Of a stretch of DNA of 47,087 nucleotides, positions 1 to 47,087 are shown piece after piece. The stretch lies in the IMG/VR virus record IMGVR_UViG_3300046747_000203, positions 1 through 47,087 of that record; one strand, given 5' to 3'. A program made the translations under genes and the position numbers. The notes beneath the pieces are model-generated. The model made no database searches. It saw only the letters and a list, made by a program, of their open reading frames with translations, and had not been told where the DNA came from. Numbering within the stretch: position 1 is the stretch's first letter; every line of letters starts with the position of its first letter. Origin of the DNA: a virus.

Positions 1-127
1 CCGTTCTCTGGAGCCTCAACTACCTGAACGAACCGATCGGAGAAGGCGTCTCCGACTTCAACATCAATCTCCTGAACCACTACACGCTCATCCAGAACGA
101 GAAAGGCGAAGATGTCATCAGGCTCGA
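1..127. repeat. Terminal direct repeat, left copy (circular closure)
   Basis: These 127 bases are identical to 46961-47087. The large terminase reading frame continues without a break from the right end into the left end when the two copies are merged, so the simplest reading is a closed circular assembly of 46,960 bp. A repeat of exactly 127 bases matches a common assembler k-mer length, so it is probably an assembly overlap and not a biological terminal repeat. Confidence 0.93.
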
Positions 128-782
128 AAAGAAAGTCGGTTCGGAAACCAAAACCCGTAGCGTCCTCGCAGCCGACTGCCTCAAGTTCCAGCTCATTGAT
201 GCTGGACTTTCCCCCGAATCGAGAGACGCAAGAACGGCAAACGTTGTCGTGGCGCTTTGTCCGCCCGAATCTAATGAGCCCTTCGACATCGTCGTCCTCG
301 AATCGAGTGCCGTCAAAGCCGGACCCGCTGGAGTCATAAGCGCCGCCAAGGAAGTCTACGACCGCTGGGACCCCTTCTCGGCGAGTATCGAAGTCTTCGG
401 AGGGCACGTCGTTTTCTTCAACTGGCTCCAACGCGAGTACCCGACCATGCGCCTCCGAAAACTCCCGACGGATACAAAGAAATCCAAGGACACGAGAATC
501 CGCGAGTTCTACCCGTTCATCGAGCAGGGCCGTGTCTACGTCCACCGGAAGACCAGCATGGACCTGGTCGACGAGATGGCCGCTTACCCGAACGGCAAGA
601 CGGTCGATCTCCTGGATGCTCTCGCGTATGCGCCGAAGGTCTGGGTGCCGCCTGCGGCGAAAGACGAGAAGAAGCGCCGGCCCGCGGGAGTCTCCGACTT
701 CGACCTAGCCGACAATCTCGAAGATGAGAACTTCATGGGACCGGGCGGAGCTCAAGGCCGGTCCGTGTTCACGGGCTACTGA
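1..782 (+). CDS. terL: Terminase large subunit, 3' part (nuclease domain)
   Basis: C-terminal part of the packaging motor, which joins 46186-46960 across the circular closure to give a 518-residue protein. Base 3 is the first base of a full codon and the frame stays open to TGA at 780-782. The C-terminal RNase H-like nuclease half cuts concatemeric DNA in this family. Visible here are an acidic candidate (LIDAG, about residue 325), a hydrophobic strand ending in Glu (IVVLES), and near residues 459-469 the sequence VDLLDALAYAP, the D--DAL-YA signature that closes many terminase nuclease domains. The DNA methyltransferase starts 2 bases downstream. Only the linear cut of the record makes the gene look broken. 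The family call is firm; the exact metal ligands are not proven. Confidence 0.9.
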   Translation, partial: VLWSLNYLNEPIGEGVSDFNINLLNHYTLIQNEKGEDVIRLEKKVGSETKTRSVLAADCLKFQLIDAGLSPESRDARTANVVVALCPPESNEPFDIVVLESSAVKAGPAGVISAAKEVYDRWDPFSASIEVFGGHVVFFNWLQREYPTMRLRKLPTDTKKSKDTRIREFYPFIEQGRVYVHRKTSMDLVDEMAAYPNGKTVDLLDALAYAPKVWVPPAAKDEKKRRPAGVSDFDLADNLEDENFMGPGGAQGRSVFTGY

Positions 783-784
783 GT

Positions 785-1453
785 ATGAAGCCCTACTACG
801 AGCATGCAGGCATCACCATTTATCACGGGGACTGCCGGGAGATTCTCGAATCTATAACGGATTCTATGGTGATTTCTATGACGGGAATCGTCACTGACCC
901 GCCATATGGAATGGACTGGGACACGGACACGTCCCGCTTCAGCGGCGGTTCACAACTATCCGTAGCCCGACGAGGCGGCGGTAAAAAGTCGCCAGCAATT
1001 CGCGGTGACGACGCGCCCTTCGACCCATCGCCCTGGGCCAAATATGGCGAGGCGATCCTATTCGGCTACAACCACTTCGCGCCCCGCGTAGCGCCAGGCA
1101 CACTTCTCGTTTGGATCAAGCGTCTCGACGGGGCATTCGGATCGTTCCTATCTGACGCGGAGGTCGCATGGATGAAGGGCGGCCACGGGGTCTACTGCTG
1201 GCGAGACCTCGGGATGGCCGCGCTAGCCGCTTCCCGCCTCCATCCCTCGGAGAAGCCGGTGTCGCTCATGTCTTGGTGTATTAGTCGACTCAAGGCGACT
1301 AATCTTATCCTTGATCCGTTCATGGGCTCAGGGACGACCCTCGTAGCCGCAAAGGAGCTCGGTCGTCGCGCCATCGGCATCGAGATCGAGGAACGCTATT
1401 GCGAGATCGCCGCGAAGCGCCTCCGGCAAGAAGTCTTCGCCTTCACCGCATAG
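785..1453 (+). CDS. DNA methyltransferase, N4-cytosine/N6-adenine type
   Basis: A 222-residue S-adenosylmethionine-dependent DNA methyltransferase that should methylate an exocyclic amino group. Motif IV, DPPY, is at residues 38-41 and motif I, DPFMGSGTT, at 177-185, followed by a GIEIEE segment typical of the SAM pocket. The catalytic motif precedes the SAM motif, the beta-class order. A HPSEKP box at 153-158 is also typical. It starts 2 bases after the terL stop, so it is translated with the packaging motor. In phages such enzymes often protect DNA from host restriction; no partner nuclease lies beside it. The target sequence cannot be read from the protein. Confidence 0.93.
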   Translation: MKPYYEHAGITIYHGDCREILESITDSMVISMTGIVTDPPYGMDWDTDTSRFSGGSQLSVARRGGGKKSPAIRGDDAPFDPSPWAKYGEAILFGYNHFAPRVAPGTLLVWIKRLDGAFGSFLSDAEVAWMKGGHGVYCWRDLGMAALAASRLHPSEKPVSLMSWCISRLKATNLILDPFMGSGTTLVAAKELGRRAIGIEIEERYCEIAAKRLRQEVFAFTA

Positions 1454-1489
1454 TACTGAAATCCTTACGCCTGTCGCACTCTTACCTAA

Positions 1490-1505
1490 GTATCTTTTCT
1501 GATAC
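1490..1505. promoter_or_regulatory. GTATC-N6-GATAC palindrome, copy 1
   Basis: Perfect 5-bp inverted repeat with a 6-base centre (TTTTCT), ending 10 bases before the GTG of the lipoprotein gene. One of five copies in the window. It could be a protein-binding operator, or in RNA a small hairpin next to the translation start. Confidence 0.6.
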
Positions 1506-1514
1506 ACGGGTAGT

Positions 1515-2315
1515 GTGAGGCGTGTAAGCCTTGTCGTTATTGGATTAACAGCACTCCTGTCTCTCGGTTGCGAAAACGTCCAGCCGACGAGCCAAGCAAG
1601 CGAACAAGTTTGCACTCCGCGCCCCGTCTCCGTCTCTCTCGTAAATAGCTGGCCCCTCGTAGACGCCGAGTCCTACGCCTCCGACCAGGAGCGCGCCTGT
1701 GCCTCGATGGTCTATTACGAGATGTTCCCGTGGGCGGTGAGAACGGCAGAGTGCGACGAGGCTCACCCGACGTTCTGTACAAATGCGTACAGGCATGAGC
1801 GCCGTCTCCATCTTCAGGCGATGTCCGCTCACAAGATCATAACCGTCTGGTCCCCGGAAAACTTCAATGCATACGGCCCGAAACAATTCAGCGACCTCGA
1901 GTTCCGCGACTTCATCCGGGACTTCAAAGAAGACGCCGAAGAGGTTGGGCTGGAGTGGGTGATGTTGTCGACTGGGGGGGAGCCGTCGGCCTGGAACTAC
2001 GACCGCGCCCGGACCAGAGCCGAGATCATCCGGCAGGAATGGCCGGGGCTTCTCGTCATGGCCGACAAGGGAGCGAACGAAGCCACCGGCCGTCCTTATT
2101 TCGACGGCATCGCTTACGATCTTCTCGAAGTGCACCCCTGCTCGATTGACCAGACCTACAGATCGCTCCGACACTCCGGCCCCATCTTAACCGTCACCGA
2201 CTGCGGCCCGGTGCTGGTCCCCGGAGAGCCGCACCGGACGGAGCTCGAAGCGGAAGCGATTCGCTCCGGAGTCCCGCTCCTCTTTTACGGCTTCCAGCTA
2301 GACTCGCTTTCCTAA
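1515..2315 (+). CDS. Secreted lipoprotein, possible glycoside-hydrolase-like fold
   Basis: A 266-residue protein with a bacterial lipoprotein signal: MRR, a hydrophobic run, then the lipobox LSLGC with Cys at about residue 19. It is therefore expected to be exported and lipid-anchored in the host, which is unusual for a gene between terminase and portal. The mature part has alternating hydrophobic strands and acidic segments (ITVWSPENFN, WVMLSTGGEPSAWN, LLVMADKG, YDLLEVHP) that resemble a TIM-barrel glycosidase, with GGEP a possible acid/base Glu region. That fold call is inference. It starts at GTG 10 bases after palindrome copy 1. Possible roles are surface exclusion of other phages or cell-envelope processing. 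Confidence 0.6.
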   Translation: MRRVSLVVIGLTALLSLGCENVQPTSQASEQVCTPRPVSVSLVNSWPLVDAESYASDQERACASMVYYEMFPWAVRTAECDEAHPTFCTNAYRHERRLHLQAMSAHKIITVWSPENFNAYGPKQFSDLEFRDFIRDFKEDAEEVGLEWVMLSTGGEPSAWNYDRARTRAEIIRQEWPGLLVMADKGANEATGRPYFDGIAYDLLEVHPCSIDQTYRSLRHSGPILTVTDCGPVLVPGEPHRTELEAEAIRSGVPLLFYGFQLDSLS

Positions 2316-2318
2316 CTC

Positions 2319-2334
2319 GTATCCAATCTGATAC
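2319..2334. promoter_or_regulatory. GTATC-N6-GATAC palindrome, copy 2
   Basis: Perfect 5-6-5 inverted repeat with centre CAATCT. It ends 10 bases before the portal GTG, the same distance as copy 1 from its gene. The flank GATACAC-GG is also shared with copy 1. Confidence 0.62.
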
Positions 2335-2343
2335 ACCGGATGC

Positions 2344-4344
2344 GTGGCACGTAAACGCGGCCTCGAAGGCCTGCCCCCGTCCGATCCAGAGAATCCTGAC
2401 GAAGTCCCGGCCGGGCCGGACCGCGTAGCCCCAGGCACCGGCACCCCGAAACCAGCGATAGCGGTCACCCTGACCGAAGAAGAAGTTCAGATTCTCGCTG
2501 AGGAATTCTCAACCGAGATCGAGCTTCAGCACGCGGCGCAGGAACCGAACCGGCAGGACTGGGAGAAATGGCTCCGCCTCTACCGGGCGCAGCCGAACTT
2601 CCAGGTCAAGACCTATCCGCTTCAGTCTTCATCGAACGTCGTCGTCGCCCTGTCCGCCATCTACACGGACCAGGTCGTTGCGCGGATCATGCAGTCGATC
2701 TTCCAGCCGGAGCCCCTCTGGGTCGTCTCCGAGCTGAACCGGAGAACTGCCGCCGCGGCAAAGCCTTACGAACGCTGGCTCGACTGGAACCGGAAGAACA
2801 CCTGGGACGAGTACCGGGCAATCAAGCCCTTCGTTCAGGACGTCGTGAAGCTCGGGACGGGCATCGTCTACAACGACTGGCGAAACGAAACCATCTACCG
2901 GTACGACGACAAGACGAGAACGACGGTCGAGTCGGGTTCCCGTAAGGGACCGCGCCCGGCTTGGGTGCCGCGGGAAGATTTCCTGCTGCCGATCGGATTC
3001 AACGACATCCAGCAGGCTCCGTGGTGCGCGCACCGGATCTGGTGCTCCTGGGACATGATGGAGCGCTGGGCTCACCAGAACATCATCGACCGGACGCAGT
3101 TCGCAAAGCTGAAGGGACACTCGGACGACGAGAGCCAGCTCCGCCTCGAGCGCCGCTCGAACCACGAGCGGATGGCCGACGGGAGCGCGGACGACCGCTT
3201 CGGTATCTGGTCCCCCTGGTATGTCTGGTTCAACCGGGACCTAGACCGAGACGGCTGGCCTGAGTGCTACGTCATGCTCCTCCACACCGGGGAGAAGGCA
3301 GTGCTCCGGCTCCAATCGAATCCGTCCCCCTCAGCGACTCGCCCCTACGTTTCTGCACGCTTCATCGAGGTCGAGGGAGAGTTCGACGGCATCGGCATCC
3401 CCGAGCAAGTCGAGTCCCTACAGGAAGAAGCAACGACGATTCACAATCAGCGAAGAGATCGCTCGCATCTAGCCAACATCGTCATGTACAAGGGGTCGGC
3501 TACCGGGAACCTCCCGAACACAATCCGTCCCGAATCTGGGAAAGTCATCAAGGTTCTCGACCCGAAGGACCTTCAGGAGTTCCACCCGTCATCGAACGTT
3601 TCCGAGCAAGTCTTCGAGGAAGAATCCGTCACTCGGCTAGCGGAGCTTCGCGTAGGGCTGAACGACCCGGGCCTCGGGAAAGCTACGAGTCCGGTCGGGC
3701 GCGCAGCGGCTACGACGATGATGGCGCTCATGCAGGAGGGCACACGCAGGTTCGACTTGAACGTCTCGGACATCCGGACAGCACTCAGCGAGCAGGGGCA
3801 TCAGCTAACGGAGGCTTGGCAAGTCTATGGTCTCCCGGAACCCGACGAATCTGGATCGCCGGAGCAAGTACTGGACGAAGATGATGCAGCCATCGTTCGA
3901 GAGCTACTGTCGATGCCCGTCAATCTCCGGGGACTCATTGCCATCCAGATCAACATTTCCACCGCAGCGATCAACCGCGAGGTGGAGAAGCAGTCGAACA
4001 TCCAGTTGTACCAAATCGTACAGGGCTACATGCAGCAGGTTCTGCAACTATCAATGGCGGTTGCGAACCCGCAGATTCCTCCCCCGATAAAAGAACTAAT
4101 CGTCCACGGGGTCGAGGGACTCGACAAGCTCCTGAAGCGGATCTTCCAGGCCCATAACGCTTTCGACCTGGAGACCGTCCTCGTCGGAGACATCTTCGGC
4201 GAAATGGCGATGCAGGTGCAGCAGCAGCCGATGCTGCCGGGTCCGCAGGGACAGATGCCGGGCCAGCAGCAAGCGGCAGCGGCAGCCGGACAGCAAGGCG
4301 TTAGCCCGCTCATCGAGGCCCTCCATAAAGGGCAGATGCAGTGA
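2344..4344 (+). CDS. Portal protein
   Basis: A 666-residue protein that should form the dodecameric DNA gate at the capsid vertex, the docking point for terminase and tail adaptor. Length and position (after terL, before scaffold and coat) fit the large portals of P22-like podoviruses. The N-terminal half has the typical portal pattern of a charged helix followed by a conserved TYPLQSSSNVVVALSAIYTD stretch, then Trp-rich clip and wing segments. The last 60 residues are rich in Gln, Met, Pro and Ala, as in portals with a C-terminal barrel or disordered tail. The start is GTG, 10 bases after palindrome copy 2, with no strong Shine-Dalgarno. The next gene overlaps its stop by 4 bases (GTGA). Confidence 0.85.
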   Translation: MARKRGLEGLPPSDPENPDEVPAGPDRVAPGTGTPKPAIAVTLTEEEVQILAEEFSTEIELQHAAQEPNRQDWEKWLRLYRAQPNFQVKTYPLQSSSNVVVALSAIYTDQVVARIMQSIFQPEPLWVVSELNRRTAAAAKPYERWLDWNRKNTWDEYRAIKPFVQDVVKLGTGIVYNDWRNETIYRYDDKTRTTVESGSRKGPRPAWVPREDFLLPIGFNDIQQAPWCAHRIWCSWDMMERWAHQNIIDRTQFAKLKGHSDDESQLRLERRSNHERMADGSADDRFGIWSPWYVWFNRDLDRDGWPECYVMLLHTGEKAVLRLQSNPSPSATRPYVSARFIEVEGEFDGIGIPEQVESLQEEATTIHNQRRDRSHLANIVMYKGSATGNLPNTIRPESGKVIKVLDPKDLQEFHPSSNVSEQVFEEESVTRLAELRVGLNDPGLGKATSPVGRAAATTMMALMQEGTRRFDLNVSDIRTALSEQGHQLTEAWQVYGLPEPDESGSPEQVLDEDDAAIVRELLSMPVNLRGLIAIQINISTAAINREVEKQSNIQLYQIVQGYMQQVLQLSMAVANPQIPPPIKELIVHGVEGLDKLLKRIFQAHNAFDLETVLVGDIFGEMAMQVQQQPMLPGPQGQMPGQQQAAAAAGQQGVSPLIEALHKGQMQ

Positions 4345-4592
4345 TCGGGCGGAAGTCGCTCGATAGCCCGCTCGACTACCGCGAGCTCTGGCTCCAGCTA
4401 GCCGCTCGCGTCGAGGAGTTGTCCGCCAAGGCAGCTACCGATGCGATGAACGACGACGACGAAGTCAGCATCCGTAAGAAGCAGGGGGCGTATCGATTCG
4501 GATACACTATCCTGTCCGAGATGGATCGGATGGTGGAAGAAGCCCGCGCGCAGTTCGGCCCGCTACGGCAATCCCGTGCTGGCCTAGCTTGA
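4341..4592 (+). CDS. Small helical protein of unknown function
   Basis: An 83-residue acidic, mostly helical protein. GTG overlaps the portal TGA by 4 bases (GTGA), so translation is probably coupled to the portal. The gene contains palindrome copy 3 at 4490-4505 within its coding sequence, and an in-frame ATG at 4521 lies 15 bases after that palindrome. No family is recognised. Its position between portal and scaffold suggests a head-assembly accessory. Confidence 0.65.
   Translation: MIGRKSLDSPLDYRELWLQLAARVEELSAKAATDAMNDDDEVSIRKKQGAYRFGYTILSEMDRMVEEARAQFGPLRQSRAGLA
4490..4505. promoter_or_regulatory. GTATC-N6-GATAC palindrome, copy 3 (inside a gene)
   Basis: Perfect 5-6-5 inverted repeat with centre GATTCG, inside the preceding small gene and exactly 140 bp upstream of copy 4. 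It is followed by GATACACTATCC and an in-frame ATG at 4521. This is the only copy within a coding sequence, so it may be chance or an upstream auxiliary site. Confidence 0.45.
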
Positions 4593-4618
4593 CATTGTTG
4601 TACAGCGACCGCTAGAAA
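4589..4618 (+). promoter_or_regulatory. Candidate promoter upstream of scaffold and coat genes
   Basis: TTGACA at 4589-4594 is a perfect -35 box. TAGAAA at 4613-4618 is a 4-of-6 -10 box with an 18-base spacer. The predicted start of transcription lies a few bases before palindrome copy 4 (4630-4645), a classic operator position. This is the best sigma70-like match noticed among the late genes. Confidence 0.5.
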
Positions 4619-4629
4619 CGCTTAGGCAT

Positions 4630-4645
4630 GTATCCAATTCGATAC
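4630..4645. promoter_or_regulatory. GTATC-N6-GATAC palindrome, copy 4
   Basis: Perfect 5-6-5 inverted repeat with centre CAATTC, between the candidate promoter at 4589-4618 and the scaffold ATG at 4666. A GGAGG ribosome-binding site lies between the palindrome and the ATG. Confidence 0.62.
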
Positions 4646-4665
4646 TCGACGGAGGCCACGCGCTA

Positions 4666-5538
4666 ATGGCAGACGGCGACATCGCTCCGGAACGGGCTCC
4701 GGCCCCTCCGAAGCAGACAGCACCAGACCCCGAAATGACTCGGCTCCGTGCCGAAGCTCAAGAAGCCGCCGCACTTCGCGGACAGCTGAATCAGGTAGCC
4801 GAGATGGTTCAGTCCGGCCGCTTGATCCTGAAGCAGCCCGAAGCCCCGAAGGCCGCAGAGCCGGAAGACGATTCCGCGCTCATCGACCGACGGGAACTGA
4901 AGCGGGCGGTGGATGAGATCAAGACCACGGCAGCGAACGTCATCGTCGAGACGGCCACTCACAGTGCCCGTCAGATGCGCGTTCTCGCCAAGGACTCCAT
5001 GCGGGGCCGCCTCAAGAACTTCGACAAGTACGAGAGCGAAATCGACGCCCTCCTCGAGAAGATTCCTGATCCGCGCGTAGCGGCCTCTCCCGAGACGATT
5101 GCCCAGGTGCACAAGATTGTCCGGGCCAATCATATCGAAGACGAGATGGCTGACACGCTCGCAGAGAAGAAGGCCGAGTGGGAAACCGACCTTCGCTCCA
5201 AGGGCTGGACGCCGGACGAGATCGAGGAAGAGGTCGATGACCGTGCCGAGGCGCTACGGGAAGACGCGGTCGAGGCGGTGGGTGCGGGGCGGGGTGAGCG
5301 AGAGGGCTCCCGACAAGCGCGGCCAGTAGCCCGGTCAGCCGGGGTAGCGCCTGCGGGCAACGCCTCGGGAGCCCGTCTTGCCGCAAGCCGTCAACGAGCC
5401 GCCGTACCTCCTCTGAGCCGCGACGAGCGCGTCATGGCCGATCAGTTCGGCATCGCAAGCGCCGAGGAATACCGCCGCTACGGAGACCCGAATTACCGCC
5501 ACGATTCACTAGGCTTCAAGGGAAGGAAGAGGATCTGA
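4666..5538 (+). CDS. Scaffolding protein (probable)
   Basis: A 290-residue protein, highly charged and largely helical, just upstream of the coat region, the usual place and composition for the internal scaffold that guides procapsid assembly and then leaves. The N-terminal 70 residues are rich in Pro, Ala and Glu. A long coiled-coil-like centre (about 75-210) has many Glu, Arg and Lys. A basic Ala/Arg linker leads to a conserved-looking C-terminus, LSRDERVMADQFGI, which could be the coat-binding helix. ATG 4666 is preceded by GGAGG. No protease signature is visible, so a protease-scaffold fusion is unlikely. The call rests on composition and order, not on a recognised family motif. Confidence 0.62.
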   Translation: MADGDIAPERAPAPPKQTAPDPEMTRLRAEAQEAAALRGQLNQVAEMVQSGRLILKQPEAPKAAEPEDDSALIDRRELKRAVDEIKTTAANVIVETATHSARQMRVLAKDSMRGRLKNFDKYESEIDALLEKIPDPRVAASPETIAQVHKIVRANHIEDEMADTLAEKKAEWETDLRSKGWTPDEIEEEVDDRAEALREDAVEAVGAGRGEREGSRQARPVARSAGVAPAGNASGARLAASRQRAAVPPLSRDERVMADQFGIASAEEYRRYGDPNYRHDSLGFKGRKRI

Positions 5539-5543
5539 CGGCA

Positions 5544-6038
5544 ATGGGAATCATGGTGACGAAAGACGAGGCGGACAAGCGCGTCGAGGGCATGAAGGCC
5601 GAACGGCAGAGGATCGTTTCCTCCGGCCGCTCGGAACGCTCAATCACTGAAGAGCTCGTCGCCCGCGAGACGGAACTCTCCCGCACTGCGATCCACAATC
5701 CGAATCCCAGAAAATCGTACCGGCTCGCCAACAAAGATCAGAAGGGCCGCATCGGAATACTGAAGGGCCTCGGCTACAAGCCGACTGACCCGAAGGACAA
5801 GGCTCAGCTCGTCACCGGAGAAGAAGTCGACGGGGCACAGACCCACGGCGATCTCATGCTCATGGAGACCCCGGTCGAGAACTACGAGCGCCGCCGCGGT
5901 CTCCGCATGAAGCGCCAGGCCGCCATTGCGGAAGAGCACGCCGAGGCGAGCCAAGAGACAATCAACCAGATCGCTCGGGACGGTGGTCTCGTCGGTCCTC
6001 ATCAAGAAGCCGCTTTCGACGACAGTCGAGACGGCTAG
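5544..6038 (+). CDS. Structural-region protein of unknown function
   Basis: A 164-residue, strongly charged protein starting 5 bases after the scaffold stop. ATG 5544 is used here; a second in-frame ATG lies four codons on. The N-terminal half (DEADKRVEGMKAERQRI) and the C-terminal part (YERRRGLRMKRQAAIAEEHAEA) look like helices. No domain is recognised. Position between scaffold and head proteins suggests a minor scaffold or head component. Confidence 0.65.
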   Translation: MGIMVTKDEADKRVEGMKAERQRIVSSGRSERSITEELVARETELSRTAIHNPNPRKSYRLANKDQKGRIGILKGLGYKPTDPKDKAQLVTGEEVDGAQTHGDLMLMETPVENYERRRGLRMKRQAAIAEEHAEASQETINQIARDGGLVGPHQEAAFDDSRDG

Positions 6039-6059
6039 AGAAGGCTAGGAGGCCCTCAA

Positions 6060-6569
6060 GTGGCAAAGACGGTTAGCAAGGATATCTGCGAATTCGTACA
6101 GTCGCAGGCAAATGCCCCCGAGTACGTGGCCGTTGGCCTGGAGGCCGCTTCGCAGACCTTCAAGGACGGCGGTACGGTGGTGAATGCGGTAGCCGGTTAC
6201 ATCACCGACTGCGGCTCGGACACCCCGGGAACCATTCTCGGAGTCCCGGCACAGGACGCCAACAACTCGACCGCGGGAGCCTACTCGACGACCGTGACGC
6301 TCGCGAATACCACGAACGTGTTCGCGGCCAACGTGCTCGAAAGCTCGCTTGCGGACCACGTCCTGGTTGCCTCGGATCTCTTCGTGACGATGGCGATCCA
6401 GCGGGACACCTCGAATAACAGGCTCTTCCTGAACGCCTCGACGAAGGCCGGTACTAGCTGCCGCGTTTTCACCCTCGGGGTCGCTCAGAACACGGACATC
6501 GGGGACACGAACGGGCGGGTGCTCTTCACGTTCCTCCCGAACTTCAGTCAGTCGCTCGGTACCTCGTAA
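6060..6569 (+). CDS. Head decoration-like protein
   Basis: A 169-residue Thr, Ala, Asn and Val-rich protein with alternating beta-strand patterns (TVVNAVAGYITDCG, GAYSTTVTLANTTNVF). It starts at GTG 6060, with AGGAGG about 10 bases upstream, just before the coat gene. Small beta-rich proteins in this place are commonly capsid decoration or stabilisation proteins. It shares its general composition with the 161-residue protein after the coat gene, so the coat gene is flanked by two decoration-like genes. The function is inferred from order and composition only. Confidence 0.5.
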   Translation: MAKTVSKDICEFVQSQANAPEYVAVGLEAASQTFKDGGTVVNAVAGYITDCGSDTPGTILGVPAQDANNSTAGAYSTTVTLANTTNVFAANVLESSLADHVLVASDLFVTMAIQRDTSNNRLFLNASTKAGTSCRVFTLGVAQNTDIGDTNGRVLFTFLPNFSQSLGTS

Positions 6570-6610
6570 GAGGCCGACCCGGAATCGAACCAACAGCGTA
6601 GGAGAAAACA

Positions 6611-7552
6611 ATGTCGGCAAGAATGCTCACTTCCAACAACCCGGATCTCTACAAGCCGGGACTACGGAAGGCGTATCTCTCGGAGGTCGATGACATCCCG
6701 AAGCAGGGACGTCAGTGGATCAACATCATCTCCGGGCCGAATCCGGGTGGACAGGCAGGGCGGAATTACTTCCAGGACGTCCAGGTGGCATCGTTCGGCC
6801 CCTGGCTCCCGAAGCCTCAGGGCGCGCCGATCCAGTACGACCGGATTCAAGAGGTCGGCCTCGTCACCTACCAGCCCTACACCTTCGGCATGGGCGCTCG
6901 GGTGACGATGGAAGCGATGGACGACGAGCTGTACGGCGTGATGGAGAAGATCGCGACCGAGCTCGCCGCCGCGGGCGCGTACCAGATGGAGAACCAGTTC
7001 TTCCGGGTACTGAATAGCGGAGCGGGGACTCAGGGCGGAACCGGCTTTACCGCAACCGGCTTCGACTCGACGGCCCTTTTCTCGACCGCGCACCCCCTGA
7101 AGCGGGGCGGCACCTGCGCCAACCGGGCAACCACCGACATGGACCTGTCCGTGACGGCGCTCGAGGTTGCACAGGAGCTCATGCAGACGACTCTGTCCGA
7201 GAGCGGCACGCCGACCCCCCGGACGGGCGAGATGCTGATCGTTCCTCCCGGCCTCTACTACACCGCGAAGGAACTGACCCAGAGCGAGCTGAAGCCCTAC
7301 ACCGCGAACAACGAGATCAACCCGGTCCGCGGCGAGCAACAGTTCATCCAGGTCAACTACCTCTCCGACACCGATAGCTGGTTCCTGCTCGCGGCCAAGG
7401 AGAAGCACGACCTGAATGCGTGGCTACGCCGGGACATCGACATCGAGTTCGGAGACGACTTCGATACCGGAGACCTGAAGCTGAAGGGCGTCTTCCGTCT
7501 CGCGGCCGGTCACGGCGACTGGCGCGGTTCGTTCGGCAGCTACGGAGCATAA
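6611..7552 (+). CDS. Major capsid protein (HK97 fold, probable)
   Basis: A 313-residue protein that should build the icosahedral shell. Coat-like features are an N-terminal extended arm, a YQPYTFGMGARVTMEA segment like the E-loop and spine-helix region, a long helix ELAAAGAYQMENQFFRVLN, then GFDSTALFSTAHPLKRGGT, close to the S-x-xHP motif common in Mu gpT-like coats. The C-terminal part has an RRDIDIEFGDDFDTGDLKLK strand pair followed by AAGHGDWRG, matching the end of many such coats. ATG 6611 is preceded by AGGAGA. It is downstream of the scaffold and flanked by decoration-like genes, as expected. Confidence 0.82.
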   Translation: MSARMLTSNNPDLYKPGLRKAYLSEVDDIPKQGRQWINIISGPNPGGQAGRNYFQDVQVASFGPWLPKPQGAPIQYDRIQEVGLVTYQPYTFGMGARVTMEAMDDELYGVMEKIATELAAAGAYQMENQFFRVLNSGAGTQGGTGFTATGFDSTALFSTAHPLKRGGTCANRATTDMDLSVTALEVAQELMQTTLSESGTPTPRTGEMLIVPPGLYYTAKELTQSELKPYTANNEINPVRGEQQFIQVNYLSDTDSWFLLAAKEKHDLNAWLRRDIDIEFGDDFDTGDLKLKGVFRLAAGHGDWRGSFGSYGA

Positions 7553-7556
7553 GAAC

Positions 7557-7682
7557 ATGAAGAAGGCAGGAAGCAAGACGAACGTCGGGACGGCCAAGAG
7601 CCGGATTTCGAACGGCATCAAGAGCTGGGACGGCAAGAAGCAGGGGCCGTCGTCCAAGAACAAGGGCTTCGGCTCCAAGTAG
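7557..7682 (+). CDS. Small basic Lys/Ser/Gly-rich protein
   Basis: A 41-residue protein (MKKAGSKTNVG... ends GFGSK) with about ten Lys, two Arg and almost no hydrophobic core. It begins four bases after the coat stop and ends 10 bases before the next gene. The composition suggests nucleic-acid or capsid-surface contact. It is too short for family assignment, but the gap between coat and decoration genes is filled exactly by this frame. Confidence 0.55.
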   Translation: MKKAGSKTNVGTAKSRISNGIKSWDGKKQGPSSKNKGFGSK

Positions 7683-7692
7683 AGGGGATTCG

Positions 7693-8178
7693 ATGGCAGA
7701 CGTTGGAATCGACGCAACCGACTTCGGATACGTCTCGACTCTCCGCGATCAACCGAAGGATCTCGTCGACCAGACGGCGGTTCGACAGGGCGGCTACTGC
7801 TACGGCCGGGGTTTTGCGACCTCGGCCATGACCCCGGGTAACATCGTCGTCGTCGACACCGCAGCGGCCAATTCCTTCAAGACGACCACCTCGGCGGCCG
7901 CAACCACGGCCGTCGGCTATGTGGTGGCCGGACTCGGCACGGTGATGGGTGGGCAACAGTGGGACTACAGCTCCACGATCGCCTCTGGACAGCAGATCCT
8001 CATTCTCCTGAAGGGAGTCGTCATCGGAGTCGCCTCCACCTCGATTGCCATCGGCGCGCGAGTTGGAACTTCGACGACCGCAGGGGCGGTTGTGACGACC
8101 ACGACTCAGGACACAGCAGTCGGTCGGGCAATCTCTACGGCAACTACCGCTGGAGATGCGATCTACATCCTGGTATAA
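7693..8178 (+). CDS. Head decoration / head fibre protein
   Basis: A 161-residue Ala, Thr, Gly and Val-rich beta protein. The central part (GNIVVVDTAAANSF, ATTAVGYVVAGLGTVM, GQQILILLKGVVIGVA) resembles the DUF2190-type capsid decoration proteins found next to coat genes. It begins ATG 7693 after AGAGGGG. It is the last clearly structural head gene before the sugar-modification cassette. Confidence 0.58.
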   Translation: MADVGIDATDFGYVSTLRDQPKDLVDQTAVRQGGYCYGRGFATSAMTPGNIVVVDTAAANSFKTTTSAAATTAVGYVVAGLGTVMGGQQWDYSSTIASGQQILILLKGVVIGVASTSIAIGARVGTSTTAGAVVTTTTQDTAVGRAISTATTAGDAIYILV

Positions 8179-8223
8179 GTAGTTTCCCTATATAGGCAGC
8201 TCGGCCGAACGCTACCGGCTAAG

Positions 8224-8511
8224 ATGTCCCAATCAAACTACAGAGCCCTCTGGTACCCGATTTCTCGGTGGCGTTGGCATACCCACGAGAACTTCGACGA
8301 TTCCCGTTCCTACACGCATCTAGTTAGGCGGCGGCTTGGCGCTCGGTGGGGATACGACCATCGGGGCCGGTTCTCGTTCACTATCTTCTACGACTCGGCG
8401 ATGTGCCGGGAGGGGTGTGATGTGGTGGTTGGGCACAAGCCCTACATCGGCCAGTCCACACTCGCTATCGGGACGAAGCACTGGTGGACTCTTCTCGGGC
8501 ACCGGCCATGA
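8224..8511 (+). CDS. Protein of unknown function, start of sugar cassette
   Basis: A 95-residue aromatic- and Arg-rich protein (six Trp, many Arg and His). It starts 45 bases after the decoration gene and its TGA overlaps the epimerase ATG by 4 bases, so it is the first gene of a tightly coupled series running to 13155. Codon use is somewhat less GC-biased than in the head genes, which fits a recently gained cassette. No family is recognised. Confidence 0.55.
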   Translation: MSQSNYRALWYPISRWRWHTHENFDDSRSYTHLVRRRLGARWGYDHRGRFSFTIFYDSAMCREGCDVVVGHKPYIGQSTLAIGTKHWWTLLGHRP

Positions 8512-9533
8512 AGAGCATTTACATCACCGGCATCGGCGGCCTTGTCGGCTCTGCGGTAGCGGAGCGGGCGCTTGGGCTTGGGTACAGAGTCTCTGGCTCC
8601 GAGTCCGATGCTCGGGGGCGGTGGTTTGCAGGCGGTTCGGTGGGGTGGCGAGTCACCGAACTCGAAGCCAAAGGCGTGGAAGTCTTTCGTCGGGATTTTC
8701 GCGTGCGCCCGGAAGAAGCGGTCAAGGGCGCGGACGTGATCGTACACTGCGCGTCACAGCCCTCTCACGATCTCTCGAAAGAGCAGCCCGTGGAGGACTC
8801 CGCACTCAACTTCATGGGAACGGTAGAACTGCTTGACGCTGCACGTCTCTACGCACCCGGTGCCGTGTTCGTGTTTCTTTCAACGAATAAGGTCTACGGG
8901 GATCGTGTAAACAAGTTTCGGTACCGTCAAGTGGGCGATCGCCTCGAGCTTGACGAAGCAGGAACAGGTCTAACGCCATGGTTTGGCGTGAGCGAGGAGA
9001 TGAGCCTCGACGCTTCATTGCATACCCCTTTCGGTGCCTCTAAAGCGGCGGCCGACCTGATGGTGCAGGAGTACCGACGCTGTTATGGGTTACAAACCGT
9101 TTCCCTTCGTTGTGGTTGCTTGACCGGCCCTACTGGCTCTGCCGTAGAGCTACACGGATTCCTAGGGTACCTAGTCAAGTGCGCCATGCGAGGAAATCCT
9201 TACACAATATATGGGTACGGCGGTTATCAGGTACGCGATAACTTGTGTGCCTCGGACCTGGCTCAGGCAATCCTGACGTATGCGGAAAACCCAAAGGGGG
9301 CCGTATACAACATGGGCGGAGGCCGGGCGAACTCGATCTCCGTGCTCGAAGCGCTGAAGTACCTGAAGAAGCTCGGCCACTCGATGCCGACCCTTCACGG
9401 CCCGCAGCGCCTAGGGGATCACAAGTGGTGGGTATCGGATCTCCGTAGGTTCCAGGGCGACTACCCCGGCTGGAAGCCGGAGACGGATGTCTACGAGACG
9501 ATCGACTCGATAGCGCAGAGGTATCAGGAATGA
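8508..9533 (+). CDS. NAD-dependent sugar-nucleotide epimerase (extended SDR)
   Basis: A 341-residue Rossmann-fold enzyme acting on a nucleotide-activated sugar, most like the CDP-paratose/tyvelose 2-epimerase branch. The NAD motif GIGGLVG is at residues 8-14; VIVHCAS and FLSTNKVYG mark the dinucleotide and active-site strands. The usual catalytic YxxxK is FGASK at 175-179, with Phe where the general family has Tyr. RCGCLTGP and ELHGFL followed by YLVKCA and VRDN are strongly reminiscent of this epimerase branch. ATG 8508 overlaps the previous stop (ATGA). With the downstream glycosyltransferases it probably makes or edits a sugar placed on the virion or host surface. The substrate is unknown. 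Confidence 0.85.
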   Translation: MKSIYITGIGGLVGSAVAERALGLGYRVSGSESDARGRWFAGGSVGWRVTELEAKGVEVFRRDFRVRPEEAVKGADVIVHCASQPSHDLSKEQPVEDSALNFMGTVELLDAARLYAPGAVFVFLSTNKVYGDRVNKFRYRQVGDRLELDEAGTGLTPWFGVSEEMSLDASLHTPFGASKAAADLMVQEYRRCYGLQTVSLRCGCLTGPTGSAVELHGFLGYLVKCAMRGNPYTIYGYGGYQVRDNLCASDLAQAILTYAENPKGAVYNMGGGRANSISVLEALKYLKKLGHSMPTLHGPQRLGDHKWWVSDLRRFQGDYPGWKPETDVYETIDSIAQRYQE

Positions 9534-9682
9534 CAAAGCCCGCCGTCACCTTCGTCGACTTAAAGGGGAACTTGGTTACAAGCGCCGAGGACATGAGAAC
9601 GGCGGCGATGGTTCAGGACGTGCGTCGGCTCATAGATGATCTCCTCGCCGCGGGCATCAAGTTTCAGGTGAAATACGAATGA
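9530..9682 (+). CDS. Small protein of unknown function
   Basis: A 50-residue protein between the epimerase and a methyltransferase-like gene. Both its ends use 4-base ATGA overlaps (9530-9533 and 9679-9682), strong evidence that the frame is translated. It has a short beta-like start (PAVTFVDLKGNLVTS) and one helix (MVQDVRRLIDDLLAAGI). No family is recognised. Confidence 0.6.
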   Translation: MTKPAVTFVDLKGNLVTSAEDMRTAAMVQDVRRLIDDLLAAGIKFQVKYE

Positions 9683-10275
9683 AGGCTCGGGACGCCAACG
9701 ACGTAGTGGAGGAACTCCGCGCGGATACGCGCCTCTACCTCCCCGCTCTCACCAAGCGCCGCGGCTTCTCGACTTCCCGCGTCGAGCATCTCTTGAACGG
9801 ACTCGTCCGGAAGATGCCGAAAGACGAGTGCTACTTCGAGGTCGGGACTCTCGAGGGCAGGACTCTCGAAGCTGCTGCGGTCGGAAATGAGACAAAAATG
9901 CTCTTCGCGTGCGACCCATGCGAGAAGTACGGAAGAGAGCCGGAGCCGTTTCCGTCCAACGTCTACTTCATGAAGCGGACTTGGCGGGATGTCCTTCAGC
10001 TCGAGAAGCTCCCGCCGATCGGCCTCTGCTTCTACGACGGGCTCCACGACGAAGGCGAGACATTCTCGTTCATGATGGAGCTCCAGCGCTACGTCCCGGA
10101 CGAGGCAGTCCTCGTGCTCGACGACTGGGATCGACTGACGGTTAGGCGGGGCGCATTCGCAGCGCACGGCTGGGAGCTCTTCCGAGAAATGCCAGAATAT
10201 TCTGACGGGCTCACATGCCCACAGCAGAGGTTCGGCTACAGCTTCGGCGTAGCCCTCTTCAGGTACGGCAGGTGA
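9679..10275 (+). CDS. Class I SAM-dependent methyltransferase-like protein
   Basis: A 198-residue protein with a Rossmann methyltransferase core. YFEVGTLEGRTLEAA at about 52-66 is motif I (E-G-G pattern); MLFACDP follows as motif II; LCFYDGLHDEGETFSFMMEL with LVLDDWD resembles methyltransferase-24 type enzymes, in which D-G-H and D-D-W residues sit at the active site. These often methylate sugars or small molecules. It overlaps neighbours on both sides by 4 bases and lies within the sugar cassette, so a sugar O-methyl transfer role is plausible but inferred. Confidence 0.7.
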   Translation: MKARDANDVVEELRADTRLYLPALTKRRGFSTSRVEHLLNGLVRKMPKDECYFEVGTLEGRTLEAAAVGNETKMLFACDPCEKYGREPEPFPSNVYFMKRTWRDVLQLEKLPPIGLCFYDGLHDEGETFSFMMELQRYVPDEAVLVLDDWDRLTVRRGAFAAHGWELFREMPEYSDGLTCPQQRFGYSFGVALFRYGR

Positions 10276-10724
10276 GTGGGACGGTTGCATCGGCTCTCCT
10301 TGCCTCGGAGAGCTACCAGTGCGTCAAGTCGATCATCGAGTTCGGCGTGAACACCGGCGACACGTTCAAGATCCTTCGCCCCGATCGCTACGTCGGTATC
10401 GACATCGCCCCCAAGTGGCTCGGGGAAGAAACCGCACGGGTCATCACGGCTGACGTCCGCACCTGGGAATCGAAAGAGACCGAGCTATTCGACCTCGCCA
10501 TCTGCGATGCTCACGGAGCGGTCGATTCACCGGACATCGAGATCATAACGTTGGCGCAGATCGTCTGGGCAAAGCGGCTCGCCACGAAGATCGCGGTCGA
10601 TGACTGCTGGGTGAACGGAATCGCAACGACGGCGTTGGGTCAGCTCGGGGCACCGGATGAAATCTCCCTCGAGCGCGACGGCTTCTGGATTTGGAGGAAT
10701 AATGTACCCGTGGGAAGATCCTAA
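10272..10724 (+). CDS. Second SAM methyltransferase-like Rossmann protein
   Basis: A 150-residue protein starting at GTG overlapping the previous stop (GTGA). IIEFGVNTGDTFKIL is a motif-I-like strand-loop-helix; YVGIDIAPKWLG and VITADVRTW follow as motif II and III positions; FDLAICDAHGA takes the place of motif IV. It is shorter than a typical full enzyme (about 200 residues), so it may lack a cap or be a degenerate partner of the previous protein. Its 3' end overlaps the glycosyltransferase start by 23 bases. Confidence 0.6.
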   Translation: MSGTVASALLASESYQCVKSIIEFGVNTGDTFKILRPDRYVGIDIAPKWLGEETARVITADVRTWESKETELFDLAICDAHGAVDSPDIEIITLAQIVWAKRLATKIAVDDCWVNGIATTALGQLGAPDEISLERDGFWIWRNNVPVGRS

Positions 10725-11661
10725 CGCAGCCGAGCACGTCCGGAAGCGCCAGCGTGTCTGGCAAAACATGAGCGGCCCGTCCATCCGGATCGATCTCCCG
10801 AAGCGCCGCCCCGCAGTCGAGCTCCCGCGTGCCCTACAGGGACTCTCTTACGGAGCCGTCATCATGACCCACAACGGCTTCGAGAACGGTCGACTTTCCA
10901 TCCTGCTGTCATCCCTCCCCGAGAACCTCCCGGTGGTCGTGTCTTCGGACGCAATCGACGAGAGCGAGATGGAGCAGGACCGGAGAGTCGCCGAGTGGCA
11001 CGGGGCGGATTTCAAGTGGTCCCGTCCTTGGGCCGGAAGAGCCGGGAACGCCATCAACTGCATGAAGGTGACGAACTGGGTCTACACGCTCTTCCTGATG
11101 GACGACGTATGGCTCTTCCCGGAGACGACGCTCGAGGCGCTTCGCTGGGCATACATCTACCAGCAGCAGGGAATCCCGCTCGCGGCACTCGCAATCGGTG
11201 GCTACGAGTCCTACCACGACTGGAAGAAGTGGGGCTTCCAGTCCTGGCAAGACTGCCTCGACCGGCCGTTTCTGTTCGAGAAAATCCCGCCGCACCCCGG
11301 CTTCCTCCGTGCGCCCTGCCTTTACAAGAACCCGTTCGGGGCCTGTATGCTCATCATGCGCCCAGCCTATGACGACCTCGGAGGCTTCACGCCGAAATAC
11401 TGGGCGAACGACGATGTCTTCAACCACGACGTCTGGTTGTCCGACAAGTGGGTGAACGCGGCGATGCCCGGCCGGGGATACATCCACTACGGAGCGCAGT
11501 CGAACCACTTCGGGGAGACGGCCGAGTGGATCGGGAAGTTCGAGGACGCGACAGGGATGACGGCGGAGCAGTCCGGAGCAAAGCAAGTCGAGTCGATCTA
11601 TCGGTGGAAGGACAGGCTCGGCACGAAGTTCCTCGTGATGGGCGGAACGGAGTCTGTGTGA
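10702..11661 (+). CDS. Glycosyltransferase, GT-A type
   Basis: A 319-residue protein. YGAVIMTHNGFENGRLSILL near residues 50-69 is the nucleotide-sugar-binding start of a GT-A fold, and LFLMDDVWLFP with Asp134-Asp135 takes the position of the metal-binding DxD. Trp/Tyr-rich loops and a late ANDDVFNHDVWL segment follow. ATG 10702 is chosen because TTGGAGGA precedes it closely; it overlaps the preceding gene by 23 bases. The acceptor could be a capsid or tail protein, or host surface glycan. It is one of two glycosyltransferases in the cassette, and its neighbours supply an epimerase and methyltransferase-like enzymes. Confidence 0.75.
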   Translation: MYPWEDPNAAEHVRKRQRVWQNMSGPSIRIDLPKRRPAVELPRALQGLSYGAVIMTHNGFENGRLSILLSSLPENLPVVVSSDAIDESEMEQDRRVAEWHGADFKWSRPWAGRAGNAINCMKVTNWVYTLFLMDDVWLFPETTLEALRWAYIYQQQGIPLAALAIGGYESYHDWKKWGFQSWQDCLDRPFLFEKIPPHPGFLRAPCLYKNPFGACMLIMRPAYDDLGGFTPKYWANDDVFNHDVWLSDKWVNAAMPGRGYIHYGAQSNHFGETAEWIGKFEDATGMTAEQSGAKQVESIYRWKDRLGTKFLVMGGTESV

Positions 11662-11861
11662 TCGACAACCGAATATATTGCTCCATATGCGGGGAGTCGA
11701 CCTACGACTTCATCGCGTGGGCCTATCCGATGGAACGGCGCTGGAAATGGAGCACAAACTGGGAGACGAACCTGAGTACCTGCCCTCGGTGCAACCGCGT
11801 GCGGCACTGCAAGGAGATCGAGGTGCCGTACAACAAGCATTTCGAGCGGAGCGCAGCATGA
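11658..11861 (+). CDS. Small zinc-ribbon protein
   Basis: A 67-residue protein with two Cys pairs, CSICG near the start and CPRC about 30 residues later, spaced as a treble-clef or zinc-ribbon site. GTG 11658 overlaps the glycosyltransferase TGA (GTGA) and its own TGA overlaps the next ATG (ATGA). The middle is Trp- and Arg-rich. Function unknown; coupling suggests it belongs to the sugar cassette. Confidence 0.6.
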   Translation: MIDNRIYCSICGESTYDFIAWAYPMERRWKWSTNWETNLSTCPRCNRVRHCKEIEVPYNKHFERSAA

Positions 11862-12139
11862 CGGTCACAGAAGAAGAACTCATCGAGATAGGCCGGGCGT
11901 TCCAGACGCTCGGCGCTCATCTGCCGATTCGACGCGAGGGCGAGGAAATCCCAGATGCGCCTAGCGGGCGCTTTTCGGTCGGTTGGCACCGTGGCCCCGT
12001 CTTCTTCTATCGCAAGGGCAATCGGAAAATTCGGATGGGTCTCCATCTCTACGCGACTCCAGACGGGGGCGGGGACCAGCGTGTAGGCCAGTACGTAGAC
12101 GAGACCTTCAACGAGACCCTCAAGGAGGACGGGCAATGA
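11858..12139 (+). CDS. Protein of unknown function
   Basis: A 93-residue protein with an N-terminal helix (TEEELIEIGRAFQTLGAHL) and a beta-rich remainder (GRFSVGWHRGPVFFYRKG). It overlaps neighbours by 4 bases on each side. An AAGGAGG near its end serves as ribosome-binding site for the next glycosyltransferase. No domain is recognised. Confidence 0.6.
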   Translation: MTVTEEELIEIGRAFQTLGAHLPIRREGEEIPDAPSGRFSVGWHRGPVFFYRKGNRKIRMGLHLYATPDGGGDQRVGQYVDETFNETLKEDGQ

Positions 12140-13155
12140 AGATCATTTGCCCAGCGGGCATCGGCGACTGGAGCTGGATGTGGTCGAAGCTCGTCAGCGT
12201 CAAGAACGAGATCGATAGCGTCCGCGTCATCGACGGGGCTCCCCGGAGAACCGTCCCCTACGTGAAGGCTTGCGGGGTCGAAGACGCCAACTACGACATC
12301 GACTTCCCGGAGAAGGACGAAATCTCGATCACCAGGGGCAACTACCAGATGATCCTGACGGTGGAGAGCCACCAGGGACTCATGTGGCACCAGCGCCCGA
12401 CCTGGGAGAAGATCCGGAGCCTCGGCGTCCCGACCCTTCTCCTCGAAGCCAACCAGCACCTCGAGCAAGGGCTGCCGCTTCACGAGTGGCTCCCGGACCT
12501 TCCGACCGACTACCACTACCCTCTCTTCGTCTCGGACGCAGACCGGGCTTCCGGCCGGAAGAAGACCCTGAACGCCATCACCGGCACCCCCAGGGAAGCC
12601 GGGCACCCGATGACGGAAGGGCCAGTCGTCGGCTTCTCCTGCGCCTCCTACAAGGGCTCTGACGCCTGGGATACGTGGGGACGGGAGCAGTGGGTCGACT
12701 TTCTGACCCGCATCATGGCGCTCGGCTGGAGGCCGCTTGCGGTCGGAGGAGGCTGGGATGACCTCACCTACACCGTCGCCCTCGAGCTCGACCTGCCCCA
12801 TACCGTCGGGAAGACGTCCGTCACCGAGATGATCGCCCAGATGGAATACCTCGATGCCTACATCGGCTTCTCGTCTGGGATGAACGTCATCCGCACAGTT
12901 TTGAACAAACCGGCAATGGCCCTTTGGCCGTGCAACGCCAAATGCGACCAGAAGGAGCTTTCCAGGTCGTGGGTTCCTCCCCTCATGCTGGAGTCCGAGC
13001 GGTACGTGGCGAGCGTGTGGAGGCCGGTCAACGACGTGTGGCCCGTCGCCAAGCGATTCCTTAACACATGCGGCATGGAGCTAGGCCCAGACTCACTGGT
13101 AAAAGCGTATCCAAACCGATACAACGGGAGCGGAGTGCAAGATGGCATTCGGTAA
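12136..13155 (+). CDS. Glycosyltransferase family 9-like (heptosyltransferase-like)
   Basis: A 339-residue protein with a GT-B layout. It opens with MKIICPAGIGDWSWMWSKL, like the GIGD loop of GT9 enzymes, and later has VVGFSCASYKGSDAWDTWG, PLAVGGGWDD and GFSSGMNVIRTVLNKPAMALW, which match the C-terminal nucleotide-sugar domain of ADP-heptose transferase-like proteins. ATG 12136 follows AAGGAGG at good spacing. It is the last gene of the cassette and contains palindrome copy 5 near its 3' end. GT9 enzymes usually build lipopolysaccharide core, so the phage may alter the host envelope or decorate its own proteins. Confidence 0.72.
   Translation: MKIICPAGIGDWSWMWSKLVSVKNEIDSVRVIDGAPRRTVPYVKACGVEDANYDIDFPEKDEISITRGNYQMILTVESHQGLMWHQRPTWEKIRSLGVPTLLLEANQHLEQGLPLHEWLPDLPTDYHYPLFVSDADRASGRKKTLNAITGTPREAGHPMTEGPVVGFSCASYKGSDAWDTWGREQWVDFLTRIMALGWRPLAVGGGWDDLTYTVALELDLPHTVGKTSVTEMIAQMEYLDAYIGFSSGMNVIRTVLNKPAMALWPCNAKCDQKELSRSWVPPLMLESERYVASVWRPVNDVWPVAKRFLNTCGMELGPDSLVKAYPNRYNGSGVQDGIR
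13107..13122. promoter_or_regulatory. GTATC-N6-GATAC palindrome, copy 5
   Basis: Perfect 5-6-5 inverted repeat with centre CAAACC, within the last codons of the glycosyltransferase gene and 19 bases before the ATG of the basic 55-residue protein. GGGAGCGGAG lies between as ribosome-binding site. Confidence 0.6.
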
Positions 13156-13309
13156 GCGCGGCAGTGGAGAGATCCTGAAGGCCGAGGTCGAGAAAGCTCG
13201 CCGCGGCACGCGGAAACGCTCGAAGTCGAAGAAAAAGGCCATTGCGGCTAAGAAAAAGGCCGTTCCGAAGGCCAAGCCGAAGGCAAAGAGGCGGCGGAAG
13301 AGGGTCTAG
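13142..13309 (+). CDS. Histone-H1-like basic protein
   Basis: A 55-residue protein whose last 35 residues are almost only Lys, Arg, Ala and Pro (KKKAIAAKKKAVPKAKPKAK, then RRRKRV). This AK/PK pattern resembles the tails of bacterial and eukaryotic H1-type proteins and implies DNA or RNA binding by charge. ATG 13142 follows GGGAGCGGAG and lies 20 bases after palindrome copy 5. It overlaps the upstream glycosyltransferase end by 14 bases. It could condense DNA in the head, bind the palindrome transcript, or act on the host nucleoid; none of these can be decided from sequence. Confidence 0.65.
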   Translation: MAFGKRGSGEILKAEVEKARRGTRKRSKSKKKAIAAKKKAVPKAKPKAKRRRKRV

Positions 13310-14275
13310 TTGCCGAGCAAGTGGCAATATCCACGATACGGAGAGGCTTGGAGCGAGTGCCAATGGTGCGGACAGGAGTATCCGGCATCGCTCATATGGC
13401 TGAATCCGCGCTACGGCTGGCAATGCTACAAGTGCTGGGACGGTCTCGTACAGAGAGACCAGATCCTACAGCCGATCTTCCCCTACGAAGGCACCCGTAG
13501 GACCCCAGCGCCGGTAATTCCGAGGCTGGAAGGCGTCGGGGCCTCCCTCGAACCGACTTACGACTACTTCCTCCGGGACCGCATCACCGGAATCGTCTAC
13601 GAAGTCCATTTCCCGCCGTTCGGAGTCAACGACGGCGGATTCATCACCTACTTCACCACCACTCTCCCGACTCTGACCGTCTCCGACGAGACGGACAACG
13701 TCTGGGACGGCCTCCGGGGCATCACGAACGGCTGGGACGTCTACGTAAGGGACGGAGAGCTCGCTACCGAGCTGAACCCGATTGCCCTGAACCTCGAGAT
13801 CGTGGATGGAATCTGCGATTTCGGCAACATTCCGTCGAATTGCACCGTCCTCATGCGGGATATCTTCACTTATTCCGTCTACACGGTGAACTTCGCGACG
13901 TCTCCGCCGACGCAGACCCTCGCTTACGCAATCGACAGCCTCGCACCCTACTTTTTCGACGCGGTTCTCCTCACGAACGGGTATTTCGCGGTCGTCAACG
14001 GGACGCTCGAGGCAACGCTAGTTCTCGACCCGGAATGGGTCATCTACACGAACAACTGCGTAGACGACACGATTCCGGGCGTGGATATCCCGACGACCCC
14101 GGGAGGGGGCACGGAGCCTCCGACGCCTCCGACGGTATGCGTTGCGGACGTGCTCGCCGTTCATGAAGACTTCGAGAGCGACCTCTGTGCGACCCCAAAT
14201 CTCTCGGTCCACGAGGACTTCGAGAGCGAGCTTTGCGACACGCCGAATCTGGCGGTCCATGAGGACTTTGAATAG
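13310..14275 (+). CDS. Zinc-ribbon protein with C-terminal VHEDFE repeats
   Basis: A 321-residue protein starting at TTG directly after the TAG of the basic protein, with AGAGGG upstream. The N-terminus has two Cys pairs (CQWCG and CYKCW, about residues 18-42), a probable zinc ribbon. The middle is beta-rich with Thr and aromatic residues, like a phage fibre or baseplate domain. A Gly/Pro/Thr linker leads to 2.4 copies of a 16-residue unit, VHEDFES-LC-TPNL. The stop TAG falls inside the third unit and the next gene begins at the next base, so amber readthrough would fuse the two. Role probably structural or adhesive; no family recognised. Confidence 0.58.
   Translation: MPSKWQYPRYGEAWSECQWCGQEYPASLIWLNPRYGWQCYKCWDGLVQRDQILQPIFPYEGTRRTPAPVIPRLEGVGASLEPTYDYFLRDRITGIVYEVHFPPFGVNDGGFITYFTTTLPTLTVSDETDNVWDGLRGITNGWDVYVRDGELATELNPIALNLEIVDGICDFGNIPSNCTVLMRDIFTYSVYTVNFATSPPTQTLAYAIDSLAPYFFDAVLLTNGYFAVVNGTLEATLVLDPEWVIYTNNCVDDTIPGVDIPTTPGGGTEPPTPPTVCVADVLAVHEDFESDLCATPNLSVHEDFESELCDTPNLAVHEDFE
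14156..14275 (+). repeat. 16-residue VHEDFES-LC-TPNL tandem repeat
   Basis: Two full 48-base coding units and a third cut short after VHEDFE by TAG. The units differ by synonymous and a few conservative changes, so the repeat is kept at protein level. Each full unit carries one Cys. Confidence 0.85.
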
Positions 14276-14923
14276 ATGGCACTCGCGGACTGGACCCTCG
14301 TCTCGGACGACGCTCCGACCTGGACGCTCAACTCCACCTACGCGATCAAGGGGACGTTCTCCGGGGCCGTGTACGCGCAGACCCCGGATACTGGCCTTGC
14401 GAACTACGCGGTCGGGTACTCGCTTGCCCCGGTCAATTCCCCGTGCGGGCGGATTCGGACGATGTACAAGTTCGACCCGACGCTACGCGGGAACGACTCG
14501 ATGGGCGTCTTCGCGCAGATGCAGACTTCGATCGGAACGAACCGGCAGGCCTACTTCGCGCTAGTAAAATTCCTCGGGGCGACGTGCAGCCTCCACAAGA
14601 ACAACATCGTCACGGCCAACGGCGAGACGGGGCTCGTACAGGTCCCCTATGCGACCCCGACCTTGAATTCGGTCTACGCGATCCAGCTCAACTGGCAGAC
14701 CGATCCGGTCTCCGGGGCGATGCTCTTGATCGTCAGCCTGGACGGCCCGATCGCCTCTCCCTCGACCTACGACTACTCAACCTTGACGACCGTCATCAGC
14801 TACACCGATTCGATCTCTCCCCTGACGACTTGTTACACGGTCGGGCTTGCGGGCCGGATCGAGCCGGTAGCGGTCCCTGGGCACTACCAGCTCTACGACG
14901 CAATCGACATCTACACAGACTAG
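14276..14923 (+). CDS. Beta-rich adhesin-like protein
   Basis: A 215-residue protein rich in Thr, Ser, Tyr and Asn with a jelly-roll look: WTLNSTYAIKGTFSGAVYAQ, RIRTMYKFDPTLRGNDSMGV, YAIQLNWQTDP and LLIVSLDG. Such concanavalin-like folds bind glycans in phage fibres and bacterial adhesins. ATG 14276 follows the previous TAG immediately, and a GAGGA lies 10 bases upstream. Readthrough of that TAG would join it to the zinc-ribbon protein. Fold assignment is inference. Confidence 0.55.
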   Translation: MALADWTLVSDDAPTWTLNSTYAIKGTFSGAVYAQTPDTGLANYAVGYSLAPVNSPCGRIRTMYKFDPTLRGNDSMGVFAQMQTSIGTNRQAYFALVKFLGATCSLHKNNIVTANGETGLVQVPYATPTLNSVYAIQLNWQTDPVSGAMLLIVSLDGPIASPSTYDYSTLTTVISYTDSISPLTTCYTVGLAGRIEPVAVPGHYQLYDAIDIYTD

Positions 14924-14934
14924 GAGACCCTGAA

Positions 14935-15324
14935 ATGGCAGCTAGGATTCCACTCGGAAAGGCGCTGACGAGCTCGGCCAATAGCGCGAGCATCCAGATC
15001 CGCCTCTCGAAGCCCCCCTACCTCTTCGTCTGCCCGTCGAACGGGTCGAATGGGTCGGCATGGACCGGGTCGGTCTATATCCAGATGACCGAGGACTCCA
15101 TGCCGTCGCCGAATAACGGCGGCGGGGTGACAAACGGCGGCATCACGGACGCCAACGCCGACTGGAAAACCATCATCACGCTCGCAAGCGGCGGGGACCA
15201 GACCGGGTGGATTTATCCGCTCTACCGGGTGCGCGTCCTCACTTCCGGCATCACGGGTGGGACTCCGAACGTGTACATGCTGGAGGCTCCGTCCGAGGCG
15301 CTCGCCTTCGCCGAGTCAGACTGA
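14935..15324 (+). CDS. Tail-region protein of unknown function
   Basis: A 129-residue beta-rich protein (Gly, Ser, Thr, Asn) starting at ATG 14935 after TAGGAGACC. Segments such as SIQIRLSKPPYLFVCPS and GSVYIQMTEDS look like a small Ig-like or decoration domain. Its TGA shares one base with the next ATG (TGATG). It lies in the adhesin cluster, so a virion accessory role is likely. Confidence 0.55.
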   Translation: MAARIPLGKALTSSANSASIQIRLSKPPYLFVCPSNGSNGSAWTGSVYIQMTEDSMPSPNNGGGVTNGGITDANADWKTIITLASGGDQTGWIYPLYRVRVLTSGITGGTPNVYMLEAPSEALAFAESD

Positions 15325-15479
15325 TGGAACGGAAGCATAAGGTAGCCTTCGCTGTCGGCTTCATCGTGACCCTGGCTTTCTACGCGATCGGCTGGGCAAT
15401 CACGGTCGATCAGATTTGGCAAAACGTCTACGATTCAGCCAATACGGCACTTCGGCTGATCGTGGTTGCTAGTTCGTAA
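15324..15479 (+). CDS. Small membrane protein with DQI-QNVYD--NTALR motif
   Basis: A 51-residue protein: short basic start MERKHK, one membrane span (VAFAVGFIVTLAFYAIGWAI), then TVDQIWQNVYDSANTALR and a short hydrophobic tail. The motif DQI-QNVYD--NTALR recurs, again straight after an N-terminal span, at the start of the fibre-like protein at 18358, so the two share an N-terminal module. This copy has no adhesin domain attached. It may be a stand-alone anchor or the remnant of a fibre whose body was lost. Confidence 0.65.
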   Translation: MERKHKVAFAVGFIVTLAFYAIGWAITVDQIWQNVYDSANTALRLIVVASS

Positions 15480-15505
15480 CGCCTCCGGGCGGTTGGGAGG
15501 GGTGG

Positions 15506-18337
15506 GTGCGGGGAAGCTACAAAATCGGTGTCATTGCGGTCTTTTCCGCAGCTACAATCGCGCTCGCTGGCTCCACGCAGACGCGCGGAAGGTTAACCGG
15601 CAGGGCTCACCACGGCGGGGGTAGTATACCGCCAACGGCTACCGCTACTCCGACGTCCGCTCCGCCTGCTCCGACGGCGACTCGTACTCCGACCGCTACT
15701 CCGACGTCTACGCCGACTCCGGTCGTGACGCCGAGCGGCTGGGGCGCGGATACGGCGGGCGGCACCGGGCAGACCACCGTCCACGTCACCAATACGAATG
15801 ACTCAGGCGCAGGGAGCCTCCGGACGGCCCTCTCGGCGGGCAACCGGAACATCGTCTTCGACGTCGGCGGGACGATCAGCCTGGCGTCGCGGCTTCTCGT
15901 GAACGGCTCGTTCGTCACGGTAGACGGGTCGACCGCCCCGAGCCCCGGCATCACGCTCACGAACTACAGCCTCCGGCTCGAGGGCAGCACGGTCCACGAC
16001 ATCATCCTGACGAACTTCCGCTCGCGCGCCCCGACGCTCGATACGGAGCCGGACAACGTCACGATCAAGAACGGGGCCTACAACATCCTGATCGACCACC
16101 TGTCCACGGATAGTCCGTCGGACGGGAATATCGACATCACCCTCGGCAGCCACGACATCACGGTCCAGTACAGCATTCTGAGCAACGGCACGAAGTCGAT
16201 GCTCTTGAATTACGCGACCTACCACGTCTCGATTCACCATAACCTCTTCATCAATGAGCAGTACCGGAGCCCGAATACCCAGTACGACGACGCGGCTACG
16301 AGCATGTCTCCGAGCGTCATTTCGGACGTCCGGAATAACGTCATCTGGAACTGGGGAGACTCGGGCGGCGGCTCGATCTGGCAGTGCGGAGGCACCGGGA
16401 ACGACGTCGCCAACTACTACTATTCGGGGGCGACGACGCCTTCCCGGAAGGCCAACGGCATCGTCAACGACGGATGTTCGGGAGGCACAGCACAACCCCA
16501 GTTCTACACCTCGGGGAACTTCAGCGGGGACGATTCCAGCTCGCATCTGAACGCGCAGGGAACGGTCGGCGGGGCCTGGTCGGCTCCGGTCATCGAAGAG
16601 CAGGCCGTCTGCGACGCAGCGACTCTCGTCAAGGGAGGGGCTGGAACGACCCCACTCGATGCGACCGATACGGCGCTTCTGAATGCCGTCTCTCTCGTCG
16701 GCTGCGTATCCCCGACGGCTACTCCGACGGCTACTCCGACGGCTACCAGGACTCCGACGGCAACGCCTACGGCAACCCGGACTCCTACTCCGACGCCGAC
16801 ACCGAGCGGGGGAATCAACCCGATCAATCCGGACTCTGATCTCACCTACCTCGGAGCTTTCCGGGTGCCGAACGACAACAACGCCGAGTGGACATTCGGG
16901 GGCACGGCCATGACCGTGAACCCGGCTGGAGACTCCGGAAACGGCTCCCTCTACCTGTCGGGCCTGACGATTGGGGCCGGGCACGGGAAATTCGCCGAGA
17001 TCAACATTCCGACTCCGATCATCGATCCGGACCTGAACAACCTGACTCGGGCAACGACGATTCAGGCCATGGCGGATATCGCTCCGGGGCTACACCCGAA
17101 CGACACACAGACGACCTTCCAGATGAGCGATCCGCTCTTCGGAGCCGTCAGCAATAAGTTGATGTGGACGCGGTACATCTTCTACCTCCCGGCGAGCGAG
17201 GCAACGCTCGGGTGCTCGAGCACGACCATATCGTCTCCGGCTCCGACCGGCCCCTGGAAGATCGGCCCGACACAGGCCGGGAACTACGGCGGAGCGACAC
17301 TTGGGCGCTGGCTCTTCATGCTGCCGCAGTCGTGGGCAGACGCGCACACCGGGGGCCGGGCTCTCGCTACCGGGCGCTTCCGAACGAACGCGAACGCGGG
17401 CGGAACATCCTGGGGGCCGTCCCTATTCGCGCTCCCGATGGCTTGCACGTCCGGAGCCTCGGACGCTGTCGAGGTCATGCACAACACGTCCCGCGATACG
17501 CGCTGGGCGCATGAGACCTGGGCAGACGACTGGAACGATGCCGACTGGGTAACGACTCCGACCGGGAACAAGGCGGCGATGGTGGTTGCCGGGGCGAAGG
17601 CGGAGCGGGAAGACGGCGGAAACGCCTGCGGATTCAACTTCTGCGGCTCCAGCCGCGGCGCTCAGTACTACGGCCACCCGCAAGCACACGACTGCGGAGG
17701 GAAGGGAAACCACGGGGCACCCATCTTCGGGGCACTCCTCTTCTACAACGTGAACCAGCTCGCCTCGGCTGCCGATGGGTCGATAGCGAAGGACTCGATC
17801 GACCCCTACGCGATCTACCAGATACGGGCCAATCAGTACCTGACGAGCCAGTGCAAGAAGGGCGGATTCGGGGGCATTGCCTACGACTCCACACATCACC
17901 GGCTCTACGTCGCGGAGCTGAACGCGGAGCTTCCCTCGACGACTCAGAAGCCGATCATCCACGTCTGGGCGGTTGCGGACGGAGGGGGCTCGGCAGACAC
18001 GACGGCTCCGGCAGTACCGACGGGACTCCACACGACGAGCGTGTCCGGAGCGGGCGTTGCGCTTGCCTGGAATGCGGTCACGGACCCAGCGGGCGGGGTC
18101 GTCTACATCGTCTACCGTAACCCGATTGACCAGGAGCTATTCGCTCCGGAGACGACGGTGCCTTACGGGCAGCGGTATCCGGCTGGGCCACAGCCATTCG
18201 CGATCACGTCGAGTCTCTCCTACACGGACGACTTGGAAATCAACTCGGGCATTACCTACACGTACTATGTGGCGGCGCGCGATTCGCTCGGGAACACGAG
18301 TGCACGGTCGAGCGGCGTAACGGCGGCAATCCCATAG
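15506..18337 (+). CDS. Pectate-lyase-like depolymerase with FN3 domain
   Basis: A 943-residue mosaic. Residues 1-25 form a signal-like segment; 43-77 a Thr/Pro linker; about 78-400 a right-handed beta-helix of the polysaccharide-lyase-1 kind (VHVTNTNDSGAGSLRTALS, VFDVGGTI, NILIDHLS at 193-200, VSIHHNLF at 241-248, YRSP at 253-256), where IDH and R-S-P match the lyase-1 signatures. A second Thr/Pro linker (402-435) leads to a ~390-residue domain beginning LTYLGAFRVP, not identified, and an FN3-like domain at about 831-943. It probably cleaves host polysaccharide. A signal segment is odd for a virion spike and suggests export or membrane docking. GTG 15506 follows GGGAGGGG. Confidence 0.8.
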   Translation: MRGSYKIGVIAVFSAATIALAGSTQTRGRLTGRAHHGGGSIPPTATATPTSAPPAPTATRTPTATPTSTPTPVVTPSGWGADTAGGTGQTTVHVTNTNDSGAGSLRTALSAGNRNIVFDVGGTISLASRLLVNGSFVTVDGSTAPSPGITLTNYSLRLEGSTVHDIILTNFRSRAPTLDTEPDNVTIKNGAYNILIDHLSTDSPSDGNIDITLGSHDITVQYSILSNGTKSMLLNYATYHVSIHHNLFINEQYRSPNTQYDDAATSMSPSVISDVRNNVIWNWGDSGGGSIWQCGGTGNDVANYYYSGATTPSRKANGIVNDGCSGGTAQPQFYTSGNFSGDDSSSHLNAQGTVGGAWSAPVIEEQAVCDAATLVKGGAGTTPLDATDTALLNAVSLVGCVSPTATPTATPTATRTPTATPTATRTPTPTPTPSGGINPINPDSDLTYLGAFRVPNDNNAEWTFGGTAMTVNPAGDSGNGSLYLSGLTIGAGHGKFAEINIPTPIIDPDLNNLTRATTIQAMADIAPGLHPNDTQTTFQMSDPLFGAVSNKLMWTRYIFYLPASEATLGCSSTTISSPAPTGPWKIGPTQAGNYGGATLGRWLFMLPQSWADAHTGGRALATGRFRTNANAGGTSWGPSLFALPMACTSGASDAVEVMHNTSRDTRWAHETWADDWNDADWVTTPTGNKAAMVVAGAKAEREDGGNACGFNFCGSSRGAQYYGHPQAHDCGGKGNHGAPIFGALLFYNVNQLASAADGSIAKDSIDPYAIYQIRANQYLTSQCKKGGFGGIAYDSTHHRLYVAELNAELPSTTQKPIIHVWAVADGGGSADTTAPAVPTGLHTTSVSGAGVALAWNAVTDPAGGVVYIVYRNPIDQELFAPETTVPYGQRYPAGPQPFAITSSLSYTDDLEINSGITYTYYVAARDSLGNTSARSSGVTAAIP
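15632..15736 (+). repeat. Thr/Pro-rich linker repeat 1
   Basis: Degenerate ACTCCGACG-type hexamer and nonamer repeats coding a Thr-Pro-Ala linker between the signal segment and the lyase domain. Expected to be unstructured and extended. Confidence 0.7.
16709..16810 (+). repeat. Thr/Pro-rich linker repeat 2
   Basis: A second block of the same GGCTACTCCGAC-type repeats after the lyase domain, more regular than the first. The two blocks bracket the lyase domain and share sequence, which would allow recombination to swap or delete the domain between them. Confidence 0.7.
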
Positions 18338-18357
18338 CAGGGAGGCGGGGAGCGTAG

Positions 18358-19776
18358 ATGAACAAACGGCGAAGTACCGTGATTATGTGGGGCCTGGTCG
18401 GCGTTCTCGCCGCGTCCATGCTCGGCATCACCACGGACCAGATCATCCAAAACGTCTACGACCCGGTAAACACCGCTCTACGGGCAAACGTCATCGGTGG
18501 GAGCGGCTCGCTCTCGCTGACCGTCGGGACGACTCCGATCACGAACGGGGCCGATACGCGAGTCCTCTTCCAAGACGGTACGGTACTCGGGGAAGACTCG
18601 GGACTCGTCTTCAACAAGACGACGAATGCGGTATCGGCGGGCGGAGACGTCACGGCCGGAGCCCTCGGGACGGGACCGGGAACCTTTACTGCGGATGCCG
18701 ATAGCTGCGTCACGCTCTCCGGGGCCTCGACGAACGTCCTCTGTTCGGACGCGGTCGGGGGATGGCTCGCCTCCGAGCTCGGCGGCGGATACTCGCATCA
18801 GCTCACGGCCAACTCTACGGACGTCGTCACGAACAAGACTTTTAACGGCATCACGTTTACCGGAGCTGTCACGGGACTCACCTCGGGACTCGTTCCACTG
18901 GCTTCGTCTTCGACGGGCCTTGCGGATTCGTCCTCCTACCGAGTGAGTCTGGCAAACTCCGGCTCTACCGGAACGACGGTCAACAAGACCGCCAAGCTCT
19001 CTTCGGCTGGGGCAGGCGTCATCATGTCGGCAGGCGATACGGCGGGTATCTTCGGCATCGTCGAATCGGGAGCAGGAACGACGGGAAGCGCGATCGTCAC
19101 CCTGATCGGCCTGACGACTTGCGTCTCTGACAACTCGACCACGACCGGCCATTACGCGGGGCTCTCGTCTTCGGTTGCAGGAGACTGTACCGACCTCGGA
19201 GCCTCGTTCCCGTCTACCGGAGTCGCCGTCATCGGCACATGGAAGGAGACCGGAGCGGCTGCGGCTCGGTCGATCCTTTTCAACACTCCTGACGTGTCGA
19301 GCGTGAGCGCGGCGACGAACGGAAACGGCAACGGCCCCGGCGTCAAGGGTTCGGGCACGGCGAACCTCATCCCCAAGTTCAGCAACGGCAACACCATCGG
19401 GAACTCGTCGATCACGGACAACGGGACGACCATCAGCTCGAGCGAGATCCTGTCGGTTGGGGCACTCACCTACAACGGGAAGCTCAACATCGCGGACATC
19501 ACCGCCGAGAACGCGAGCTTCACCATCGCTCACCGGATCGAGTACGTGACCACCTCGACGAGCACGATCGTAGCGACGACTCCGACCTCCCCGACGGTTG
19601 GGGACACCTACACGGTCGTCAAGGTAGACAGTGGAAACGGCAACATCACCTGGACGCGGGCGGGCTCCCAGACGCTCAACGGAGCAACCACGCGGGTCGT
19701 GTCGGCGCAGTACGCCGTCGATACCTGCACGTACATGGCCTCGAACGTGTGGATTTGCCAGGGTAACGGGACATGA
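18358..19776 (+). CDS. Tail-fibre-like protein with N-terminal membrane anchor
   Basis: A 472-residue protein. Residues 1-24 hold one hydrophobic span (VIMWGLVGVLAASMLGI), then TTDQIIQNVYDPVNTALR, the motif shared with the 51-residue protein at 15324. The rest is Ser/Thr/Gly-rich with fibre-like repeats (VVTNKTFNGITFTGAVTGL, GNSSITDNGTTISSSEIL), and the C-terminal ~80 residues have the look of a carbohydrate-binding tip (VGDTYTVVKVDSGNGNITW). The fibre call rests on composition and the TNKTF signature. Its TGA overlaps the next gene's ATG by 4 bases. Confidence 0.65.
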   Translation: MNKRRSTVIMWGLVGVLAASMLGITTDQIIQNVYDPVNTALRANVIGGSGSLSLTVGTTPITNGADTRVLFQDGTVLGEDSGLVFNKTTNAVSAGGDVTAGALGTGPGTFTADADSCVTLSGASTNVLCSDAVGGWLASELGGGYSHQLTANSTDVVTNKTFNGITFTGAVTGLTSGLVPLASSSTGLADSSSYRVSLANSGSTGTTVNKTAKLSSAGAGVIMSAGDTAGIFGIVESGAGTTGSAIVTLIGLTTCVSDNSTTTGHYAGLSSSVAGDCTDLGASFPSTGVAVIGTWKETGAAAARSILFNTPDVSSVSAATNGNGNGPGVKGSGTANLIPKFSNGNTIGNSSITDNGTTISSSEILSVGALTYNGKLNIADITAENASFTIAHRIEYVTTSTSTIVATTPTSPTVGDTYTVVKVDSGNGNITWTRAGSQTLNGATTRVVSAQYAVDTCTYMASNVWICQGNGT

Positions 19777-20771
19777 TCCGTAGACTCCTAGTCGCTCTCC
19801 TGGTCACGGTCGTCGCTGCGGGTGGGGCGTTCGGCTCCATCTACTCGACGACGATTCAGGCGGATGCCCCGGTGCATTGGTACAGGCTCGGAGAAACGAG
19901 CGGGACGGTCGCGAACGATGCCGGATCGTCGGTGGTTGCCGGAGACTACGCCGGAACCCTGAACACCGGGTATTTCCTGAGCGAGGTAGGCATCACCGGG
20001 GCGCTCCCGAATACGGCCGCTCGGTTCAACGGGACGACGGGGGACGTATCGACCAATCTGGCGACGGTTGCGGCCGTGGGTATCCCGTCATCGGCGAACG
20101 GCGTCGGGTGGAGCTTCGAGGGATGGGCAAAGACGTCCGCGAACGCCACCACGCAGTCAATCGCCGGGAACAACGGCACCAAAGCTGGCTGGGTAACGGG
20201 CTTTCACTCGACGAACAAGTTCTTCTTCAACATGGACAACGACTCGGGGACCTGCGGCGGTTCGACTTACGGCACCACCGGGAACGTCGGAAGCTGGTCC
20301 ACCGGGAACTACTACCACGTCGTCGCAACGAGCATCGGAGCCGGATCGGCGCAACTGACGAACATGAAGCTCTACGTGAACGGCTCCCTCCTCTCCACGG
20401 TTACGAGCTTTACCGGATCGATCTGTACGACGGGAATGCACGTCGTTCTCTTGGCCGCGCGCGACGGAACCACTCCCGGCCTCTTCATGACCGGCACGCT
20501 GGACGAAGCGGCCTTCTACCAGGCGCAGCTCTCCCAGACCCAGGTGACGACCCACTACAACGCGGGCATCTCGGTCTCCGGCTCTTTCGCCTGGCCCTTC
20601 CAGACGAGACGCCCAGAACTTCCCGGCTTCATCAACAAAGATTACTTGGCCCAGGCCGTGGCACGCGGGTACAATACGGGGCTTCTGACGTCACGGGAGA
20701 TCCACCCACAGCTCCTGAACGTCGGCTATGCGAACTTCGCACAGATGCCCTGGGGGAATGTTGGACACTGA
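19773..20771 (+). CDS. LamG/concanavalin-like adhesin with signal peptide
   Basis: A 332-residue protein. Residues 1-22 are a clear signal peptide (MIRRLL, then a Val/Ala-rich core). The mature protein starts a concanavalin-type (LamG_3) domain: APVHWYRLGETSGTVANDAG is the typical first strand, followed by ARFNGTTG, WSFEGWAKT, LYVNGSLLSTV and GTLDEAAFYQAQLS, the standard series for this fold. The C-terminal ~70 residues are not recognised. It should bind glycans. The signal implies export or docking at a membrane, as for the three genes upstream. The end overlaps a tiny membrane gene by 14 bases. Confidence 0.75.
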   Translation: MIRRLLVALLVTVVAAGGAFGSIYSTTIQADAPVHWYRLGETSGTVANDAGSSVVAGDYAGTLNTGYFLSEVGITGALPNTAARFNGTTGDVSTNLATVAAVGIPSSANGVGWSFEGWAKTSANATTQSIAGNNGTKAGWVTGFHSTNKFFFNMDNDSGTCGGSTYGTTGNVGSWSTGNYYHVVATSIGAGSAQLTNMKLYVNGSLLSTVTSFTGSICTTGMHVVLLAARDGTTPGLFMTGTLDEAAFYQAQLSQTQVTTHYNAGISVSGSFAWPFQTRRPELPGFINKDYLAQAVARGYNTGLLTSREIHPQLLNVGYANFAQMPWGNVGH

Positions 20772-20853
20772 CACTAGCGGAATCGTCCGAATCGCGGCGC
20801 GGGTGGTGATGTATGCGGTGGCGGGGCTCTGCCTTATCTACATCTTCAACTAA
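20758..20853 (+). CDS. 31-residue single-span membrane protein
   Basis: A tiny frame, ATG 20758 with GGGGG just upstream, coding a short polar start (MLDTDTSGIVRIAAR) and one hydrophobic segment (VVMYAVAGLCLIYIFN). It overlaps the adhesin end by 14 bases. It could be a pinholin-like or accessory membrane peptide at the head of the lysis region. Too short for family assignment. Confidence 0.45.
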   Translation: MLDTDTSGIVRIAARVVMYAVAGLCLIYIFN

Positions 20854-20875
20854 GCCTCCGCTCCGGCTGAACGTC

Positions 20876-20968
20876 GTGGCAAGGATCGCCCTCGTCGTCT
20901 GGGCGATGCTGCTCGCTGCCCGCTGCCATTCCTACTGCGAAGTCTACGAGTGGGAGCAGCACCCCTAG
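20876..20968 (+). CDS. 30-residue lipoprotein-like peptide
   Basis: GTG 20876 to TAG 20968 codes MARIALVVWAMLLAARC followed by a short polar tail. The LLAARC ending resembles a lipobox with Cys at residue 17, although Ala-Arg before the Cys is not ideal. Small lipoproteins beside endolysin genes are reminiscent of Rz1 spanins, but no Rz partner overlaps it. The next gene begins 1 base after its stop. Confidence 0.4.
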   Translation: MARIALVVWAMLLAARCHSYCEVYEWEQHP

Positions 20969-20969
20969 G

Positions 20970-21155
20970 ATGACTCTCCTTGCCGACTACGCCCCGCTCC
21001 TGATCGCCGTCAGCGCGGGGATGCTTTCCTTCGCCTGCCTCTACTACCTCGCGCTCCTGATTGTCCTCTGGGCTATTCGGAATTCCATCGACCGGCTATC
21101 GCGCGCCGTCTACATGACTCGGAAACAGCCCGAACGAGAGCCGGAATGGCGATAG
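20970..21155 (+). CDS. Small membrane protein directly upstream of PAS gene
   Basis: A 61-residue protein with a long hydrophobic region, LLIAVSAGMLSFACLYYLALLIVLWAI, long enough for one long or two short spans, then a basic amphipathic tail. Its TAG (21153-21155) is immediately followed by the ATG of the PAS protein, so readthrough would make a membrane-anchored PAS protein. Alone it could be a holin or signal-transduction anchor. Confidence 0.6.
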   Translation: MTLLADYAPLLIAVSAGMLSFACLYYLALLIVLWAIRNSIDRLSRAVYMTRKQPEREPEWR

Positions 21156-21569
21156 ATGCCTGACATGATCCACGTTCTCGCCGACCAGCTTTCCACTCTC
21201 GCCAAGTCGGTCCGCCACCACGAGACGATTACAAATGCCGTCTTTGAGGGAAACCCCGACGGGCTCGTGGTAGTGAATGAACTCGGCACAATCGCTATGG
21301 TGAACGAGAGCTTAGAAAGAATGACCGGCTACAACCGACGGGACCTAGTCGGGAGGCCGGCGGAGATTTTGGTTCCGGAAGGAAGCCGCGAAAGACACGT
21401 CATGCACAGACTCAGCTACCTCATCAAGCCGACCGCGCGGCAGATGAATGGGGCGTTCACGATACAAACCGCAGACGGGGGCGCTCTTCCCGTAATGGTC
21501 GGGCTCTATCCGGCAGGTTCCAACGGGGACCGCTGGGTCGTAGTCACCGTTCGGGGTCGGCTTGGGTGA
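21156..21569 (+). CDS. Stand-alone PAS-domain protein
   Basis: A 137-residue protein almost entirely one PAS fold. After a short N-terminal helix come FEGNPDGLVVVNELGTIAMV, NESLERMTGYNRRDLVGRP, EILVPEGSRERHVMHR and PVMVGLYP with a final WVVVTVRG strand, in the order of PAS sensor domains of bacterial kinases and cyclases. There is no kinase, GGDEF or HTH output domain. PAS domains bind small ligands or mediate partner binding. A PAS protein in a phage lysis region is unusual. It could sense host state to time lysis or interfere with host PAS signalling. The cofactor is not predictable from sequence. Confidence 0.85.
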   Translation: MPDMIHVLADQLSTLAKSVRHHETITNAVFEGNPDGLVVVNELGTIAMVNESLERMTGYNRRDLVGRPAEILVPEGSRERHVMHRLSYLIKPTARQMNGAFTIQTADGGALPVMVGLYPAGSNGDRWVVVTVRGRLG

Positions 21570-21933
21570 ACAGCATGACATCGCCTCTGAGCTCGACGCT
21601 GTAGCCAAGAAACTCATCCTCACCAAAGGGCAGCGAGAAGTCCGGATCGCCGACATCGTCGCCCTCCTGTCGATTGCCGGGATGATCTACACCTTCATTT
21701 CGTCCCAGTCGGCTCTCCAGGCAGCGATCGGACTGAAGCTCGACCTCCTCGAGCGGGAGATCGCGGAGCTTCGGAAGATCTCCGATCCGGTGCCGATGAT
21801 GGTCTACAAGGTCGATGCGCTCGCGCGGTCGCAGGAAGAGAACGAGCGGCAGAGGCAGATGGCCATGCAGGACCTTCGCGAGATGCACGACAGCCTGATT
21901 GCGATGGGCATCAACCTGAAAGGCAAGAGGTAG
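21562..21933 (+). CDS. Membrane protein with coiled-coil tail, lysis region
   Basis: A 123-residue protein, TTG start 21562 overlapping the PAS stop by 8 bases. Residues 1-28 are charged helix, then one membrane span (IVALLSIAGMIYTFISS), then an extended heptad-like helix (LKLDLLEREIAELRKI... EENERQRQMAMQDLREMHDS). One span plus a long periplasmic coiled coil resembles an Rz-type spanin or a holin accessory. It lies directly before the endolysin. Confidence 0.6.
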   Translation: MGEQHDIASELDAVAKKLILTKGQREVRIADIVALLSIAGMIYTFISSQSALQAAIGLKLDLLEREIAELRKISDPVPMMVYKVDALARSQEENERQRQMAMQDLREMHDSLIAMGINLKGKR

Positions 21934-21936
21934 TGA

Positions 21937-22032
21937 GTGGAGGAGGAGGACCAGGGGCCGCGGGAACGCCGCCCGCGATTCATGTTCAGGCTGTCTCTTA
22001 CAGCCATCCTCAAGTGGCTGTTCGGCAGATGA
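21937..22032 (+). CDS. Candidate 31-residue cationic amphipathic peptide
   Basis: GTG 21937 opens a short frame after GGTAGTGA; it codes an acidic then Arg-rich start (MEEEDQGPRERRPRF) and a cationic amphipathic segment (FRLSLTAILKWLFGR). Its TGA overlaps ATG 22029, the natural start of the endolysin catalytic domain, in the ATGA manner used at many junctions here. It competes with an alternative in which the endolysin has a 32-residue extension from GTG 21933. Function, if any, would be membrane disturbance. Confidence 0.4.
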   Translation: MEEEDQGPRERRPRFMFRLSLTAILKWLFGR

Positions 22033-22451
22033 GCGACTTCGACAAATGCGTCTCGATCATCATCGACGACTTCGAGGGGGGCGACAAAGTCGTCTACGAC
22101 TCGGGCGGAGCCACCCGGTTCGGCATCTCCTCCAGGGCCCACCCCGGTCTCGACATCCCGAACCTCTCCAGGGAGCAGGCAATCGAGATTTACAAGCGGA
22201 GTTACTGGGACGAGATCGGAGCGGACAAGCACCCCTGGCCGATGAACCTGGTGCTCTTCGACGCGGCCGTCAACCAGGGCGCTCCCTACGCCGAGGCGCT
22301 TGCCATGTCCGCCGTCGATTACGTGGAAGCGCTTCTCATGAGGGTGGAGCGCTATACGGACATCGCAAAGAAGAACCCGCTCCTTCGGAAGTACCACTAC
22401 GCATGGGTCAATCGTGTCGTCAGGATCTACGAAATGCTACAAAAGGCATGA
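22029..22451 (+). CDS. Endolysin, glycoside hydrolase 108 type
   Basis: A 140-residue muramidase-like endolysin that should cut peptidoglycan. The domain opens MSDFDKCVSIIIDDFEGGDK, with the Glu-Gly-Gly of GH108 as probable catalytic Glu, then SGGATRFGIS matching the GG-T-FGI motif, NLSREQAIEIYKRSYWDEIG and LVLFDAAVNQGA, all in family order. The C-terminal helical part ends KYHYAWVNRV. ATG 22029 is preferred because it begins exactly at the domain and overlaps an upstream TGA; the frame stays open to GTG 21933, which would add 32 unrelated residues. No signal peptide is visible, so a holin is needed. Confidence 0.82.
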   Translation: MSDFDKCVSIIIDDFEGGDKVVYDSGGATRFGISSRAHPGLDIPNLSREQAIEIYKRSYWDEIGADKHPWPMNLVLFDAAVNQGAPYAEALAMSAVDYVEALLMRVERYTDIAKKNPLLRKYHYAWVNRVVRIYEMLQKA

Positions 22452-22461
22452 GGGAAAATCG

Positions 22462-22815
22462 ATGACTTGGGTACTAGACCTTCTGAAGCTCCTCTTCGGT
22501 AGCTCGTCGAACGCAGCCCTTCTGACCGTGGCTCGGGACGTGGTCGCAGAGGCTACGACCGCGCTCATCAACAACATCGCCGCGGTTGGGGTCGAGGACG
22601 GGGCTCGGTTCATCGCCGACGCCCGCGCGCTCTCCGTCCAGATCAACGCGAAGACGGATGCTACCGGGGTCCAGAAGATGGAGCTTTACCTGTCGGCCGC
22701 CAAGGAACTGATCGTCGAGCTCGGCGGGGACGTCGGGCATGTGCTGGCGGAATCGGTCACTCGGACGCTCGCGGAGCTGTTCCACCAGACCGACGCTAAC
22801 CTTCCGCGTGGATGA
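22462..22815 (+). CDS. Helical protein next to endolysin
   Basis: A 117-residue protein. The first 15 residues are hydrophobic (WVLDLLKLLFG), the rest Ala-rich amphipathic helices (ALLTVARDVVAEATTALINN). ATG 22462 follows GAGGGAAA. Its end overlaps the next GTG by 8 bases. It may be a membrane-associated lysis helper or a small virion component. No family recognised. Confidence 0.55.
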   Translation: MTWVLDLLKLLFGSSSNAALLTVARDVVAEATTALINNIAAVGVEDGARFIADARALSVQINAKTDATGVQKMELYLSAAKELIVELGGDVGHVLAESVTRTLAELFHQTDANLPRG

Positions 22816-23170
22816 GAAGAAGAAAGTAAGAGAGTGGATCGAGACAACGTTCGCTCTCTCTTGGAAAGACGAAATCGAGTTATCGCTGGCGTGGGGAGTG
22901 CTGAAGCGGAAGGGGCCGATCATGAAGGAAGTGATAACGAGGTTCTGGACCGACCCGGCTTACTTCACGGCCGCGTGCCGGTCTCTCGCGACACTCATAG
23001 CGACACTAGTCCTGACGGGAGTCATTCCGGTCCCGGAGTCGATCTCGCATCAGGTCTGGTGGACGGCAGTCGTGCTACCGGCGCTTTCGCAGCTCTTCCC
23101 GGCTGGGCAGACAAACCGGACGGACCAGCAGGTCAGGGACGTCGCGCGAGGGTTTCCAGGGAAGCTGTGA
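22808..23170 (+). CDS. Holin-like protein with two possible starts
   Basis: The long form from GTG 22808 has 120 residues with a charged N-terminal extension (MDEKKKVREWIE). ATG 22922, preceded by GGAAGGGG, gives an 82-residue short form (MKEVITRFWTDPAYF...). Both contain two spans (SLATLIATLVLTGVIPV and WWTAVVLPALSQLF), the class II holin pattern. Two starts giving forms that differ in a charged N-terminus resemble the holin/antiholin dual start of lambda-like phages. It lies beside the endolysin and its TGA overlaps the next GTG. Confidence 0.65.
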   Translation: MDEKKKVREWIETTFALSWKDEIELSLAWGVLKRKGPIMKEVITRFWTDPAYFTAACRSLATLIATLVLTGVIPVPESISHQVWWTAVVLPALSQLFPAGQTNRTDQQVRDVARGFPGKL

Positions 23171-23265
23171 ACGACGGGAGCGCATGGAGATGGAGAGACA
23201 TCCCATTTCTGATTGCGCTCGCCTTCCTCGTCATCGCCGTCTGGGTCCTTCGGGAGAATGATTAA
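23167..23265 (+). CDS. 32-residue single-span membrane protein
   Basis: GTG 23167 overlaps the holin TGA (GTGA) and the frame ends at TAA directly before the adaptor ATG. It codes MNDGSAWRWRDIPF, one span (LIALAFLVIAVWVL) and a charged end. The exact fit between neighbours supports translation. Probably a lysis accessory. Confidence 0.55.
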   Translation: MNDGSAWRWRDIPFLIALAFLVIAVWVLREND

Positions 23266-23949
23266 ATGGCAGTCTTCTATACGTTCCTACAAGCCAAGCA
23301 GGAGCTTCAGTACCGGCTCGGGAACCGGACCGACCTAGGGTCCGGGAGCCAGGACCGGCTCTCCCTCTGGCTCGACGTTGCGCAGATCCAGGTCTCTTCC
23401 TGCGTCATCTCGTGCGAGACGCTGGATGTCGTCAGCTTCCCGCTCACTACCGTGCAGGGGCAGACGGAGTACAGCCTCCAGTCGATTCTCCCTCCGGCAA
23501 CGAACGTCATCGGGTTACGCGATCTCCGGAACAACACGACCGGAAACAAGATGCGCCGGTTCGACTGGCAGGAATACCGGAGCTTGAACCAGCAGGCACA
23601 GGGGCAGCCGCTCCGCTGGGCGCGGCTCGGGTATATCTTGGCGTTCGACCCGCAGCCGGACAACGAAGGCCCGTACACCATCTTCATCGACTACCGCCGG
23701 GAGCCGCAGCGAGGCATTTCGGAGCTTCCGAATCGGTTCCAGGACAGTTGGATCACGGCAGCCGAGTGGATCGGCTGGAAGGCGCTGCTCAAGCCGGAGC
23801 GGGCGCAAGCAGCGTTCGCGCTCCTCCCGGCGCAGCTCCAGACCATGCTCGCGCGGCCTCTGGACTGGGACCAGTGGGATGCCATGTGGGACAACGACCT
23901 CGGCATCAGGCCACTTGGGTTCGAGTATCCGTATCTCGTAGGGCCGTGA
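23266..23949 (+). CDS. Head-tail adaptor, P22 gp4-like
   Basis: A 227-residue protein likely to extend the portal ring and seat the tail, by analogy with P22 gp4. The N-terminal helical part (FYTFLQAKQELQYRLGNR, DRLSLWLDVAQIQVS) resembles gp4-type adaptors, followed by a beta insert (FPLTTVQGQTEYSL, LGYILAFDPQPD) and a C-terminal helical bundle (WITAAEWIGWKALL). It sits just upstream of a fibre-like gene and the gp10-like propeller gene, an order common in podoviruses. The assignment is from pattern and order, not a catalytic motif. Confidence 0.68.
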   Translation: MAVFYTFLQAKQELQYRLGNRTDLGSGSQDRLSLWLDVAQIQVSSCVISCETLDVVSFPLTTVQGQTEYSLQSILPPATNVIGLRDLRNNTTGNKMRRFDWQEYRSLNQQAQGQPLRWARLGYILAFDPQPDNEGPYTIFIDYRREPQRGISELPNRFQDSWITAAEWIGWKALLKPERAQAAFALLPAQLQTMLARPLDWDQWDAMWDNDLGIRPLGFEYPYLVGP

Positions 23950-23953
23950 CCGG

Positions 23954-24697
23954 GTGGCAACGCAATATCGAAAGGACGCCTCGACCGTCCTGAACATCCT
24001 CCTCCCCCGTCTCCCGGCTTCTAAGCCGTCGGACTGGTCGGAGAAGAGCTCGTTCGACTGGGCGAAGGGACTCCTTCGGAGCCTGGATTCGTTCTTCGCA
24101 ATCGTCCACCGGATTCAGGACAACGGGACGGACCAGCCGCTTCGGGCAAAGCTCAACTTCCTCGGAGCCTCCGTTACGGACGACCTCACGAGCGACGCGA
24201 TTCAGGTATCGATTGCCGGAGGCGCAGGGGCGGCTCCGAAGAACGCTAGCTACATCTGCGTATCGCTGAACGGGGACTTGACTGCGGAGCGGACGCTCTT
24301 TGCCGGGGACGGCCTCACGTCCACGGACAGCGGAGCGGGCGCAAACTTCACGCTCCAGGTCGGCGCGGGGACTGGTCTGAACGTCCAGGCAGACGTCGTG
24401 AACCTCGCCAATACCGCAGTCACGCCGACGACCTACGGGGACGCAACGCACGTCGGCCAGTTCACCGTGGACCAGCAGGGACGGCTGACGGCCGCAGCGC
24501 CGATCGCCATCACTCACCCGGTGCCGACGGTCGTCGGGCAAGCCTATATCGTGTCAGGGCTCCCGGCTGCGCCGCCGCAGGGGACGCGCGCGTGGGTGAC
24601 GGACGCGACTGCGCCGGTCTTCCTGACCCCTCTCGTCGGACTCGGTGGCGTGGTGTGTCCGGCCTTCTATGACGGAACGAATTGGGTGGCGGCTTGA
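23954..24697 (+). CDS. Tail-fibre-like protein
   Basis: A 247-residue protein starting at GTG 23954. The N-terminal ~70 residues are helical; the rest is beta-rich Ser/Thr/Gly/Ala sequence. TTYGDATHVGQFTVDQQGRL with TAAAPIAI is a very typical phage tail-fibre repeat (G-A-T-V-Q-TVD-QGR-TAA). The C-terminus (FYDGTNWVAA) is like a fibre tip module. Its TGA overlaps TTG 24694 of the propeller gene. Position between adaptor and propeller suggests a short spike or fibre bound to the tail knob. Confidence 0.72.
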   Translation: MATQYRKDASTVLNILLPRLPASKPSDWSEKSSFDWAKGLLRSLDSFFAIVHRIQDNGTDQPLRAKLNFLGASVTDDLTSDAIQVSIAGGAGAAPKNASYICVSLNGDLTAERTLFAGDGLTSTDSGAGANFTLQVGAGTGLNVQADVVNLANTAVTPTTYGDATHVGQFTVDQQGRLTAAAPIAITHPVPTVVGQAYIVSGLPAAPPQGTRAWVTDATAPVFLTPLVGLGGVVCPAFYDGTNWVAA

Positions 24698-27426
24698 CGA
24701 TCGAAAACAAACAGCTTCCGTTCCAAGGAATGAGCGATCACGACGCGCTCCAACTCGAGCCGCAGTTCGCGGCGAACGTCCGGAACGTGCGCTCCTTCCG
24801 GGAGCGAATCGTTCGGTCTCCGGGTGGGACTCTTCTCGCTCCGCCTCCGGACCCGTCTGCTGGGAACCCCGGCTACGGAGCCGTAGTCGGGACGTTCACG
24901 AAACAGGCGGGGACGGGGAATCAGACAGTCTCGCACTCCCTCGGGCACGCCCCATCTGCGCTCATACTCTATTCCGTCGGAACGACCACGTCGGACAGCG
25001 TCGTAGCGAACTACCACTGTGGCTTCGGATTCACCGACGGGACCACGTCGCGGTCGGTCTGCTCGGCGCAGCTCGACAACATCGCAACGGGTGGGGCCAC
25101 CGGACCGAGTCCCGGCGCGCGGCGAATGACCGCAACGCTCCTCCAACTCTGCAACAGCACGGGCTCGGCGACCGTCCTATCGTCGGCAACGTTCGTATCG
25201 TTCTCGTCGTCGAACTTCATCGTCAACTGGACCACGAATGACGGCCAGCCCGCCCAGATCAACTACATCATCATCGGTGCGACCAACGTGCACGCGAAGG
25301 TGATCGGCTGGCGGCAGGACGGCACGACCTCGAACCAGGTCATCACAGGGGCGGGTTTCAAGCCTCAAGTCGTGATCCACTTGATGAACGATGCTCCGAG
25401 CCTCCCGTTTGGCGGCTCGGCCGAGCGGCTCACCATCGGGGCGATGGACGATGCGGGTAGGCAATTCGCCTACGGTTCGAACGCTCAGGCCACCTCTTCT
25501 GACCACGAGTCGGGGAGTGCGCTCCGGACGGACTGCTGCCTCGTGTCCTACGGAGAAACGACATTCCCGACGCCGCACAATTTTGCGTCATACGTGTCGA
25601 TGGATACCGATGGGTTCACGGTAACGAACTCGGCACCGACTGGCCCGAGCTTCCCCCCGAACTACTTCGTTGGGAGCCTGTGCTTGAACGGACTCGACTT
25701 CGCGCGGGTCGGCACGTTCAATCGCACGACCGCGTCCGCGCCGACGAGGCAGGACGTGACGGGACTCGGCTTTATGCCGGTAGCCACCATGCTCGTCGAG
25801 TGCGGGAGCAACAACAACAGTGTCAGCGTCGGGGCAGCGGACACCGTGAGCCAGTTCTCCGCTGCTTACTATACGGCCGAGGGCGGGAGCCGAACGAGCA
25901 CCGTATCCTATACGACCGCGCAGCGGGCACTCGTCGACATCACGTCCCCGGAGGCCTCGCGGGTCGCAAACGCGATCGGAACCCTAATCGCGTACAACGC
26001 TGACGGATTCACGCTGAACTATACCGTTACCAATTCGCGCGCGGCCCCCGTCGGCTACGTGGCGCTGAAGTTCGCGTCCTCCACGGGCGGCCTTATCGGT
26101 ATCCCCAGGAATTACCCGGAAGTCTACGTCGACCCGTCCGGTCCGGCTACCCAGAAGTACGTGATGCTGACTCACAAGTCGGCCTTCATTTATACCCCCT
26201 CGACCCCTTCGACGGGTGTCTTCACGCCGACCGCCGAGGCATACACCGGGAACCAGTACCAGCGCTTCTCGATCGCGAACACGCAGGGAATCGCTGCGTG
26301 GAGCCAGGGAGTGGACAATATCCGCGAGTGGGACGGAACGAACTTCTCCGCGCTCGTCACGAGCGGACAGGACCACGCCGCACGGGCACTCATATCGTTC
26401 GCGGACCGGATCGTCTCCATTCGCCCCTACTTCGGCGGAGCGGACCATCCGACACAGATCCGGTGGTGCATCAACGGGGACGTGAACGACTGGAACGGGA
26501 CGGGAAGCGGAGTGCTCGAGATCATCGAGACGTCACAGGACCCGCTGATAACGGGCTTTGTCCTCGCGGACCGAGCGTTCCTAGCCAAGCGCCGGGAGAT
26601 CATCGAGCTTCTCTACACCGGCACACTCAGCCCCGTCTTCGGCACGGTCCCCCGGATACGCGGTATGGGAGTCCTCGCTCCCCACTCGGTGGCACTCGCG
26701 GAGCAGCTCGCTTTCTGGCTCGGACCAGACGATGTCTACATGTTCGACGGGTCCACGCTGACGGCTATCGGCGAGCGGATGTACAACACCATTACGAGCT
26801 TCATCAACTACCAGAACCTCGACGTCGTTCAGGGGGCCGTGTACACGCCGGACTCCCAGTACCATCTGGTCATCCCGCCGTACAAATTTGTGTACGACTA
26901 CCGGAGGGACATCTGGGACTGGGACGACGTCTACGACTTCCAGGCTATCGGGACTTACAACGTCGGGGACGGGAACAACTTCACCGCCGATATCGACAAG
27001 TCGGAATTCATCGTAGTCGGGGATTCTTCGGCGCAGACGACGCGTGTGGACTTCCAGGTGACGGGCTGGCTCGGAGCTCCAATCGACTCCTACTTCGAGA
27101 CGAAGGACTATACCGCCGACGACATCGGGCGGCAGGCCGGGCAGATGGGGCGGTTCTCCGTCTCCCTGTGGGACCTGAACTCGCTCCGAGAGGTGCGGTT
27201 CCAGGGGCCTCCAGGGAACATCGTCGAGGTCGGAATATCGCTTGACCGGGGGGCAACCTGGGAGCTTTGGCCTGTGACGATCAATCAGTTCGGAGTCGGA
27301 GCAGCGTGGTTCCAGCGGGCGTTCAGTATTGTGCGGTTCCGGTTCCGGGACTTCGGTACGGACAGCTACGAGATTCGCGGGCAATGGGGATTCGATGTAG
27401 AACAAGCCGGGTACAACATCGCGTGA
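24694..27426 (+). CDS. Tail propeller protein, P22 gp10-like, with domain insertion
   Basis: A 910-residue protein. Residues 1-60 (NVRNVRSFRERIVRSPGGTL) and about 466-910 form the podovirus tail-hub or DNA-stabilisation protein; diagnostic stretches are FADRIVSI, QIRWCINGDVNDWNG, LADRAFLAKRREIIELLYTG and RIRGMGVLAPHSVALAEQL followed by FWLGPDDVYMFDG. Between them, about residues 62-462, lie three tandem copies of a ~135-residue beta domain not normally part of this protein. TTG 24694 overlaps the previous TGA; ATG 24730 is an alternative. The protein should plug the portal channel after packaging. The inserted domains would project from the tail as extra receptor-binding modules. Confidence 0.8.
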   Translation: MTIENKQLPFQGMSDHDALQLEPQFAANVRNVRSFRERIVRSPGGTLLAPPPDPSAGNPGYGAVVGTFTKQAGTGNQTVSHSLGHAPSALILYSVGTTTSDSVVANYHCGFGFTDGTTSRSVCSAQLDNIATGGATGPSPGARRMTATLLQLCNSTGSATVLSSATFVSFSSSNFIVNWTTNDGQPAQINYIIIGATNVHAKVIGWRQDGTTSNQVITGAGFKPQVVIHLMNDAPSLPFGGSAERLTIGAMDDAGRQFAYGSNAQATSSDHESGSALRTDCCLVSYGETTFPTPHNFASYVSMDTDGFTVTNSAPTGPSFPPNYFVGSLCLNGLDFARVGTFNRTTASAPTRQDVTGLGFMPVATMLVECGSNNNSVSVGAADTVSQFSAAYYTAEGGSRTSTVSYTTAQRALVDITSPEASRVANAIGTLIAYNADGFTLNYTVTNSRAAPVGYVALKFASSTGGLIGIPRNYPEVYVDPSGPATQKYVMLTHKSAFIYTPSTPSTGVFTPTAEAYTGNQYQRFSIANTQGIAAWSQGVDNIREWDGTNFSALVTSGQDHAARALISFADRIVSIRPYFGGADHPTQIRWCINGDVNDWNGTGSGVLEIIETSQDPLITGFVLADRAFLAKRREIIELLYTGTLSPVFGTVPRIRGMGVLAPHSVALAEQLAFWLGPDDVYMFDGSTLTAIGERMYNTITSFINYQNLDVVQGAVYTPDSQYHLVIPPYKFVYDYRRDIWDWDDVYDFQAIGTYNVGDGNNFTADIDKSEFIVVGDSSAQTTRVDFQVTGWLGAPIDSYFETKDYTADDIGRQAGQMGRFSVSLWDLNSLREVRFQGPPGNIVEVGISLDRGATWELWPVTINQFGVGAAWFQRAFSIVRFRFRDFGTDSYEIRGQWGFDVEQAGYNIA

Positions 27427-27854
27427 GATTCAAGACGGAGAAGATAGATGGCGGACTCAGATTCACGGCCCCGGACGGCTGGGTCGATCTCCAGCTCCTC
27501 GACGACGGCAGGGCTTACGTCTTCCTCGGCACCTACAACGGGACCATCCCGGAAGTATTCGGGGCGAGACTTTGGCGTCTGCTTCATGATGGGACCCCTG
27601 AGCTCGGCCTCCGCGTGGTGGCGTATGATGACGCTCAGGACCCGTTTATTGAGCGAGTGCTGATCGCCGCGGGATTCTCGAAAGATGGAATCCGGCGCGG
27701 GTGGCACGCCGATGGTCAAGACGGTGTAATCTATAGTATTCTCGCCTCGGAGCTTCGCTTTGAAATCAAGGAGCCGGTAGATGATGGAAACGGACAGGTT
27801 GGGGAGGCTGCTGAACCTCTGGACGCAGGAAATGCGGGGGCTCCCCTCTCATAA
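27423..27854 (+). CDS. GNAT-like protein
   Basis: A 143-residue protein, GTG overlapping the propeller TGA (GTGA). The first 40 residues are beta strands (FTAPDGWVDLQLLDDGRAYV); then VVAYDDAQDPFIERVLIAAG followed by FSKDGIRRGW resembles the C-terminal acetyl-CoA region of GNAT acyltransferases (n-A--lYe--GF--eG--r). The Q/R-x-x-G-x-G pyrophosphate loop is not clear, so catalysis is uncertain. GNAT-like proteins occur next to internal virion proteins in some T7-like phages, and ejection-type genes follow here. The last 74 bases overlap the next gene. Confidence 0.55.
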   Translation: MRFKTEKIDGGLRFTAPDGWVDLQLLDDGRAYVFLGTYNGTIPEVFGARLWRLLHDGTPELGLRVVAYDDAQDPFIERVLIAAGFSKDGIRRGWHADGQDGVIYSILASELRFEIKEPVDDGNGQVGEAAEPLDAGNAGAPLS

Positions 27855-28080
27855 CGCCGACTCCTACTTTCAGGGCCAGAACCCGATGGATGCCCTAGCC
27901 GGGCTCCAGCAGCTCCACGGCGGGGCGCAGGGAGCCGGGCAAGACCCGCTCCAGATGCTCCGGTTTCTCCAACTCGGGAATCAGATCCAGGGAGAGATGG
28001 GCCACGGGCAAGACGATCAGGTGATGCAGCTCATCCAGGCTCTACTCGGGCCGGGCGGCGCGGCGAATAAAGCGAGGTAA
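27781..28080 (+). CDS. Small Gln/Gly-rich structural protein
   Basis: A 99-residue protein (Gln, Gly, Leu, Met-rich: DALAGLQQLHGGAQGAGQD, QMLRFLQLGNQIQGEMGH). ATG-ATG at 27781 lies within the preceding gene, an overlap of 74 bases, unusually long here. Composition links it to the following ejection-type proteins. No family recognised. Confidence 0.55.
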   Translation: MMETDRLGRLLNLWTQEMRGLPSHNADSYFQGQNPMDALAGLQQLHGGAQGAGQDPLQMLRFLQLGNQIQGEMGHGQDDQVMQLIQALLGPGGAANKAR

Positions 28081-28082
28081 TT

Positions 28083-28685
28083 GTGGCGAATTTCTTTCAG
28101 CCAGGCGATTCCAAGGGAACCCAGAACACCTCGACGACGCCGTCTCCGGCCGACCAGGCGCTGGCGAAGTTCCGGGCGGCGATTCTCGCGCATGTCCTGA
28201 ACTACCAGGGACAGCCCCGGACTGGGTTCTCTCAGTTCGCGGGTGGCGCTCCTGTGTCGCCGAAGCTGCCTCCGAACCTCGGGGCAGGACTCCCGGATCT
28301 CCTTCAGGCAATGAGCCAGCCGGGTGCCTTCACCCGCAATGCATCCCAGGAGCTTTCAGGCCACGGGCCGACCCCGTCGATGGCGAGCGACATCGGACAG
28401 GGCCTAGGGCTCCTGAGCCTCCTCAGTTCGACGGGCGTGCTCGGGGCGGGGGCAAGGGGAGCCGGAGACATCTTCGACTTCATTCGAGGCCTCCCCTCGA
28501 GCAATCTAAACCTCGGCCCGACCACCGGATCGAGCCCCGGAATGAATGCTTACGGCACCGCGAACGACAACACTCTCGCTGGCCTCGGCACGGTCGGCTC
28601 TCCGACGGATCAAGTGCCCTATGCGGGCGCGGGAGACTCCGGGGCTAGCCTACTAGCGAGCATCCTCGGGTACGGCAGCTACTAA
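28083..28685 (+). CDS. Ejection-type internal protein (small)
   Basis: A 200-residue Gly/Ser/Ala/Pro-rich protein of low complexity with hydrophobic patches (LLQAMSQPGAFT, GQGLGLLSLLSSTGVLGAGA). Such sequence is typical of podovirus proteins injected with the DNA. GTG 28083 lies 2 bases after the previous stop. The next gene starts directly after its TAA. Confidence 0.5.
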   Translation: MANFFQPGDSKGTQNTSTTPSPADQALAKFRAAILAHVLNYQGQPRTGFSQFAGGAPVSPKLPPNLGAGLPDLLQAMSQPGAFTRNASQELSGHGPTPSMASDIGQGLGLLSLLSSTGVLGAGARGAGDIFDFIRGLPSSNLNLGPTTGSSPGMNAYGTANDNTLAGLGTVGSPTDQVPYAGAGDSGASLLASILGYGSY

Positions 28686-29600
28686 GTGGCGGACGTAGCC
28701 GCAGCGCCGAGTCCGGAGCAGGCGTCTAACCCGCTCTTCCAGCAGCTGGCGAGCCGCTACGGCGTCAACGCAGCGCTCGCGCTCCTGCCGCTCTTCAGCG
28801 GCGACTCGAGCACGGCTTCCAAGGCGTTCGCTGGCGGGTCTCTCGCGGGCTCTGGTGCTCAGGCAGCGGGTGCCCTGGGGGGCAGTCCGGCGCTAGCGAG
28901 CCTAGGATCGAAGATCGGCACGGGACTCGGCCTCGCTGGGCTCGGCTACAACGCCTACCAGACGCTCAACAACCCGAACCTCGACGCGGCCCACAAAGGG
29001 GCGGCAATCGGAGAAAACGTCGGGGGCCTCGGGGCTACGTATTTGTACGGAGGCTACGGGGCTCTGCCGGCTATCGCGACTGCGCTCGGGAACCAGTTCC
29101 AGAAGTCGGGGAGTCCGCAGGTTCAGGGACTCGGCCGGGGCCTCACGACCGCGGGGCATCCCGTGGCGGACGTCACGAAATCCCCATTCAACACGAGCGG
29201 AGCGAAGCAGTTCACCGAGACGATGGTGCTCGGTGGGCCGGCTGGGATGGCCCTCTCGAATGCGATCGGCTTCAACCCGTTCGAGCCGACGCCCACGAAG
29301 GGGACGGAGTTTCGGACGGGAATGCAGTCGATCTTCTCGAAACTGGGACTCCCTGGGTTCAACCGGGCGGATGCGAACGTCTATACGGCGGGTGCTGACC
29401 CGGCTTCTTTCTACGCGAAGTACAACCCGCAAGCGGTATCCGATGCTCAGAAGCTCGGGACGCTGCTCGCGCAGTATTCTCCGCACGGGAAGAACAACCA
29501 GGATTACTCGACGCAGACCCAGAACATCCTTCTCAACACGTTCGGCAACAACATCAGCGGGCAGATGCCCGACATACTGAAAAAGCTCGGCGTTTCGTGA
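28686..29600 (+). CDS. Ejection-type internal protein
   Basis: A 304-residue Gly/Ala-rich protein starting at GTG immediately after the previous TAA. Glycine-zipper-like hydrophobic stretches (GSLAGSGAQAAGALGG, GTGLGLAGLGYNAYQTL, VGGLGATYLYGGYGALPA) suggest membrane insertion. The C-terminal third is more polar (YNPQAVSDAQKLGTLLAQYS). This pattern fits pilot or ejection proteins that form a channel through the host envelope. Function is inferred from composition and position. Confidence 0.55.
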   Translation: MADVAAAPSPEQASNPLFQQLASRYGVNAALALLPLFSGDSSTASKAFAGGSLAGSGAQAAGALGGSPALASLGSKIGTGLGLAGLGYNAYQTLNNPNLDAAHKGAAIGENVGGLGATYLYGGYGALPAIATALGNQFQKSGSPQVQGLGRGLTTAGHPVADVTKSPFNTSGAKQFTETMVLGGPAGMALSNAIGFNPFEPTPTKGTEFRTGMQSIFSKLGLPGFNRADANVYTAGADPASFYAKYNPQAVSDAQKLGTLLAQYSPHGKNNQDYSTQTQNILLNTFGNNISGQMPDILKKLGVS

Positions 29601-29612
29601 TAAAGGAAGATC

Positions 29613-30137
29613 ATGGCGACTGACCTGTTCGGACAAAATGGGATGATGTCCTTCCCGACGACCGCCTGGAACAGCGGCGTGAATCCGACGGCGAACCTCG
29701 GACCCCCGACGACTCAGGGGAACGTGTCGTTTGGCCCACGAGGCCCCCAGGAAACGCTCATGGACAAGTTCTTCGGCGGGGCGCTCACGGGACAGGGCGG
29801 TGGGCCGGTCGGGAACATGCTCTACTCGCTCGGGCAAGGCATCCTGCCGAAGCCGATGCAGGACATGATAACCGGGACCACGAACGACCAGTTCGGGAAG
29901 CTCGGCGCACGGTTCGGTACGGATCTCGGCACGGCGGTCTCTCGAGGGCTCGGGCAGGCGGGCTCTACGCAAGCGCTCAACGCCATCAACTCGATCATCG
30001 GCCTCGGCGGAACGACGGCTGGGTTCGAGTTCCAGCGTGGAGAAAACGGCATGAACCGGGCGCTCCAGGAGTTTCTCCAGGGGAACAACCAGGACTCCAC
30101 GATGCAGCTCCTACAGATGCTCCTCGGCGGCGGTTGA
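29613..30137 (+). CDS. Ejection-type internal protein
   Basis: A 174-residue Gly/Gln/Asn-rich protein. ATG 29613 follows AAGGAAG. Segments NMLYSLGQGILPKPMQDMIT and LGTAVSRGLGQAGSTQALNA resemble its neighbours, so the block at 27781-31418 may have arisen in part by duplication. It ends with TGA then TAG just before the next ATG. Confidence 0.52.
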   Translation: MATDLFGQNGMMSFPTTAWNSGVNPTANLGPPTTQGNVSFGPRGPQETLMDKFFGGALTGQGGGPVGNMLYSLGQGILPKPMQDMITGTTNDQFGKLGARFGTDLGTAVSRGLGQAGSTQALNAINSIIGLGGTTAGFEFQRGENGMNRALQEFLQGNNQDSTMQLLQMLLGGG

Positions 30138-30140
30138 TAG

Positions 30141-31418
30141 ATGAACCTGTTCGACTTCATGGCCGCCAATAACGGCCCCCAGCAGCAGCAGGACCCCGCT
30201 GACATGCTCGGCGGTGGTGGAGTCGGGCTCTCTCACGGGGACGCCATGACGCTGTCGCTCCTGAATGCGATGCAGCAGCAGGCGCAGGCCGGGACGCAGC
30301 GGACGGCTTCTCCGATCGGGTCCATTGCTCAGTCGCTCGGGCCGCTTCTGGCTGCACCGATTCAGGCTCAGCAGATGGAGCAGCAGTCGATGCTCCAGGG
30401 GCTTCTCCTTCGGGCGAAGATCGCGAGCCTCCTCGGGAAGGATCAAGCGGACCCGGCCGATGCGGCATACAAGACGGCGCAGACGCGGAACCTCAACGCG
30501 GAGGCGACGCTACATGAGAACGAGGCGAAGGACCCGCTTGCGAGCCTGAAGCTCGGCGGAGAAGATCGCCTCATTGCCCAGAACCTACAGGCACAGGGCA
30601 TCCAGCCGACCGCTCCGAACATCCTGAAGTACAAGGAAGACCAGCAGCTAAGGAACGACCAGCGCTTCATCGAGCGTTCAAACGCAATCACTCAGAATGC
30701 GCTCGCTACGCGGGACGCGGACGCCCAGGCGAAGCGCCTCATTGCCCCAGCAGACTCGCTCCCGGAGAACAAGGGCTACACGGTCCTCGATCTCAATACC
30801 GGGAAGCCAGCGCGTGTTTCGCAGGGACAATTGGATGACCCATCGAGTCAGTACGCGAAGTTCAGCACCAAGGACATGCAGATCATCAACGGGGCGAAGG
30901 TCATCGCGCAGCAGACCGCGCGCCTGAAGGAGCTTATCCCCAAGATTCTCCCGGAGAATCGAGTCTGGGCACCGCTCTCTCTCGTCGGGCAATCGATGTC
31001 CTCGGACGAGCAAACCGGCAAGGATACGGGCGAGTTCGACAACCTGGCCGACATCACGAACATTCAGGGCATCAAGGAGTTCGTTGCCGGGCGCGGGCCG
31101 AACCAGACAGAGATCAACAACATCGGCCCCATCCACCGCTCGGTGGACAATCAGGCGCGGGCTCTCGGTAAGGTGGAGGCGCTAGAGGGGACGATCCGCA
31201 GGGAACTGGCCGCCCGAGGCATCAACCCGGAAGCCTTCTTCAAGCAACCGGCTGCATCGCTATCCGTCGCTCCTCGGGGTGGGGCACAAGCAACCCCGTC
31301 TCGACTGGATGAGGCGAGTAAGACCATCGAATGGCTCCGGGCTAATAAGACTCCGAAGGCCGAGGCTGCGAAGTTCCTGAAGACTCTCTACGGGGACCTC
31401 TCCGTCGATATCCAGTAA
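30141..31418 (+). CDS. Ejection-type / internal virion protein
   Basis: A 425-residue protein. The first 100 residues are Gln/Ala/Gly-rich (QQQQDPADML, LLNAMQQQAQAG); the middle and C-terminus are charged helical sequence (KYKEDQQLRNDQRFIER, IIQQ-like helices near MQIINGAKVIAQQTARLKEL). Long helical proteins in this position are internal virion proteins that cross the envelope with the genome. Its TAA shares the ATG of the next gene (TAATG). Confidence 0.58.
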   Translation: MNLFDFMAANNGPQQQQDPADMLGGGGVGLSHGDAMTLSLLNAMQQQAQAGTQRTASPIGSIAQSLGPLLAAPIQAQQMEQQSMLQGLLLRAKIASLLGKDQADPADAAYKTAQTRNLNAEATLHENEAKDPLASLKLGGEDRLIAQNLQAQGIQPTAPNILKYKEDQQLRNDQRFIERSNAITQNALATRDADAQAKRLIAPADSLPENKGYTVLDLNTGKPARVSQGQLDDPSSQYAKFSTKDMQIINGAKVIAQQTARLKELIPKILPENRVWAPLSLVGQSMSSDEQTGKDTGEFDNLADITNIQGIKEFVAGRGPNQTEINNIGPIHRSVDNQARALGKVEALEGTIRRELAARGINPEAFFKQPAASLSVAPRGGAQATPSRLDEASKTIEWLRANKTPKAEAAKFLKTLYGDLSVDIQ

Positions 31419-33772
31419 TGCCGACGCTAAGCGAACTCCTCGACCAGGCTTACGGGCCTGACGGCGGGAAGTCCGAGGGCACGCAAGCCTTCGAGGCCGC
31501 GACCAGCTCGACCCCGATCTCCCTTGGGCGGACCGAGCCCCTAGCGCAAGCGGCACAGTCCGACGTCAAGGGCCTCTCGAACCTGATCGGCAACCTCTCG
31601 AACCCCCGCAACATGCCGCAAACGGCGGGTGCGCTCATTCAGGCAGGCGGCACGGCCATGCTTGGGCCGGAGGCTCCAGGGGTCGGCAATGCGCTGCTCC
31701 GGATGCTGATCGGGGCGGGCACGTCGATGGTCGGCGGGTCTCTACAGAGGGGCGAAGTGACCCCGACCGGACTCATGCAGGACGCGGCTCTCGGAGCAGG
31801 CAGCGAAGGGCTCGTATCGGGTGGCGGGTGGCTGGAGCGGCAGCTCTCCGGCAAGGCCGGGCTACAGGCCGAAGCGGCTGCGGCGGAAGCCGAGGCAGCA
31901 TCCAATCTCGCGGCCACTCGGAGCAACGCCGAGCTCGCGCAGAAGGCGAAGCTCGCCGATGTCGAAGGCGCTGCTGCCGCAAAAGCAACAGCCGAGCAAA
32001 CGGCATTCGACACGGCACGGACGGGGGCTATCGAGGATCAGAAGGCCCGGCTTGCCGACGTATCGAAGGCAGCGGGAGCGGATGCTCTAGCGGGACGTGA
32101 GGCAGCGGTCTCTGACGTGGAGAGCGCCAGGGCGAAGCTCGATGATCTCCTGCTCCGGCATTCGGACCGCGCCGCTCAGCTTGCCCACGGCGACGCGCTC
32201 GAGGCCGAAGTACGGAGAGTCATCGGAGCCCCGTCTCCTCTCGAAAACCCGACGATCGAGAGCCTGAACGAAAGAGCCATGCCCGTTCGGTCCTTGGCGG
32301 AGCGAGGCGTCAGGGGCGTCTTTCGCGGCATCGGGCAGAAGTTCGAGGACCTCCTTCAGCCCTACTACCAGCTCCCCGTCTCGGGGGACTTCCGCTCCAT
32401 CGTTGATGCGGAACGCTCCACGCTCGAGGCTGGCGGACAGACCGTGACGCCGAAGATGACGAAGCTGATGGACGAGGTGGCGGGACTGAATCCACCCACC
32501 CCGCCCCCTCCGCCCTCCGGCCTGGTAGACCCGCGAGACGCGAACCGCCCTGGCCGGATGACCCAAGCCGAAATCAAAGCGCGGACAATGGGTATGCTCG
32601 GACGAGGGCAGCCAGGGACGACCGTTCAAGAAGTGGACGGGCTTCGGAGGCGGCTGACAGGCGTCGTGACGGGTGACGGATCATCGACTGATCGGCTCGT
32701 TGCGAACCGGATGATCCAAGCTCTCGATAGCCACCTCGAAGGCGTCCTTCCTCCCGAGACGCAAGCCGCGTGGACGCAGCTACGGAGCGACTGGCGAGAG
32801 GCCAACAACGTATTCTCCCCGAACTTCCGCTCCATGCTCTTCAAGGCGGACACGCCGGAGCGGGTGGCGGACGTGCTCTATGGGTCGGCGCAGGGGAAGA
32901 ATGCGGACCGGGTCCTGACGGTCCTCGGGAAGACTCCGCCCGCAGAGAAGCCGCTTCTCCGGTCTGCGTTCGCCGAGAAACTCGCACGCGGGGATGTCGT
33001 CAAGAACGTCGAGGGCCTAGACCCGCGGGTCTTCAAGGCATTCTTCAACGGGAGCGGATTCGAGAATCCGAAGGCATGGACGGACGCTCTCCGGACGAAC
33101 ATTTCCGAGAAGTTCGACATGCCGACGATCCTGTCAAATCCCGTTACGGCTGCGAAATTCAACGCCCGCATCCAGGAAGGCATGAACTCCTTCGGTGCTC
33201 GCAAGGCACAGGCAGCTATCGATGCCGCCGAGGCTCATCTCCGCTCGGTGAAAGATCCGGGTGCGGCAATCGCAGATGCGATGAAGGGCGAGCTTACGCC
33301 CCCGCAAGCCGGAGATATCGCGATGCGCGGGAAGGCTCGTCCGGACGTGAATCAGGCGGTTGCCTCGGCTCGCGCAGCCGAGCTCACGCCCCCGCAGGCG
33401 GGTGACGTTGCTACGGCAGGCATGGAGCGCCCTGACGAAGCACGAGTACGCGGCGGCATGGAAGGGATGCGAGAACCGCTCCTCGGCCAGCATTTCTCCC
33501 ACTACATCCAGCGCCACATGGCCTGGAAGGTCGGACTCTCGATGGCCGCTATCGGGATGGTGTCTCACAACCCCGCAGCCCTTGCCGTCCCGCTCGTCTA
33601 CCTGGGCGGAAGCAAGGCAATCGGCTCGGCGCTCGCCAACCCGGTGATCGGGAAGACCTGGTACAACATGCTCACGTCGAAGAACTACGAGCAGGCTGGG
33701 TTCTGGCTCGGTCGGCTTGCGGCGGGAGTCTTGTCCGAGTCGGTCCGAGAAGCCCGCCCACGCGACAAGTAG
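31418..33772 (+). CDS. Large internal virion / ejection protein
   Basis: A 784-residue protein, last of the late operon. The N-terminal 140 residues are Gly/Ala-rich with possible membrane segments; about 140-240 is a long Ala/Glu/Lys coiled-coil-like helix; then a Pro-rich spacer and a mainly helical body (ADTPERVADVLYGSAQGKN). Near the end the phrase ELTPPQAGD occurs twice with related spacing, followed by a final hydrophobic region (WKVGLSMAAIGMVSHNPAALAVPL). This layout matches the large podovirus ejection proteins. The last 88 bases overlap a convergent minus-strand gene. No lytic transglycosylase motif was seen. Confidence 0.62.
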   Translation: MPTLSELLDQAYGPDGGKSEGTQAFEAATSSTPISLGRTEPLAQAAQSDVKGLSNLIGNLSNPRNMPQTAGALIQAGGTAMLGPEAPGVGNALLRMLIGAGTSMVGGSLQRGEVTPTGLMQDAALGAGSEGLVSGGGWLERQLSGKAGLQAEAAAAEAEAASNLAATRSNAELAQKAKLADVEGAAAAKATAEQTAFDTARTGAIEDQKARLADVSKAAGADALAGREAAVSDVESARAKLDDLLLRHSDRAAQLAHGDALEAEVRRVIGAPSPLENPTIESLNERAMPVRSLAERGVRGVFRGIGQKFEDLLQPYYQLPVSGDFRSIVDAERSTLEAGGQTVTPKMTKLMDEVAGLNPPTPPPPPSGLVDPRDANRPGRMTQAEIKARTMGMLGRGQPGTTVQEVDGLRRRLTGVVTGDGSSTDRLVANRMIQALDSHLEGVLPPETQAAWTQLRSDWREANNVFSPNFRSMLFKADTPERVADVLYGSAQGKNADRVLTVLGKTPPAEKPLLRSAFAEKLARGDVVKNVEGLDPRVFKAFFNGSGFENPKAWTDALRTNISEKFDMPTILSNPVTAAKFNARIQEGMNSFGARKAQAAIDAAEAHLRSVKDPGAAIADAMKGELTPPQAGDIAMRGKARPDVNQAVASARAAELTPPQAGDVATAGMERPDEARVRGGMEGMREPLLGQHFSHYIQRHMAWKVGLSMAAIGMVSHNPAALAVPLVYLGGSKAIGSALANPVIGKTWYNMLTSKNYEQAGFWLGRLAAGVLSESVREARPRDK

Positions 33773-33960
33773 TCGCTGTCCCCGAGTAGCGTCTTAGCGA
33801 TATCAGCGAGGTCCCAGGCGAGTATCCTGGTACTCTCCTTCTGCGTCAGCTCCCCTTCCTCGACGCGCCTCAAGTGAGCGGACTCGGCTTTGGCCGCCGC
33901 TAGCCGCAGCCGCGCCTTCGTCTGAGAGCTCACGAACTCGATCACCTTCACCGTCGTCAT
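33685..33960 (-). CDS. Helical early protein, convergent overlap with late operon
   Basis: A 91-residue protein with two charged helices (KARLRLAAAKAESAHLRRVE and EGELTQKESTRILAWDLADI). It is the last gene of the minus-strand series and its 3' end runs 88 bases into the end of the plus-strand ejection gene. ATG 33960 has only a weak ribosome-binding site, and the frame overlaps the next minus gene in another frame. No family recognised. Confidence 0.5.
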   Translation of the reverse strand: MTTVKVIEFVSSQTKARLRLAAAKAESAHLRRVEEGELTQKESTRILAWDLADIAKTLLGDSDYLSRGRASRTDSDKTPAASRPSQNPACS

Positions 33961-34069
33961 CTTGCGTGGTGAAGGCCCCAGAAGCTACCTCTGAGGCCCC
34001 GAGAACGAAGCCGAGTCCGACTCCGAGGAAGACTCCGATCATGAAGAAAGTCATGATGTAGCGCCTCAT
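33803..34069 (-). CDS. Small membrane protein (overlapping frame)
   Basis: An 88-residue frame whose first 25 residues form a good membrane span (IMTFFMIGVFLGVGLGFVLGA). After about residue 37 it overlaps the helical gene at 33960 in another frame and its sequence becomes Arg/Gly/Glu-rich shadow-like. The N-terminal part is likely real; the C-terminal part may be incidental, or a frameshift may join the span to the helical protein. Confidence 0.4.
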   Translation of the reverse strand: MRRYIMTFFMIGVFLGVGLGFVLGASEVASGAFTTQDDDGEGDRVRELSDEGAAAASGGQSRVRSLEARRGRGADAEGEYQDTRLGPR

Positions 34070-34076
34070 TGCTTTC

Positions 34077-34214
34077 TCACGGGTGGCCCCCGGCCCAGTT
34101 CACGAGCGGGCCAACGACGTGGTTCATCCACCAGAGGAAGGCAACAAAGAGAGCAGGGCCGACGATGAAGATGGCTATGACCGCCATTGCGAACCCAATC
34201 AAGATTTCCTTCAT
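34077..34214 (-). CDS. 45-residue single-span membrane protein
   Basis: MKEILIGFAMAVIAIFIVGPALFVAFLWW form one long or two short spans, followed by a short polar end. The start is fixed by AAGGAAGGA upstream and a 4-base ATGA overlap with the preceding gene. Likely acts at the inner membrane; role unknown. Confidence 0.6.
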   Translation of the reverse strand: MKEILIGFAMAVIAIFIVGPALFVAFLWWMNHVVGPLVNWAGGHP

Positions 34215-34384
34215 CACGAGTCCTTCCTTGGCGCGAGCTTCAAGATGCGCGCCTCGATGCCGTTCATCCTGACTCCGTGGACGTCGTGGAGGAGCTTGTA
34301 GAGGAGGAGCAGGATGCGTTCCTCCGATTGGAGCACCTCCGCGACTTTGTTCTGCTGCGCGAGTTCTGCTTCCTGATCGATCAT
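34214..34384 (-). CDS. 56-residue coiled-coil protein
   Basis: A small helical protein (MIDQEAELAQQNKVAEVLQS followed by EERILLLLYKLLHDVHGV) with basic C-terminus. Its TGA overlaps the next ATG by 4 bases, and it lies 3 bases after the preceding stop. No family recognised. Confidence 0.55.
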   Translation of the reverse strand: MIDQEAELAQQNKVAEVLQSEERILLLLYKLLHDVHGVRMNGIEARILKLAPRKDS

Positions 34385-34387
34385 GAC

Positions 34388-34618
34388 TTACCCCCCCGCC
34401 CGCGTTGACGAGCACGCGCTTTCGATGATCGCCCCGACTGCTCCGGCGATACCAACGAGGCCGTGATCCTCGGCGAGGTACTCCGCAACCTGCTTCGCCA
34501 CGCGCTTGACGTCCTCCTCGGAGAGCAGCCTACGGGACCTGTGCTCACACTCCGCACGTAGCCGGATGTTCTCCTCAAGGGCCACGATCAGCGCGTCCTT
34601 CGCGTCAGCCTTGGTCAT
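34388..34618 (-). CDS. Small helical protein
   Basis: A 76-residue protein with a heptad-like charged helix (EENIRLRAECEHRSRRLLSE) and a hydrophobic Gly/Ala segment near the end (LVGIAGAVGAIIESA). The start at ATG 34618 is chosen because it overlaps the upstream TGA (ATGA). No family recognised. Confidence 0.55.
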   Translation of the reverse strand: MTKADAKDALIVALEENIRLRAECEHRSRRLLSEEDVKRVAKQVAEYLAEDHGLVGIAGAVGAIIESACSSTRAGG

Positions 34619-34923
34619 GACGGCTCCCACTCGACGACCCTCCGGCGCGTTATCCCCCGCAGGTTACGTCGCGGAGTCTCGACGAGTCCCTCGAGCGCCC
34701 GTCTCCGAACCGCACTCGCATCGAGTCCCAAGTAGTCACAGGCTTCGTTGAAATTGATGTCTCCGACGAATCCGTTCTCGATCCAGCGCCGGGCATTCTT
34801 CTGGATCGACCCCTCCGGGAGCCCGAGGTCGTGGATCGCCCCCCCGAGGACGGCCTCGAATAGCTCCCTCACTCCCCTGTGCTGATCGAATGCGTTTCCC
34901 TGCTCCGGAAGGAGACAGTTCAC
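34615..34923 (-). CDS. Phage protein with WI-DGIDGFxxxCxxLGLD-type helix motif
   Basis: A 102-residue protein. ARRWIENGFVGDINFNEACD followed by YLGLDASAVRRRALEGL matches a pattern seen in many small phage proteins (W-x-S...F-FxxCexLGLD-xxvRrrL), probably a helix-turn-helix-like fold; the function of that group is not known. GTG 34923 is chosen for its GTGA overlap with the nuclease gene upstream; the same frame is open further. Confidence 0.6.
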   Translation of the reverse strand: MNCLLPEQGNAFDQHRGVRELFEAVLGGAIHDLGLPEGSIQKNARRWIENGFVGDINFNEACDYLGLDASAVRRRALEGLVETPRRNLRGITRRRVVEWEPS

Positions 34924-35270
34924 CTCGTAGAGCTCTGAGGGAACGATTGCCCCAAACTCTTCAAAACTCGAATAACCTGCTGCGCTGCCTCCCCCGACCG
35001 GATTTGCTCCGGCACGTAAGTGAGCACCCACCAACCCTCCTCTACCGCCAAGTTCCGCTTGACTGCGTCTGAAATATGACCCGCCCCCCTTGTGTGCCGA
35101 CCCGCGACCCAGACTCCGCCGTCCACTTCGACGGCGAGCTTCTGAGCCGGGAACGCTAGATCGAACCTGAATTTACGTACCGGATGAAATCTGTGTTCGT
35201 GAATGGGCTCCGGTGCCCCGAGTACTTTCAGATGGAACGCCAGCATCTCGTGTGGATTGGAGCGCTTCAT
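34920..35270 (-). CDS. Vsr/DUF559-like endonuclease (PD-(D/E)XK fold)
   Basis: A 116-residue nuclease-like protein. FRFDLAFPAQKLAVEVDGGVW holds the first Asp and the ExD/E-V-D active-site pair of a PD-(D/E)XK fold; GRHTRGAGHISDAVKRNLAV followed by GWWVL is the usual second half, as in Vsr mismatch endonucleases and phage relatives. It may trim or nick DNA during phage recombination or host DNA breakdown. Both ends use 4-base overlaps with neighbours. Confidence 0.78.
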   Translation of the reverse strand: MKRSNPHEMLAFHLKVLGAPEPIHEHRFHPVRKFRFDLAFPAQKLAVEVDGGVWVAGRHTRGAGHISDAVKRNLAVEEGWWVLTYVPEQIRSGEAAQQVIRVLKSLGQSFPQSSTR

Positions 35271-35431
35271 CCCCGCTCTTCCGGCACGGCCGAGTCTATG
35301 ACCGCCTCGTCGATCAGCCCCCTGACTTCCTCAATCTGGTCATCGATCTCGAGGATCTTATCGTAGAGGACTCCGATCCGGTCTCGGAGCGAGTCCACGG
35401 CGGTCTTCAGCTTCTCGACGGTCGCCCTCAC
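35267..35431 (-). CDS. 54-residue coiled-coil protein
   Basis: An almost purely helical heptad protein (VEKLKTAVDSLRDRIGVLYD followed by KILEIDDQIEEVRGL). GTG 35431 overlaps the upstream TGA and its own TGA overlaps the nuclease ATG, so its translation is coupled on both sides. Probably an oligomerisation partner of a neighbour. Confidence 0.58.
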   Translation of the reverse strand: MRATVEKLKTAVDSLRDRIGVLYDKILEIDDQIEEVRGLIDEAVIDSAVPEERG

Positions 35432-35646
35432 TGGAACACCACGCCCGTGATCGCCCAGAGGAGCATGACCGCAACGAAGGCCAGGACTGCGACGTAGACA
35501 CAGATCTCTGCTCCGTCGAGGGGCTGGTAGCCCTTGAGCGGCGGCGGGAGCGTGAAGCTACGAGGTGCGACTAGCTCCTTGTATCCGCGCTCTCCTTGGG
35601 TCCTGAGAAACCCTATCTCCGGCGCTCGCAGCTTTTGCTCTTCCAT
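35428..35646 (-). CDS. Small membrane protein
   Basis: A 72-residue protein with a polar N-terminal half and a C-terminal span (ICVYVAVLAFVAVMLLWAITG). ATG 35646 lies inside the preceding gene (89-base overlap). Topology would place the soluble half in the cytoplasm. No family recognised. Confidence 0.55.
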   Translation of the reverse strand: MEEQKLRAPEIGFLRTQGERGYKELVAPRSFTLPPPLKGYQPLDGAEICVYVAVLAFVAVMLLWAITGVVFQ

Positions 35647-35812
35647 CTTCCTTCCCCTTCTCCATGAGTGTGATGAGTTCTCGGACGAGCCGTTTGGCTC
35701 TTTCCCTGTATCGGACTGGGCAATTTATGTAGTGATCGACCATGTCGAAGCGGTCGCACCCGACGCAAGCGAAGTGTTTCATGACGAGGGCTTCGAGGGC
35801 TTCCGGTTTCAC
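35558..35812 (-). CDS. Putative zinc-binding protein
   Basis: An 84-residue protein. CVGCDRFDMVDHYINC offers three Cys and a His for a metal site, followed by a basic helix (RYRERAKRLVRELITLMEKG). GTG 35812 overlaps the upstream TGA (GTGA). The last ~30 residues overlap the following gene and are less convincing. Confidence 0.55.
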   Translation of the reverse strand: MKPEALEALVMKHFACVGCDRFDMVDHYINCPVRYRERAKRLVRELITLMEKGKEDGRAKAASAGDRVSQDPRRARIQGASRTS

Positions 35813-36156
35813 TTGCGGCCGTCCTTCTCGGTGAGGAACTCCTCGCATCGATCGGTGATGTCGCTGATGTCGATCAGCGCCTTACGCAGCGCATCCCGCT
35901 CGGCTTCGAGCGCTTCCTTCTCCTGCTGCCAGCGGATCTCCGCGCACGGGTGGCCTTGGAGCTTGTCGAATAGCTCGGCGCGCTCGCGCTGGTAGTGGTT
36001 GGAGCGGTCCCGCCACTGCTCCACCTCGGCTTCGAGCTTCGAGAGCGCTGACGCCATCTCGCTCGCAAGGTACGAAGCGGCTTCGTCGCCCCAGCCGCCA
36101 CAGAACTCGACCATTCGCTTGATGAAGTCTGCTGCCGTGAACGTCGGCGTGCTCAT
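35809..36156 (-). CDS. Helical protein of unknown function
   Basis: A 115-residue protein. FTAADFIKRMVEFCGGWGDE is followed by a long coiled-coil-like helix (SALSKLEAEVEQWRDRSNHY, then QRERAELFDKLQGH). ATG 36156 is fixed by ATGA overlap. It resembles small phage accessory proteins; no function known. Confidence 0.6.
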   Translation of the reverse strand: MSTPTFTAADFIKRMVEFCGGWGDEAASYLASEMASALSKLEAEVEQWRDRSNHYQRERAELFDKLQGHPCAEIRWQQEKEALEAERDALRKALIDISDITDRCEEFLTEKDGRK

Positions 36157-36392
36157 TTCGGCTCCTTCTCGTCGGCGGCGAGGGCGCGGATGTTCGAGCC
36201 GAGGGCCTGTTGCGCGGCTGGATTGGCGAAGACGGCCCAGTAGCCGCTCTCTTCGGCCATCTTCGCGCACTCCACGACGACCGCCTTGGCGACGCGAAGG
36301 CAGAGCACACGAGAAAAGGCGTAATCGTGGCCGGTTGCGAAGGCGCGTTCTTGGGAGTCGTAAACACGCTCGATTATCTCGTTGATGGTCAT
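36153..36392 (-). CDS. Protein of unknown function
   Basis: A 79-residue mostly helical protein (NEIIERVYDSQERAFATGHD, VLCLRVAKAVVVECAKMAEE). Both ends use ATGA overlaps. No family recognised. Confidence 0.58.
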   Translation of the reverse strand: MTINEIIERVYDSQERAFATGHDYAFSRVLCLRVAKAVVVECAKMAEESGYWAVFANPAAQQALGSNIRALAADEKEPK

Positions 36393-36541
36393 TTCGGGCC
36401 TCCGAGACGGCGAGCGCCAATCGCCACTTTTATGGCCTCGCTTGCGGAAAAGGGAAGCGATATCATTAACTTAATCGCGCGCGCGAGTTCCTCGTAGAGA
36501 GAGCCGTAGGCGCAACCCGCGCAGTCGTGCGGATGCGTCAC
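36389..36541 (-). CDS. 50-residue Cys-containing protein
   Basis: GTG 36541 overlaps the upstream TGA and its own TGA overlaps the next ATG. MTHPHDCAGCAYGSLYEELA has a CxxC with nearby His residues, a possible metal site, followed by one helix. Function unknown. Confidence 0.55.
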   Translation of the reverse strand: MTHPHDCAGCAYGSLYEELARAIKLMISLPFSASEAIKVAIGARRLGGPK

Positions 36542-36822
36542 GCCTTCCCCTTCGGGTCGAGCTTCCAGACCCGGAGCACCCGCGCTCCGCCCTCGAAGAC
36601 AGTCCGCGTCGCATAGCGCTCCCGGTGAGTCCGGTGCCGATAGGTCAGATTCGCCCGCACCCGGTCCGCATCGAGGGGAGACTTCATCGGCACGTCCACC
36701 GAGTCACCCGGCACCATCAACGCGAACGGATAGACCAGGCGAGAGCCGTTCCCTCCGGTCGGCGGAGGCGGAACCCCGCGACTGATCTTGAATCTACCTA
36801 ACTCTGTCCTCACCTTGCCCAT
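36538..36822 (-). CDS. Basic protein of unknown function
   Basis: A 94-residue basic protein (Arg, Pro, Val). The C-terminal half is beta-like with many Arg (LTYRHRTHRERYATRTVFEG). ATG 36822 follows a strong purine-rich site (GAGAAGGAGAGGGAGAC). Possibly nucleic-acid binding. Confidence 0.58.
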   Translation of the reverse strand: MGKVRTELGRFKISRGVPPPPTGGNGSRLVYPFALMVPGDSVDVPMKSPLDADRVRANLTYRHRTHRERYATRTVFEGGARVLRVWKLDPKGKA

Positions 36823-36882
36823 GTCTCCCTCTCCTTCTCCACTCCCCCCTATCCCAACCCACACTCGCATGTCAAGCGATAC

Positions 36883-37320
36883 CTACTTAGCGTCCACTTT
36901 CAGGTTCTTGACCGGCGATACCTTCGCCTTGGCGAGCCCTTCGAGAATCCCCCGGATCGACACGAGCCCCTCCGCGGCTTCCTCATCCGTCCTTCCGAAT
37001 GTCTTCGGGAGTGGCGCGTAGTCCCGCTGCGCGTGACTAGGGGGAGGTTTCTGGGTCAGGTCCACCAGGTATGCCTTCCAGCGCTCGGCGGGGCCGTAGA
37101 AGGTCTGGGCCATGAGTACATACTCGGTGCCTTCCTTGCCGGCTCTCCGGACGTAGGAGGCGTAGTTCTTGGTTGCGGTTAAGAGATCGAGAATCGTCGC
37201 CCCCTCGGTGAGGCGGGCGAGCCATTTTTGAAATGCGGGTTTTTTGGGATTGTCAGGTCTCTTCGGATACAGGGACCAGGCTTCTTCGAACGTTTGTGAA
37301 TACTCGAGTTTCTTCGTCAC
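36883..37320 (-). CDS. Replication-organiser-like protein
   Basis: A 145-residue protein. FEEAWSLYPKRPDNPKKPAF, then KWLARLTEG, LTATKNYASYVR and GTEYVLMAQTFYGPAERW match the C-terminal domain found in many phage replication initiator or helicase-loader proteins (F--W--YP-r-x-K--A---w--r---G, then GT-YV--a-tF). That domain alone is present, so a separate N-terminal half may be lost or on the preceding gene. It should recruit host replication enzymes to phage DNA. Confidence 0.62.
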   Translation of the reverse strand: MTKKLEYSQTFEEAWSLYPKRPDNPKKPAFQKWLARLTEGATILDLLTATKNYASYVRRAGKEGTEYVLMAQTFYGPAERWKAYLVDLTQKPPPSHAQRDYAPLPKTFGRTDEEAAEGLVSIRGILEGLAKAKVSPVKNLKVDAK

Positions 37321-37383
37321 GATCTTCCTCCCCAGGAAGTAGGCTCATTCCGTGCACAACCAGCCGTGACCAAAGACGTTGGG

Positions 37384-37647
37384 TTATCCTATTCGGGCCT
37401 CCTTCTGTTGCCACTGCTCACGCAGCAGCTTACGCCAGCCTTTCGGGGGCGGCCATGCTACGCCCCAGACTGCTAGCTGCGCGCGAGTCCATCCGCCTCG
37501 TGGCGTCATCGCCGCCTGCACGTCGTCGGGGCTGGGCGTTTTGATTTGTTCGATTTCCACAACAGCGGTTACTTCTTTTTTTTCTTTCTTCTCTTCTTCT
37601 TTGTTCGCACCCTTCGGGTGCTCTGAGCGTTTGGTAGTTCGGAACAA
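37384..37647 (-). CDS. Lys/Glu-rich protein with GGWTRAQLAVWGV motif
   Basis: An 87-residue protein starting at TTG 37647. The N-terminal third is Lys/Glu-rich (KEEEKKEKKEV) and coded by a purine tract with a run of eight A. The C-terminal half, RGGWTRAQLAVWGVAWPPPK, is Trp/Pro-rich and of a kind I associate with small phage proteins near replication genes. It lies upstream of the replication-organiser-like gene. Start choice is uncertain because no ATG is available. Confidence 0.5.
   Translation of the reverse strand: MFRTTKRSEHPKGANKEEEKKEKKEVTAVVEIEQIKTPSPDDVQAAMTPRGGWTRAQLAVWGVAWPPPKGWRKLLREQWQQKEARIG
37607..37621. repeat. GCACCC-TTC-GGGTGC inverted repeat
   Basis: Perfect 6-bp inverted repeat with a 3-base loop near the 5' end of the Lys/Glu-rich gene. 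As RNA it would form a small hairpin a few codons after the TTG start and could slow initiation. Confidence 0.45.
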
Positions 37648-37963
37648 GCCCCCCTACCCCCCGTAAAACGGAGGTTAGGAGGGGCATTCTGTCCCGCACC
37701 TTTCGGTATGCCCTAGAGGCCTGGCAGCACGAGACCCGCTCTGCACTGACATCGCGAGCGGCAGGAAGAAATCCACGTGGGAAGCAGCCACGTCCGACCG
37801 CCCATCTTCCCCCCGGCTGACGCCGGAAACCCAGGGCTCAAATTAGGTCGGCTAGAAAATCGCTGGTTGACTAGGCTTCTCGCCTGGCGGTAGTCTACCG
37901 TTAGTTGAGGCACACTCAACAATTACTCTTCTGGAGACGGGGGAGTCAAGAAAAGGTTGGTCC
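37648..37963. other. 316-bp non-coding control region in the early genes
   Basis: No convincing gene. It holds two adjacent palindromes (37888-37920) over a candidate minus-strand promoter, a terminator-like hairpin (37951-37980) at its right edge and a GC-rich stretch with a C6 tract near 37650. It separates the upstream nuclease/regulator genes from the replication genes on the minus strand. It could be an early promoter region or part of a replication origin; repeats typical of an origin (iterons) were not seen. Confidence 0.5.
37888..37920 (-). promoter_or_regulatory. Paired palindromes over a candidate promoter
   Basis: CGGTAG-T-CTACCG (37888-37900) and GTTGAG-GCACA-CTCAAC (37904-37920) are perfect inverted repeats. 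On the minus strand TTGAGT (37914-37919) and TAGACT (37892-37897), 16 bases apart, can be read as -35 and -10 boxes, each lying within one palindrome. This looks like a repressible promoter for the replication genes downstream. Confidence 0.5.
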
Positions 37964-37980
37964 TCACGGATTAACCTTTT
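37951..37980. terminator. Hairpin terminator after zinc-ribbon gene
   Basis: AAAAGGTT at 37951-37958 pairs with AACCTTTT at 37973-37980; on the plus strand two G-T wobbles and TCC/GGA extend the stem to 13 pairs. The minus-strand copy also has a TTTTCTT tail and contains the TGA of the zinc-ribbon gene. It can stop minus-strand transcripts and also has a T7 run on the plus strand. Confidence 0.6.
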
Positions 37981-38233
37981 TTTGTGTCCGCCTGAACAGA
38001 TCGCCCAAGTCCCAATTCCACCACGAAGGATTCTCTTCTTCGCGGTCCAGGTATTCGGTGCGGTCGCGAGACTCCATGCTGTAGGTACAGGCTCCGCAGC
38101 GCGGGCATCGGAAGTCCAGGGTTGCCGTCTGGTGGCAGTACTTGACGTTCGACACGGCGTCGTGTTGGCAGAATCGGCAGATGCGAGAGGCGGGAACCTT
38201 CTCGGGGTCGAACCGCGGCCACGGGCGGTCCAT
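37964..38233 (-). CDS. Zinc-ribbon protein
   Basis: An 89-residue protein with two metal-binding knuckles: CRFCQHDAVSNVKYCHQ and CPRCGACTY. The Cys spacing fits a zinc ribbon, a fold common in nucleic-acid binders. ATG 38233 shares bases with the upstream TAA (TAATG). Its stop lies within a terminator-like hairpin. Confidence 0.65.
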   Translation of the reverse strand: MDRPWPRFDPEKVPASRICRFCQHDAVSNVKYCHQTATLDFRCPRCGACTYSMESRDRTEYLDREEENPSWWNWDLGDLFRRTQKKVNP

Positions 38234-38583
38234 TACTTCGCCCTCCAAGTAATCGCTCGCCGGTCGTGCCACTTGCTCGTGCGTGGCTCTCCTCGCACGA
38301 CTAGCCCCTTCCGTTCAAGCTCGATGAGTCTCCGGTGCGCCACGCCGTCCAGGATGAACCGGCTGTCGAGCTCGCGGGCGGTGGAGCCGGGATTCTGGCG
38401 GAGGAGATCGAGCACGAGATCCTGTAGCTTGCCGAGCCTCCCCGCCCTGCGGAGGTGCGCCTCGGCTTCGTGGCTGGTTACGGGGTCGGAGTTACGGCTG
38501 CTGGGGATTGTCGGGTCCGTCCATATGTCGAGCGAAGCCTTGGCCCCGCCTATGAAAGAAAACGGCACTTGCTTAGTCATCAT
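38233..38583 (-). CDS. Winged-helix DNA-binding protein
   Basis: A 116-residue protein. DPVTSHEAEAHLRRAGRLGK starts a segment familiar from phage regulators (DP-TS-eAA), followed by a winged helix: LQDLVLDLLRQNPGSTAREL, DGVAHRRLIELERKGLVVRG and a wing ending AITWR. It probably binds early phage promoters; the paired palindromes at 37888-37920 are a near candidate. Two ATG codons stand in tandem at 38583 and 38580; AAGGAGAAGGA precedes them. Confidence 0.72.
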   Translation of the reverse strand: MMTKQVPFSFIGGAKASLDIWTDPTIPSSRNSDPVTSHEAEAHLRRAGRLGKLQDLVLDLLRQNPGSTARELDSRFILDGVAHRRLIELERKGLVVRGEPRTSKWHDRRAITWRAK

Positions 38584-38731
38584 TCCTTCTCCTTTTTCCT
38601 CTGTTCCTCGAGCCTCGTGAGCGGGGAATCCTGGCGTAGCCCTGCTTTTTCAATTCCTCGGCCCTCCCCTCCCAAGTCGGATCGATGAGCCGATAGATCG
38701 TCTTTCCGTACAGGTCGAGTTGCTTGGTCAT
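38573..38731 (-). CDS. 52-residue basic protein
   Basis: MTKQLDLYGKTIYRLIDPTW followed by a basic Arg/Lys-rich end. ATG 38731 has a strong AAGGAGAAGGA site and overlaps the upstream TGA (ATGA). The 3' end overlaps the winged-helix start by 11 bases. Function unknown. Confidence 0.58.
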   Translation of the reverse strand: MTKQLDLYGKTIYRLIDPTWEGRAEELKKQGYARIPRSRGSRNRGKRRRNDD

Positions 38732-38934
38732 TCCTTCTCCTTCTTCCTTTGCTCTTCTTTCCTCTGCTCCTCGAAGGTTTCCTTGGTGACAGCGATGCAC
38801 CGGTCGATCACGTCTGCCGTCACGTTTAGGCAAAGCTGCTTCGCCTCTTCCCGGTCGAGGGTGCGGGCCTGAGCGAACGCCTGTAGCAGTCGGCGATTGA
38901 TGATGTCCGCGATAGCCTTCACGGTTCTCTCCAT
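38728..38934 (-). CDS. 68-residue helical protein
   Basis: ERTVKAIADIINRRLLQAFA followed by DREEAKQLCLNVTADVIDRC and a Glu/Lys tail that overlaps the ribosome-binding site of the next gene. ATG 38934 lies within the end of the preceding membrane-protein gene (16-base overlap). No family recognised. Confidence 0.57.
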   Translation of the reverse strand: MERTVKAIADIINRRLLQAFAQARTLDREEAKQLCLNVTADVIDRCIAVTKETFEEQRKEEQRKKEKE

Positions 38935-39125
38935 GCGTGCTGGACGAAGTCCTTGAGCCCCTTCACGCCGTCGTTTTGAAGCGCCTCCAGGCAGATTCCG
39001 CAAAAGCTGAAGCCGAGCGCCAGAAGACACCCCGCATTGGCGAAGACATAAACGGCCGCGACGATTGGCGCGGCGATGAGAGCCGCCAAGCCGATCACCA
39101 GCCGCCCGAGCCATACGTTACGCAT
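38919..39125 (-). CDS. Small two-span membrane protein
   Basis: A 68-residue protein with two hydrophobic stretches (LVIGLAALIAAPIVAAVYVF and CLLALGFSFCGICLEAL) and a polar end. ATG 39125 overlaps the end of the HNH gene by 8 bases. Small early membrane proteins often act on host envelope or superinfection, but nothing specific is visible. Confidence 0.58.
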   Translation of the reverse strand: MRNVWLGRLVIGLAALIAAPIVAAVYVFANAGCLLALGFSFCGICLEALQNDGVKGLKDFVQHAWREP

Positions 39126-39636
39126 GGACGAACTCCTTCTCGGCTTCGAGTTTCCGCATTCTGCGGTGAAGAAGCTGGTGATACGCGTGGTTTTCGCAGA
39201 TCACGAGGTTCGCGCCGCGGTTGTCCGCTTTCACCTCGTTGACGTGATGGACCATTGCGCCCGGAGGCAGGAATTTCCCGAGCGCTCGCTCGGCGACGAG
39301 AACGTGCTCTCGGACATAGCCGTCCTTGTCGGCCTTGGGATGATCGACCGCATGGACAAGGGCGTAGCCGTGGTAGCTTATCACTCGCCCACCGCCCCAT
39401 CGGGGGTTTCGCGCCGCGAGCTTGGAGCACCTATGTGAGCATGTCTCTTGTGGCGAGGATCGTGTGGCGGGCTTGAACGGTGCTGAACAGACAGCGCAGG
39501 AGCGTTCGGGTATTTGGCGCGTCTGGTCATAGCAAGGCACAGAGCAGAATCGGCGACCCTCTTTCAGGTAGACCCCGCGCAGGTAAAACTCCCTTGAGCA
39601 TGTAGGGCAGATAACGAACTTTCCGGTGCGCCTCAC
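39118..39636 (-). CDS. HNH endonuclease with zinc fingers
   Basis: A 172-residue protein. The N-terminal half has several Cys pairs (CPTCS, CAVCSAPF, CSHRCSK), likely zinc knuckles. The C-terminal half, GYVREHVLVAERALGKFLPP, then HHVNEVKADNRGANLVICEN and HAYHQLLH, is an HNH_3 domain with the invariant His pair and Asn. Such enzymes occur as free-standing homing endonucleases or packaging helpers in phages. GTG 39636 is set by the GTGA overlap with the exonuclease upstream. Confidence 0.82.
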   Translation of the reverse strand: MRRTGKFVICPTCSREFYLRGVYLKEGRRFCSVPCYDQTRQIPERSCAVCSAPFKPATRSSPQETCSHRCSKLAARNPRWGGGRVISYHGYALVHAVDHPKADKDGYVREHVLVAERALGKFLPPGAMVHHVNEVKADNRGANLVICENHAYHQLLHRRMRKLEAEKEFVHA

Positions 39637-40427
39637 AGGCCCCGCTCCAACGCTAATTGAGGGCAGAACTTCGCCACAGGGCAGTAACCCCGCTTCTCCT
39701 CGCTCCCGCACCGGGCGTAGGTGGAGGTTCCGGTTTTCCGGTCCTTCTTCTCCCAGCGCTCCTCGGGCGTGCAGGGCGTGATGAGCTCGGGGTGGGAACC
39801 TACTAGCCCCCGAGCCGCCTTGTGAAGCGAAACGCGCTCCTCGATGTAGGCTTGGCGCTTGTCGGAGGACCAGAGCTTCAGCGGCACCGTGACGACGTTG
39901 GATTTCGGATAATCTCCCTTGATCGAGCGCTCAAGATCTCGGGCATTCCAGTCACGGAGCAGGGCCACAACTTCGACCCCCGTGACCGTCCGCCCGTCCA
40001 GTTCGAGGAGGTGTGCGAGGACATTGGTCTGTTTTTCCCAATCGTCGAAGCGGTCCTTGAAAACGAGGGTCCAGGCCGAAGTGCATTTCCAGTCGGAAAG
40101 CATCCCGTTATCGAGACTGAGGTGATCGTAGGCCCCCGACACTTTCCAGCCGGACACGCTCATCGAAAGCCGCTCCTCGGCGAGTACCCCGACGGTCTCT
40201 TTCGATGCCCGTTCGACGATTGCGTGGATGGCCTGGCCGAATAGAGCCCAGACCCGCTCGGCTGCATCCTCTTCGAGGTCGTCTTCGTACTTCCGCTTGA
40301 GGGCCTGGAGCAGGGGCGGGTCGGCGAGAGTCGAGGCGGTGATGTCCGCTCCCTCGCTCGTGTAGGGGTCGCGCTCGATTGCGCGGACGAGCCCGGCCGG
40401 TAGATTGTCCCTGTTCGTGATTTTCAT
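39633..40427 (-). CDS. RecB/Cas4-type exonuclease (PD-(D/E)XK)
   Basis: A 264-residue nuclease-like protein. An H-x6-E type start near GQAIHAIVERASK, then GAYDHLSLDNGMLSDWKCTS holds the Asp...Asp-x-K active-site pair; QTNVLAHLLELDG resembles the Q-x-x-Y region of RecB-family nucleases. Four Cys near the end (CTPEE..., YARCG, GYCPVAKFC) might hold an Fe-S cluster as in Cas4/AddB proteins. It sits beside an SSB-like protein, so both probably act in recombination or replication. ATG 40427 is preceded by an AGGAGAA site. Confidence 0.74.
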   Translation of the reverse strand: MKITNRDNLPAGLVRAIERDPYTSEGADITASTLADPPLLQALKRKYEDDLEEDAAERVWALFGQAIHAIVERASKETVGVLAEERLSMSVSGWKVSGAYDHLSLDNGMLSDWKCTSAWTLVFKDRFDDWEKQTNVLAHLLELDGRTVTGVEVVALLRDWNARDLERSIKGDYPKSNVVTVPLKLWSSDKRQAYIEERVSLHKAARGLVGSHPELITPCTPEERWEKKDRKTGTSTYARCGSEEKRGYCPVAKFCPQLALERGL

Positions 40428-40435
40428 GGTTTCTC

Positions 40436-41149
40436 CTAGTATTCGAGAGGCGGGCCGTCATCGTCGAGCGGCGGCCGGTCGGCTTCGATCTTCGCCAGAT
40501 TCACCCGCAATGCCTCGATAAAGAGCTTCGCCTTGTCGGCCGTCAGGTTCTTCCGGCTCATGACCCCACACGTCGAGATCAGGAGAGCCCTGACGTTCTT
40601 CGGGTCCGTCTCTTTCGCGAGCTTGGTGTCCAGTTCCATCATGATGTCCCAAGCGGGCTGCTCGATGCCGTCCGTCTCGATGTCCTGGCCCATGAACCGA
40701 ACGATGGTTTTCGCCCGCACCGGGTTCTCGATCTTGCCCTCGAGAATCAAGCGGAAGACGACTTCGCATCCGGTAGGACCGAAATCGTCGAGGCAGCGTT
40801 TCAGGAGGAGCGAGGCCGACGCATAGTCCATCGCCCTGTGGTTGGGGGCCGAAACGGCTGTAGCGGGCGCTAATGGCGATTGCGAGGCATTCTGAGGGCC
40901 CCGAGGGGGCGCATCCGGGGCTTGCACTGCCTTGTACTTCTTGATGCCCTTGAATTCCTTGCCCGTGGGCTCTCCCCAGAAGACGATGCCTTCCTTGTAG
41001 CGATCGGCGCTCTTGGCGTTGATTTCGAGCGTTTCTTCTGCGTTGATGTTGTGATTCACGCACAGGAGCTTGAATCCGTACATCGGGCCGTTCTGGCTCT
41101 GAAACTCGTTTACGTTCACGACCTGTCGAACTGTGAATTTGGTTGGCAT
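40436..41149 (-). CDS. SSB-like protein with C-terminal helical domain
   Basis: A 237-residue protein. The first 100 residues look like an OB fold (KFTVRQVVNVNEFQSQNGPM, MYGFKLLCVN, EETLEINAKS, VFWGEPTG). A Pro/Ala-rich linker then leads to a helical region and an acidic end, PPLDDDGPPLEY, like the acidic tip of single-strand DNA-binding proteins. ATG 41149 follows GAGGAGGACC. Pairing with the exonuclease downstream supports a recombination role. Confidence 0.6.
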   Translation of the reverse strand: MPTKFTVRQVVNVNEFQSQNGPMYGFKLLCVNHNINAEETLEINAKSADRYKEGIVFWGEPTGKEFKGIKKYKAVQAPDAPPRGPQNASQSPLAPATAVSAPNHRAMDYASASLLLKRCLDDFGPTGCEVVFRLILEGKIENPVRAKTIVRFMGQDIETDGIEQPAWDIMMELDTKLAKETDPKNVRALLISTCGVMSRKNLTADKAKLFIEALRVNLAKIEADRPPLDDDGPPLEY

Positions 41150-41157
41150 GGTCCTCC

Positions 41158-41484
41158 TCAGAGGGGCTTGTCGGGCGTTTCGTTTCTGCCGTCCAGGTCG
41201 ATCGAGAGCACATAGCGCCCGCCCGTCGGGCATGAGCCGGTGTGCTCCTCCCCGAGCATCCGCTTGCATCCGGGGCAGCCCTTGATGGCGCTTACGAGTG
41301 CGGCAAGGAGAATTTGAATCCCCTTTGAGACGAAGCCGTCCGCTCCGACGAGAGCCGCCGCGTCGCTCGATAGCGAGTGGAGGCGGAGGTCCACCTCATC
41401 TTCGGCGGACATCGGGGGCTCGTGCCAATCGCCCTGCGAACAGAACTCTTGCTCGTCTTCGTAGTCTTCTGGTAGGTTTGACAT
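41158..41484 (-). CDS. Acidic protein with CxxC motif
   Basis: A 108-residue acidic protein; a helical centre (IQILLAALVSAIKG) is followed by CPGCKRMLGEEHTGSC, a possible metal site. ATG 41484 follows GAGAAGGAGAATGG. It lies 8 bases before the SSB-like gene. No family recognised. Confidence 0.58.
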   Translation of the reverse strand: MSNLPEDYEDEQEFCSQGDWHEPPMSAEDEVDLRLHSLSSDAAALVGADGFVSKGIQILLAALVSAIKGCPGCKRMLGEEHTGSCPTGGRYVLSIDLDGRNETPDKPL

Positions 41485-41507
41485 CAGTCCATTCTCCTTC
41501 TCGTTTT

Positions 41508-41547
41508 GGGGCCGGGGTGCTTGTCACACTACCGGCCCCGTCTTTTT
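41508..41547 (+). terminator. Hairpin with plus-strand T tract between minus-strand genes
   Basis: GGGGCCGG (41508-41515) and CCGGCCCC (41532-41539) form a perfect 8-bp stem with a 16-base loop; TTTTT follows on the plus strand at 41543-41547. The T tract is on the wrong side for the minus-strand genes around it, so it would stop antisense transcription; on the early transcript it would be a plain stable hairpin. Confidence 0.5.
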
Positions 41548-41785
41548 AGGTCGCTTTGTTTTTGAAGTGTCGGTTGAACGTCTGGCCGGCCATCGCTCGG
41601 TTTGTGAACCACACGCCTATTTTCCCGCATGAACAGCGGTAGCGCGTGAGGGGAGCCTCGCTGCTGCCTGTGGTTTTCTTTTGCTCCCAGGTAGGAACGT
41701 GTCCCGGCTTCGCCATCATGATCGGCTTCGCCATTCCCTTCTCGAAGGGTCCGTCGATTCCATCCTCATCGTAGAGTCCGTTCAC
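41546..41785 (-). CDS. Small protein with Cys pair
   Basis: A 79-residue protein with a Lys/Met/Pro-rich start and YRCSCGKIGVWFTNRAMAGQ, which resembles half of a zinc knuckle or a small DNA-binding module. GTG 41785 is chosen because AGGAGGAGAAC precedes it; the frame is open further upstream. Confidence 0.55.
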   Translation of the reverse strand: MNGLYDEDGIDGPFEKGMAKPIMMAKPGHVPTWEQKKTTGSSEAPLTRYRCSCGKIGVWFTNRAMAGQTFNRHFKNKAT

Positions 41786-41872
41786 GTTCTCCTCCTGTAC
41801 CTTCCGCTCGCGCTCGCGCAGTTTGCTTCGTGCATGTCGGCAACCGCTAGTGGGAGGCTTCTCCCACACACC

Positions 41873-42187
41873 CTACACGCCACTAGGTCTTCGTCCTGCG
41901 GGGGGGGCGCTTTTCCGGGGCTGCATTAGCCCGATCCTCCGTGTCGCCGGAGGCGGCGCTTCCTGCTCGACGGTCATTTCGGGTTCCAGCTCGGGCATCG
42001 GGGCTGCGGGCGCAACGGCCGCTCCCGGCGCGGCCTTTGGTAGACTCCTGTCGAATTCGACTCCGAGCGCCGAAGCAACCGCGTCGAGCGCTTCGTCCGC
42101 TGTTTCGTAGGCCAGGCGTTCGGTTACGCCTTTGTCTTCCGCTGTTACGAGGCAGCCCCTATCCAGCACTTCGAATACGATTTTCAT
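41873..42187 (-). CDS. Protein of unknown function, Pro/Ala-rich C-terminus
   Basis: A 104-residue protein. The N-terminal 55 residues form a compact beta-alpha unit (KIVFEVLDRGCLVTAEDKGV, DEALDAVASALGVEF); the rest is a Pro/Ala/Glu linker-like tail. ATG 42187 is set by the ATGA overlap. Function unknown. Confidence 0.57.
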   Translation of the reverse strand: MKIVFEVLDRGCLVTAEDKGVTERLAYETADEALDAVASALGVEFDRSLPKAAPGAAVAPAAPMPELEPEMTVEQEAPPPATRRIGLMQPRKSAPPAGRRPSGV

Positions 42188-42303
42188 TTCAGTTCCTCCA
42201 GGGCGCAGAACTCGGCCCACTCGGTATCGGTTAGGGGCCGACGCAGCGCTCGTAGTGTCTCGCGCCTCCTCCACCACTCGGGCATTTCTTTCCACATGGT
42301 CAT
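42184..42303 (-). CDS. 39-residue Trp/Arg-rich protein
   Basis: ATG 42303 overlaps the regulator TGA and its own TGA overlaps the next ATG (ATGA on both sides). The sequence MTMWKEMPEWWRRRETLRAL is rich in Trp and Arg. A tight fit supports expression; function unknown. Confidence 0.55.
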   Translation of the reverse strand: MTMWKEMPEWWRRRETLRALRRPLTDTEWAEFCALEELK

Positions 42304-42497
42304 GGCATAGTCCTTTCTCTCCACCAGTAATCGATGGCCTCGCGGAGGAGCCTATCGACGGCGCTAGCTAGTGTCCGTTGCTCCTCTGCTGCGATTGTTT
42401 TGACATCCTCTATTGTTGTTTTCGGGATGCGAACATTTAGCTGACTCGCCTCTTCGTTTGGGTGTTCGAGGCCCTCTAATTCTTTGCTTCTAGGCAT
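42300..42497 (-). CDS. Ribbon-helix-helix transcription regulator
   Basis: A 65-residue protein. QLNVRIPKTTIEDVKTIAAE is the beta strand and first helix of a CopG/Arc-type ribbon-helix-helix protein; LASAVDRLLREAIDYWWRE forms the second helix. These act as dimers that insert a beta ribbon in the DNA major groove, usually on short palindromes. A promoter-like sequence lies 7 bases before its ATG. It may repress its own operon or bind the GTATC-N6-GATAC sites. Confidence 0.78.
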   Translation of the reverse strand: MPRSKELEGLEHPNEEASQLNVRIPKTTIEDVKTIAAEEQRTLASAVDRLLREAIDYWWRERTMP

Positions 42498-42504
42498 GAC
42501 TTAG

Positions 42505-42534
42505 CTTATCCGCTGAAACGTGCTAGCAAGTCAA
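42505..42534 (-). promoter_or_regulatory. Candidate promoter of the ribbon-helix-helix operon
   Basis: On the minus strand TTGACT (42529-42534) and GATAAG (42505-42510) are 18 bases apart, giving 5-of-6 and 4-of-6 matches to -35 and -10 boxes. The palindrome TGCTAGCA (42521-42528) lies in the spacer. The leader to ATG 42497 would be very short. Confidence 0.45.
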
Positions 42535-42696
42535 GTTGTTTGCTTCAGCCCTCTTTCGTAGGACTCGAATCCCTTCGAATATCGCCCAGATAACCGCGGC
42601 ATCTAGGGTCAACTCTGTTTCGTTTCGTGCTAGCCAAACCTCGAGGTGCCGCTCGATCTCCGCGAAACGGGCCATTAGCTGGCGTTCGTCGATCAT
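42523..42696 (-). CDS. 57-residue helical protein
   Basis: ARFAEIERHLEVWLARNETE followed by a second helix (LDAAVIWAIFEGIRVLRKRA). ATG 42696 overlaps the upstream TGA. Its 3' end contains the -35 region of the candidate regulator promoter. No family recognised. Confidence 0.57.
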   Translation of the reverse strand: MIDERQLMARFAEIERHLEVWLARNETELTLDAAVIWAIFEGIRVLRKRAEANNLTC

Positions 42697-42938
42697 ACGA
42701 TCAGGGTTCGTTTCCAGTTCGGGCCGTAGAGAATGCCTCGGCCCGCGTGGTGATTGTAGGGAATCTCCGTTGCAAACGTCACGTTCGGGATGTCTGTCTT
42801 GCCGTGGACGCGGCACTCCGCGAAAGGCGCGTTGCACTCGGTGACGAGCTTGATGTCGCAAGCGGGGTCGTCCTGAGAGCAGGGGACGGGCTTGCGAAAC
42901 TCCCCCCAGGAGCAAATCGGATCGTCGGAATAGATCAT
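42693..42938 (-). CDS. Cys-rich protein of unknown function
   Basis: An 81-residue protein with four Cys in PICSWGEFRKPVPCSQDDPA and CDIKLVTECNAPF and a beta-like end (ILYGPNWKRTLIV). Both ends use ATGA overlaps, with GAGGAGGCAGG before the start. A metal-binding role is possible. Confidence 0.58.
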   Translation of the reverse strand: MIYSDDPICSWGEFRKPVPCSQDDPACDIKLVTECNAPFAECRVHGKTDIPNVTFATEIPYNHHAGRGILYGPNWKRTLIV

Positions 42939-43084
42939 TTGCCTGCCTCCTCGACTGCGCGGAGGGCGCGAGCCAGATCGGCGATAGGCTGGTGCGCGGG
43001 GACGCGGCACGACTGGGGTTCATCGCAGCCGTAGTATTGAATTGCGACTTTCGTCGCTTCGATCAGGATTTCGCAGGGAGTCAT
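42935..43084 (-). CDS. 49-residue helical protein
   Basis: MTPCEILIEATKVAIQYYGC followed by a second helix (ADLARALRAVEEAGK). ATGA overlaps at both ends. Its last codons contain the GAGGAGG ribosome-binding site of the next gene. Function unknown. Confidence 0.57.
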   Translation of the reverse strand: MTPCEILIEATKVAIQYYGCDEPQSCRVPAHQPIADLARALRAVEEAGK

Positions 43085-43227
43085 CGTGTTTTCCTTTCCT
43101 TGGCTCTGCGGATGATTTTGTCGATTCGGTCGAGTTCGGGCTTGGTGAAAGAGGCTTTGAGTTTGACGGTCCTGAGAAGCCGGGCGATTGGCTCCAGGTC
43201 TCGCGGTTCGAGAACGAGGGAGATCAT
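43081..43227 (-). CDS. 48-residue basic protein
   Basis: MISLVLEPRDLEPIARLLRT followed by a basic helix (ELDRIDKIIRRAKERKTR). ATG 43227 lies 2 bases after the preceding stop. The basic end suggests nucleic-acid contact. Function unknown. Confidence 0.56.
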   Translation of the reverse strand: MISLVLEPRDLEPIARLLRTVKLKASFTKPELDRIDKIIRRAKERKTR

Positions 43228-43229
43228 GG

Positions 43230-43445
43230 TTAGTTCACGATCACGCCGTCGGATAGGCGAACCACAAAGAACTTCGCGGTTCCGTCCGCGTGGGCGGTGC
43301 GCACCTTGACGCAACCCGGATAGTCCGGAGTCGAATAGATGGTTGCGTTAGGCGCGTTCATGATCGCCGTCTCGCGCCATCCCACGCGATCTCCGACGAG
43401 TGCCCTAAGCATGCTCATACTGGCTTCGCGTTCGTTCTTTGTCAT
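43230..43445 (-). CDS. Small protein of unknown function
   Basis: A 71-residue protein with a short helix (EREASMSMLRALVGDRV) and a beta-rich end (GCVKVRTAHADGTAKFFVV). ATG 43445 is preceded by AAGGAGACAGG. No family recognised. Confidence 0.57.
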   Translation of the reverse strand: MTKNEREASMSMLRALVGDRVGWRETAIMNAPNATIYSTPDYPGCVKVRTAHADGTAKFFVVRLSDGVIVN

Positions 43446-43472
43446 GGTCCTGTCTCCTTCTTCTTGTTTTGT

Positions 43473-43613
43473 TTAGCGCCAGGTTCCAATCGTCGCGGTT
43501 TCGCTGCAAAAGATGCAGCTAAAGATGTACTCGGAGCCGCAGACTAAGCCTGTGTTTTCCCATTCGTGAGCACACGAGCCATCGACGAACTCGGGTTTGT
43601 TCTTGTCTTCCAT
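43473..43613 (-). CDS. 46-residue zinc-finger-like protein
   Basis: MEDKNKPEFVDGSCAHEWEN then CGSEYIFSCIFC: Cys and His spaced as a small zinc ribbon. ATG 43613 follows AAGGGGGGAACA at good distance. Function unknown. Confidence 0.58.
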   Translation of the reverse strand: MEDKNKPEFVDGSCAHEWENTGLVCGSEYIFSCIFCSETATIGTWR

Positions 43614-43623
43614 TGTTCCCCCC

Positions 43624-43926
43624 TTAACGGATTGAATCGGATGCGGCCGCCGATAACTCGTCGACTCGGCAAAACTTGCGCCATGCGCCACGCTCGAACA
43701 GCTCAACGTCGCGGTTCCAGGGACGCTCCGGAGCGTATCCACGCTCGCGAGTCTGCTTCCTGACTCTCACCTTGGTGGCCTGCGTGGTTTCGAGGATGCG
43801 GAGAGCCGCGCACTGGATCTGCTGATAGTAGCCAATGGGGACGCTCCCAAACTTCGGAGCCACGCCCAGTGATGTCAGGTAACGGAAAGCAGATCCTAGG
43901 TTGTCGCTATCGACCGGCAGATTCAT
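43624..43926 (-). CDS. Protein of unknown function
   Basis: A 100-residue basic protein (LGSAFRYLTSLGVAPKFGSV, ATKVRVRKQTRERGYA). ATG 43926 is preceded by GAAGGAGAAGGG. No family recognised; the basic middle may bind nucleic acid. Confidence 0.58.
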   Translation of the reverse strand: MNLPVDSDNLGSAFRYLTSLGVAPKFGSVPIGYYQQIQCAALRILETTQATKVRVRKQTRERGYAPERPWNRDVELFERGAWRKFCRVDELSAAASDSIR

Positions 43927-43933
43927 TGTCCCT

Positions 43934-43967
43934 TCTCCTTCGTTCGTTCGCTTGGTGCTTCTAGTTG
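43934..43967 (-). repeat. 34-bp duplicated spacer/ribosome-binding cassette, copy A
   Basis: Identical to 44190-44223 except at one base. It carries the last Asn codon and TAG of one gene, a spacer and GAAGGAGA, the ribosome-binding site of the next. The duplication copies a gene junction and not a gene. Confidence 0.8.
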
Positions 43968-44182
43968 TTCAGGTCGAGCGCGTGCAGAAACTCCACCTTG
44001 ACTCCGCCGCGGATATCTCCTTGGCATCGCCCGCGCGCGTGGTACTCGTCGGTTGCGGATACGATCTCGTCGATGTCGTACGGCCGTCGCCCTCCGATAC
44101 TCTTCCGGTACTGCACGCGGTAAAGATTCTGATAGAGCGAGGAATACTGCCTGCCTTGGTATTCGCCTTTGTAGGTTTTCAC
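43961..44182 (-). CDS. Small protein of unknown function
   Basis: A 73-residue basic protein (YQGRQYSSLYQNLYRVQYRK). GTG 44182 is preceded by GAAGGAGAGGACTCA. It ends in Asn-Asn-TAG within the duplicated spacer. No family recognised. Confidence 0.56.
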   Translation of the reverse strand: MKTYKGEYQGRQYSSLYQNLYRVQYRKSIGGRRPYDIDEIVSATDEYHARGRCQGDIRGGVKVEFLHALDLNN

Positions 44183-44189
44183 TGAGTCC

Positions 44190-44223
44190 TCTCCTTCGTT
44201 CGTTCGCTTGGGGCTTCTAGTTG
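44190..44223 (-). repeat. 34-bp duplicated spacer/ribosome-binding cassette, copy B
   Basis: Second copy of the junction at 43934-43967, with a single difference (G for T). It ends one gene (Asn-TAG) and supplies the ribosome-binding site of the next. Confidence 0.8.
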
Positions 44224-44438
44224 GTGAGCGGGCGGGATTCCCAAATGTGCATACCTGGCTCGTCGAGACGCTTCGCGTGATTCTCGCAAATAGGAAACCA
44301 GTCCGACGACTCGAAATGGAGCGTGCGACCGCCGATATGCTCGTGACGATCGATCGTCCTTACTTCCATAATCGCAGGGTTCGTGTCGTCAGTAGGCTTT
44401 CCGTTCCCGTCAATCCACCTGATCTTGCAGTTTGTCAT
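44217..44438 (-). CDS. Small protein, first gene of the early operon
   Basis: A 73-residue protein with a beta-rich start (CKIRWIDGNGKPTDDTNPAI) and a C-terminal part rich in His, Trp and Glu. ATG 44438 follows AAGGAGAAGGAC, the strongest ribosome-binding site in the early genes. As first gene of the series it may be an early host-takeover protein. No family recognised. Confidence 0.58.
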   Translation of the reverse strand: MTNCKIRWIDGNGKPTDDTNPAIMEVRTIDRHEHIGGRTLHFESSDWFPICENHAKRLDEPGMHIWESRPLTN

Positions 44439-44764
44439 GTCCTTCTCCTTGTCGATTCGTGCGTTGCTTCTATATAGCTAATAGGGAAGAATCATGCCGA
44501 AATGAGACGGCAAATCCCACCACACCCAACAGAATCAATAGCTTAACCCGCTAGATTAATGCCTCGGATAATCCCGAGATAATCGGAGGGAGGACAAAGA
44601 AAGGCGAAAACTCGGAGGCTATTGAAGGAATAACCCCGTTAGGCTAAGGCAGGGGTTCTGACACGGTAGGCTGGTCGCTCAGTCGAGGCTCTGCGTCGCC
44701 AAACGCGGGGCTTCGCTGCTTCAGGGGCTTGAGCGAAACTGCACCTCCACCTAGAATCCGCTGC
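44439..44764. promoter_or_regulatory. 326-bp divergent non-coding region (early versus TerS)
   Basis: No gene. It lies between the minus-strand early genes and plus-strand TerS. TATATAG at 44471-44477 could be a -10 box for the early genes, without a good -35. CTCGG-ATAATC-CCGAG (44563-44578) is an inverted repeat; GATAATC occurs twice 11 bp apart (44567, 44578); AACCCC/GGGGTT (44632-44657) flank a 14-base loop. The cluster of repeats suggests an early-promoter control site, a packaging signal near TerS, or both. Confidence 0.5.
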
Positions 44765-45262
44765 ATGGCAGAGCAGGCAATGACCCTAGAGCGAACCACT
44801 ACCATCGGTCGGCCAACCCTCTGCTCTACCGAAGTGGCAGATCAGATCCTCAAGAACGTGGCCACAGGCAGCTACTGGAAGCCCGCCTGCGAAGCCGCGG
44901 GCGTTAGCTATGCTGCCGTGAGGGAATGGATCGGCAAAGCCGATAGGGACCGCTCTAACGGCATAGAGTCTCCGTACACACACTTCGTGGACCGCCTTAA
45001 GCGCGCCGAAGCTGAAGCTGAGGTGTCTCTCGCGAAGATGGTAGCCACAACGCCTGACGACTGGCGCGCGCAAGCCTTCGTGCTGGAGCGCAGATACCGC
45101 GAGCGATGGGGAAAGTCCGATGCACCCTCAGTGGCGGTACAGGTAGTGGTGTCGGATGCGCTCGCCTCTCAGCTTGCCGACGCCATGCGTGTGGCTGCGC
45201 CACAGCTGCCGGCAATCGAAGTGTCGGCAGAGCCGAGCTCAACAGAGCCGGCAGACGACTAG
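44765..45262 (+). CDS. terS: Terminase small subunit (probable)
   Basis: A 165-residue protein. GRPTLCSTEVADQILKNVAT starts a helix-turn-helix segment (GSYWKPACEAAGVSYAAVRE follows), typical of small terminase subunits that bind the packaging site; then RLKRAEAEAEVSLAKMVATT and WRAQAFVLERRYRERWG match the oligomerisation helices and the LERR-pe-WG motif of this family. ATG 44765 has no clear ribosome-binding site; TTG 44729 is the alternative. TerL lies about 920 bp downstream, past a minus-strand pocket, not directly adjacent as usual. Confidence 0.78.
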   Translation: MAEQAMTLERTTTIGRPTLCSTEVADQILKNVATGSYWKPACEAAGVSYAAVREWIGKADRDRSNGIESPYTHFVDRLKRAEAEAEVSLAKMVATTPDDWRAQAFVLERRYRERWGKSDAPSVAVQVVVSDALASQLADAMRVAAPQLPAIEVSAEPSSTEPADD

Positions 45263-45263
45263 T

Positions 45264-45279
45264 CCGCCCCAGGGGGCGG
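45264..45279 (+). repeat. GC-rich hairpin after TerS stop
   Basis: CCGCCC-CAGG-GGGCGG forms a 6-bp stem two bases after the TAG; a CCCCCC-A-GGGGGG block follows. There is no T tract, so it may protect the mRNA end or pause polymerase ahead of the terminator. Confidence 0.5.
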
Positions 45280-45391
45280 CCTCCCCCCAGGGGGGGGTCT
45301 GTTCTGCACGAACTAGGTTAAGACTAACGCGCCATACAAAACCTTAACTCTGTCTGACTTGCCCTACGGGCATAGGCAAGGTACATGCTTC

Positions 45392-45416
45392 GCACTCTAG
45401 GTGGGGTGCTTTTTTT
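45392..45416 (+). terminator. Intrinsic terminator downstream of TerS
   Basis: GCACTC (45392-45397) pairs with GGGTGC (45404-45409, one G-T pair) around a 6-base loop, followed by seven T (45410-45416). This is the clearest plus-strand terminator seen and would isolate TerS transcription from TerL. Confidence 0.7.
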
Positions 45417-45466
45417 GAAGCTGGGGGGAAGGGGCCGTGCTGGCCCTAGAGGAAACGAGCTCGGGT

Positions 45467-45697
45467 CTAGTGGTCCCGCTCGTGCGGTTGTTGCCGCTGT
45501 TCCAATCGGGCGACATCCTCGGTGGATGGCCCTGACTTCCCTTGTGGAAAGAGCGCTGCGAAGCGCTTGAATCCCTCGGACTTCAGGACCTTCTTGAGAT
45601 CTGGGTACCTGAAGTAAGGCCCTCGCATCAGGTTCTCGAAGGCGACGTAATCGGGGTGGTCACGATCTACGGATTGCTTTTCTTTTTTGTCTTGCAT
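45467..45697 (-). CDS. Small protein of unknown function
   Basis: A 76-residue charged protein (DYVAFENLMRGPYFRYPDLK followed by KVLKSEGFKRFAALF). ATG 45697 is the most likely start, with a weak ribosome-binding site; the frame is open further upstream. It is in a minus-strand pocket between the two terminase genes. No family recognised. Confidence 0.52.
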   Translation of the reverse strand: MQDKKEKQSVDRDHPDYVAFENLMRGPYFRYPDLKKVLKSEGFKRFAALFPQGKSGPSTEDVARLEQRQQPHERDH

Positions 45698-45755
45698 CGG
45701 GTGGCTTGCTCGTGTTGTAACGGAGCCTGCATGGGTGTGGCAACCCTGACTGTGC

Positions 45756-45805
45756 AAAAAAAGCATGGTCCACAAACCCTCGGTCCCAACGCCGGGGGTT
45801 TTGTG
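45756..45805 (-). terminator. Candidate terminator of the minus-strand pocket
   Basis: On the minus strand CACAAAACCC and GGGTTTGTG form a 9-bp stem with one bulged A, followed after 8 bases by seven T. It lies after the small membrane protein gene at 45829. The gap between stem and T tract weakens the call. Confidence 0.42.
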
Positions 45806-45828
45806 TTTCTAGTGACAGGAGATCGCTT

Positions 45829-46038
45829 TCAGCGATGGAGAAGCGGGAAGCGCCCGTCAGCAAAGACCCCGATACAATTCAGCGCCCCGATAAGGACGAT
45901 GAGCCCGAGGAGTAAGCCGATCAGGTTGATGACGGGAGGCGGCGGAGTCCAGAAGACTTTCAGCAGCTCCTGTATGACGTACCAGACGATCACGGCCACG
46001 ATCACGTACACGATAAGCACGAGCAAACACTCCAACAT
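45829..46038 (-). CDS. Small two-span membrane protein
   Basis: A 69-residue protein with two spans (LECLLVLIVYVIVAVIVWYV and INLIGLLLGLIVLIGAL) separated by FWTPPPPV. ATG 46038 follows AAGGAGGTGTCGG, a strong site. Between the terminase genes it may be an immunity or superinfection-exclusion protein, or a holin. No family recognised. Confidence 0.62.
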   Translation of the reverse strand: MLECLLVLIVYVIVAVIVWYVIQELLKVFWTPPPPVINLIGLLLGLIVLIGALNCIGVFADGRFPLLHR

Positions 46039-46150
46039 CCGACACCTCCTTCAGGGGGTTCCTGACCTCCATTCCTAGCCACTCGGTGATGTACCAAACG
46101 GTGAGCACGATATCACAATACAAGGCCAGGCCGCGGAGCGCGTCGAGCAT
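45857..46150 (-). CDS. Membrane-like protein overlapping the next gene
   Basis: A 97-residue frame from ATG 46150, with GGAGGAGG nearby. The first 40 residues look genuine (LRGLALYCDIVLTVWYITEW, then LGMEVRNPLKEV), but the rest overlaps the 45829 gene in another frame and becomes Arg-rich. The real product may be the N-terminal part only. Confidence 0.35.
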   Translation of the reverse strand: MLDALRGLALYCDIVLTVWYITEWLGMEVRNPLKEVSDVGVFARAYRVRDRGRDRLVRHTGAAESLLDSAASRHQPDRLTPRAHRPYRGAELYRGLC

Positions 46151-46185
46151 GGCGCTGTCCTCCTCCAACGGATAAAACCTAAAAA

Positions 46186-47087
46186 GTGGCTGAAGGCGTA
46201 ACGCTCACAGAGGAGCAGCGGCTCCCCATCCGCGACCTCTGCCTGAAATCCACCTACGCATTCGCGAAGTTCGTCTGCGATTTCCCCGACCTGGACGGCG
46301 ACTTCCACGGCATGATGTGCCGCTGGATCGAGAAGCCCACGCGCCTAAAGCTCGGCCTTGCTCCCCGTTCCCATTTCAAGAGCCACGTCTGGACGATGGC
46401 GGACAAGCTCCGGCGAGTCACGGTCGATCCGAACCTCCGTGTCTGCATCACGAACGAAGTCCTCGAGAACTCGATCAAGTTCATCTCCGTCATGCAGTCG
46501 ATCGTGCAGAATCCGATCTACAAGTGGCTCTTCCCCGAGAACGTCCCGGACCCGCTGAAAGTTAGGTGGAACCAGACCCAGCTCGAATTAAAGCGGCCCC
46601 GGAAGCACCCCCAGCCTACGGTTGAGGTATTCGGAGTCGGCGGCACCCCGACCTCCAACCACTACGACATCATCGTCAACGATGACCTCGCAACCAATAA
46701 AGCCCGTGAGTCTCCGGTCGTCATGGAAGACGCGATCCAGCAGAGGCAGCTCGCCTGGTCCCTCATGGTCGATCCGACGACGTCCGAGGTGCACGACATC
46801 GGTACGCGCTGGCACCCGCAGGACGTCCACGACTGGGTCCTCAAGAACGTCAAGGAAGTAGACTTCCTGAAGCTGTCGGTCTGGAGGGAGCCGGGCATCC
46901 CTTGGTTCCCGAAGCGCTTCCCTCCGCACGTCCTCGAACAGATCCGCCTCGAGCAGGGAGCCGTTCTCTGGAGCCTCAACTACCTGAACGAACCGATCGG
47001 AGAAGGCGTCTCCGACTTCAACATCAATCTCCTGAACCACTACACGCTCATCCAGAACGAGAAAGGCGAAGATGTCATCAGGCTCGA
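46186..47087 (+). CDS. terL: Terminase large subunit, 5' part (ATPase domain)
   Basis: First 300 codons of the packaging ATPase; bases after 46960 repeat positions 1-127 and the gene continues to 782. GTG 46186 is the first start after an in-frame stop. Residues 57-67, GLAPRSHFKSH, form a Walker-A-like loop of the kind seen in phage terminases (A-P-R-x-x-x-K-S). YDIIVNDD at 160-167 is Walker B, ending in Asp-Asp in place of the common Asp-Glu. The motor pumps DNA into the procapsid through the portal. TerS lies 920 bp upstream behind a terminator, so TerL must have its own promoter, which was not identified. Confidence 0.9.
   Translation, partial: MAEGVTLTEEQRLPIRDLCLKSTYAFAKFVCDFPDLDGDFHGMMCRWIEKPTRLKLGLAPRSHFKSHVWTMADKLRRVTVDPNLRVCITNEVLENSIKFISVMQSIVQNPIYKWLFPENVPDPLKVRWNQTQLELKRPRKHPQPTVEVFGVGGTPTSNHYDIIVNDDLATNKARESPVVMEDAIQQRQLAWSLMVDPTTSEVHDIGTRWHPQDVHDWVLKNVKEVDFLKLSVWREPGIPWFPKRFPPHVLEQIRLEQGAVLWSLNYLNEPIGEGVSDFNINLLNHYTLIQNEKGEDVIRL
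46961..47087. repeat. Terminal direct repeat, right copy (circular closure)
   Basis: Exact copy of bases 1-127. Removing one copy gives a circle of 46,960 bp in which every gene, including terL, is intact. Confidence 0.93.

Follow-up and report, generated by a model that had tools for sequence, protein, structure and literature searches.

A virus genome carries a stand-alone PAS domain gene in its lysis block, and stand-alone PAS genes abut or overlap genes for membrane-anchored coiled-coil proteins in three phage lineages. The analysis establishes that the protein is a PAS domain with no output domain, and it documents the order and tight junctions of the genes, the recurrence of the setting and the conservation of the proximal heme-ligand histidine. 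We infer heme binding, docking and control of lysis, and tentatively propose, at somewhat under an even chance, that oxygen or redox state acts on lysis through a cytosolic heme-type PAS protein bound to a membrane coiled-coil protein that is translated together with it. The window, by which we mean the whole stretch of DNA analyzed, is an IMG/VR virus record of 47,087 bases. It was compared with its relative L001 (IMGVR_UViG_3300046798_000067), whose PAS is 94% identical. The genes in the region of interest are listed below, with transmembrane segments abbreviated as TM.

15506-18337 (+): pectate-lyase-like tail protein, upstream of the lysis block (phrog_27797, 2.7e-21)
19773-20771 (+): laminin-G/concanavalin-like domain protein, just upstream of the membrane ORFs (Pfam Laminin_G_3, 3.2e-12)
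20758-20853 (+): 31-aa single-TM ORF of holin-like size and shape (hydropathy 2.14 for residues 12-30; no family match)
20813-20968 (+): 51-aa ORF with one TM, doubtful as a gene (codon score 0.004; open in L001 too)
20970-21155 (+): 61-aa membrane protein (hydrophobic stretches at residues 1-19 and 22-40; no family match)
21156-21569 (+): stand-alone PAS, 137 aa (Pfam, phmmer against the PDB, AlphaFold2, Foldseek, alignments)
21562-21933 (+): 123-aa protein, spanin-like or XhlA-like (cytosolic N-terminus, TM at residues 29-47, then a coiled coil)
21933-22451 (+): GH108 endolysin (Pfam PF05838, 2.6e-16, 60.4 bits against a cut-off of 21.2; phrog_315, 8.9e-28)
22462-22815 (+): 117-aa protein with no assigned family, conserved in L001 (pN 0)
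22919-23170 (+): 83-aa hydrophobic protein, holin candidate by shape only

The PAS gene sits between tail genes on one side and the TM and coiled-coil protein with the GH108 endolysin on the other. The first-pass annotation had placed it between a membrane protein and spanin and endolysin genes. The membrane gene stands, as does the endolysin, which scored over the PF05838 cut-off. The name spanin for the 123-aa neighbor is plausible from its topology, which includes a positive N-side of the TM; the protein had no Pfam or PHROG family match above cut-off, and no clear lipoprotein partner gene was found. Its TTG start (21562) overlaps the end of the PAS gene by 8 nt. The 31-aa ORF has a codon score of 0.27, like those of the structural genes. 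Elsewhere in the window, a nucleotide-sugar epimerase gene (8484-9533; phrog_540, 1.2e-37) lies among the head genes, and the C-terminal part of a terminase large subunit, followed by a DNA methyltransferase, lies at the left contig end (249-1453).

The 137-aa protein, which starts with ATG, is a PAS domain with no output domain, as first annotated. It scored well above the curated cut-offs of two Pfam families, PAS_9 (PF13426; 8.6e-11, 42.5 bits against 27) and PAS (PF00989; 9.5e-11, 42.1 bits against 22.6), and sequence matches in the PDB agree with this assignment. Structure prediction, proposed with the first-pass annotation as a check on the PAS fold, gave that fold: an AlphaFold2 model built on an 18-sequence alignment had a mean pLDDT of 82.5 and the PAS order of elements, with two N-terminal helices ahead of the core, and Foldseek matched it to heme PAS domains at an E-value of about 2e-9. 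A model of the PAS from another contig (L021), built without an alignment, was of low confidence (pLDDT 57). PADLOC returned no match to the window PAS, and membership of a defense system was rejected.

By sequence (phmmer), the nearest PDB relatives of the window PAS were FG214 and FixL, with DosP also matched; by fold (Foldseek), the nearest solved structures were FG214, EcDOS and FixL. The PAS proteins of the other two lineages, represented by L019 and L029, behaved in the same way in that their strong PDB matches were all heme PAS domains. A control PAS from Bacillaceae preferred the CitA PAS, whereas a plasmid-borne PAS in the class of the phage proteins also preferred heme PAS, so the heme-PAS signal marks the class and not the phage. 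In helix F-alpha, H81 of the window PAS aligns with FixL H200, the heme-ligating histidine of that protein, and with FG214 H156; this histidine is invariant in the phage PAS (7/7). In FG214, H156 is the proximal heme ligand, and the spacing H156-H159-M172-H175 (PMC13060918) falls on H81, H84, M97 and A100 of the window PAS, which thus retains the proximal ligand but lacks the distal one. Neither FixL R220 nor FG214 H175 is conserved in the window, and the G-beta/H-beta hairpin is two residues shorter. Known heme PAS domains differ from one another in their distal residue, so its absence is not decisive. In our estimate, the window PAS is somewhat more likely than not to bind heme.

The sensed input was originally suggested to be redox state, oxygen, light or a small ligand. 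Of these, redox or oxygen sensing gains support from the comparisons above: in all three lineages, heme PAS domains are the nearest structures, and the proximal histidine is invariant. Light sensing of the LOV type is unlikely to be a property of this PAS: there is no cysteine in the 137-aa sequence, which excludes LOV adduct chemistry, and none of its best relatives is a flavin domain. We rejected a LOV photoreceptor on these two grounds.

The stop codon of the 61-aa ORF, TAG at 21153-21155, is followed at the very next base by the ATG of the PAS gene, in the same frame and with no gap. This junction was described correctly at the outset, together with the suggestion that amber readthrough yields a membrane-anchored PAS (61-aa protein plus PAS, 199 residues). 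The in-frame TAG-ATG sequence is identical in L001, a copy too similar to reveal codon conservation across the stop. Against readthrough, TAG is an ordinary stop codon, present at the end of the 943-aa and 784-aa ORFs as well as others, and no tRNA at all, hence no suppressor tRNA, was detected by ARAGORN in the window genome. The junctions in the block measure +1, 0, -8 and -1 nt and are equally tight, and where an ATG directly follows a stop codon at other junctions of these phages, the stop is TGA or TAA. Outside the window and L001 the in-frame junction is not kept: in L020, L021, L029 and L030 the PAS gene and the membrane gene before it share an ATGA overlap and are read in different frames, in L019 the PAS follows an unrelated ORF, and in L019-L030 the upstream frame is unreadable into the PAS. 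Because the TAG is ordinary, tRNA genes are absent, tight junctions are the rule and the other lineages cannot be joined in this way, readthrough is an unneeded assumption, and we consider it extremely improbable.

To see how widely the gene occurs, we scanned 2.9 million viral contigs of IMG/VR with a PAS profile pattern and obtained four PAS-encoding contigs, three of which (3/4) carry a stand-alone PAS. The fourth (L018, 1/4) was rejected as a stand-alone case: this 21.7-kb viral contig encodes a 792-aa multi-PAS kinase-like ORF (3618-5993), followed by a response-regulator-like ORF. A second profile scan added two contigs and a third returned the same set again. Altogether, stand-alone PAS genes were found in six contigs besides the window (L001 included), which form three lineages with it; the two further lineages comprise five contigs and encode PAS proteins of 133-144 aa. 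These counts are lower bounds, since the scans reach only contigs that match the patterns exactly. One of the further lineages is represented by L019, with the following features:

4944-5345: PAS, 133 aa
5342-5578: XhlA-like 78-aa coiled coil with a C-terminal TM, overlapping the PAS gene by ATGA
From 7103: M15 endolysin (phrog_17001, 4.9e-35), 1.8 kb downstream of the PAS gene

Upstream of the L019 PAS lies another TM and coiled-coil ORF, with weak matches to Rz-like spanins. In L020, L021, L029 and L030, the upstream membrane gene overlapped by the 144-aa PAS encodes a coiled coil of 115-117 aa with a C-terminal TM. Matches of this partner to known families were weak: XhlA at 13.5 bits, below the cut-off of 34.7, and in PHROG a holin family (phrog_689, 1e-3) and phrog_937 (7e-4); PADLOC gave only weak coiled-coil matches for the L020 partner. 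A holin gene is recognizable nearby in L020 (phrog_9752, 1.1e-8) and in L030 (phrog_1299, 5.4e-6), and no endolysin was recognized within 5 kb of the PAS in these four contigs. A small proline- and glycine-rich ORF follows the PAS in L020 (5626-5859), L021 (5315-5539) and L029 (5480-5650). Thus, in each of the three lineages the PAS gene abuts or overlaps a TM and coiled-coil gene, and a holin or endolysin gene lies nearby. The first-pass annotation had staked its link to lysis on homologues lying beside lysis genes, and in these other phages the homologues also adjoin membrane and lysis genes.

The pairing bears on the possibility that the free PAS is a decoy or hijacker. PAS domains commonly dimerize, and a phage copy might pair late in infection with the PAS of host kinases or cyclases, or with their partners, and so jam or redirect host signaling; the position among lysis genes would then reflect a convenient late operon. 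Both the lack of an output domain and a canonical PAS core closest to host sensor kinases are in keeping with such a role. However, the three lineages pair the PAS tightly with a membrane coiled-coil gene and not with early or takeover genes, and the L020 group keeps the pair with the PAS as its better conserved member (68-72%, against 55% for the membrane neighbor). We regard a decoy as unlikely.

Searches outside these contigs gave little. The window PAS had no match by tblastn in 50,697 isolated-phage records, even at an E-value of 10, and in the same records the L020 PAS gave none and the FixL PAS only short matches at chance level. The sole match of the L019 PAS was to a PAS protein of multi-domain size from a jumbo phage, Phosso, with an E-value of 0.1. 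In this 469-kb Sinorhizobium phage (L032), the gene at 3839-5143 encodes a 434-aa protein annotated as a PAS domain S-box protein and lies away from the annotated lysis genes. A prophage search in bacterial genomes with the PAS of the L020 group returned nothing. All related PAS domains that we found in bacterial genomes (45/45) lie inside ORFs of at least 292 aa, and a tree of phage and bacterial PAS did not decide between one origin and several captures.

Comparison of the window with L001, which has the same ORFs in the same order, gave pN/pS values of 0.41 for the PAS, 0.05 for the endolysin and 0.07 for each of the 61-aa and 123-aa ORFs. The higher value for the PAS is local: 15 of its 17 differences fall inside a 75-nt patch (21295-21369, residues 47-72), a clustering that was reached in none of 2000 random placements of all 63 differences. 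Outside the patch, the PAS has no nonsynonymous and two synonymous changes. The substitution pattern between the two genomes indicates that the PAS frame is coding. The flanks of the patch are near-identical, and many of the replacements within it are conservative, so that it resembles gene conversion with a third, more distant copy. This suggests recombination with a third PAS-bearing phage; further phages with the PAS gene would then be implied. Upstream, the C-terminal part of the laminin-G protein (20500-20768, with the frame assumed from 20500) has a pN/pS of about 2, unlike all its neighbors, and is possibly a fast-evolving adhesion region.

The patch also testifies to recombination in the PAS gene, and the codon score of this gene (0.11) lies below those of its neighbors (0.2-0.32), as for a recent gain. 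The boundary between tail and lysis genes is a common site for the insertion of accessory genes, so the closeness of the PAS to lysis genes could be incidental. These points would fit a moron, acquired from the sensor kinase of a host, whose benefit to the infected cell has nothing to do with lysis. Such an origin leaves unexplained the same placement beside a TM and coiled-coil gene in three phage backgrounds, and there is no second PAS copy elsewhere in the window's genome; we think this reading quite improbable.

The reading that we prefer is a sensor split over two genes that would adjust the timing of lysis. The 137-aa protein would be a heme-type PAS like those of FixL, DosP and FG214, soluble in the cytosol and lacking an output domain of its own, through loss or from the start. 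It would be made together with the membrane-anchored coiled-coil protein (21562-21933), perhaps also with the 61-aa protein, and would dock, probably as a dimer, on the cytosolic part of its partner. A change at the cofactor, either binding of O2, NO or CO or a change in heme redox state, would shift the partner between states, and, depending on that state, the membrane would fail and the GH108 endolysin would reach the wall earlier or later. Several observations speak against this split sensor: the distal heme residues differ from those of FixL and FG214, the hairpin is shorter, the tail-lysis boundary often takes up accessory genes, four of the contigs have no recognized endolysin within 5 kb of the PAS, and the membrane partners, alike in layout, have no demonstrable homology between lineages.

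The lack of conserved distal heme-pocket residues is also what might be expected of a structural adaptor, that is, a cofactor-free PAS serving as a dimerization or chaperone module that holds the membrane coiled-coil protein, a holin or spanin precursor, in a soluble or inactive form until lysis. A PAS gene tied closely to a membrane coiled-coil gene in every lineage would suit an adaptor, and so would the short N-terminal helix that precedes the PAS core in the phage copies. It would, however, account neither for the invariant F-alpha histidine nor for the finding that, whichever lineage is considered, heme proteins are the closest relatives of known structure, and we judge it improbable.

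The split sensor may also be stated in general form, as an oxygen- or redox-gated lysis clock present in several phages, in which a stand-alone heme PAS acts without transcription on a co-translated membrane coiled coil of the lysis module; this broader version appears to us rather doubtful. Lysis timing is a central phage trait, and its known inputs are the holin allele, membrane energization and superinfection. If the proposal is true, a dedicated sensor of gas or redox state, located in the cytosol and encoded among the lysis genes, would add an input of a new kind and link the burst to host respiration. This would count most in soils, sediments and waters where oxygen gradients are steep. 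The PAS and its partner would form a small two-gene system open to laboratory testing.

Parts of this arrangement have counterparts in known systems. By sequence and fold, the window PAS belongs to the same class as FixL, EcDOS (DosP) and FG214 and keeps the proximal histidine (H81) and the equivalent of FG214 M172 (M97); unlike them, it has no kinase, EAL/GGDEF or HTH output and no distal Arg or His, and heme binding is predicted. The neighbors of the phage PAS resemble XhlA/hemolysin-type and Rz-type proteins, which are small TM and coiled-coil proteins of lysis blocks, with matches below curated cut-offs. We know of no such lysis protein with a PAS partner. In T4, lysis inhibition by RI and RIII is a phage sensing branch that shifts lysis time through the T holin, from the periplasm and the cytosol; it differs from the window system in having no PAS domain.

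A closer parallel in layout came from BFVD, where the fold of the window model matched proteins of the Cellulophaga phages phi19:1 and phi18:3, which we identified by length only as gp108 (240 aa) and gp090 (172 aa). In these hypothetical proteins of cultured phages, a single gene combines a TM, a coiled coil and a PAS-like domain, and it lies between tail genes and an endolysin. The relatives from Ingeline, phi38:2, Nekkels and phi10:1 are also encoded after a pectate lyase. For phi38:2, Nekkels and phi10:1 the annotation lists an endolysin or lysozyme close by, that of phi10:1 being a GH108 enzyme like that of the window. The Cellulophaga proteins showed no sequence homology to the phage PAS (hhalign probability 0.1) and no Pfam PAS match, so the parallel is one of layout and predicted fold only. 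Judging by N-terminal charges, their PAS-like domain may face the periplasm. Such TM, coiled-coil and PAS-like proteins are unannotated in the Cellulophaga phages (L093, L094, L095-L098), which belong to several cultured families.

In the open-access literature we found no paper that describes a phage lysis module with a stand-alone PAS protein. The nearest described case is VqmA of vibriophage VP882, a PAS-HTH receptor for DPO that feeds the lysis decision (PMC8284805). VqmA is likewise a phage-encoded PAS sensor affecting lysis, but it binds DNA and acts on transcription, whereas the window protein is PAS only, with no C-terminal HTH DNA-binding domain of the VqmA type or other output domain, and its neighbors are membrane and lysis genes. 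Lysis is thus already known to be influenced by a phage PAS sensor in the form of a transcription factor; what is new here is a stand-alone PAS in the lysis module.

Follow-up and report, generated by a model that had tools for sequence, protein, structure and literature searches.

A triplicated domain in the nozzle protein of an uncultivated phage as a probable natural single-chain trimer of a fibre head

Most receptor-binding heads of phages are homotrimers carried by stalks that are trimeric too. The phage nozzle can also carry extra domains. Phage SU10 has four Ig-like nozzle domains inserted between propeller blades 2 and 3 (PMC9509320), and crAss001 has an Ig-like domain inserted between blades 2 and 3 too (PMC10172136). 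The SU10 chain passes from the platform into blade 1, blades 1-3 are set off from the tail axis, and blade 1 faces outward from the nozzle and is the docking place of the short tail fibres (PMC9509320). Here we describe a nozzle-like protein from an uncultivated phage (IMG/VR record IMGVR_UViG_3300046747_000203; the window is the whole stretch analysed, 47,087 nucleotides) in which residues 64-466 are an insert of three homologous units of about 130 residues each. We consider it probable that this insert is a natural single-chain trimer of a fibre head, set in the nozzle, binding a host-surface ligand and exchanged as a cassette.

The gene is open from a TTG at 24694 to 27426 and encodes a gp10/nozzle-like product of 910 residues (P0001) with the following parts:

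24694..24882, + strand: N-terminal platform-like nozzle segment (empty-site alignment with the nozzle N-termini of phiM5, 7-11, PJNS034, TacPo2 and SU10)
24883..25296, + strand: unit 1 of the triplet, P0001 residues 64-201 (unit HMM 91 bits, profile comparison, AF2 model)
25297..25701, + strand: unit 2, residues 202-336, with DTDGFTVTN (unit HMM 78 bits, profile comparison, AF2 model)
25702..26091, + strand: unit 3, residues 337-466, with NADGFTLNY (unit HMM 63 bits, profile comparison, AF2 model)
26098..27423, + strand: beta-propeller/nozzle core, restarting at GIPRNYPEVYV, residue 469 (phrog_3287, hhalign)

The coordinates, motifs and resume point (GIPRNYPEVYV, window 26098) given in the original prediction are correct; the DGFT motif of unit 1 is degenerate (SSNFIVNW). 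By sequence homology, the propeller core appears to belong with the gp10/nozzle proteins of short-tailed phages: phrog_3287 (virion structural protein) matches residues 490-865 of P0001 over profile positions 73-484 (E 1.2e-22), and hhalign pairs the core with nozzle proteins that have no insert (E 3.4e-12). A profile of the nozzle relatives reaches SU10 gp17 (7z47) at E 1.4e-76. A profile restricted to the nozzle clade of the window matched no PDB chain, and the SU10 connection runs via intermediate relatives.

Several neighbouring genes deserve mention. The gene directly before the nozzle gene (23954-24697, 247 residues) is 78% identical in the closest relative, L001, has a fibre-like look with no family match, and possibly encodes a fibre or fibre adaptor. 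An ORF in another frame (27366-27854) overlaps the nozzle gene 3′ end by 61 bases; it has no family match and is 96% identical in L001 and 39% in L049, another nozzle relative. Two further genes are candidate binding proteins: a 943-residue pectate-lyase-like protein at 15506-18337 (PF00544, phrog_27797), a candidate tailspike, and a LamG-like protein at 19773-20771 (PF13385), a candidate second binding protein. Just upstream of the lysis genes, in an unusual position for a PAS sensory fold, is a 137-residue PAS-domain protein (21156-21569; PF13426, E 8.6e-11) that is 94% identical in L001. Regions 23266-23949 and 28083-33772 gave no family matches; reading the first as adaptor-like and the second as ejection-like, which would give the order adaptor, nozzle, ejection proteins, is based on position.

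The normal nozzle fold does not include the inserted block, which is absent from the uninserted relatives Venkman gp49 (478 aa), phiM5 (502 aa) and Salmonella phage 7-11 (571 aa). Comparison with such gp10-like proteins had been suggested as a check, and it bears out the proposed insertion into a gp10-like propeller protein. All four detected members of the window's nozzle clade (the window, L001, L042 and L049) carry the block; in L049 unit 3 alone is visible, and then the contig ends. When the block is removed, the N-termini of the window, L001 and L042 proteins align with those of phiM5, 7-11, PJNS034, TacPo2 and SU10. The N-terminal nozzle segment ends in a conserved motif (NVRxxRERIVRSPGGTLLAP), and in the empty-site alignment the junction falls directly after its GG and before the first propeller strand. 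Two other uninserted nozzle relatives, the Venkman-like L091 and L105, have another kind of insertion, shorter (about 60 residues) and in a loop further downstream, and therefore nozzle loops accept inserts at several sites.

The window insertion does not occupy the SU10-type site between blades 2 and 3 but lies about 50 residues upstream of it, the SU10 site being at about residue 110. The original prediction had placed the units in the plug, at the tail tip. This is not supported, as the SU10/phiM5 alignment puts the insert between the N-terminal platform segment and blade 1. Because SU10 blade 1 faces outward and the short fibres dock there, a lateral head is the better guess, and by this analogy a lateral, fibre-like position would be likelier than the tail tip. 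The full-length AF2 model, in which the propeller has low confidence (pLDDT 49, pTM 0.47), gives no pose of the head on the nozzle.

The three units are true repeats. Self-alignment, which had been proposed as the check for the claimed tandem repeat, is by itself too weak: in the three pairwise comparisons, 24/500, 0/500 and 1/500 shuffles equalled or exceeded the observed scores. As comparison of the three parts is this close to chance, proof of the repeat needed relatives. Profiles of units 1, 2 and 3 built from 36 proteins align with one another over their full length (E 1.5e-37, 1.3e-32 and 1.1e-31), and the window protein has three matches with the unit HMM.

The unit constitutes a separate family, whose members in this analysis come only from uncultivated phages and from a small number of bacterial MAGs. 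In the first scan, one other phage (L001) proved to have the entire protein and others just the block; profile scans added about 80 more loci. Profile searches found no Pfam or PHROG model covering the family. Relatives of the module were absent from 50,697 phage records searched by tblastn with the window protein and the L002, L005 and L198 modules, and no match to the module was found in cultured phages. Among 297 genomes of the phylum of one Blastocatellia MAG there was one solid match, a triplet.

The number of units per protein follows a strict rule. Units were counted by the unit HMM in every open frame, and proteins were collapsed at 90% identity. Three units are present in 59 of the resulting 73 clusters and one unit in the other 14; two, four or more units occur in 0 of the 73. 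Part of the set stems from a scan with a single-unit query (A9), in which one-, two- or four-unit proteins could surface; the triplets therefore do not reflect the choice of a triplet as query. Short linkers join the units (median 6.5 residues). With close relatives left out, the best-matching profile is that of the unit's own position for 95 of 108 units, which means that the triplication is ancient and that positions 1, 2 and 3 have stayed distinct.

Single units are found at the extreme C-terminus in 14/14 cases, 0-11 residues from the end; L022 is a complete protein of this type. In L187 a collagen stretch (PF01391, E 4e-7) directly precedes the single unit. L196 and L199 have tail-fibre-type N-terminal domains (phrog_1640 and phrog_13893), that of L196 matching Pelagibacter phage tail fibres, and L199 has a long heptad-like stretch. 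Collagen-type, heptad-type and fibre N-terminal architectures like these are the architectures of homotrimeric fibres. Read most simply, a head takes three units, from three chains or from one, and the single units would trimerise.

Triplets occur in a wider range of contexts. Stand-alone triplet proteins have about 410-440 residues, and 29 of the 59 triplet proteins are no longer than 480 residues from stop to stop. Triplets are also N-terminal in long repetitive proteins, and are fused to a minor tail protein in L032 and to a tail spike in L013. By our reading, the stand-alone triplet of L011 lies behind tape-measure-like and distal-tail-like genes. Triplets are behind major capsid genes in L004 and L005 and beside a head-tail adaptor in L002, and some of these may be head fibres or decoration. 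Two adjacent genes of L020 (3194-4435 and 4439-5653) each encode a stand-alone triplet. Two Blastocatellia MAG proteins (L037:2152-6087 and L038:3791-7678) have a likely signal peptide, the triplet and then a C25 (gingipain-type) peptidase-like domain (E 6.9e-84, tested on L037). The head seems to be used by cellular secreted enzymes too.

Comparison of the window with L001 indicates how the triplet evolves. Amino acid identity of the nozzle protein is 84% in the N-terminal segment, 47, 33 and 34% in units 1, 2 and 3, and 92.5% from residue 469 onward, in the propeller; the triplet is 39% identical between flanks of 84-93%. Third codon positions are 36-43% identical in the units and 76% in the propeller. 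Across the 14.7-kb locus, identity in the remaining genes compared is 78-100%, with the upstream gene at 23266-23949 at 100%, making the triplet the most divergent stretch compared. A like pattern is seen at larger distance in L042. Recombinational exchange of the block is likely, because fast amino acid change alone would spare synonymous positions. The alignments suggest that the triplet is likely swapped as a cassette between related phages by recombination. Such block exchange is typical of receptor-binding parts.

Could the insert be a dock or spacer, a pseudo-trimer that holds some other trimeric protein, a fibre or tailspike, on the nozzle and itself makes no host contact? The trimeric short fibre of SU10 attaches near blade 1 via a quasi-threefold dock loop with a tryptophan star (PMC9509320), and the pectate-lyase-like protein of the window could be the separate tailspike. 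However, the single units are free C-terminal ends of fibres, not bases. A dock should also coevolve with its partner and stay conserved, whereas the triplet is the most divergent stretch among neighbours that are 78-100% identical. We regard a docking role as improbable.

AlphaFold2, run on the window triplet with a 38-sequence input (413 residues), predicts a compact all-beta fold of three domains in a fixed mutual arrangement (pLDDT 87.8, pTM 0.91). Of 994 PDB chains aligned to the model, the best match is the single-chain C1q head 5hzf (Z 7.9, 241 residues, 5.3 A) and the second is the single-chain adiponectin trimer 4dou (Z 7.5, 235 residues, 5.2 A), both spanning model residues 1-405. 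The next matches are the APCbeta and PCSK9 C-terminal domains, at Z 5.3 and lower. From the one-or-three rule one would expect just such a match of the whole model to single-chain trimers, and a trimeric geometry is predicted for the window triplet. A Z of 7.9 is in a range that can mean common arrangement alone, Foldseek sequential PDB scores are weak, and Z values of 7.9 and 7.5 are too low to infer shared ancestry with C1q. In the C1q head the chain ends come together at the base, and 3-residue linkers suffice (PMC4774423). Ends meeting at one base would also account for the ability of the block to sit within a loop. An H-type lectin, considered from the motif pattern, had no sequence match and was not among the fold matches listed, although absence there does not exclude it.

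This model bears on a less probable explanation, in which the insert would be a tandem of independent Ig-like beta-sandwich adhesion domains extending from the nozzle like beads. The SU10 and crAss001 nozzle proteins do carry inserted Ig-like domains (PMC9509320, PMC10172136), and every unit of the AF2 model is all-beta. Bead-like repeats vary in number, but here there are one or three in 73/73 clusters; a pTM of 0.91 over 413 residues indicates a fixed mutual arrangement; the top structural matches are compact single-chain trimers; and the insertion site differs from that of SU10 and crAss001. The original prediction had spoken of tandem domains and adhesin-like units; the one-or-three rule together with the fold match points to one pseudo-threefold head, not to three independent modules in series.

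Finally, an enzymatic module, such as a polysaccharide or peptidoglycan hydrolase, is very unlikely: the triplet does keep company with enzymes, preceding the C25 peptidase domain in the two Blastocatellia proteins, but there the enzyme is a separate domain, the unit matches no enzyme family, and what is conserved in its alignment is glycine, proline and the DGFT turns, with no catalytic set.

We favor the single-chain fibre head. Elsewhere this fibre-tip domain occurs once per chain, presumably as part of fibres that are homotrimers; here three copies are fused in one chain and would close into one pseudo-threefold head. The block sits in a loop of a presumably hexameric nozzle protein, after the platform segment at the N-terminus and ahead of blade 1 of the propeller, and every subunit would carry one such head, pointing sideways from the nozzle. 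Binding of a host-surface ligand is the most likely function of the head, which is probably swapped as a cassette between related phages. The adhesin-like role that had been proposed is supported to this extent, receptor binding being the probable function of the head, and the triplet is likely part of host recognition by these uncultured phages.

There are several consequences if this is true. First, a natural single-chain trimer would explain how a head could be transferred to virion parts that are not trimeric, such as a nozzle subunit with no local three-fold axis. Second, one head would have three binding faces that evolve separately, the positions being distinct and old. Third, the triplet would point to a host-range determinant in a group of uncultivated phages. 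On balance, we favor a still broader view: that this is an undescribed family of phage fibre heads with two forms only, one unit per chain at fibre tips or a natural single-chain trimer, the latter freed from the stalk, able to be built into loops of proteins that lack three-fold symmetry, the hexameric nozzle among them, and swappable as a host-range cassette.

Our literature search on single-chain trimers in phages, DUF7483 and carbohydrate-binding nozzle inserts found nothing relevant. SU10 (Kuravirus) gp17 and crAss001 muzzle gp44 are hexameric seven-bladed propeller nozzles, as the window protein would be, and likewise have a large insertion, but theirs is Ig-like and between blades 2 and 3, whereas that of the window is before blade 1 and of another domain family. 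The top predicted-structure match is a BFVD DUF7483 protein of an uncultured phage (E 2.8e-7, probability 1.00). However, the DUF7483 Pfam model (PF24299, 330 positions) is touched by 2/38 family members (best E 0.0088), and at its cut-off of 27 bits there is no match for the window module and none in four MAGs. The PCSK9 C-terminal domain and APCbeta of perforin-like protein 1 also have beta modules in one chain, in a threefold arrangement, but match at Z 5.3 and lower and have no sequence relation. The window module has no Pfam match, and C1q and TNF were not among the 25 families listed for 38 members. The closest likeness of the model is to 5hzf and 4dou, which consist of three beta-sandwich units joined in one chain by short linkers to form one head, the arrangement predicted for the window triplet. 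Those were engineered from animal proteins, whereas the fusion in the window is natural and from a phage, with no detectable sequence relation. The natural parents of these constructs, C1q and adiponectin, have a collagen stalk and one head unit per chain, as in L187.
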